DNA from: a virus
Reading direction: 5' to 3' (one strand)
IMG/VR virus record: IMGVR_UViG_3300002488_000042
Location: 1-30,081 of that record
Length of the DNA: 30,081 nucleotides
In this document: one piece after another, positions 1-30,081 of the stretch
Layout of the letters: the number at the start of each line of letters is the position of its first letter
How positions within the stretch are numbered: position 1 is the first letter of the stretch
The notes under the pieces: generated by a model
Database searches by the model: none
What the model was told of the DNA's origin: nothing
The model's input: the letters and a program-made list of their open reading frames with translations, nothing else
Program-made: the position numbers and the translations under genes

Positions 1-197
1 TGTTTGATGCTTCAACAGATGACTTTTGTATTGAGTTAGGTGAAAACCAAAGTGGACATCACGACTATACATCATTTGGTGGATTAACAAATCCAGCGAG
101 TTCTGGTGTAACTGGTGACATAATGTTTACTACAGTTGGTCATTCATCAGCAGATAGCTACACTATCATTATGCAGGTTAGAAAGAGCTATGACTAA
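1..197 (+). CDS. 3' end of an unknown, probably structural, phage protein
   Basis: The frame is open from base 3 to a TAA at 195-197, giving the last 64 residues of a protein that begins left of the window. The segment is rich in Gly, Ser and Thr with short alternating hydrophobic stretches, which suits a beta-rich virion protein, and it ends in a short basic tail (VRKSYD). I do not recognise the family. Its stop shares one base with the ATG of the next gene (TAATG), so it is translationally coupled to the small basic gene cluster downstream. Being next to adaptor and fibre genes, a head or decoration role is plausible but is inference only. Confidence 0.6.
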   Translation, partial: FDASTDDFCIELGENQSGHHDYTSFGGLTNPASSGVTGDIMFTTVGHSSADSYTIIMQVRKSYD

Positions 198-481
198 TGG
201 CTAGAAAACGAGACAAACAACCCCCTAAGACCAAAAAGTATTTCCGCTCCACAAAAAGTGGGGCGGGAATGACTAAAGCGGGGGTTGCTCGTTACAGAAG
301 AGAAAACCCAGGTAGTAAGTTAAAAACCGCTGTTACTGGTAAGGTAAAGCCTGGAAGTAAAGCCTCTAAAAGAAGAAAGTCTTTTTGTGCAAGGAGTGCT
401 GGACAAATGAAAAAATTTCCTAAAGCAGCAAAGAATCCTAATAGTCGTTTAAGACAAGCAAGAAGAAGATGGAAGTGTTGA
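197..481 (+). CDS. Small Lys/Arg-rich Cys-containing phage protein (94 aa)
   Basis: About a third of the residues are Lys or Arg. The recognisable core is 'MTKAGVARYRRENPGSKLKT' followed by a 'GKVKPGSKASKRRKSFCARS' segment near residues 48-67. From memory this pattern recurs in many marine phages and some large DNA viruses as a domain of unknown function (possibly DUF6321; name not checked). The charge suggests nucleic-acid contact or packaging inside the head, but nothing in the sequence proves it. The ATG overlaps the upstream stop (TAATG). It is the first of four short basic genes in the first 1.5 kb. Confidence 0.85.
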   Translation: MARKRDKQPPKTKKYFRSTKSGAGMTKAGVARYRRENPGSKLKTAVTGKVKPGSKASKRRKSFCARSAGQMKKFPKAAKNPNSRLRQARRRWKC

Positions 482-482
482 C

Positions 483-641
483 ATGAAAGCAGACGAAGTT
501 TTAAAGTTATTAGAAAAGCATGAGTCTGAGTGCAACAGACGTTATGAAAAAATAGAAAAGAGTTTAGATAAGTTAGATGTAAAAGTTTGGGGTTTAGCAG
601 TTTTAATTGTTATTACTCCTTTTTTACATAAGATGATTTAA
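483..641 (+). CDS. Small coiled-coil plus transmembrane protein, XhlA/holin-like (52 aa)
   Basis: A 52-codon gene fits exactly between the stop at 481 and the ATG cluster at 642. Residues 1-35 are a charged helix with heptad-like Leu/Ile spacing (EVLKLLEKHE, YEKIEKSLDKLD). Residues 36-48 are hydrophobic (WGLAVLIVITPFL), followed by a short basic tail. A charged helix leading into one C-terminal membrane segment resembles XhlA-type hemolysin/holin accessory proteins, so a lysis or membrane-anchor role is possible. The lysozyme gene is about 19 kb away, so a lysis cassette is not evident. Tight packing and a GGAAG sequence about 7 bases upstream of the ATG support it as a gene. Confidence 0.65.
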   Translation: MKADEVLKLLEKHESECNRRYEKIEKSLDKLDVKVWGLAVLIVITPFLHKMI

Positions 642-662
642 ATGGTTATGGGAAGGTCGCAA

Positions 663-809
663 ATGGCACGACAAGTGTCAAAGCCTCCCCAAAAAAGAAA
701 GTGGAGTAATGCGAGAAAGAGGAAAATCAATTGCAAACGACCTAAAGGATTTTCTGAAAAAGCACATTGTGCCTCTAAAAAAAGGAGAGGTTCTAAGAGC
801 AAAAGGTGA
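663..809 (+). CDS. Basic microprotein with a conserved NCKRPKGFSEKAHCA motif (48 aa)
   Basis: The frame reads 48 residues from ATG 663, which is preceded six bases earlier by a strong GGGAAGG ribosome binding site; ATGs at 642 and 648 are weaker alternatives in the same frame. The C-terminal half carries 'NCKRPKGFSEKAHCASKKRR', a Cys-x11-Cys pattern that I recall from many short phage proteins near virion genes. Composition is overwhelmingly Lys/Arg/Ser. Function is unknown; packaging with DNA is a guess shared with its basic neighbours. A different-frame ORF (709-894) overlaps its second half. Confidence 0.75.
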   Translation: MARQVSKPPQKRKWSNARKRKINCKRPKGFSEKAHCASKKRRGSKSKR

Positions 810-894
810 GCCATTAAAGGATTGCCCACAATGTATGAAAAGAAAGTATTGGTGCACTTGTTGGAAAGTATTGAAAGGAAGATATTATGCCTAA
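709..894 (+). CDS. Possible overlapping small ORF with a four-Cys knuckle (61 aa)
   Basis: This frame overlaps the previous gene by 101 bases and the next gene by 8 bases. Its C-terminal part shows C-P-Q-C and then C-T-C eight residues later, a zinc-ribbon-like arrangement. In its favour, it would fill the 77-base gap between 809 and 887 in a region where other junctions are nearly gapless. Against it, the first half is out of frame with a recognisable conserved motif, and its GGAG (703-706) is only two bases from the ATG. It may be a chance ORF. Confidence 0.3.
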   Translation: MRERGKSIANDLKDFLKKHIVPLKKGEVLRAKGEPLKDCPQCMKRKYWCTCWKVLKGRYYA

Positions 895-1171
895 AGACGC
901 TTGTTATCACAAAGTAAAAGCTAGATATAGAGTTTTTCCATCAGCATATGCTTCAGGAGCTATTGCAAAATGCCGAAAGGTAGGAGCAGCTAATTACGGA
1001 ACTGGTGGCAAAAAGAAAGCTAAAAAGAAGGCAGAAGGTGGTGTAATTGAGCTAAAAAATGGTGGTTCTGTGCCAAAAAGAACTCGTAAAAGAAAAACAA
1101 AAAATCCAAACATTGCACGAGGTTGTGGTGTGGTTATGAACAATAGAAGAAAAGTAACAAAGTTTAGATAA
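887..1171 (+). CDS. Basic DUF5872-type phage protein with a second conserved C-terminal motif (94 aa)
   Basis: The N-terminus (DACYHKVKARYRVFPSAYAS, then GAIAKCRKVGA) matches a small domain of unknown function that I recall as DUF5872, with Cys at residues 6 and 29. A lysine-rich linker and a GG-containing stretch (GGVIELKNGGSVPK) follow. The C-terminus has 'RGCGVVMNNRRKVTKF', which I recall as a separate short motif in other marine phage proteins. The gene therefore looks like two short basic modules joined by a linker. Function is unknown. Its TAA overlaps the ATG of the next gene (TAATG). Confidence 0.85.
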   Translation: MPKDACYHKVKARYRVFPSAYASGAIAKCRKVGAANYGTGGKKKAKKKAEGGVIELKNGGSVPKRTRKRKTKNPNIARGCGVVMNNRRKVTKFR

Positions 1172-1452
1172 TGGCTGTTCGTAAAACAAAAGCTGGTCTT
1201 GCTCTTAAACGATGGTTTAAAGAAGATTGGAAAGATCAAAGAACTGGTAAAAAGTGTGGTAGACAAAAAGGTGAAAAACGTGGAACTCCTTATTGTAGAC
1301 CAACAAAACGCATTTCATCAAAGACACCTAAAACTGCATCCGAGATGTCTGCGTCAGAAAAAAGAAAGCGTATTGCACAGAAAAAAAGATTAGGTCAACC
1401 TTCAGGTAAGCCAAGAAGAGTTCAAGCAGCGAGGCGTAGAAAGAAAAAATGA
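1171..1452 (+). CDS. Basic Cys-containing phage protein (93 aa)
   Basis: This Lys/Arg-rich protein carries a recognisable pattern: W-F-K-E-D-W near residues 15-20, then 'KKCGRQKGEKRGTPYCRP' and a long basic helix (MSASEKRKRIAQKKR). Similar proteins with WxxEDW, CGR and YPKC blocks occur, from memory, in many phages and some giant viruses with no assigned role. It shares one base with the upstream gene and four with the downstream gene (ATGA). With its neighbours it forms a run of basic microproteins, which suggests joint expression and perhaps a common DNA-associated function. Confidence 0.85.
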   Translation: MAVRKTKAGLALKRWFKEDWKDQRTGKKCGRQKGEKRGTPYCRPTKRISSKTPKTASEMSASEKRKRIAQKKRLGQPSGKPRRVQAARRRKKK

Positions 1453-2000
1453 GTTTAGAGCAAAAAATTTGTGATGAAATTAAATCTTGGTCTAAATATG
1501 CCTTAGAAATTCCTAACGAAAATTATAATAATTTACCATCATGTCCCTACGCAAAAGCCGCTTGGAAAAACAATAAAGTAGGTTTTGCATTAAAAACCAC
1601 GAAAAATTACGATTTAGTTTATACTTTAATAAATAAATTCCATGATTCCAAAGATTTAGTAATAGTTATTGATCTGTGTTATGAAGATAATAAAATTTTT
1701 CATAACAACCTTACAAATTTAAATGAATTGATACATCAAAATAAATTCAACCAAAGAGATATTTGGTTAATGGGATTCCACCCTGATGACGACGTTAATG
1801 AACTTATAGATGATGGTTCTTTTGACGAAATTGTTAGTGAAGAATATTCTTTGATATTCGTACAAAGACTAAGTAAGCTTCAAGAAAGTGCAAATAAATT
1901 GAAGAAACTTGGATATTATGATAATTATTATAATAGGTACGATGTTAAAGACATTTATGAGCAACGTGAAAACTACTATAGGAGACTAAAATGGCAATGA
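1449..2000 (+). CDS. Conserved phage protein of unknown function (183 aa)
   Basis: The start ATG overlaps the preceding stop by four bases. A 'LPSCPYAKAAWKNNKV' block lies near residues 28-44 and recalls the CPFAxxxW signature of DUF1415-like proteins. The middle (DLVIVIDLCYE, then DIWLMGFHPDDDVNELID) looks like an alpha/beta core with acidic loops. The C-terminal third is a charged helix with many Tyr (KLGYYDNYYNRYDVKDIYEQ). From memory, close relatives occur in T4-like and podovirus-like marine phages as hypothetical proteins. Unlike its neighbours it is not basic. No catalytic assignment is made. Confidence 0.85.
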   Translation: MSLEQKICDEIKSWSKYALEIPNENYNNLPSCPYAKAAWKNNKVGFALKTTKNYDLVYTLINKFHDSKDLVIVIDLCYEDNKIFHNNLTNLNELIHQNKFNQRDIWLMGFHPDDDVNELIDDGSFDEIVSEEYSLIFVQRLSKLQESANKLKKLGYYDNYYNRYDVKDIYEQRENYYRRLKWQ

Positions 2001-2161
2001 GTCCAAGAAAAATGATGGCAATGTCTAAAGACATGGCTAAAGCAGCTAAAATGATGATGGGTGGCGAAGCAAAACCAAAAAAAATGAGAGGCGGTGGCAT
2101 GACCAAAAAGATGCGTGGTGGTGGCATGGCTAAGAAAATGAGAAAAGGTGGTAAAGCCTAA
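1991..2161 (+). CDS. Met-rich, Gly-repeat basic microprotein (56 aa)
   Basis: Fourteen of the 56 residues are Met and many of the rest are Lys, Arg or Gly. The second half repeats a unit of the form K-K-M-R-G-G-G-M about three times (residues 30-54). A clear AGGAG at 1980-1984 lies six bases before the ATG. The ATG sits inside the last codons of the upstream gene (10-base overlap), and the TAA shares one base with the next ATG. I recall similar MRGGGM-repeat proteins in SAR11-type phages. Function is unknown; the composition suggests a disordered, nucleic-acid- or membrane-interacting peptide. Confidence 0.75.
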   Translation: MAMSPRKMMAMSKDMAKAAKMMMGGEAKPKKMRGGGMTKKMRGGGMAKKMRKGGKA

Positions 2162-2829
2162 TGGCAACCTCAAGTTCTACTGATTTTGATTTAGATGTCG
2201 CAGAGTATATTGAGGAGGCTTTTGAAAGATGTGGTTTAGAAGCTAAAACTGGTTACGATTTGCAAACTGCTCGGCGTTCTATGAACATTATGTTAGCTGA
2301 GTGGGCAAATCGTGGCCTTAATCAATGGACTATTGAACAAAGGACACAAGCTCTTACGATAAATGATTCAGAATATAGTTTAGCAACTGATGTAATTGAT
2401 ATACTATCTTTAGTTGTTAGACGTAGTGGAACTGACTTTTCAATGACAAGAATAAGCAGAGATGCTTTTTTAAATTTACCAAACAAAACTTCTACTGGCA
2501 GACCCACACAATATTTTTTAGATAGGCAAATAACACCAAATCTAAAATTATTTCCTACGCCAGAAAACAGCACAGATGTTATTGTGTATGATGCTTTAAC
2601 ACGCATACAGGATGCAGATACGCAAGTCAATACTATGGAGGTGCCTTTTAGGTTTATACCTTGTTTGACTGCTGGATTGGCTTATTATATAGCAATGAAA
2701 AGAGCACCAGATAGAATACAATTTCTCAAAACTGTGTATGAAGAAGAGTTTGAAAGAGCAATGGCAGAGGATAGAGACAGATCTGCATTTAACGTATCTC
2801 CTAAATTAGATTATTATAAGGTGGGATAA
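2161..2829 (+). CDS. Head-tail adaptor-like phage protein (222 aa)
   Basis: The N-terminal half is helical (VAEYIEEAFERCGLEAK, then ARRSMNIMLAEWANRGLNQW), followed by a beta segment with 'STGRPTQYFLDRQITP NLKLFPTP' around residues 113-140, and a C-terminal helical region (FIPCLTAGLAYYIAMKRAPD). The GRPxxY...LxLxPxP pattern is what I know from T7 gp11 / P22 gp4 / SU10-type adaptors, which form a ring between portal and tail nozzle. It overlaps the preceding and following genes by one base each. Length fits an adaptor of about 200 residues. The family assignment rests on pattern memory. Confidence 0.7.
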   Translation: MATSSSTDFDLDVAEYIEEAFERCGLEAKTGYDLQTARRSMNIMLAEWANRGLNQWTIEQRTQALTINDSEYSLATDVIDILSLVVRRSGTDFSMTRISRDAFLNLPNKTSTGRPTQYFLDRQITPNLKLFPTPENSTDVIVYDALTRIQDADTQVNTMEVPFRFIPCLTAGLAYYIAMKRAPDRIQFLKTVYEEEFERAMAEDRDRSAFNVSPKLDYYKVG

Positions 2830-3143
2830 TGGCTTTTGCTAGTGGTAAATATGCTTACAGAATATCAGATAGGTCTGGGTTTAGATATAAATTAAAAGAC
2901 ACTCGAAAAGAATGGAATGGGTCTATTGTTGGCAAAGATGAATATGAAGAAAAGCATCCACAACTAGAACCAGTAAGAGTTCGTGCAGATAATCAAGCAA
3001 TTAGAGATGCTAGACCAGACACGGAAGATGATGGAAAAAAATTCATTGTTTACACAAATACTGGATTAGGTAATATAGGAACATTACTTACGACATTTAG
3101 TGCAACGGCTTCAGTTGGAACAGTAACAGTGAGTACAACATGA
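2829..3143 (+). CDS. Small conserved virion-associated protein (104 aa)
   Basis: Residues 1-50 carry 'YAYRISDRSGFRYKLKD', 'RKEWNGSIVGKDEYEEKHPQ' and a LEPVRVRADN segment, a conserved small domain that I recall in cyanophage and other marine phage structural modules. The last 25 residues are a hydrophobic Thr/Ser/Gly stretch ending in SVGTVTVSTT, resembling the GTVTV beta repeats seen in other virion proteins of this window. It lies between two adaptor-like genes and overlaps the next by four bases. The likely role is minor tail or connector protein; the exact role is unknown. Confidence 0.7.
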   Translation: MAFASGKYAYRISDRSGFRYKLKDTRKEWNGSIVGKDEYEEKHPQLEPVRVRADNQAIRDARPDTEDDGKKFIVYTNTGLGNIGTLLTTFSATASVGTVTVSTT

Positions 3144-3787
3144 GTTTTACATTAACAACATTAACGGCTTCAATACAAGAGTGGACTGAAAATGATGAAT
3201 CAACTTTTGTAGCCGAGATTCCTTTTTTTATAAAAAATGCTGAAGAAAGAATATTTAAAGTTGTTGATTTAGACCTTTTTAGAAAAAATGTTACTGGAAC
3301 AATGACAAGTGGTAACAAATTTTTAGAAAAACCATCTGATTACTTGGCAACTTTTTCTTTATCTTACGTAGATTCAAGTAGTCAAAATGTTTTTTTACTA
3401 CAAAAAGATGTTAATTACATACAAGAGTTTACACCAAACTCAAGCACCACTGGTAGTCCTAGATTTTATTCATCTTTTGATGTTGATACATTCATAGTTG
3501 CACCAACTCCAGATTCTAGTTATGCCGTTGAATTACATTATTATTATAGACCTGCTTCGTTAACAACTGATGATTCTGGAAGCACTTGGATAAGCACAAA
3601 CGCACCAGATGCTTTATTATATGCTACACTTGTAGAGGCATATACTTTTATGAAAGGTGAGTCAGACTTAATACAACTATATACTGCAAGATTTACAGAG
3701 GCTATAAGCAGACTTAAAGTATATGGTGAAGGACAAGAAAATACAGATGCTTTTAGGGAGGGTTTGGTCAGAGTTCCAAAACAATAG
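3140..3787 (+). CDS. Second adaptor/tail-connector-like protein (215 aa)
   Basis: An N-terminal helical region (TLTASIQEWTENDESTFVAE, FFIKNAEERIFKVVDLDLFR) leads into a beta-rich middle with 'STTGSPRFYSSFDVDTFIVA PTPDSSYAVELHYYYRP' near residues 112-148 and a C-terminal helical part (DALLYATLVEAYTFMKGE). The GxPRFY...I.V.PTP...YxVxLHYYYRP pattern is typical, from memory, of adaptor or tail-tube proteins of marine podoviruses. It is the second such protein within 1.6 kb; one may contact the portal and the other the nozzle. The ATG overlaps the previous stop by four bases. Confidence 0.7.
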   Translation: MSFTLTTLTASIQEWTENDESTFVAEIPFFIKNAEERIFKVVDLDLFRKNVTGTMTSGNKFLEKPSDYLATFSLSYVDSSSQNVFLLQKDVNYIQEFTPNSSTTGSPRFYSSFDVDTFIVAPTPDSSYAVELHYYYRPASLTTDDSGSTWISTNAPDALLYATLVEAYTFMKGESDLIQLYTARFTEAISRLKVYGEGQENTDAFREGLVRVPKQ

Positions 3788-3798
3788 AGGGTAGCAAG

Positions 3799-4518
3799 AT
3801 GAAAAACAAAAGCATAGCTATTGTTGCACTTGGCAATAGTTTTTCAGAATATATATTAGCAAAAATAAGAAGTGAAAAATTTGATGAGGTATGGACAATT
3901 AATTCTATGTCTGGTGTTATCTATCACGATAAGTGTTTTATGATGGACCCGCCCTCTAGGTTTTTGGATTCACCCAACGCTGGTAAACAAACAGATGTAA
4001 TGACAGAAAGACTTTTAACTAAAAAGGATATACCAATATATTCTTGTTGTTTAGATAAAAGATGTCCTGACGTTGTAGAATATCCTTTACAAGAAGTAAT
4101 ACAAAAAACTGGCTATGCTTATTTTAATAACACAGTATCTTATTCGATAGGTTATGCAGTATCACAAAAAGTGTCAGATTTACATTTGTATGGAATAGAT
4201 TTTACTCATAAAGATGTTGCTTTTGCAGAGGCAGGCAGAGCGTGTTGTGAATTTTGGTTAGCTATAGCTATTTCAAAAAAAATAAAAGTTCACATAGCTA
4301 ATAGTTCATCTTTGCTAGATATGAATGTTCCAGACGATGAAAAACTTTATGGTTATCATAGACTTGACGATCCACTTGTTTCTACAACCACACAAGGTAA
4401 TATGTTAATAACAAAAAAATCAAAGTTAGAACCGCCAGAACCACTTGATTCAAAACCTAATTTAATAGGTAGAGTTGATATACCTGGCATAAGTTATGAG
4501 GAGAAAAAAAATGCTTGA
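3799..4518 (+). CDS. Rossmann-like conserved phage protein (239 aa)
   Basis: The N-terminus (KSIAIVALGNSFSEYI) looks like a beta strand plus glycine loop of a nucleotide- or sugar-binding Rossmann fold. Conserved-looking blocks follow: 'DEVWTINSMSGVIYHDKCFM', 'YAYFNNTVSYSIGYAV', 'DLHLYGIDFTHK' and 'AEAGRACCEFWLAIA'. I recall many phage proteins with the same block order, mostly unannotated; the fold is reminiscent of DUF115/MptE-like or glycosyltransferase-A-like proteins. It sits between adaptor genes and beta-rich virion proteins but does not look structural. A GAGG lies seven bases before the ATG. Possible roles are sugar or cofactor chemistry on the host surface or virion; unproven. Confidence 0.75.
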   Translation: MKNKSIAIVALGNSFSEYILAKIRSEKFDEVWTINSMSGVIYHDKCFMMDPPSRFLDSPNAGKQTDVMTERLLTKKDIPIYSCCLDKRCPDVVEYPLQEVIQKTGYAYFNNTVSYSIGYAVSQKVSDLHLYGIDFTHKDVAFAEAGRACCEFWLAIAISKKIKVHIANSSSLLDMNVPDDEKLYGYHRLDDPLVSTTTQGNMLITKKSKLEPPEPLDSKPNLIGRVDIPGISYEEKKNA

Positions 4519-4798
4519 TTTAGGATCAGGAACTGTTGGAAGTGTCAATATTAAAACATCACAAGGGGGTGGATTGACAAACGAGCAGATAGCAGACTTA
4601 GCTGTTGATAAGATAGCAGGTATATCAGATCAAGCTCCCCCTCATGTTAGGCAACAAGCTAAATTATTTAAAGAGCAACTTAAAGGAGTTTTGTATCATT
4701 ATATATTATTGGCAAGAAGAGAGGAACGTGCTAGTATAATTCAAGTTCTAAGATCAAGCGGTCAAAAAGAAACCGCTGAATATATAAGGAGACTTTAA
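4511..4798 (+). CDS. Conserved small phage protein of unknown function (95 aa)
   Basis: The start is placed at ATG 4511, because GAGGAG at 4498-4503 lies seven bases upstream; an in-frame ATG at 4496 would overlap that binding site. A flexible Gly-rich N-terminus is followed by an all-alpha domain: 'LTNEQIADLAVDKIAGISDQ APPHVRQQAKLFKEQL', then 'YILLARREERASIIQVLRSS' and 'AEYIRRL'. I recall this pattern as a widespread phage protein located near tail genes, without known function. It overlaps the preceding gene by eight bases. Confidence 0.75.
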   Translation: MLDLGSGTVGSVNIKTSQGGGLTNEQIADLAVDKIAGISDQAPPHVRQQAKLFKEQLKGVLYHYILLARREERASIIQVLRSSGQKETAEYIRRL

Positions 4799-4799
4799 T

Positions 4800-5252
4800 A
4801 TGGCTATAGCACAAGCAATGTGTACTGCATTTAAACAAGAGTTATTGTTAGGCACACACAATTTTGCAACAAACGGAAATGCTTTTAAATTAGCGTTATA
4901 TGCAGAAGGTGGTGGAGGCAAATCTTCCACAACTGCGACATTAGGAGCAGCAACGACTGCTTTTACGACAACTGGTGAAATTGCAAATAGTGGTTCTTAT
5001 ACTTCTGGTGGTGGCACTTTAACTAAAGTTGCACCGACAACTTCTGGAACAACTGCTTTTACAGATTTTGCTGACTTAAGTTTCACAACTGCAACAATTA
5101 CCGCTATGGGTGCTTTAATTTATAATGACACTAATAGTGATAAAGCAGTTTGTGTGTTAGATTTTACATCTAATAAAACTTCAACATCTGGCACTTTCAC
5201 AATTCAGTTTCCAACTGCTGATGCAAGTAATGCGATTATAAGGATAGCCTAA
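4800..5252 (+). CDS. Beta-rich virion protein, conserved in marine phages (150 aa)
   Basis: After a short helical N-terminus (AQAMCTAFKQELLLGTHNF) the protein is dominated by Thr, Ala, Gly and Ser in alternating beta-type stretches, ending in 'GTFTIQFPTADASNAIIRIA'. I recall near-identical C-termini in structural modules of many marine phages. A strong AAGGAG precedes the ATG by eight bases, which fits high expression. The likely role is a tail or head decoration protein; I cannot assign which. It is followed directly by the cupredoxin-containing gene, with no gap. Confidence 0.75.
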   Translation: MAIAQAMCTAFKQELLLGTHNFATNGNAFKLALYAEGGGGKSSTTATLGAATTAFTTTGEIANSGSYTSGGGTLTKVAPTTSGTTAFTDFADLSFTTATITAMGALIYNDTNSDKAVCVLDFTSNKTSTSGTFTIQFPTADASNAIIRIA

Positions 5253-6110
5253 ATGTCAAATTCTACCTTACAAGGTTGGGGTAGAGGCACATGGGGTCAA
5301 GGTCCTTGGAATGAAGAGATTGACGTTGTTGTTACTGGTGTTGTTGGTACAACTGCTTTAGGGACTCCAGATGGTATACCTGGTGTAAATGTTGCTGCAA
5401 CAGGTGTTTCTGCAACCACTGCCATAAGTCAAACTGGTGCTAGTACAGTCACTTTCACTGTTACTGTTGTTTCTGGCAACCCTTCAAATCATCCATATTA
5501 CAATCAAGGATCAACAAATAAGTATGCCATTGGTGGATCGACAGCTACTTCTGATGTTACTTTAACTTTATATGAGGGTAATACTTATAGATTTAATCAA
5601 GATGACAGTAGTAATGATGGTCATCCAATTAATCTTTATGAGGATAAAGACAAAAATACAAGATACACTAGTGGTGTAAGTTACAATATAGATGGTTCAT
5701 CTGTTTCTCAGTCATCTTACGTTGACACCACTACTTTTAATGCAGGCACAACTAGATATGTAGAAATAACTGTTCCAGACGGAGCACCTACATTGCATTA
5801 TCAATGTTACAACCATGCTCTCATGGGTTATTTTGGAAATACTCTTGGTATTCCTAACATAGCAACAACAACTGGAGCATCTGTTACTGGAAATGTTGGA
5901 ACAACTGCATTAGGCTCAGAGTCTGTTGTGGCTAGTGTTGACGTTAGTGTCACCTTAGATGCTGCACAAGCACAACAATCTAGTGTTGTCACAGTGCCAC
6001 AATGTGTGGTATCTTTAACGGGAGTAAGTGCTACTGGTGGCACTGGAGAGGAATTAGTATATAGTTTAATAGTTCCAAATCAAACAGCTAACTGGCAAGA
6101 GGTCGCATAA
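5253..6110 (+). CDS. Virion protein with a cupredoxin-like domain and flanking beta repeats (285 aa)
   Basis: Residues 8-20 hold a Trp/Gly motif (GWGRGTWGQGPWN) also found in the nozzle protein downstream. A repeat of the form VTGVVGTTALG occurs at 27-37 and again (VTGNVGTTALG) at 211-221, flanking the central domain. Residues about 66-200 look like a cupredoxin-type beta sandwich: a strand with 'LYEGNTYRFNQDD', His124 in GHPINLY, and C-terminal Cys185, His188 and Met191 in QCYNHALMGYF. The C-x2-H-x2-M spacing equals that of the type 1 copper protein amicyanin. I recall the domain in cyanophage structural proteins. Whether it binds copper, or is only a fold used for structure, cannot be told from sequence. 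Confidence 0.75.
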   Translation: MSNSTLQGWGRGTWGQGPWNEEIDVVVTGVVGTTALGTPDGIPGVNVAATGVSATTAISQTGASTVTFTVTVVSGNPSNHPYYNQGSTNKYAIGGSTATSDVTLTLYEGNTYRFNQDDSSNDGHPINLYEDKDKNTRYTSGVSYNIDGSSVSQSSYVDTTTFNAGTTRYVEITVPDGAPTLHYQCYNHALMGYFGNTLGIPNIATTTGASVTGNVGTTALGSESVVASVDVSVTLDAAQAQQSSVVTVPQCVVSLTGVSATGGTGEELVYSLIVPNQTANWQEVA

Positions 6111-7393
6111 TGGCAAGTACATTTGTAAACAATTTGAGACTCGAAGAAATGAATACTGGCGAGCAGTCAGGACAATGGGGTACTAAAACCAACACAAACT
6201 TAGAACTTATAGGTGAGGCTTTAGGTTTTGGCACGGAGGCCATAACTAATAACGCTAATACTCATGCAACGACAGTGGCAGATGCAACTTCTGATGCAGG
6301 AAGAGCAATATATATCTCATATACTGGAGCTTTGGATTCTGATTGCACCATTACTATAGGTCCAGACACCATGAAACGAGTTCATATAATAAAAAATGCA
6401 ACTACCGATAGTGGTAGTTCAGGTCCATATAATATTCTTATAAAACAAGGATCAGGTGCTGGAGCAGCAGTCACCATACCAAACGGAGATACTAAAATTG
6501 TTTCATTAGATGGTGGTGGCAGTGGTGCTATAGTTACAGATGTTTTAGATTCATTAAGTGTAATTGATCTAAAAGTGCAAGATGACCTTACAGTATCAGA
6601 TGATTTATTATTATCTAGTGATAGTGCTGTAGTCAAGTTTGGTGCAGATGCAGACACTACCTTAACACATACAGATGGCACTGGACTTACTTTAAATGGC
6701 ACAAATAAACTTACGTTTGGTGATACAGCTAGTTTTGTACATCAAAGCTCAGATGGTGTTTTGACAGTAGATGGTGAAGCAACTATTGATTTAAATGCCT
6801 CAACGGCAGTTCTTATAAGTAATGATTTAAAATTAGATAGTGATGCAGCAGTGTTAGGTTTTGGTGTTAACAACGATGTAACTTTAACTCATGTGCATGA
6901 CACTGCTTTATTATTAAATGACGCAATAAAAATGACTTTTAGAGATAGTGCTTTGTCTGTAAGTTCAAGCACAGATGGACAACTTGATGTAGATGCAGAT
7001 ACAGAGGTAGAAATTACTGCACCCACAATAGACCTAACTGCATCAACTAAGGTTACAGTTAGTAACGATGTTGAGGTTACTGGCAGATCTGTAGGTGTAA
7101 CAGTTACGGCAGAAAACGATGGTAGTTTTGATTTAGCAGTTGGCAATGATTTTACTTGCACCACCACTGGTAATACAGAAATAACATTTAGTAATGCTGC
7201 TGCTGGACAATCTGGTAACATTAAGTTTGTAAATGGTGGTAATCATACAATAACTGCAAATGCACTTGTTGCAATAAACGCAGATGTATTAACCACGATA
7301 TCTGCAAGTGGAACATATCATTTAGCTTATTTTTGTACAGCAGCAAGTGGAAGCAACACTATTTTAGTTTCAGCATCGGCAATATTAACATAA
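6110..7393 (+). CDS. Tail fibre-like protein with beta repeats (427 aa)
   Basis: The N-terminus (TFVNNLRLEEMNTGEQSGQW GTKTNTNLELIGEALG) is a conserved phage fibre attachment-like segment. From about residue 155 the protein becomes repetitive: a unit beginning near residue 163 (LLLSSDSAVVKFGADADTTL THTDGTGLTLN) recurs near residue 237 (LKLDSDAAVLGFGVNNDVTL THVHDTALLLN), a period of about 74 residues. Such DxAVLxFG...TLTH...LxLN units are known from cyanophage fibre proteins and suggest a trimeric beta shaft. It likely forms part of the host-recognition apparatus. The ATG shares one base with the upstream stop. Confidence 0.75.
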   Translation: MASTFVNNLRLEEMNTGEQSGQWGTKTNTNLELIGEALGFGTEAITNNANTHATTVADATSDAGRAIYISYTGALDSDCTITIGPDTMKRVHIIKNATTDSGSSGPYNILIKQGSGAGAAVTIPNGDTKIVSLDGGGSGAIVTDVLDSLSVIDLKVQDDLTVSDDLLLSSDSAVVKFGADADTTLTHTDGTGLTLNGTNKLTFGDTASFVHQSSDGVLTVDGEATIDLNASTAVLISNDLKLDSDAAVLGFGVNNDVTLTHVHDTALLLNDAIKMTFRDSALSVSSSTDGQLDVDADTEVEITAPTIDLTASTKVTVSNDVEVTGRSVGVTVTAENDGSFDLAVGNDFTCTTTGNTEITFSNAAAGQSGNIKFVNGGNHTITANALVAINADVLTTISASGTYHLAYFCTAASGSNTILVSASAILT

Positions 7394-7402
7394 GGTTGAT
7401 TT

Positions 7403-9955
7403 ATGAGTATAATAAAAGCAAATGGTGCAGGAGATCAAGACACAGGGTTCTATAATGGTGTAGCAACTCAATCAGTCAGATTTAATGGTGCGGCTGAACA
7501 CACCACTTTGAAACGTACAATAGGAAGTAGTGGTGGCAGCAGAAGAAAAGCTGTTTATAGTTGGTGGATGAAAGGTGAACTAGACACTGGATCTCCATAT
7601 TTTTGGTCTAAAGGTACAGGTGGTGGTGTAGCTGATATATTATCATTTAGTCTTGGAAATGAGAAAATTCAAGTATTAGAGTATGTTGGAGACAGTAATA
7701 CAATGAATTTAACCACTAATAGATTATTTAGAGACTATAATGCGTGGTATCACATAGTTCTTGCTTTTGATTCTACTCAAGCGACTGCATCTAATAGACT
7801 TTTACTGTATGTAAATGGTATTCAAGAAACATCGTTTGCAACTGCTAGTTATGTAAGTCAAAATCACGATCATGTGTTTGGTTGGTATCAAACTGGTAAT
7901 GCAGGATCAACGATTGAAAGAATTGCCGCTTACGAAGGTACATATTACAGTGGTGATACAGATGGTGATCCTAATTCAAGATTTAATGGTTATATGTCTG
8001 AATGGAATCATATAGATGGATTATCATTTTTTTCTGATACAAGTGGAACAGCAAACACCTCTTTTAATATAAACTCTTTTGGTGAATTTAAAAATGGAAT
8101 CTGGATACCTATAAAATATACTGGTTCTTATGGCAATGAGGGTTGGAGACTAGAATTTAAAGAAACTGGAGTTGGCACTGCATCATCTAGTACAATAGGT
8201 GCTGATACTAGTGGTAATACTAATCATTGGACATCAACTGGTTTAGCCGCAGAAGATTGTAATTTACCAGATAGTCCAGAAAACAGTTTTGCAACAATGA
8301 ATCATTTAGTTAATGGTTACGCAAACAATATGACTATGAGAGAAGGCAACTTGGCATTGATTCCGACAAATGTTGGCTCATCATACACTGTTGCTCTTGG
8401 TAATTTTTTAATGTCATCTGGAAAATGGTATTTTGAAGCCACTTGTGCAGATTGGAATAACTATTGTATGGTAGGAATTGCGAGGGAAACTACTGATATT
8501 TCAAGTTCAGGAACTGCCTATGGTCAAACTGGTGTAATTGCTTATGGAACTCAAGGTGAAGTTTATAATGAAAGTGCGAGTTCAAGTGGCTCATATACAG
8601 ATTTTCTTGACCAAGAAGTTATAGGTGTCGCAGTTGATATGGATTCAAGTACAAGAACAGTAAAATTTTATAATAACAATTCTTTAATAGCTACGTTCAA
8701 TTTAAGTTCTGCTTTTGATGGTTTAGGTGTTGTTCCTCTTGTAAGTATAGGACCCAGTTTAACAGTAAAAATGAATTTTGGTGCTGACTCTTCTTTTAGT
8801 GGCACTAAAACAAGTGGTTCAAATGAAGCTCAGGATGGGAATGGAATTGGCGATTTTTTCTATGCACCACCATCAGGATATCTTGCTTGTTGCACGACAA
8901 ACCTTGCAGAGCCAACTCTGGGCCCGAATTCTGATAATAATACAACTGATTTTTTTACAACAACTTATTATGCAGGAACTAATGATGCAACAAGAACTTT
9001 TGATCTAGGCTTTGTAAGTGATTGGGCTTGGTTTAAAGCAGATTCAAGTGGTTATGGGCATCAGTTATATGATAGTTCAAGAGGTGTACAAAAGTATTTA
9101 CTCAGTAACACAACTGGAGCAGAAGTAACAAATTCAGAGGGAGTCCTTGATTTTGATGATAGTGGTAATCTTTTAAAAATAGGAACTGATGCTTTTTTAA
9201 ATGAAAGTGGCACAAGTGTTTCTTTATGGACTTGGAGAATAAATGGTGGAACTACAGCAACAAATTCAAATGGATCAGCAAATTCAACAGTACAAGTAAA
9301 TACAACTGTAGGAATGTCGCTAGTTTTATATACTGGTAATTCAACTGGATCAGGATCAGAACAAACTATTGGTCATGGTTTAGGTGCTATACCTGACGTA
9401 ATAATGTTTAAAAGTAGAACTTATGCTAGTCAGAATTGGTATATTCATCACAAAGGATTAGCTAATGGAGTAACAACTCATGTAGAATTAGATACTAATG
9501 ATCTAGAACATGGTGATGCTGATTATATGAATGAAGTAGCTCCAACTTCATCTGTTTTTAGTTTAGGACATAACTATACAACTAATAAAAGTGGAGAATC
9601 ATATATAGCTTATTGTTTCAAGAGTGTTGAAGGTTATTCAAAGTATGGTAGTTTTATTGGAAACGGCTCTACAGATGGTACGTTTGTCTATTTAGGATTC
9701 AGACCCCAACTCATCATAGCCAAATGTAGTAGTCATTCAGGTTCTTGGCATATGGTAGATGCAACTAGAGACTATAATCCAATTGGATATTACAATACTG
9801 ATAATGCTGATGCTTATGGAGACTATGCTCACTATGACATTTTATCAAATGGATTTAAAGTAAGAGATAATGGCTCAGAGAGTAACAGAGATGGAGGCAC
9901 ATTTATCTACATGGCTTGGGCGAATAGTCCTTTTAAGTACGCAAACGCAAGATAG
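7403..9955 (+). CDS. Large tail fibre/spike protein with LamG-like, SPRY and repeated C-terminal modules (850 aa)
   Basis: Residues about 20-215 look like a concanavalin/LamG-like fold (VYSWWMKGEL, WYHIVLAFDS, LLLYVNGIQETSF). Residues about 316-460 match a SPRY domain (GKWYFEAT, MVGIARE, GVIAYGTQGEVYNE, GVAVDMDSSTRTVKFYNN). The last 340 residues contain three related modules: DLGFVSDWAWFKADSSGYGH, GLGAIPDVIMFKSRTYASQN and LGFRPQLIIAKCSSHSG, each followed by a Trp or Tyr and an acidic motif; I recall this as DUF7483-like. The architecture is typical of marine phage adhesins that bind host surface glycans or proteins. There is no visible hydrolase motif. Confidence 0.75.
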   Translation: MSIIKANGAGDQDTGFYNGVATQSVRFNGAAEHTTLKRTIGSSGGSRRKAVYSWWMKGELDTGSPYFWSKGTGGGVADILSFSLGNEKIQVLEYVGDSNTMNLTTNRLFRDYNAWYHIVLAFDSTQATASNRLLLYVNGIQETSFATASYVSQNHDHVFGWYQTGNAGSTIERIAAYEGTYYSGDTDGDPNSRFNGYMSEWNHIDGLSFFSDTSGTANTSFNINSFGEFKNGIWIPIKYTGSYGNEGWRLEFKETGVGTASSSTIGADTSGNTNHWTSTGLAAEDCNLPDSPENSFATMNHLVNGYANNMTMREGNLALIPTNVGSSYTVALGNFLMSSGKWYFEATCADWNNYCMVGIARETTDISSSGTAYGQTGVIAYGTQGEVYNESASSSGSYTDFLDQEVIGVAVDMDSSTRTVKFYNNNSLIATFNLSSAFDGLGVVPLVSIGPSLTVKMNFGADSSFSGTKTSGSNEAQDGNGIGDFFYAPPSGYLACCTTNLAEPTLGPNSDNNTTDFFTTTYYAGTNDATRTFDLGFVSDWAWFKADSSGYGHQLYDSSRGVQKYLLSNTTGAEVTNSEGVLDFDDSGNLLKIGTDAFLNESGTSVSLWTWRINGGTTATNSNGSANSTVQVNTTVGMSLVLYTGNSTGSGSEQTIGHGLGAIPDVIMFKSRTYASQNWYIHHKGLANGVTTHVELDTNDLEHGDADYMNEVAPTSSVFSLGHNYTTNKSGESYIAYCFKSVEGYSKYGSFIGNGSTDGTFVYLGFRPQLIIAKCSSHSGSWHMVDATRDYNPIGYYNTDNADAYGDYAHYDILSNGFKVRDNGSESNRDGGTFIYMAWANSPFKYANAR

Positions 9956-9964
9956 GAGAAAACA

Positions 9965-10519
9965 ATGGCTTGGAAACACAATGGAAGAATTATACAAGTA
10001 GGTAAAGCATGGGTGAGTGATGATAACACTAAATATCCAAGACAATGGAATAATCTTACTGATTCAGAGAAAAAATCTGCTGGACTTGTTTGGGAAGATG
10101 ACCCAGTAGTAGAGACTTTTGATGAAAGATTTTACAAATCAAAAGATGTTGAGAAAAAACTTGCAGATGAAAACGTAGTTGATGCTGATGGTAAGGCAGT
10201 TATTGATATAAGAACAGGCAAACAAGCAGTTGATCTTGGTCTTAAATCTATATGGATTAAAAAAACAAAAGACCAAACTAACTATTTACTTTCTTTTTCA
10301 GACTGGGAAGTTACGAGAAAAGCCGAAAAAGGAACTGCGATAGCTAGTGCAACATCTACATATAGAGATAAAGTTAGAACTGCTTGTGATACAATAGAAA
10401 CAAAAATTAATAATTGTAGTAACTTAAATGAATTTAAAGCCTTGTTTGATGTGCCAGTAGACAGTGATGGTAAAGTAACAGGTAATCCACCTATATATGA
10501 TTTTCCTGATGAGGTTTAA
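9965..10519 (+). CDS. Tail fibre chaperone-like / DUF4376-type protein (184 aa)
   Basis: The C-terminal region follows the pattern of phage fibre assembly chaperones and DUF4376 proteins: 'LLSFSDWEVTRKAEKGTAIA' then 'TYRDKVRTACDTIETKINNC' and 'LNEFKALFDVP'. The N-terminal half (WKHNGRIIQVGKAWVSDDNT KYPRQWNNLTDSEKKSAGL) is the usual short strand-rich head of such proteins. Its position directly after two fibre genes supports a role in folding or trimerising them, or as a fibre-associated virion part. AGGAG lies six bases before the ATG. Confidence 0.7.
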   Translation: MAWKHNGRIIQVGKAWVSDDNTKYPRQWNNLTDSEKKSAGLVWEDDPVVETFDERFYKSKDVEKKLADENVVDADGKAVIDIRTGKQAVDLGLKSIWIKKTKDQTNYLLSFSDWEVTRKAEKGTAIASATSTYRDKVRTACDTIETKINNCSNLNEFKALFDVPVDSDGKVTGNPPIYDFPDEV

Positions 10520-10521
10520 TA

Positions 10522-11100
10522 ATGCCCATAACGTCTTTAAAGTTCAGACCCGGCATAAACAAAGAAACAACATCTTATTCTAACAAAGGTGGTTGGAATG
10601 ATTGCGATCTTGTTCGTTTTCGTTTTGGATATCCAGAAAAGTTAGGTGGTTGGGAAAAATATTCAATAGTAACTTTTTTAGGGTCATCAAGATCACTTCA
10701 TGCTTGGGCAAATCTTCAAGGCAATAGTTATCTTGGTATAGGCACGGAAATAAAGTTTTATATTGAAGAATCACAAGGTTATAACGACATCACGCCACTT
10801 AGACGTAAAGTAGTAAATGGTGTAACTGTCTTTGATTTAGGTGGTTTAGCAGTTACATCTGTTGTATCTGGAAATGCAGGAACTGGTCAAATAGGAACTG
10901 TTATTGTTCTTGGCTCACAAGATGTTCCTGTCTTAGCAAGAAATCCAGACTCTGGGGAACTTTCAATAGCAACTGGAGAAGTGGGTACAGTTACAATAGA
11001 TATTCCACCAACTACTGCTAATTTAGCTATGACAACGGCAGTAGGTAATGTAACTGTATCTATAACCAATGAATCAACTGTCAGTGTAGGTGGCTCTTAA
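10522..11100 (+). CDS. Tail nozzle/stabilisation protein, N-terminal part of a split gene (192 aa)
   Basis: Residues 1-95 (SLKFRPGINKETTSYSNKGG W, LVRFRFGYPEKLGGWEKY, GTEIKFYIEESQGYNDITPL) are the usual start of a nozzle-type (P22 gp10-like) protein that, as I recall, normally runs on as one chain of about 600-700 residues. Here about 95 further residues rich in Gly/Val/Thr with GTVTV-like repeats (IGTVIVLG, VGTVTIDIP, VGNVTVSI) follow, and the frame ends in TAA at 11098-11100. One base later an ATG opens the rest of the protein in another frame. The extra stretch looks like an inserted beta-repeat module that splits the gene. Confidence 0.7.
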   Translation: MPITSLKFRPGINKETTSYSNKGGWNDCDLVRFRFGYPEKLGGWEKYSIVTFLGSSRSLHAWANLQGNSYLGIGTEIKFYIEESQGYNDITPLRRKVVNGVTVFDLGGLAVTSVVSGNAGTGQIGTVIVLGSQDVPVLARNPDSGELSIATGEVGTVTIDIPPTTANLAMTTAVGNVTVSITNESTVSVGGS

Positions 11101-11101
11101 T

Positions 11102-12643
11102 ATGGCAATAACTTTTACATCTGCAACTGATAGCACAAGTGTTACTGTAAATGATTCCTCTCATGGAGCTATAGCAGGAGATTTTGTAACTTTTAGTAAT
11201 GCGGCTACAGGCAACTCGTCTTTAAATACTCAATTAAATAATGAGTTTTCTATAACATTAGTTACTGATTCAAACAGTTACGTTATTACTTTAAGTTCTA
11301 ATGCCGCTGCTGCTTTATCTAGTGCTGGTTCAGCAGATGCAGAATATCAACTTAATGTGGGAATAAATACTGTTGTGCCTGGAGATGGATGGGGTGCAGG
11401 TACTTGGGGAGCAGATGGATGGGGTTCTGCTTCAGGTGAAACTGCTGGTGGTGGTACTTTGCGTTTATGGTCGCAAGATAATTTTGGCGAAGATTTAATA
11501 TTTAATCAGAGAGATGGTTTTGTTTTTTATTGGGACAAAACTCTTGGAACTAGTGCAAGAGCAAAAAATTTGATTGAATTGTCAGATGCTGCACCGACTA
11601 AGTCTCGTAAAGTAATTGTATCTGAAAGAGATCGTCATGTAATTTGTTTTGGTGCAAATCCTATAGGTGAGGCAGTTCAAGACAGATTGCTTGTTCGTTT
11701 TAGTTCACAAGAAAATCCATTTTTATGGACACCAACAGCTACAAATACTGCTGGTGATTTAAGAATTGGCTCTGGATCAGAAATTATTACTGCCGTAAAA
11801 ACCAGACGAGAGATGATTGTTTTAACAGATTCATCTGTGCATAGTATGCAATTTATAGGACCTCCATTTACTTTTGGTATTAATCAATTAGCGAGTGCCA
11901 TAACAGTTAGAGGTTTTAATTCAGCAGTTGCGGTAGGTGATAGTGTATTTTGGATGGGATATGATAGATTTTATGTTTATGATGGTCGTGTTCAAGTAAT
12001 TCCTTGTTCTGTAAGAGATCATGTGTTTAAAGATTTTAATGAAACACAATCTGATAAAGTTTATGCAGGTATAAATTCAGCTTTTGGTGAAGTGTTTTGG
12101 TTTTATCCATCTGAAACTAATTCTGGTGCTAATGGTGGTACAGATGAAAATGACAGATATGTAGTGTACAACTACGATCAAAAAATATGGTATGTAGGTA
12201 ATCTTGCAAGATCATCTTGGGTAGATAGAGGTGTTTATCAATATCCTATGGCTACAGATTCTAATCTTGTATACAACCATGAAAAAGGCAATGATAATGA
12301 TGGCACTGCATTTACATCATTTATTGAGTCAAGTCCGATTGACATACAAGATGGAGATCAATTTGTGTTTTTAAGAAGAATGATACCAGATGTTAGTTTC
12401 GATAATAGTGATACTGGAATTAGCAATGACAACAAACAAGCGATATTCTCATTGAAAGCACAAAGAAGTCCCGCAGGTGGATTTATCAAAACATCCACAA
12501 ATACTGTAACTTCTTCTACACAATTAAATCATCTAAGATTGCGTGGAAGATCTTTTGGATTAAGAGTCGAGAGTACAACGCAAGGTGTTAATTGGAGATT
12601 AGGAACAAATAGGGTTGATATAAGAGCGGATGGTGACAGATGA
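11102..12643 (+). CDS. Tail nozzle/stabilisation protein, C-terminal part of a split gene (513 aa)
   Basis: The start is placed at ATG 11102, one base after the stop of the N-terminal part (TAATATG), a layout suited to reinitiation; a GTG at 11090 is the other in-frame option. The first residues (MAITFTSATDSTSVTVNDSS HGAIAGDFVTF) match what in relatives follows directly after the ..DITPLR segment of the same chain. Next come a Trp/Gly motif (GWGAGTWGADGWG) and 'TLRLWSQDNFGEDLIFNQRD', then a beta-propeller-like body (FRFSS-, VILTDSSVHSMQFIG-, FWMGYDRFYVYDG-type strands). This is the DNA exit nozzle of podovirus tails by family knowledge. Both parts are probably needed for one virion component. 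Confidence 0.75.
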   Translation: MAITFTSATDSTSVTVNDSSHGAIAGDFVTFSNAATGNSSLNTQLNNEFSITLVTDSNSYVITLSSNAAAALSSAGSADAEYQLNVGINTVVPGDGWGAGTWGADGWGSASGETAGGGTLRLWSQDNFGEDLIFNQRDGFVFYWDKTLGTSARAKNLIELSDAAPTKSRKVIVSERDRHVICFGANPIGEAVQDRLLVRFSSQENPFLWTPTATNTAGDLRIGSGSEIITAVKTRREMIVLTDSSVHSMQFIGPPFTFGINQLASAITVRGFNSAVAVGDSVFWMGYDRFYVYDGRVQVIPCSVRDHVFKDFNETQSDKVYAGINSAFGEVFWFYPSETNSGANGGTDENDRYVVYNYDQKIWYVGNLARSSWVDRGVYQYPMATDSNLVYNHEKGNDNDGTAFTSFIESSPIDIQDGDQFVFLRRMIPDVSFDNSDTGISNDNKQAIFSLKAQRSPAGGFIKTSTNTVTSSTQLNHLRLRGRSFGLRVESTTQGVNWRLGTNRVDIRADGDR

Positions 12644-12867
12644 GTAGACAATTAGTACCACCAAATTTTTCTTTGCCACCAGATGAATATGATGTGCAGT
12701 ATTTTAACGAAATGGTTAGAAGTTTGAGTCAACTTGTAACACAATTGCAAAATCCTGGAGAGCTAAGAGGTACTAAGATTACTTTGACGGATTTGCCTAC
12801 AAGTGATACAGATTTAGAGGTAGGTGCTTTATTTAACGATAATGGGACTATAAAAGTTAAGACATAG
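12640..12867 (+). CDS. Small conserved protein following the nozzle gene (75 aa)
   Basis: Residues 1-20 (SRQLVPPNFSLPPDEYDVQY) and the helix 'FNEMVRSLSQLVTQLQNPGE' match a short phage protein that I recall directly downstream of the nozzle gene in many marine podoviruses, followed by a C-terminal 'LEVGALFNDNGTIKVKT'. Function is unknown; the synteny suggests a small tail or needle component. The ATG overlaps the nozzle stop by four bases. Confidence 0.75.
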   Translation: MSRQLVPPNFSLPPDEYDVQYFNEMVRSLSQLVTQLQNPGELRGTKITLTDLPTSDTDLEVGALFNDNGTIKVKT

Positions 12868-12899
12868 ACGAATAAATAAAATTGAGGTAAGATAATTAC

Positions 12900-13727
12900 A
12901 TGAGTTTAGGTGATTTATTAAAAAACTTAGCTCCGATAGCTATAAGTGCATTTGCTGGACCTGCAGTAGGTCAAGGCATTGGTCAATTATTTGGAACCTC
13001 TGCAATGAATCCTTTTATTTCAAGAGCACTAACTGGTGCGGTCACATCAAAGCTAATGGGTGGTAAAAGTAAAGATGCTGTTAGAAACGCTCTACTTGCT
13101 GGTGTTGGCGGCATGGCTTTTGATAATTTTACTGGACAAGAAAATATTGCGTCAGACGTTGCAAATACACAAAACGTAAGAAGATCACTTGATCAAGGAA
13201 TATCTCGTAATCAAGCAATTGATGAAGTGGCAAAAAATGCATCACTGCCAACCGAACAAGCAACAAAAAAAATAGCAGAGGCTTTTAAACCCAAAACATT
13301 TAGTGGTGAGTTGTTACAAGCTGCTGGAGTGGGCGAAGATAATTTGTTGGCTCGTCTTCTAAATACAAGAATGGGCGAGGGTTTGACTGCAGGATTACTT
13401 GCACAATTACTTGCTGGAGATGATGAGGAAGATACAAGAAGAGAGTTTGAAAGAAGACCATTTGGACAAGGAGGGCCAGGAGGTCAACTTGGTGGTATTA
13501 GGTTTGCCGCGGATGGAGGTCCTAGTGATCCTATGAGTTTTCCTAGAAGAAATGGTGGAATAGACCCATCAGAGGGTTCTGGAACAAAAGATGATGTTCC
13601 AGCTATGTTAATGGCTGGAGAATTTGTCTTAACTAAGGATGCCGTAAAAGGTTTAGGTGATGGCAATCAACGTAGAGGAATACAAAGAGCCTATAATATG
13701 ATGGATAACTTGGAGGCTAGAGCATAA
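12900..13727 (+). CDS. Internal virion-type protein with conserved C-terminal GEFVLTKDAV motif (275 aa)
   Basis: The N-terminus is hydrophobic and Gly/Ala-rich (IAISAFAGPAVGQGIGQLFG, LLAGVGGMAFDNF), suggesting membrane interaction. The middle is helical and charged. The C-terminus, about residues 220-275, carries a strongly recognisable block: 'GSGTKDDVPAMLMAGEFVLT KDAVKGLGDGNQRRG' followed by 'AYNMMDNLEAR'. I recall this block in ejection or tape-measure-like proteins of many marine phages. Upstream there is a 32-base gap with GAGGT before the ATG. Likely an internal or ejected virion protein. Confidence 0.7.
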   Translation: MSLGDLLKNLAPIAISAFAGPAVGQGIGQLFGTSAMNPFISRALTGAVTSKLMGGKSKDAVRNALLAGVGGMAFDNFTGQENIASDVANTQNVRRSLDQGISRNQAIDEVAKNASLPTEQATKKIAEAFKPKTFSGELLQAAGVGEDNLLARLLNTRMGEGLTAGLLAQLLAGDDEEDTRREFERRPFGQGGPGGQLGGIRFAADGGPSDPMSFPRRNGGIDPSEGSGTKDDVPAMLMAGEFVLTKDAVKGLGDGNQRRGIQRAYNMMDNLEARA

Positions 13728-14656
13728 TGGCAGTGCAAACAGTTGAAAATATACAAAGATTACCACCATTTTTAGAGGGTTTGCAAAAACGTCTCTTACA
13801 AACTGGTTTTGGAACTTTTGATGGAGCAACACAAACTGCTCCGGGATTATTAGATAGACCTTTAGGATTGCCTGGATTTCAAATTGCAGGAGCAGATCCT
13901 TTACAAGATAAAGCCACGCAACTTGGCGAACAGATGGTTGGAGCTTATCAACCTTTTTTAAGAGGTGCGGCAGATCAATCACTAGCAGCACAACAAGCTT
14001 TAACTAGTGGTTTAGGTTTTTTACAACCTGAATCAATTAAAAGATTTCAAGATCCATTTCAAGAGCAAGTTATTGATGTGGCAATGCGTCAACTTAACAG
14101 ACAAGCCGACATGAGAAGAGCAGGAGCAGATGCCGCCGCGGTGAGATCTGGTGCTTTTGGTGGATCAAGAGAGGGTGTGCAGAGAGCAGAAACAGAGAGA
14201 GGTTTGCAACAAGTTAAAGGTGACACTTTGTCAAGACTGTTATCACAAGGCTTTGGACAGGCTCTCAAAGCGTCACAAGATGCAGGAAGATTGTCTGGTG
14301 GTATTGGTCAAGCATTTGGAACATTAGCAGGCACAACAAGTGATTTAGGGCGTTTACAACAAGCTTTAGGTCAAGCAGATGTATCACAATTATCACAGTT
14401 GGGTGCTTTAAGGCAAAGACAACAACAAGCAGGACTTGATGCACAAAGAGCTAACTTAATGCAACAAGCACAAGAGCCTTTTACAAGATTGCAAATTGGT
14501 CAAAATTTATTACAAGGTATGCCAAGTGCAAGTATTCCATCTACATTTCAACAAGCTACAACGCCAGGTGCAAATCCATTTTTACAAGGTGTAGGTGCAT
14601 ATACAACATTATCACAAATAGCACCATTTGGTGGTGCTACAGCTACAAGAGGCTAA
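13727..14656 (+). CDS. Ala/Gln-rich internal virion (ejection) protein (309 aa)
   Basis: The protein is helical and very rich in Gln, Ala and Gly. Residues around 105-165 carry 'FQDPFQEQVIDVAMRQLNRQ ADMRRAGADAAAVRSGAFGG SREGVQRAE', a pattern I know from phage internal or DNA-transfer proteins (…AGAFGGSRxxVxxAE…). Long Gln-rich helices (LRQRQQQAGLDAQRANLMQQ) suggest coiled-coil packing. It shares one base with the upstream stop, and the next ATG follows two bases after its TAA. Likely packaged in the head and injected with DNA. Confidence 0.7.
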   Translation: MAVQTVENIQRLPPFLEGLQKRLLQTGFGTFDGATQTAPGLLDRPLGLPGFQIAGADPLQDKATQLGEQMVGAYQPFLRGAADQSLAAQQALTSGLGFLQPESIKRFQDPFQEQVIDVAMRQLNRQADMRRAGADAAAVRSGAFGGSREGVQRAETERGLQQVKGDTLSRLLSQGFGQALKASQDAGRLSGGIGQAFGTLAGTTSDLGRLQQALGQADVSQLSQLGALRQRQQQAGLDAQRANLMQQAQEPFTRLQIGQNLLQGMPSASIPSTFQQATTPGANPFLQGVGAYTTLSQIAPFGGATATRG

Positions 14657-14657
14657 G

Positions 14658-16586
14658 ATGGCACCAAAACAAGGCTTAAATCTTGGAGATACAGACACTT
14701 TACTAACAAGTTTAGGATTACCGACTCAACCTAAAACATTTGCAGAATTGTCTAAAGTGTATGGACAAGGTATTCTAGGTAAAGGACCTTTAAAAGATAA
14801 ATTTATACCACCTGTTGGAAGATTTAAAACTGTTCCCGGACAATCTAGGGGTATGGGAATTTTAAAAGATTTAGGAAATGTAGGTTTAAGTGGTGTTGAT
14901 TTGTTAAATCAAGCTATTGGTGGTATTAGTGCTGTTACAAATCCAGCAGGTAATATTATTGGTGATTACTTATCTCAAGTTGATCCAGAAGCATTTAAAA
15001 TGCAGACCGAGGGAATTGGTGCTGGTCCTGAGTTATTTCTTCCCGGACAAGATCAAGAATTAAAAGGTAATATTGGTGCAAAGTCAATGGCAGAAGTTCC
15101 GGGTATGGACATTTTTACACAACAAGGACAAGATCGTTTGACATCTGAAACATCAGAGGCAATTAAAGATTTAATAGGTAAAAGTGTTGGTGATGTAGGT
15201 GCCTTTGATCCACAAGGTGAGGTTGATCAAGCAACTGTAGATAAAATAAAAGAACAACAACAAGCAGAAACAGACAAAAAAGATATTGCTCCAGACCCTT
15301 TCTTTGATGGCGATGAGGGCGATGGAACTGGAGAAGATACAACAACCGAAGTTGAAGGTGCAGATACTGCGGCTAAAAAAGCAACTGTTAAAGCCTTAGA
15401 CTCATTTCTAGCAGAGGCAAAACCGGGAATAAGTCCTAAAACATTTGATGAATACATTAACGAGTTTGGAGAAGCTACTGGATTAGATGTATCTGGTGAG
15501 GCAGATACAAAACAAGCACTCATGTCTTTTGGATTAGCACTTATGCAAAATAGAGCGGGTAAAGGCTTTGATATTAGCAAGATACTTACATCTGTTGGTG
15601 AGGCAGGCGAGGCTGCAATGCCAGACTTTAGAAAAGCAGTGACAGAGGCAAAAGCAATTAGAGCTAAAGCGGGTGCTTATGCTTTAAGTAAACGTGATGA
15701 AGATAAAAAACTTGCTATGAATAAAAAAGCTTACTTTGTTATACCAAAGGGAGATGGCACTGCTAATACAATTACTAGTATGATAGCAGGTGGTAAAGGC
15801 AGATTGACTAGATTAAACAGTTATGAACTTAACAGTTTAGACAACAACGCAGATTTTAGTAAGCAATTTGAAATTGTAGACGCAGATTTTTATAAAGATT
15901 ATGCAAAAGCTGCCATTAATGCAGCAGGTAAAAAGAAGTTTTACCAAAGCAAAGCCGTAGATGTGCCTTTGTTTGCTGAAGCACCAAAGGGCTTAAGTTT
16001 TAAAGCACAACTAATAGATGGTAATGTTGCACCTGCTGGCACTGCACCATTATTTATTGATAGTAGCAAAAGAGTTGTTGGCATGATCCAAAATATGGAA
16101 AGAAAAGTTGATTATAATGCTAAACAATTTGAAGAGTTAGCAAACTTATTAAATGAAACAGATGTAGATATATTAGATCAAAGTAGATCTGCTATTAAAC
16201 AGACATTAAGAAATTTTGGATTAAACATCGGTGATACAGATCCCGTTAAGAAAATTAAAACAATTATGCAAAGATTACAAGCAACCAACGCGGCAGAAAT
16301 TTTACAAGAATCTGGAAAGACATTATCAGACGCAGATAGAAAATTTGTTAGAGAAATTGTTGGTGATGTTAATTTCTTAGAAGGTGATGAGGCTGTGCTT
16401 AGAGGTAAGTTAAGCAACTTGTTTAATGTTATTGTTAAGAGAGGTAGAGAGAATATTAAAGACGCTTATGACACTTTAGGAGCTCATGGTGTTAATATCG
16501 ATAGAACTAACATTACTGCACAAGGAACCACTATGGTCAAAGGTGAAGATAATGTATTTAGATTTAAAGTACAAGGCACAACATAA
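14658..16586 (+). CDS. Internal virion protein of unknown fold (642 aa)
   Basis: The start is placed at ATG 14658, right after the preceding TAA and with AGAGG upstream; an in-frame GTG at 14628 would add ten unlikely residues overlapping the previous gene. The protein has a Gly-rich N-terminal part with a proline-containing linker, an acidic low-complexity stretch around residues 200-240 (DEGDGTGEDTTTEVEGADTA), and then a mainly helical C-terminal half (AFGLALMQNR-type helix, EAGEAAMPDFRKAVTEAKAI). I do not recognise a family beyond its place in the ejection-protein block. A virion-internal role is inferred from position and size. Confidence 0.65.
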   Translation: MAPKQGLNLGDTDTLLTSLGLPTQPKTFAELSKVYGQGILGKGPLKDKFIPPVGRFKTVPGQSRGMGILKDLGNVGLSGVDLLNQAIGGISAVTNPAGNIIGDYLSQVDPEAFKMQTEGIGAGPELFLPGQDQELKGNIGAKSMAEVPGMDIFTQQGQDRLTSETSEAIKDLIGKSVGDVGAFDPQGEVDQATVDKIKEQQQAETDKKDIAPDPFFDGDEGDGTGEDTTTEVEGADTAAKKATVKALDSFLAEAKPGISPKTFDEYINEFGEATGLDVSGEADTKQALMSFGLALMQNRAGKGFDISKILTSVGEAGEAAMPDFRKAVTEAKAIRAKAGAYALSKRDEDKKLAMNKKAYFVIPKGDGTANTITSMIAGGKGRLTRLNSYELNSLDNNADFSKQFEIVDADFYKDYAKAAINAAGKKKFYQSKAVDVPLFAEAPKGLSFKAQLIDGNVAPAGTAPLFIDSSKRVVGMIQNMERKVDYNAKQFEELANLLNETDVDILDQSRSAIKQTLRNFGLNIGDTDPVKKIKTIMQRLQATNAAEILQESGKTLSDADRKFVREIVGDVNFLEGDEAVLRGKLSNLFNVIVKRGRENIKDAYDTLGAHGVNIDRTNITAQGTTMVKGEDNVFRFKVQGTT

Positions 16587-19500
16587 TGGCAATTATTAAT
16601 GTTGAGACACCTCAAGGAATAGTCAAAGTTGAGATTGCTGGAGATACTCCTACAGAACAAGAAACAAATGCAATTCGTTCTCAATTTTTTGCAACACCAG
16701 ATAAAACCGAACAAACTTTTGAGGATTTGTTAGCACAATCAGCCAAAAAAACTCCTCAAGGTCAACCAATACAAGCGAATTTTGACACAAAATCTGGCAT
16801 ACAAGATGCAGGATTAAGAGCCTTACTGTCTAGTGCAGAAAACAATGCAGAAGAAGAGAATATTCTTGCCACACAAGGTTTTAGTAGAGAAGATTACACA
16901 AGAGATAATAGAGGTAGATTAGCATTAACGCCTAGTGGTGCTAGAAAAGTTGGTGTTGAGACAGATAAAAATGTCCTTATTGATGAAGAAGGTTTTAGCA
17001 GAAACGATCTATCTGATTTAGCAGGCATTATACCAGAACTTGGATTTGGTATTACTGGTGCAATTAAAGGTGCTGCAGTTGGATCAACAATAGCTCCTGG
17101 CATTGGAACATTGCTTGGTGGAGCAATTGGTGCATTTATCGGTGGTGGTGGTGGCTCTCTTGTAGAAGAAGCTATCGAGGGCATTGCTGGTGTTTCCGAA
17201 CAAACTGCTGGAGAAATTGCAACAGATGCATTGGTTGAGGGTGGTATAGCTGCAGGTGGCGAACTCTTGTTCGGCATACCTTTATTAGCTTACCGAGCTA
17301 TAGCTCCATCTGGTAAAAAATTTATACAAGAGGCAAGTAAAGAAGATTTAAGGATTACTGCCGAGGGTATTAAAAGAGGTTTAGAGCCTACTATTGCACA
17401 AATAAAAGGTAGACCTATTGCAGCCAAGTTCCAACAATTACAAGAAAGTGTATTAGGTGGATCACCAAGAACACAAAAAATAGCGGAAGCTATGGAAAAA
17501 GAGATAGGTGAACTAAACAAGCTTATAAGTCAAGGTGTGACAGAAGGTAGTGAAAAATCAGCTGGTGAGTTGTTTATTGAGTTTGAAAAAAAGTTTGGTA
17601 AAGAATTAGCTAAAAAACAAACACAAGCTTATGGATCAATTATGAGTGCTCTAAAACAGTCTGCCGATAATTTAGCAGGTGGTTTAGAGCGTAATCAACT
17701 TATAGATGATAATGTTTTTAACTTTGTGCAACAATCTGCAAAGAACTTTGAAAATACTATGTCACAACAATGGGCTACTATAAATGAGGTCATTGAGACA
17801 TCTATTGGTGATGCTAGAATTATACCTACTACCTTAGTTAAAGAAGTTGCAGATGTGGCAGAGAAAAAATTTGCAAAAGCAGGAACTGGCAGACTGTCTA
17901 CTGAAGAAGGAACAGTAGGTCTAAATCTAGTAGAAGAATTAAGAGCGTTAGGTGACAAAGCATCTTTTACAGACGCATACCAATTAAGAAGAAAACTTTG
18001 GGATCTTAAAAATGCACCAAAGACAGAGGCAGAATTAACACAAAAAGCTATTATTGATGGATCTAAAAATTTATCTGATGCGTGGGATAGTGCAATCAAA
18101 ACAGTTGACAACTTACTTATGGATACAAATATTACCGCTTTGACAGATGATATTACTAAACAACTAGGTTCAGAGGCGTTTAATAAGATTAAAGTTGCAT
18201 CTAAGTTATTACCAACAGCAAGAAAACAATTTAGAGAGGGTACAAAATTATATGATGATATATCCACAACTTTAGGATCAAAAGATTTAGTATCTCAAAT
18301 GAGAAGTGGAGCTTTTGACATCACAAGACCTGGAGCTTTGTCTGGATTAACTCAAAAAGTTATTGGTAAGGGTGGCACACCTACTGGTCTAAAGAGATTA
18401 AAAAAAGCGTTAGATGACACGCAATATAATCAAATAAAAGGTCAGATGGGTAGAGATTGGTTGCAAAGTGCCTTAACCAAAACTGGCTTCGCATCAATCA
18501 AGCCAACAAATTTTAAACCAAATGAATTTATAAAGTCATTAGATGATTTAGGTGAAACTGGCGTAGAGTTATATGGTAGGGCAGAATACAATAGATTAAA
18601 GCAAGTTGCCAAAGGTTTTGAGGACTTAAAACTAACAAACATTGATGAAGAAGTTTTATCTAACGCTGTTGCACAAGGTTTGGATCAAGGTGTGGCTACT
18701 GCTATGCGTGGTGCTTTAGAAACATTACAAGAAACATCAAGATTAAGAGATAGAAGTGTTTTTACTAAAATTAGAGAGAATAAGCTTGATCCAGAAGAAG
18801 CAGTAGATTTTGTAATGGCACCAGGCACGACTCGTGGTGACATTAGAGCTGTTATGGAGTTTTTTAAAGACAGTCCTGCAGAGTTAAAAACTATTAGAGG
18901 CACTTATGTAGAAAATATGCTTGATAATGTTGGTGCAGTAACAAACGCTGATAGTATGAAACAATTGGCTAAAAACATTGCAAGAGCAGATAAGAGCAAT
19001 AAGTTAGACATAGTATTTCCTAATGTTGGAGAAACTGCTGGTCAAGCACAGAACATTAGAGATTTTGGAAAAATATTAAACAGAATATCATCAAACATTC
19101 CAAAAGGTGATTTGGTTGCTCAAGGTATATTGGCAAACATATTCAACAATGTTGGAAGAATTGCAAAAATGTTTGTTCTTGGTCAACTATTTACTGGTAA
19201 AAAAGCTATGAAAGAAATAGTTGAGGCTGCTAAAAAATTAGATGATACTGCTAGTCCAACTGCTGAACAACAAAGAGTATTTTTAGACGCTGTGGCTAAC
19301 GCCTTTAGACCTGGACAAGCAACAACACAAGTAATTCAAGAGGGTGTAAGGGACACATCAAATCAATTACAAGCTTTATCTGAGAGTAGTGGCATAAATC
19401 AAGCAGTTGGTAACATTGTAGGTCAAACGACTAATCAGATTAGAAATGTGCAACCAGTAAATCCAAACACTGCTGTTGGAAGTATAGATGTAACGAGTCC

Positions 19501-19618
19501 AGGTACTGGAGCGGCTTTAGGATTGACACCAACAGATCAAGCAATAGCAGCTAGACGTAAGCCTCAATCACCACTATCAGCTAATATGGAACAATTTGGA
19601 GAATTATTTAATAGATGA
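16586..19618 (+). CDS. Large ejection-type internal virion protein with glycine zipper (1010 aa)
   Basis: This is the longest gene here and the last of the internal protein block, a place usually taken by a T7 gp16-like ejection protein. Residues about 152-205 form a hydrophobic glycine-zipper stretch (GAIKGAAVGSTIAPGIGTLL, then GGAIGAFIGGGGGSL), a pattern known to insert into membranes as helix bundles. The remainder is a long series of charged helices without a recognised catalytic motif; in particular I see no transglycosylase signature. The ATG shares one base with the preceding stop, and the TGA overlaps the lysozyme start by four bases. Forming a DNA channel across the envelope is inference. 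Confidence 0.7.
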   Translation: MAIINVETPQGIVKVEIAGDTPTEQETNAIRSQFFATPDKTEQTFEDLLAQSAKKTPQGQPIQANFDTKSGIQDAGLRALLSSAENNAEEENILATQGFSREDYTRDNRGRLALTPSGARKVGVETDKNVLIDEEGFSRNDLSDLAGIIPELGFGITGAIKGAAVGSTIAPGIGTLLGGAIGAFIGGGGGSLVEEAIEGIAGVSEQTAGEIATDALVEGGIAAGGELLFGIPLLAYRAIAPSGKKFIQEASKEDLRITAEGIKRGLEPTIAQIKGRPIAAKFQQLQESVLGGSPRTQKIAEAMEKEIGELNKLISQGVTEGSEKSAGELFIEFEKKFGKELAKKQTQAYGSIMSALKQSADNLAGGLERNQLIDDNVFNFVQQSAKNFENTMSQQWATINEVIETSIGDARIIPTTLVKEVADVAEKKFAKAGTGRLSTEEGTVGLNLVEELRALGDKASFTDAYQLRRKLWDLKNAPKTEAELTQKAIIDGSKNLSDAWDSAIKTVDNLLMDTNITALTDDITKQLGSEAFNKIKVASKLLPTARKQFREGTKLYDDISTTLGSKDLVSQMRSGAFDITRPGALSGLTQKVIGKGGTPTGLKRLKKALDDTQYNQIKGQMGRDWLQSALTKTGFASIKPTNFKPNEFIKSLDDLGETGVELYGRAEYNRLKQVAKGFEDLKLTNIDEEVLSNAVAQGLDQGVATAMRGALETLQETSRLRDRSVFTKIRENKLDPEEAVDFVMAPGTTRGDIRAVMEFFKDSPAELKTIRGTYVENMLDNVGAVTNADSMKQLAKNIARADKSNKLDIVFPNVGETAGQAQNIRDFGKILNRISSNIPKGDLVAQGILANIFNNVGRIAKMFVLGQLFTGKKAMKEIVEAAKKLDDTASPTAEQQRVFLDAVANAFRPGQATTQVIQEGVRDTSNQLQALSESSGINQAVGNIVGQTTNQIRNVQPVNPNTAVGSIDVTSPGTGAALGLTPTDQAIAARRKPQSPLSANMEQFGELFNR

Positions 19619-20064
19619 ACATAGATGAGTTAAGAGAAGAAATAGCCACTGATGAGGGCAAGGTCATGTCCGTGTACCTTGACCACCTTAACCTACCAAC
19701 GCTAGGAATCGGCCACCTTATAAATGAGTGGGATGAGGAGTATGGCAAACCAGTTGGTACAGAAGTATCAGAAGAGAGAGTTAACGAGTTGTTTGCAAAA
19801 GATATTGAAACAACAATATCAGAGTGCAAAGAGTTATTTGAAAACTTTGATAATCTACCAAATGAAGTACAAAAAATATGTGCAAACATGATGTTTAATA
19901 TGGGCAGACCTAGATTAAGTGGCTTTAAAAAATTTCGTGCTGCAATAGCGAACAAAAACTGGCAAGAATGTGCCGTTCAGATGGAAGACAGCCGTTGGCA
20001 CAAACAGGTAACAAATAGAGCGAATCGCCTAATTTCAAGAATGAGAGCGGTCGAGGGTACCTAA
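19615..20064 (+). CDS. T4-type lysozyme, glycoside hydrolase family 24 endolysin (149 aa)
   Basis: It cleaves the peptidoglycan glycan strand for host lysis. Glu14 in DEGK, Asp23 in YLDHL and Thr29 in PTLGIGHLI have exactly the 9- and 6-residue spacing of the T4 lysozyme triad (Glu11, Asp20, Thr26). The C-terminal 'W-H-K-Q-V-T-N-R-A-N-R-L-I' segment matches the family's closing helix. No signal peptide or SAR anchor is visible, so export would need a holin. The start overlaps the ejection-protein stop by four bases. Bases 19655-19720 are clearly more GC-rich than neighbouring DNA. The 3' end overlaps the minus-strand regulator gene by 30 bases. Confidence 0.93.
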   Translation: MNIDELREEIATDEGKVMSVYLDHLNLPTLGIGHLINEWDEEYGKPVGTEVSEERVNELFAKDIETTISECKELFENFDNLPNEVQKICANMMFNMGRPRLSGFKKFRAAIANKNWQECAVQMEDSRWHKQVTNRANRLISRMRAVEGT

Positions 20065-20232
20065 TCCCAAAGTCTTGACGTTACTATTTAAATCTTGTTT
20101 TTCATATTCTTTATCAACTAATAATCCAATCTGTTGACGTATATTTCTACGCTCTTTATCGCATATAGCTTTAAGTTTGTTGTAAGTTGGAATGTCTATT
20201 CCTATTGACTTGAATTTTGATGTGTCTGTCAT
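20035..20232 (-). CDS. Ribbon-helix-helix-like small protein, putative regulator (65 aa)
   Basis: The only minus-strand gene. Residues 6-12 (KFKSIGI) could form the DNA-contacting strand, 15-26 (PTYNKLKAICDK) and 29-43 (RNIRQQIGLLVDKEY) the two helices of a CopG/Arc-type fold; a basic, unstructured tail follows. I recall similar 'FKSIGI..YNKLKAL' proteins in marine phages. The ATG is preceded by a perfect GGAGGT on its strand (+ coordinates 20239-20244), six bases away. It converges on the lysozyme gene (30-base overlap of 3' ends) and diverges from the replication block, a natural place for a transcription switch. DNA binding is inferred from pattern only. Confidence 0.75.
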   Translation of the reverse strand: MTDTSKFKSIGIDIPTYNKLKAICDKERRNIRQQIGLLVDKEYEKQDLNSNVKTLGLGTLDRSHS

Positions 20233-20238
20233 TATACT
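20210..20238 (+). promoter_or_regulatory. Putative sigma70-type promoter predicted to start a leaderless mRNA
   Basis: TTGAAT (20210-20215) and TATACT (20233-20238) are separated by exactly 17 bases, matching four and five of six consensus positions. The start point, seven bases past the -10 box, falls on 20245, the A of the ATG of the DUF1064 gene. No Shine-Dalgarno precedes that ATG on the + strand, so the transcript would be leaderless. The promoter lies wholly within the 5' end of the minus-strand regulator gene. Confidence 0.5.
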
Positions 20239-20244
20239 ACCTCC

Positions 20245-20622
20245 ATGACCTATACATACCCATTTATACCCAAAAAAAATAGAACAAGCAACAACAAGTA
20301 TTTTGCAAAGAAAACAATTGCTATGGGATTAAAGTTTGATAGCAGATGGGAAGCAGAGCGTTGGGGTCAATTAAAAGCTATGGAAAGAGCTGGTGTAGTA
20401 ACACAATTGGAACGTCAAATTAAATATGAGTTAAGTATTAATGACGTAAAAATTTGTGATTATATCGCAGATTTTAGATATCTACTTGAAGAAGAAGATG
20501 GGTTATCAAGATTAGTTATAGAAGATGCAAAAGGCATTCAAACACCAGAGTTTCGTCTGAAAAAGAAGATGATGAAAGCCATACACGATATAGATATTTA
20601 TCTTTCTTTCAAAAAAAAATAA
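20245..20622 (+). CDS. DUF1064-type phage nuclease, PD-(D/E)XK fold (125 aa)
   Basis: The block 'NKYFAKKTIAMGLKFDSRWE AERW' (residues 17-40) followed by 'QLERQIKYELS', 'CDYIADFRY' and 'VIEDAKG' is the DUF1064 signature. Asp76 in IADF and the Glu93-Asp94-Ala-Lys96 motif fit the catalytic core of a PD-(D/E)XK nuclease. A role in recombination or Holliday-junction processing is commonly suggested for this family, not proven. The start at 20245 is chosen because the conserved NKY..AKKT block excludes the next ATG (20323). It has no ribosome binding site. Two stop codons (20620 and 20623) follow one another. It opens the replication block. Confidence 0.85.
   Translation: MTYTYPFIPKKNRTSNNKYFAKKTIAMGLKFDSRWEAERWGQLKAMERAGVVTQLERQIKYELSINDVKICDYIADFRYLLEEEDGLSRLVIEDAKGIQTPEFRLKKKMMKAIHDIDIYLSFKKK
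20263..20291 (-). promoter_or_regulatory. Putative sigma70-type promoter for the ribbon-helix-helix gene
   Basis: Read on the minus strand, TTGCTT (20291-20286) and TATAAA (20268-20263) are 17 bases apart. The predicted start near 20256 gives a 5' leader of about 23 bases containing the GGAGGT ribosome binding site. The -35 box matches only three of six consensus positions. The promoter lies inside the first codons of the divergent nuclease gene. Confidence 0.45.
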
Positions 20623-20631
20623 TAAAGTTTA

Positions 20632-20660
20632 TTGACAACTAGGTTATGTGTGCCTATGTT
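20632..20660 (+). promoter_or_regulatory. Putative sigma70-type promoter for the replication/recombination operon
   Basis: A perfect TTGACA (20632-20637) and TATGTT (20655-20660) are 17 bases apart in the only sizeable gap of this block (20623-20704). The predicted start near 20667 gives a leader of about 38 bases with AAAGGA at 20693-20698 before ATG 20705. Five-base inverted arms ACTAG (20638-20642) and CTAGT (20669-20673) are centred on the -10 box, and TAGG/CCTA arms lie in the spacer; either could be an operator, but both are short enough to be chance. Confidence 0.6.
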
Positions 20661-20704
20661 ACAGGTATCTAGTGTCTATTTTGTATAAAGAGAAAGGAAT
20701 AATT

Positions 20705-21139
20705 ATGGATTTAGATTTTTTACATATGCCTTTGCAGGATTTGTTCAAGTATCGTGAGGACTTGAAGAACCAAATCCAAGCGTTAAAGGATAAACAAGCT
20801 CATCTTAATGATGATCTTGCAATTAGGTTTGGCAACACTGCAAGAAATAAACTTGCAGATGATGGCAAAGATTATGGCTCTGTAACATTACATGAGCATG
20901 GCTATAAAGTTAAAGTTAGCTTGAGGCAAAAAGTTACTTGGGATCAAGAGGGTCTTGCACAGTCTTTGATGGATATGAATCAAGATGATGCAAGGCACTA
21001 TGCTAAGATTACTTATGGCATTGATGAGCGTAAGTATAACAATGCACCTCCTGCTATCAAAGCAAAACTACAAGAACACAGAACTGTAGAACTTACTGGT
21101 ACATCTGTGGATATTACGGAGGATAATAATGACTCTTAA
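20705..21139 (+). CDS. Conserved coiled-coil protein upstream of the Sak4-like gene (144 aa)
   Basis: The start at ATG 20705 is set by AAAGGA six bases upstream; an in-frame ATG at 20648 would place the start within the promoter. Residues 1-45 form a charged helix (LQDLFKYREDLKNQIQALKD, then KQAHLNDDLAIRF). The rest is a small alpha/beta domain with 'YGSVTLHEHGYKVKVSLRQK VTWDQ' and 'YGIDERKYNNAPPAIKAKL'. I recall this pair of blocks in phage proteins encoded next to Sak4 ATPases, function unknown; a partner in recombination is plausible. It overlaps the ATPase gene by 11 bases. Confidence 0.75.
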   Translation: MDLDFLHMPLQDLFKYREDLKNQIQALKDKQAHLNDDLAIRFGNTARNKLADDGKDYGSVTLHEHGYKVKVSLRQKVTWDQEGLAQSLMDMNQDDARHYAKITYGIDERKYNNAPPAIKAKLQEHRTVELTGTSVDITEDNNDS

Positions 21140-21998
21140 GATTATTACTGCTGATGAAAGATTATCAGAAAAGCGTGGTCATAAGGTTGTGGTTTGTGGT
21201 CAAAGTGGTGTGGGTAAGACAACTCTTGCTCGCACTCTTGACCCTGATACTACTTTGTTTATGGACTTAGAGGCTGGTGATGCGGCTATTGAGAGATGGC
21301 CTATTGACGTTATTAGACCAAAAACTTGGGAAGAGTGCAGAGATTTTGCATGTTTCTTAGGTGGTCCTAATCCAGCTTTAACACCAGAGCAACCATATTC
21401 AGTTGTGGAATATGAAAGAGTTTCACAAATGTATGGCGACTCAATTGAAATGATGAAGAAGTATGACTCAATCTTTGTAGATAGTATTACTGTGGCAGGT
21501 AGATTGTGCTTTCAATATTGTTTAGGACACCCTGATAATAAATCAGATAGGACTGGCAAGATTGATACAAGAGCTGTTTATGGTATGCAAGGTCGTGAGA
21601 TGATGTCATGGCTAACACATCTACAACATATTAGGTCTAAGAATGTTGTCTTTGTTGGCATCTTAGATGAAAAGGTTGATGACTATGGTAGAACTTTGTA
21701 TGAGTTGCAAATTGAAGGTTCTAAGACTGGTCGTGAGTTACCTGGTATTGTAGATGAAGTTATTACTATGGCAGTAATGCCAAGTGAAGAACATGGGCCA
21801 TATAGAGCCTTTGTATGTCAAACACTTAACCAATGGGGTTATCCAGCAAAAGATAGATCTGGTCAATTAGAAGTAATTGAAGAACCACATCTTGGTAAGC
21901 TATTGGCAAAAATCAGTGGTAGGTCAAGCGGAGAAAGGGATTTAAACTTCGTTGACCCTAATGCAATCAAATCTAGCGAAAAAGGAGATACTAAATGA
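21129..21998 (+). CDS. Sak4-like RecA-fold ATPase (289 aa)
   Basis: Walker A is GQSGVGKT at residues 24-31 and Walker B is the hydrophobic strand ending IFVD at 115-118. The rest follows the pattern of phage single-domain RecA-like ATPases of the Sak4 group: an acidic DLEAGD after strand 2, and 'LPGIVDEVITMAVMP' near residue 210. By family knowledge these proteins bind single-stranded DNA and support annealing-type recombination together with a phage SSB. The neighbour downstream is an SSB/DUF669-like protein, which supports this. GGAGG at 21118-21122 lies six bases before the ATG. It overlaps both neighbours by 4-11 bases. Confidence 0.85.
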   Translation: MTLKIITADERLSEKRGHKVVVCGQSGVGKTTLARTLDPDTTLFMDLEAGDAAIERWPIDVIRPKTWEECRDFACFLGGPNPALTPEQPYSVVEYERVSQMYGDSIEMMKKYDSIFVDSITVAGRLCFQYCLGHPDNKSDRTGKIDTRAVYGMQGREMMSWLTHLQHIRSKNVVFVGILDEKVDDYGRTLYELQIEGSKTGRELPGIVDEVITMAVMPSEEHGPYRAFVCQTLNQWGYPAKDRSGQLEVIEEPHLGKLLAKISGRSSGERDLNFVDPNAIKSSEKGDTK

Positions 21999-22588
21999 TT
22001 GATTTTAATGAAGTCCCAACTGGTGGTGGCGGCGGGGGAGATTTTGAATTAATCCCTGCTGGTACTGTAGCTCGTGTTATTTTAACTATGAAAAGGGGTT
22101 CTGAAGTTATCCCTGATTACTCAACACAACCTATGTTCAAGCAAGGTCAAACTGGTACTAAGTGGCTTGAGTGTGAGTTTACTGTTGTTGGTGGCAAGTA
22201 TGACAAACGTAAGTTTTGGCAAAATATCATGGTTGATGGTGGCAAGATTAATCCTGAAAGTGGTATGCCTTGGTGTAAAGAAATTGGCATCAGAACTTTT
22301 AGAGATATTATTAATAGCACTTTTGGTCTTGATCCAAACGACACCTCACCAGAGGCAGCCATGAAAAGAAAGGTCAATGACTTAAACGTACTTGATGGTG
22401 CAGAGTTTTGTGTCAAGGTAGCCGTTGAAAAAGGTAATAATGGTTATGCAGATAAGAATAAGATGATGGTTGCTCTTGCTGTGAATAGCAATGAGTATAT
22501 TGGTTCTGCACAAGCACCTCAAACTAACAACCAACAACCTCAACAACCCAATGGTAATAGCCCATTACCACCTTGGGCAAAGAAGTAG
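21995..22588 (+). CDS. SSB-like DUF669 protein (197 aa)
   Basis: After a Gly-rich N-terminus (GGGGGGDF), the core reads 'ELIPAGTVARVILTMKRGSE', 'WLECEFTVVGGKYDKRKFWQ N', a helical middle and 'EFCVKVAVEKGNNGYADKNK', the order seen in DUF669 phage proteins that are thought to be OB-fold single-strand DNA-binding proteins. The C-terminus is a disordered Gln/Asn/Pro tail ending in PPWAKK; most bacterial SSB tails end acidic, so partner binding may differ here. AAAGGAG at 21981-21987 precedes the ATG, and the gene overlaps the Sak4-like gene by four bases. The two likely act as a recombination pair. Confidence 0.8.
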   Translation: MIDFNEVPTGGGGGGDFELIPAGTVARVILTMKRGSEVIPDYSTQPMFKQGQTGTKWLECEFTVVGGKYDKRKFWQNIMVDGGKINPESGMPWCKEIGIRTFRDIINSTFGLDPNDTSPEAAMKRKVNDLNVLDGAEFCVKVAVEKGNNGYADKNKMMVALAVNSNEYIGSAQAPQTNNQQPQQPNGNSPLPPWAKK

Positions 22589-22687
22589 GTTTCTAGGTTT
22601 CTAGCGGCAGGACTACTTTCTCGTCTGCTAGAGTCGGTTTGGGTAGCACCGATGCCGCAAAGCTACCCATTTAACTAGGAAACAAAC
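22589..22687 (+). ncRNA. Candidate structured 5' leader RNA of the helicase gene, class unknown
   Basis: This 99-base gap is visibly GC-richer than its surroundings. TCTAGCGG (22600-22607) can pair with 22625-22632. GGGTAGC (22641-22647) pairs with GCTACCC (22662-22668), and TCGGT (22634-22638) pairs with ACCGA (22648-22652). The last two stems interlock as an H-type pseudoknot with loops of 2, 0 and 9 bases. GCGGCA (22604-22609) is also complementary to TGCCGC (22653-22658) in the long loop, an alternative to the first stem. GTTTCTAG occurs twice in tandem (22589-22604) and can pair with the ribosome-binding region CTAGGAAAC (22675-22683). No poly-U follows, so it is not an ordinary terminator. 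It matches no riboswitch class I can recall. Confidence 0.5.
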
Positions 22688-24370
22688 ATGATTTTAAGAC
22701 CATACCAAGAAGTAGCAGTAGAGGATGCCTCAACTGCACTAGACAAACATAAAAACACAATTGTAGTTGCACCAACTGGTGCAGGCAAAACAATTATGTT
22801 ATCTGCCCTAGTTGGCAAGAGATACAAAGTAGGTAACAAGGTTCTTATTCTGCAACACAGAGATGAGTTAGTAAGACAGAATAGAACTAAGTTTTCTAAG
22901 GTTAATCCTAACATTACGACTAGCATTGTTGATGGGTCAGAAAAAGACTGGTCTGGCAATACGATATTTAGCATGGTGCAAACGCTATCAAGAGAGAACA
23001 ATCTAAACAACATCAATCACTTTGACTTAGTTGTGGTTGATGAAAGTCATCATGCAGTAGCAGATACATATATGCGTATCATTGACAAAGTTAAACAAGC
23101 AAATGAATCAGTAGAGATTGTTGGCTTTACTGCAACACCTAATCGTGGAGACAGAAAAGGTCTTAAAAAAGTATTTACCAACTGCTCACATCAAATTGAG
23201 ATTAACACATTAATTAGAGAAGGCTTCTTAGTACCACCTAAAACATACGTTGTTGATGTAGGTGTGCAGAAAGACTTACAAAATGTTCGCAAGACAGTAA
23301 TTGATTTTGATATGTCAGAAGTTGAAAAAATTATGAACAAACGTGCCATTAATGAGAAGATTGTTCAAGAATGGCAAGACAAGTCTGGTGAAAGAAAGAC
23401 AGTTGTTTTTTGCAGCACAATCACTCATGCACAAGACGTTTGCGATGAGTTTAGGAAGAAAGCCATAAGAGCAGAAATTGTAACTGGTGATACACCAAGC
23501 GAACAACGTAAAGAAATATTACATGATTTAGAACATGGTGATGTCCAGGTTGTGGTCAATGTTGCGGTATTAACAGAAGGCTTTGATGCACCACCAATTA
23601 GTTGCATTGTTCTTACAAGACCATGTTCATATAAGTCTACGATGGTGCAGATGATTGGTCGTGGTCTGCGAACAATCAGTCAAGAAGAATATCCTGGAGT
23701 AATCAAGAAAGATTGTATCGTTTTAGATTTTGGCACAAGCGTTCTTACACATGGATCACTTGATGAAGGTGTTGATCTTGATGGTGCTCAAGCAAACGTA
23801 AATGGAGCAACACCACTTAAAAACTGCCCAGAGTGTCAATCTGAAATCCCATTATCATCAAGAGAATGTCCTATCTGTGGACATGAGTTTGGTACTCAAG
23901 ACAAAGAAGTTCTTGATAACTTTACTATGACAGAAGTTGATCTTATTGATAGATCACCATTTAGATGGCTTGACTTGTTTGAAAACAATAGATGTATGAT
24001 GGCAAGTGGTTTTAATGGATTTAGTCTTGTCGCACATTTAGATGACCTATCTGTGGCTCTTGTAAAGCGTAATAAAGGGCGTTTAAGGGTTGTTAGCGTT
24101 GGAACTAAGGAACAAGCAGTTGCGTCTGCTGATGACTTTCTAAGAGGCATAGAAGATGGTGATGGTTCAAAGAAAGGTAAGAGATGGTTAAATCAAGGTG
24201 TGAGTGTAAAGCAGAAAGACGCATTAGCACAATTAGGTCAGTTTGTTAGACCTATGGATTTTAGTTGGAACAAATACAAAGCAGCATGTTGGTTAAATTA
24301 TTTGTGGAATAAAAAAGAAATTGATGCAAAGATTTTAAGCTATTACGAAGGAGATGATAATGCAACGTAG
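22688..24370 (+). CDS. SF2 DEAD/DEAH-type helicase with zinc ribbon (560 aa)
   Basis: An ATP-dependent DNA or RNA unwinding enzyme. Motif I is APTGAGKT (28-35), motif II DESH (118-121), motif III-like GFTATP after residue 145, and motif VI QMIGRGLR (321-328). A four-Cys zinc ribbon, C-x2-C-x10-C-x2-C, lies at 380, 383, 394 and 397. The C-terminal 160 residues are an unassigned helical domain. It resembles UvsW- or SSL2-type phage helicases that remodel replication forks and recombination intermediates. AGGA at 22677-22680 precedes the ATG and lies within the leader RNA described above. The stop overlaps the next gene by 11 bases. Confidence 0.9.
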   Translation: MILRPYQEVAVEDASTALDKHKNTIVVAPTGAGKTIMLSALVGKRYKVGNKVLILQHRDELVRQNRTKFSKVNPNITTSIVDGSEKDWSGNTIFSMVQTLSRENNLNNINHFDLVVVDESHHAVADTYMRIIDKVKQANESVEIVGFTATPNRGDRKGLKKVFTNCSHQIEINTLIREGFLVPPKTYVVDVGVQKDLQNVRKTVIDFDMSEVEKIMNKRAINEKIVQEWQDKSGERKTVVFCSTITHAQDVCDEFRKKAIRAEIVTGDTPSEQRKEILHDLEHGDVQVVVNVAVLTEGFDAPPISCIVLTRPCSYKSTMVQMIGRGLRTISQEEYPGVIKKDCIVLDFGTSVLTHGSLDEGVDLDGAQANVNGATPLKNCPECQSEIPLSSRECPICGHEFGTQDKEVLDNFTMTEVDLIDRSPFRWLDLFENNRCMMASGFNGFSLVAHLDDLSVALVKRNKGRLRVVSVGTKEQAVASADDFLRGIEDGDGSKKGKRWLNQGVSVKQKDALAQLGQFVRPMDFSWNKYKAACWLNYLWNKKEIDAKILSYYEGDDNAT

Positions 24371-24647
24371 TGAAGCATTGAAAAAAGTAGACTTAATTAT
24401 TAATGGACCAAGAGCTAAATCTCATGGAGATGCTACAGAAACACATACTTATATAGCTCAAATATGGAATATATTATTAAGAAAAAAGTTAAAAGAACCA
24501 CTTGATATACATGATGTATATAGAGCTATGATTGGCATTAAACAAATTAGAAACAGTCAGAATCCAAAAGTCGATGACAACATGATTGATATTATTGGAT
24601 ATGCGGCATTAGCAATAGAGGCAAAAGATGGCAAGAATGGTAATTGA
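24360..24647 (+). CDS. DUF6378-like phage protein (95 aa)
   Basis: The block 'GPRAKSHGDATETHTYIAQI W' and the later 'DNMIDIIGYAALAIEAKDG' match the pattern I recall for DUF6378 (…RAKxYGDxxExxxxIAxxW… DxxxDxxGYAAL…), a small helical phage protein possibly related to MazG/dUTPase-type all-alpha folds. The start is set at ATG 24360, six bases from AAGGAG at 24348-24353; ATG 24354 lies directly against that site. Activity is unknown. It overlaps the helicase stop by 11 bases and the next gene by 20. Confidence 0.75.
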   Translation: MQRSEALKKVDLIINGPRAKSHGDATETHTYIAQIWNILLRKKLKEPLDIHDVYRAMIGIKQIRNSQNPKVDDNMIDIIGYAALAIEAKDGKNGN

Positions 24648-24912
24648 ATACACTATCCAAGAGGAAAATAAAGTTGGTATTGAAAACTTTAAAGATGGCA
24701 AGATGTTTGTTCAGTTTAGTTTTGATGATCACCCAGACGTTACTGCACATAAGATGCAAGATGCGTTGATTAATGTGATGGATAAAAATAAAGATTACGT
24801 TTTAAGTATAGTCTTCATTGCTAAATTTGAAGGCGTAACAATGGCAGAGGGTGCTCTGTATAAAGAAGGAGAAGGTAGATGGATAAACCCACAATCGGAG
24901 ACGATTCACTAA
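24628..24912 (+). CDS. Small protein of unknown function (94 aa)
   Basis: I do not recognise this protein. It has an N-terminal strand (MVIEYTIQEEN), a probable helix 'VTAHKMQDALINVMDKNKDY VLSIVFIAKF' and a C-terminal strand, suggesting a small alpha/beta fold. TAGAGG lies six bases before ATG 24628; an in-frame ATG at 24637 is possible. It overlaps the genes on both sides by 20 and 34 bases, so the frame is used as part of the operon rather than by chance. Confidence 0.6.
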   Translation: MARMVIEYTIQEENKVGIENFKDGKMFVQFSFDDHPDVTAHKMQDALINVMDKNKDYVLSIVFIAKFEGVTMAEGALYKEGEGRWINPQSETIH

Positions 24913-25127
24913 AAAATTTAACTCAATTATTTACAAGATTTGGTTGGGATAAAAAGTTAAGCGAACTAACTGAAGATGAGATAGTCGCAACAATATTGAT
25001 TATGCAATTTTCAAAAAGGATAGATTCAGATGAACAATATACAAAAGACAGACTCGACAAATTACTTCTTGAGTATGTCTATGAAAAGCAAGACGACACA
25101 ATCAATGAAGACGAAATACCTTTTTGA
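24879..25127 (+). CDS. Small acidic protein of unknown function (82 aa)
   Basis: Helical and acidic: 'DDSLKNLTQLFTRFGWDKKL', 'DEIVATILIMQFSKRI' and an Asp/Glu-rich C-terminus ending in NEDEIPF. GAAGGAGAAGG precedes the ATG and is a strong binding site. I do not recognise a family. The gene overlaps the previous one by 34 bases and the nuclease gene by about 47, so the three are translationally linked. The acidic tail could mimic an SSB-type interaction tip, but that is speculation. Confidence 0.6.
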   Translation: MDKPTIGDDSLKNLTQLFTRFGWDKKLSELTEDEIVATILIMQFSKRIDSDEQYTKDRLDKLLLEYVYEKQDDTINEDEIPF

Positions 25128-25815
25128 AGAAGTTATTGACGAAACTATTGTAAACAAAAACAGAAAAGAGCCTAGACGTAAGTATTTAGGTGCATCAATG
25201 TTGGGAGATAAGTGTGCAAGAAAGATACAGTATATTTATACTGGCTGCGAACCTGATGAAGAAAAAAAGTTTAATGCTAGAACTTTAAGGGTCTTTCAGT
25301 TTGGACATGAGATAGAAACAAGTATGGCTGGTTGGATTAGAAATGCAGGATTTGACATAAGAACTATGGATAGTAATGGCGAACAATTTGGATTTTCCAT
25401 AGCAGATGATGAGATCAAAGGACACATAGATGGTGTAATTTGTTCTGGCCCTTTGAATGTAAGTTATCCAATGTTATGGGAATGTAAGTCTGCTAATGAG
25501 AAAAAGTTTAGAGATTTTAAGATGAAAGGTATAAAAGCTAATCATACTTATGAGGTTCAAGTTGCGTTATATCAAGCATATATGGATTTAACAGACAACC
25601 CTTGTTTGTTCACAGTTATTAACAAAAACACTAGCGAGATATTCTATGAGCTTGTTCCTTTTAATCAAGAATTAGCACAGTACGCTAGTGATAGAGCAGT
25701 TGATATATTAAGAGCATCAAAGCAAAATGAAATGCTACCTAGAATAGCACAGAATAGAGATGTATTTGATTGTAAATGGTGTCAGTTTGCAGACACATGT
25801 TGGGAAGATGGTTGA
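25081..25815 (+). CDS. Cas4/RecB-like PD-(D/E)XK nuclease with Fe-S cluster motif (244 aa)
   Basis: Likely a 5'-to-3' single-strand DNA exonuclease of the Cas4/AddB type. His76 and Glu78 (FGHEIE), Asp117 (GHIDGVI), Glu134-Cys-Lys136 (WECKS) and Gln160..Tyr164 form the RecB nuclease motifs. Cys45 plus Cys231, Cys234 and Cys240 (C-x2-C-x5-C) give the four ligands of a Cas4-type [4Fe-4S] cluster. No CRISPR array or Cas1/Cas2 is present; it stands among recombination genes. The start at 25081 avoids a long overlap; in-frame ATGs at 25030 (with AAAGGA) and 25105 are alternatives. It is a probable DNA-end processor for the Sak4/SSB pair. Confidence 0.85.
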   Translation: MKSKTTQSMKTKYLFEEVIDETIVNKNRKEPRRKYLGASMLGDKCARKIQYIYTGCEPDEEKKFNARTLRVFQFGHEIETSMAGWIRNAGFDIRTMDSNGEQFGFSIADDEIKGHIDGVICSGPLNVSYPMLWECKSANEKKFRDFKMKGIKANHTYEVQVALYQAYMDLTDNPCLFTVINKNTSEIFYELVPFNQELAQYASDRAVDILRASKQNEMLPRIAQNRDVFDCKWCQFADTCWEDG

Positions 25816-25861
25816 TGGTGACACAGAAGGTAGCAAAGTGCCACCATCAAGGGGGATGGTA

Positions 25862-28033
25862 ATGAACATTATAAAGTTTGGCAATAGTAAAAGAACTATG
25901 GATGCAAAGGAATTAGTTGAACTAATTAGTGAGAGAGTTCCTGCAAATGTTCAGATTAATTTATTAAAAGACACTTATCCACAAGGGGTTGTTAGAGGAG
26001 ATCAATTCACTATTGGTTCACTTGGTGGTGAGGCAGGCAAGTCTTTGAAAATAGATATTAATCCCAAATCCCCATACTTTATGAAAGGTCAAGACTTTAA
26101 TGGTTCTGATGGTGTTGGAGGTATTGTTAAGATATTGATGGAGGGCAGAAATATGAAGTTGCCTGAAGTTAAAGAGTTCTTTGATGATTATTTGAGTGAT
26201 GACGCACCAAGACCAGTTGAAAAGATTAGTTCTATTGTTGATCCAAACATACAACAAATAAATTTAAACACACCATACGATAGCGAACATAAATATCTTA
26301 ATGCACAAGGTGAGTTATTATGTCTCGTTCGTAGGTATAACACTAAAGATAATGATGGTAATCCAGTTCTTGATGGACATGGTAAGCCGAAGAAAGAATT
26401 TAGACAATTTACTGGTGGCAGTAATTATCCAAAGATGCCAGACGTTAGACCTTTGTACAACATACCGAACATTGTGGCATCAGAAAAGATAATATGGGTA
26501 GAGGGAGAGAAATGTGCAGATGCACTTAATGGGCTTGGTTATACTGCTACATGCACTATGGGTGGTGCGGGTATGCTTTCAAAGAAATCTGCAAATCTAT
26601 TTGACTTTTCTCCGTTGCATGAGAAAGAACTGATAATATGGCCAGACAATGATAATGCAGGTCGTAAATTAGCAGAACTTGTCCAAGAACTTGCATTAAA
26701 CGCTGGTGTTAAATCAGTTACTACACTTACACCACCAAGAGGTAAGCCAGAAAGATGGGATGTTGTTGATGCAGTTGCAGAGCAATTTAATATAAATGAG
26801 TTTTTAAACACCAATGTTAAGCAAGTAAAAAAGAACATTAATCTTCTTGACGATAGTTTGTTAATAAACAGATTTGTTGGCGATGCACCAGTACAGAAGT
26901 TTCTAATAGCGAACACATTGCCATTAGCTGTGCCAATTATATTCTCTGCTGCAGGTGATAGTGGTAAAGGTATGATGACTCTTGATCTAGCCATGAAAGT
27001 ATCAAGTGGTCAACCAATGTCAGAATCATTTGGTGGCACAATAAGTGAGTTTGGTAATTCAATTATATTTACTGCTGAAGATGATGAGGCAGAGATGCAC
27101 AGAAGAATAGAAAGACTTGATATAGACAACCAAAGATCAAGCTACGAGCATGAACTGCGAATCGTGAGTTTGCCTAATGTTGGTGGTGTATTTCCCATAC
27201 TACAAGAAACACATGATGGCTACAGAACAAGTGATGAATTTGATAAACTTTACGAACAAATACTGCAAATGAAAGATTTAAAACTTATAGTTTTTGATCC
27301 ATTAGCATCTTTTGTTCACGCAGATGTTAATGCAGATCCAGCGGCGGGTGCAGCACTAACTGGATTACTTGCACAGATAGCTACAGAAACTGGTGCGTCA
27401 GTTATTATGTGTCATCACATGACAAAGATTAAAGAAGACACAGTTGTTAGTACGCCTGAACAAGCAAGAAATATGATTAGAGGTACGTCAGCATTGGTTG
27501 ATGGTGTTCGTTGTGCCTTTGCATTATGGCAAGTAGATGAGGCAACTGGCAGAAGACGTTGCCAAGATTTAGGCATAGATTATCAAAGAAATAAATGCTT
27601 TGATGGTGCAGTAGTAAAATCTAATGGTCCAGCAAACAGAAACATTAGGCATTTCATTAGAGATGAGTTTAGTGGATTGTTGTTAGATAGAAGTGATGAT
27701 ATTTCAAGATTACATACTGGCTCTAATAAAGAGATAAAAAAGAGTGCATTGTTTAATTGGATTGCAGATTGTGAAAGAGAGGGTAGGGCTATGACACAAC
27801 AGTCTGGTGCAGACGCTATCTTACAACGTATGTCTGCTGATACAGATGCACCAAACGTGCTTAATAATTGCACACAACGTATGATTGATGGTCTTGTTAG
27901 AGAATTGATACAAGAGGGTAGAATCGCCAAGTATTCATTTAGCACAAGTGGTGGTCGTAAGTGGCTTGGCACAATAGATGGCGATATGAGTAGAGGTGAA
28001 TACGAGGCCACTACTGCGAGGGATAATGTATAA
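25862..28033 (+). CDS. Toprim primase fused to RecA-like (RepA/DnaB-type) helicase (723 aa)
   Basis: The start at ATG 25862 is set by GGGGGA at 25851-25856. The N-terminal part resembles the degenerate region before phage Toprim domains. The Toprim motif is VEGEK (Glu214, Glu216) followed by WPDNDNAG (Asp262, Asp264), the metal site of primases. The C-terminal RecA-like domain has a Walker A loop AAGDSGKG with Lys369, Walker B ending IVFD at Asp479, and 'RGTSALVDGVRCAFAL', typical of RepA-like hexameric helicases. Residue 370 is Gly where Ser or Thr is usual. A winged-helix-like tail closes the chain. It likely primes and unwinds at the phage fork; no DNA polymerase is in the window. Confidence 0.87.
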   Translation: MNIIKFGNSKRTMDAKELVELISERVPANVQINLLKDTYPQGVVRGDQFTIGSLGGEAGKSLKIDINPKSPYFMKGQDFNGSDGVGGIVKILMEGRNMKLPEVKEFFDDYLSDDAPRPVEKISSIVDPNIQQINLNTPYDSEHKYLNAQGELLCLVRRYNTKDNDGNPVLDGHGKPKKEFRQFTGGSNYPKMPDVRPLYNIPNIVASEKIIWVEGEKCADALNGLGYTATCTMGGAGMLSKKSANLFDFSPLHEKELIIWPDNDNAGRKLAELVQELALNAGVKSVTTLTPPRGKPERWDVVDAVAEQFNINEFLNTNVKQVKKNINLLDDSLLINRFVGDAPVQKFLIANTLPLAVPIIFSAAGDSGKGMMTLDLAMKVSSGQPMSESFGGTISEFGNSIIFTAEDDEAEMHRRIERLDIDNQRSSYEHELRIVSLPNVGGVFPILQETHDGYRTSDEFDKLYEQILQMKDLKLIVFDPLASFVHADVNADPAAGAALTGLLAQIATETGASVIMCHHMTKIKEDTVVSTPEQARNMIRGTSALVDGVRCAFALWQVDEATGRRRCQDLGIDYQRNKCFDGAVVKSNGPANRNIRHFIRDEFSGLLLDRSDDISRLHTGSNKEIKKSALFNWIADCEREGRAMTQQSGADAILQRMSADTDAPNVLNNCTQRMIDGLVRELIQEGRIAKYSFSTSGGRKWLGTIDGDMSRGEYEATTARDNV

Positions 28034-28841
28034 ACTTCCAGACAATAATTGTGTAATTAGCTTTAGTGGTGGCAGAACTAGTGGCTTTATGTTGAAACAA
28101 ATCATTGATAACAACAATGGTCTACCAGATAACGCAGTGGTTTGTTTTGCGAACACTGGCAGAGAGATGCCACAAACACTTGAGTTTATTAATGATTGTT
28201 CGCTCAACTGGGGAATGAAAATTGTCTGGTTAGAATATGATTTGAATGATGAGAACAAGCATATATTTAAAGTTGTAGACTATGAAACTGCCAGTAAGAG
28301 AGGCGAACCATTTGATAAATTAATAAATAAGCATCAGATGTTACCTAATCCATTAGCAAGATTCTGTACTGGTAGTTTGAAAAGAGACACTATAAGTAAA
28401 TATTTAAGAAGTCTTGGTTGGAAGAGATGGCACAACATCATGGGCATAAGGTCGGATGAGAAGCATAGATGCAAAGATGGTTTTCAAAATGGCTTCTATC
28501 CACACTATCCAATGGTTGAAGCTAATCACAGTTTGCGTGATGTAGATCACTTTTGGAGCGAACAATCTTTTAAACTTAACTTACCAGTTGTTAAAGGTAA
28601 AACCATCAAAGGTAATTGTGATTTGTGTTTTCTTAAATCTGAATCACAACTTGCATCTATGGTCAGAGATCACCCAGACTTAGCTCAATGGTGGATCGAT
28701 GCCGAACAAAGACTTAACAAAAGGTTTGAACGTAAGAGAAGCATGAAAGAGTTTGCTAAATTTGTTAATGCTCAACAAGATTGGATATTTAATAATGAGG
28801 CTTATCTTTGCCAACAAGATGGTGGGGAGTGTACAGGTTGA
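28026..28841 (+). CDS. PP-loop ATPase of the PAPS reductase family (271 aa)
   Basis: The PP-loop SFSGGRTSG is at residues 12-20, followed by FANTGRE (41-47), the family's second core motif, and RFCTGSLKR (112-120). A Cys-x2-Cys pair lies at 198 and 201 (GNCDLCFLK), with more Cys at 114, 262 and 269, enough for a cluster or disulfide. Phage members are often labelled PAPS reductase, but DndC-like sulfur transfer to DNA and tRNA modification use the same fold. The start ATG 28026 overlaps the upstream stop by eight bases, with AGGG at 28019-28022; a GTG at 27996 is less likely. Its stop overlaps the methyltransferase start by four bases, suggesting linked function. Confidence 0.85.
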   Translation: MYKLPDNNCVISFSGGRTSGFMLKQIIDNNNGLPDNAVVCFANTGREMPQTLEFINDCSLNWGMKIVWLEYDLNDENKHIFKVVDYETASKRGEPFDKLINKHQMLPNPLARFCTGSLKRDTISKYLRSLGWKRWHNIMGIRSDEKHRCKDGFQNGFYPHYPMVEANHSLRDVDHFWSEQSFKLNLPVVKGKTIKGNCDLCFLKSESQLASMVRDHPDLAQWWIDAEQRLNKRFERKRSMKEFAKFVNAQQDWIFNNEAYLCQQDGGECTG

Positions 28842-30081
28842 AGATAGTAGATTTATTTAGTGGTATAGGTGGATTTAGTTATGCCGCCGAACAAATAGTA
28901 GGTGGCTTTGAGACAATAGCTTTTGTTGAACAAGATGAATATTGTCAAAAAGTCTTGCGTAAACATTGGCACGATGTACCAATATATAGTGATATAAGGA
29001 GTTTTAATGCAAAAGAATACAAAGACGCAGACATCGTTGTTGGAGGATTCCCATGTCAACCCTGGTCGGTTGCAGGATCTCAAAGAGGCAGCGAAGATGA
29101 CAGAGATCTCTGGCACGAAATGGTTAGGGTTATTGAAGACATACGGCCTAGATGGATCATTGGCGAAAATGTGTCAGGCTTTGTTACAATGCCAATGGGT
29201 CTCAGAAGAAGTCTCGTTGACTTGGAAAGTATTGGGTACAAAGCCATACCATATCTTATTCCAGCTGCAGCCGTCGATGCCAAACATAGACGAATGCGAT
29301 GCTGGATTGTGGGCTACTCCGAACACGATGGATCATCTACCACCACGTTCAGAGGAGGGAACAACCAAGTTAATGGAAGGTCAACGCAAGGGCAGAACCA
29401 AACCAGCGAACTTGAGGGAGCAAGTAGACGAACAGACAATGAGTTTGTACAAACAGACATCTTCGACCTTATGGCCAACACCGACAACACAAGAGATAGA
29501 ACACCCGCAAGCGGATTTGACACCGAACAACAGACGTTTGAGCAAGGACGGGCAGACATCTCACAGTTTGAACCTAGCGGACAGCGTGAAGATGTATCCA
29601 ACACCGAGAGCAAGGGATTGGAAAGACGGATACACAGTACCGCCGTCAGTTCAAAAGGGAACGAGAGCACACACTTTGGGAACATTTGTAGCAGAGAAAG
29701 AATCAATGTGGCCGACACCGACAACAAAGGGGTACGGACATGCATCAATGGGTCAGACGATGATCTTCCGAAAGAAGGTGGAGAGGGGAGAGTTGACCGA
29801 ACAACAAGCACAACAGATGCTAGGTTGCACACTAAGACCACCAAGAATGGAGAAATGGGATTATCCCAAAAAGGAGATGTTCCCTACGCCATCGGCAAAC
29901 GAAGATGCAGCGGGTCGACCAGGGGGGAAGATGCAAAAGATGTTAGGCAACCATCCTTCCGTGAGAGACCAGTCCTCTGGAACGCTGAACCCAACGTGGG
30001 TAGAGTGGCTAATGGGGTATCCAACAGGGTACACCGACTTAGATGTTTAGGGAATAGTATCGTTCCACAAGTGGTAGCTAG
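28838..30081 (+). CDS. DNA (cytosine-5) methyltransferase, 3' end outside window
   Basis: It transfers a methyl group from SAM to C5 of cytosine in DNA. A TTG start at 28838 (GGGGAG eight bases upstream, TTGA overlap with the previous stop) gives the canonical MKIVDLFSGIGG motif I. Motif IV is GGFPCQPWS with nucleophile Cys73, motif VI ENV at 110-112, and motif VIII HRRMRCW at 150-156. After a long, low-complexity Asn/Thr/Ser/Gly target-recognition region, the closing 'VGRVANGVSNRVHRLRCLGN SIVPQV' is the motif IX/X region, in the same frame, so the enzyme reads as intact. The frame has no stop before 30081. Codons are far more GC-rich from about 29100. Protection from host restriction is the likely role. 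Confidence 0.88.
   Translation, partial: MKIVDLFSGIGGFSYAAEQIVGGFETIAFVEQDEYCQKVLRKHWHDVPIYSDIRSFNAKEYKDADIVVGGFPCQPWSVAGSQRGSEDDRDLWHEMVRVIEDIRPRWIIGENVSGFVTMPMGLRRSLVDLESIGYKAIPYLIPAAAVDAKHRRMRCWIVGYSEHDGSSTTTFRGGNNQVNGRSTQGQNQTSELEGASRRTDNEFVQTDIFDLMANTDNTRDRTPASGFDTEQQTFEQGRADISQFEPSGQREDVSNTESKGLERRIHSTAVSSKGNESTHFGNICSRERINVADTDNKGVRTCINGSDDDLPKEGGEGRVDRTTSTTDARLHTKTTKNGEMGLSQKGDVPYAIGKRRCSGSTRGEDAKDVRQPSFRERPVLWNAEPNVGRVANGVSNRVHRLRCLGNSIVPQVVA
28995..29001 (+). promoter_or_regulatory. Internal ribosome binding site for the nested ORF
   Basis: TAAGGAG lies inside the methyltransferase coding sequence and five bases before ATG 29007, an ideal Shine-Dalgarno in strength and spacing. It is among the strongest sites in the window. 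In the methyltransferase frame the same bases encode Ile-Arg-Ser, so nothing in that protein demands them exactly. Confidence 0.6.
29007..30050 (+). CDS. ORF nested out of frame in the methyltransferase gene, [W/Y/F]PTP-repeat protein (347 aa)
   Basis: The ORF is fully inside the methyltransferase gene, shifted by one frame, and ends with TAG before the window end. It has its own TAAGGAG site. Recognisable blocks are 'SLTWKVLGTKPYHILFQLQP SMP' near residue 70-92, five units of the form [hydrophobic]-[W/Y/F]-[P/A]-T-P (LWATPNTMD, LWPTPTTQE, MYPTPRARD, MWPTPTTKG, MFPTPSANE), and a closing 'LNPTWVEWLMGYPTGYTDL'. I recall proteins with all these blocks from phages and bacteria, usually labelled hypothetical or methylase. 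Function is unknown. Recurrence of the blocks could reflect real translation or only the conservation of the overlapping enzyme. Confidence 0.5.
   Translation: MQKNTKTQTSLLEDSHVNPGRLQDLKEAAKMTEISGTKWLGLLKTYGLDGSLAKMCQALLQCQWVSEEVSLTWKVLGTKPYHILFQLQPSMPNIDECDAGLWATPNTMDHLPPRSEEGTTKLMEGQRKGRTKPANLREQVDEQTMSLYKQTSSTLWPTPTTQEIEHPQADLTPNNRRLSKDGQTSHSLNLADSVKMYPTPRARDWKDGYTVPPSVQKGTRAHTLGTFVAEKESMWPTPTTKGYGHASMGQTMIFRKKVERGELTEQQAQQMLGCTLRPPRMEKWDYPKKEMFPTPSANEDAAGRPGGKMQKMLGNHPSVRDQSSGTLNPTWVEWLMGYPTGYTDLDV

Follow-up and report, generated by a model that had tools for sequence, protein, structure and literature searches.

Two C5 DNA methyltransferases with a divided polypeptide chain are relevant here. 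M.AquI and M.EcoHK31I each consist of two polypeptides, and in M.EcoHK31I motif IX is located in the smaller polypeptide and the predicted target-recognition domain (TRD) in the larger one; specific contacts come from the small domain, which comprises the variable region together with motif IX (all according to PMC3404938). Tandem target-recognition domains are described for the methyltransferases of the Bacillus phages SPR, phi3T, rho11 and H2 (PMC8936443), and in ShiLan an out-of-frame ORF encoding an HNH nuclease is found within a phage methylase as a mobile insertion (PMC11855218).

Here, we analyze the 30,081-base virus record IMGVR_UViG_3300002488_000042 (positions 1 to 30,081, the whole stretch being called the window), in which a long second ORF is nested in the +1 frame of a C5 methyltransferase gene. 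We are fairly confident that the two subunits of a heterodimeric cytosine-C5 DNA methyltransferase are encoded in two frames of one stretch of phage DNA and that the nested protein would set the methylated sites. The observations behind this reading are conservation of the overlap, conserved start signals, selection, the change of frame of two motifs among relatives and the exchange of modules.

In M.EcoHK31I the gene of the large polypeptide also encodes the small one, in another frame, and both polypeptides are required for activity; an arrangement in two frames is thus known in kind. In its mode of working the enzyme of the nested locus may be likened to M.EcoHK31I (recognizing YGGCCR), by arrangement rather than by established homology. 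The large chain of M.EcoHK31I has motifs I–VIII and X and lacks motif IX; the main-frame chain here likewise has motifs I–VIII and X and no recognizable motif IX, and at our locus, too, the other frame of the large gene encodes a second polypeptide. The predicted TRD of M.EcoHK31I, in contrast, is part of the large subunit, whereas the corresponding region here evolves unconstrained; moreover, the nested protein bears one or more modules that sometimes continue beyond the large gene. Relative to the M.EcoHK31I arrangement, a hidden subunit with tandem exchangeable modules appears to be a novelty. Plasmid searches for an enterobacterial EcoHK31I-like relative revealed none, neither among 3 records nor among 20 records at E 1e-20. 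The small subunit of M.AquI, which has the distal variable region plus motifs IX and X, resembles the nested ORFs of four relatives presented below, but the window locus keeps motif X in the main frame. For arrays of nested modules the multispecific enzymes of Bacillus phages are a precedent, yet these are single chains in one frame, whereas here the tandem modules lie in the other frame. With the ShiLan case our locus shares an out-of-frame ORF inside a phage methylase, but this ORF is neither a mobile insertion nor an HNH nuclease. Annotators had already noticed the ORF in Paenibacillus phages since gp56 of Shelly is annotated as “g55 internal gene”, DNA methyltransferase; phrog_1008 and annotations of this kind assign no role to the nested protein. 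Full-text searches of the open literature gave no title or abstract opening that describes this family.

The window locus and its two reading frames

The window carries phage structural and replication genes. Its methyltransferase ORF is proposed to start with TTG 28838 (a further in-frame TTG is located upstream at 28808) and its 3' end lies beyond the window; on a near-identical contig the methyltransferase is complete with 431 amino acids. The stretch 28808–30079 matches PF00145 (E 1.1e-43, up to profile position 233 of 324) and phrog_363 (E 7.2e-67). Directly upstream a gene of the PAPS-reductase family (27996–28841) is found, the stop of which overlaps the proposed TTG start. All features are collected in Table 1. 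The motif names (I, IV, VI, VIII, IX and X) follow the usage of the C5 methyltransferase literature. For the alignments 51 of the 71 loci complete for both genes were kept after dereplication at 93%, and one sequence (L003) was left out as its N-terminus was badly aligned.

Table 1. Positions of the main-frame and nested features in the window
Feature	Position	Strand	Family or remark
C5 cytosine DNA methyltransferase, main frame, proposed catalytic subunit	28838..30081	+	PF00145, phrog_363
Motif I, DLFSGIGG, main frame	28850..28873	+	
Shine-Dalgarno sequence of the nested gene, TAAGGAG	28995..29001	+	five bases before ATG 29007
Nested gene, 347 aa, proposed target-recognition subunit	29007..30050	+	phrog_1008 family
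Motif IV with catalytic cysteine, GGFPCQPW, main frame	29042..29065	+	P72, C73, Q74 invariant in 50 aligned sequences
Motif VI, GENVSG, main frame	29162..29179	+	E110, N111, V112 invariant in 50 aligned sequences
LTWKVLGTK block, nested N-terminal domain	29217..29243	+	W73 invariant in 50 sequences
Motif VIII region, KHRRMR, main frame	29282..29299	+	H150, R152, R154 invariant in 50 aligned sequences
Nested module array	29310..29984	+	module starts 29310, 29472, 29595, 29709, 29880
LNPTWVEWLMGYPTGYTDL, motif IX-like block of the nested protein	29985..30041	+	near-invariant in 50 sequences
Motif X, LGNSIVPQ, main frame	30047..30070	+	L404, G405, N406, P410 invariant in 50 aligned sequences

An earlier note on this DNA, made from the letters alone, had claimed a 347-codon out-of-frame ORF with its own Shine-Dalgarno sequence, and exactly this is present: the ORF runs from ATG to TAG in the +1 frame of the methyltransferase ORF, and the TAA of TAAGGAG doubles as an in-frame stop and so bounds the nested frame on its upstream side. 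Equally, the LTWKVLGTK block, five [WYF]-P/A-T-P units (WATP, WPTP, YPTP, WPTP and FPTP at nested residues 102, 156, 197, 235 and 292) and the end block LNPTWVEWLMGYPTGYTDL, which overlies EPNVGRVANGVSNRVHRLR of the main frame, were all located as it had described. Its placement of the methyltransferase motifs holds only in part: motifs I, IV, VI, VIII and X are all found in the main frame, but motif I is the only one upstream of the overlap, with IV, VI and VIII inside it. A motif IX, which the note had seen at the end of the enzyme frame, is not recognizable there; a IX-like block sits in the nested frame instead.

The nested protein matches phrog_1008, labelled DNA methyltransferase, with E 2.2e-26 (protein residues 9–345, profile positions 39–281 of 329). 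Searches in Pfam and NCBIfam gave no family match and PADLOC gave nothing; an HNH match was absent from Pfam, PHROGs, NCBIfam and PADLOC, and the nested profile found no hit among PDB sequences up to E 10. A relationship between the nested and the methyltransferase profile was not detected with hhalign. As the AlphaFold2 model is poor (mean pLDDT 47), a recognition domain has no backing from a fold. The typical layout of the family is an N-terminal domain with the conserved LTWK block, followed by [WYF]xTP modules and a terminal LNPxWVEWLMGYPxGxT.

Occurrence of the overlap and selection in both frames

Viral contigs were scanned three times, with the nested protein, the nested alignment and the methyltransferase alignment as queries, and the best 80 loci of each scan were taken (from 187, at least 572 and at least 583 relatives, respectively). 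Adding three phage records and the copy in the window itself brought the set to 230 viral locus records, which represent 182 distinct loci. In 230 of 230, these being the best-scoring loci of longer lists, an ORF matching the nested profile overlaps, in another frame, an ORF matching the methyltransferase profile. The overlap is also present in all 80 loci fetched with the methyltransferase alignment alone (best 80 of at least 583), although this search favours the nested type because its ranking uses the whole methyltransferase including the linker over the modules. Among these 80, 75 are new records with a weakest nested E-value of 3.7e-38, and 49 of the 75 represent DNA absent from the fetches with nested queries. 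The nested alignment was also used on bacterial genomes, where the best 80 of 281 loci all overlap a methyltransferase; counted within them are five copies of the locus in one Roseovarius chromosome. Of 238 overlapping ORF pairs, 235 are offset by +1. Two phyla sampled with 299 genomes each yielded 4 and 15 genomes with a match, starting genome included, and the overlap was present in the 15 loci extracted from these genomes, one gene being counted twice among them.

As negative control served 20 PF00145 loci from four genomes. Eight of them have the nested frame with 250–340 open codons and a nested-profile E-value of 1.1e-34 or better; five of these eight stem from a single element repeated within one genome, and all eight match PF00145 only to profile positions 165–196. 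The nine control loci with a PF00145 match reaching positions 319–324 show no nested hit and a longest +1 run of 106 codons. Three loci (L327, L329 and L330) match PF00145 partially and lack the nested frame, so a partial match alone is no predictor of it. Five plasmid loci were found with the methyltransferase: two (L348 and L349) have a nested-profile hit, a third (L350) has a similar +1 ORF judged by eye only, a fourth (L346) gives an ambiguous picture, and a canonical single-chain enzyme with LTPRECERLQGFPDDY (L347) gave no nested-profile hit. L348 belongs to the archaeal plasmid pMETHO01 of Methanomethylovorans hollandica and is compact, with a methyltransferase ORF of 267 amino acids and a 180-codon +1 ORF that ends with LNPVWTEWLMG.

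To analyze selection, the codons of 16 close relatives were aligned; the other 12 of the 28 close loci were copies, truncated or redundant and were left out. Differences were scored by their effect in both frames with a simplified overlapping-gene method over 120 non-independent pairs; omegas are from sites nonsynonymous in the other frame, few sites being synonymous in both. For the nested frame omega is 0.165 (0.115–0.21) and for the methyltransferase frame 0.58 (0.41–0.81; codon bootstrap with every fourth pair). The course along the overlap is uneven. Nested residues 1–60 show an omega of 0.63 in the nested and 0.11 in the methyltransferase frame, and residues 61–105, the LTWKVLGTK region, 0.10 and 0.08. 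Over the modules (residues 106–300) the values are 0.11 for the nested and 1.34 for the methyltransferase frame, and over residues 301–347 they are 0.38 and 1.16. The catalytic core is under constraint in both frames, weakly at first in the nested one, and where the recognition domain is expected only the nested frame is constrained. Protein identities to the first row among 13 close relatives, 85–96% for the nested proteins and 80–88% for the methyltransferases, agree with this result.

Modules and the proposed division of the enzyme between the frames

In 188 distinct nested-frame ORFs, some of them truncated, a simple pattern counts 0 to 9 modules, mostly 3–5, with a median length of 41 amino acids; they form 88 similarity clusters, 20 of which have five or more members, and members of one cluster are found at differing positions of the array. 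The cutting into modules misplaced the N-terminal domain in some ORFs, and exchange was therefore scored by the identity of the catalytic cores. Modules sharing at least 80% identity were found in enzymes with no more than 50% identity between their catalytic cores in 341 pairs, which involve 127 modules and 92 loci. From such similar modules in enzymes with divergent cores it appears that modules are exchanged as cassettes. In six loci (L051, L053, L054, L059, L060 and L067; L051/L053 and L059/L060 are apparently near-copies) the nested ORF extends 61–231 codons past the methyltransferase stop and contains further modules there. Beyond its stop the methyltransferase frame is interrupted by stops in L051, L054, L059 and L067. 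The third module of the window, which is double-coded, is 81% and 78% identical to single-coded modules of L067 and L059, and this resemblance shows that the module sequence serves the nested frame.

In the main-frame protein motifs I–VIII and X are present and motif IX is not recognizable. Its best PDB matches are HaeIII and HhaI, aligned over about 165 columns. In the AlphaFold2 model the 228 residues 166–393, between a well-predicted core and the helix of motif X, have a pLDDT <50, which is no proof of disorder. A recognition domain of its own is not recognizable in the main frame, to judge from this low pLDDT and the omega of 1.34 over the modules. Lacking both this domain and motif IX, the main-frame protein is called here a catalytic subunit and not a complete single-chain enzyme.

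The distribution of the motifs over the frames differs among relatives. In L121, L141, L237 and L255 the main-frame ORF ends after motif VIII, and the nested-frame ORF holds the modules, LNPDWVEWLMG and motif X; these split-type nested ORFs have no methyltransferase match in Pfam or NCBIfam. The opposite is found in L295, where the main frame holds LNPDWVEWLMGFP and motif X, with matches up to position 323 of 324 in PF00145 and 329 of 329 in TIGR00675, and the nested ORF comprises only modules and ends just before. It is difficult to account for a IX-like block and motif X moving between the frames if the two chains do not belong to a single enzyme. The block LNPxWVEWLMG resembles motif IX by place and appearance. 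HMMER places that of L295 on residues 272–314 of HhaI in an alignment that is not significant, and hhalign of the nested profile with canonical methyltransferases lands on motif IX with a likewise not significant E of 0.44; the assignment therefore rests on position, pattern and context.

Taken as sequence evidence, these features make the nested protein a likely target-recognition subunit of a two-chain C5 methyltransferase. The main frame would give the catalytic subunit with motifs I–VIII plus X, and from the internal Shine-Dalgarno sequence and ATG a second, +1-frame protein would be translated, composed of the N-terminal domain, the WPTP modules of ~41 amino acids and the motif IX-like block. 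Both proteins would then assemble, the nested one acting as small DNA-reading domain whose modules may recognize DNA, possibly with one target per module. Between motifs VIII and X the main frame may be a mere stop-free carrier of the module array, and modules would for this reason be free to be gained, lost and exchanged. In this way the phage DNA could protect itself against host restriction. With a lesser degree of confidence, we consider it rather probable that a whole family of two-frame cytosine methyltransferases exists, with a hidden-frame array of exchangeable recognition cassettes of ~41 amino acids and a visible frame that is a neutral stop-free carrier, distributed over phages, bacterial genomes and one archaeal plasmid. 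During its evolution the IX-like block and motif X would have moved between frames, leaving one enzyme divided in at least three ways.

If this reading is true, gene calling in a single frame, as in several of the records used here, drops the half that gives specificity from the annotation, and an annotated gene recoded without its internal start might look inactive when expressed. The two-polypeptide arrangement of M.EcoHK31I would be extended to a family of 182 distinct viral and 80 bacterial-genome loci (best-scoring of longer lists). Methylation targets of phages might be predicted from the order and number of the modules, provided that these are recognition cassettes. The locus is also a natural experiment in shared constraint, with dual purifying selection over the catalytic core and a one-sided one over the modules.

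Other explanations of the nested frame

For a gene overprinted on the target-recognition region the earlier note had offered three roles, namely a partner of the enzyme, an inhibitor and an anti-restriction protein. The partner is supported by conservation, start signals and selection in both frames. The other two belong to the view that the nested ORF is an independent gene (inhibitor, regulator or anti-restriction protein) that shares its DNA with a self-sufficient methyltransferase. Its own start signals, the variable modules exchanged between enzymes, as might be the case for arms-race proteins, and the absence of a fold assignment would suit such a gene. We nevertheless regard it as unlikely, since the main frame has no recognizable recognition domain, motif X and the IX-like block switch between the frames, the nine canonical methyltransferases encoded by the same genomes do not have the nested frame, and no methyltransferase-free copy is found in the 230 viral and 80 bacterial loci (best-scoring of longer lists).

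The start signals bear on a further explanation. Both genes are complete in 71 loci. The nested ATG follows a nested-frame stop by no more than 15 nt in 58 of these, and AGGAG or GGAGG is found at most 20 nt upstream of it in 54. When repeated N-terminal contexts are counted once, 160 of 168 distinct viral contexts have a nested-frame ATG 120–230 nt past the methyltransferase start (most commonly at +169, in 73) and 128 of 168 some Shine-Dalgarno-like core. In the third frame, taken as control over 218 loci that were not dereplicated, an ATG in about that interval occurs in 76 and a Shine-Dalgarno-like core in 47. Four loci (L050, L052, L080 and L081) deviate from the usual stop before the ATG, their nested frame being open from upstream of the methyltransferase start. 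By +1 frameshifting, the nested frame could be read as the C-terminal part of one long methyltransferase, and the order of motifs (I–VIII in the main frame, modules, IX-like block) is indeed that of a single chain. Such a fusion is very unlikely, however, given that the Shine-Dalgarno sequence, the ATG and the immediately preceding in-frame stop are conserved and that the nested residues 61–105, strongly constrained and overlapping the catalytic core, would remain unread in a fusion after motif VIII.

The translation that the earlier note had called deliberate is in line with conservation, the conserved start and Shine-Dalgarno sequence and selection in both frames. Three findings had been named that would speak against a gene: frequent stops in the nested frame of homologues, neutral substitution, and a start and ribosome binding site that are not conserved. 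The overlap in every viral locus record, purifying selection at an omega of about 0.17 in close relatives and the AGGAG or GGAGG of most complete loci leave the gene unrefuted on all three counts.

A selfish out-of-frame insertion like the HNH element of ShiLan would also place an ORF inside a phage methylase. We give it hardly any weight because no HNH or other nuclease family was found, the ORF overlies the catalytic core and is no insertion, it occurs in all relatives examined and not in a scattered manner, and no close relatives were seen that differ solely in having or lacking the entire ORF.

Codon shuffles that keep the methyltransferase protein give a mean of 13.4 stops in the overlap (minimum 4) and, with codon usage taken from seven further window genes, 17.1 (minimum 6); in both cases 0 of 20,000 were open. 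Open runs in 11 further ORFs of the window reach at most 77 codons in +1 and 67 codons in +2. Even though the LNPxWVEWLMG block sits over a stretch with invariant main-frame residues and nested residues 1–60 are weakly constrained (omega 0.63), a functionless shadow frame held open by the codon bias of the methyltransferase has a practically negligible probability in view of these shuffles, the selection, the canonical methyltransferases without the frame and the module arrays running past the methyltransferase stop. The nested ORF is very likely a real overlapping gene.

Some loci show peculiarities of their own. In L104, L172 and L194 one frame of the two is apparently broken within the locus. 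One contig (L120/L170) contains at 132–1952 a tandem pair of methyltransferase ORFs, each overlapped by an ORF matching the nested profile.
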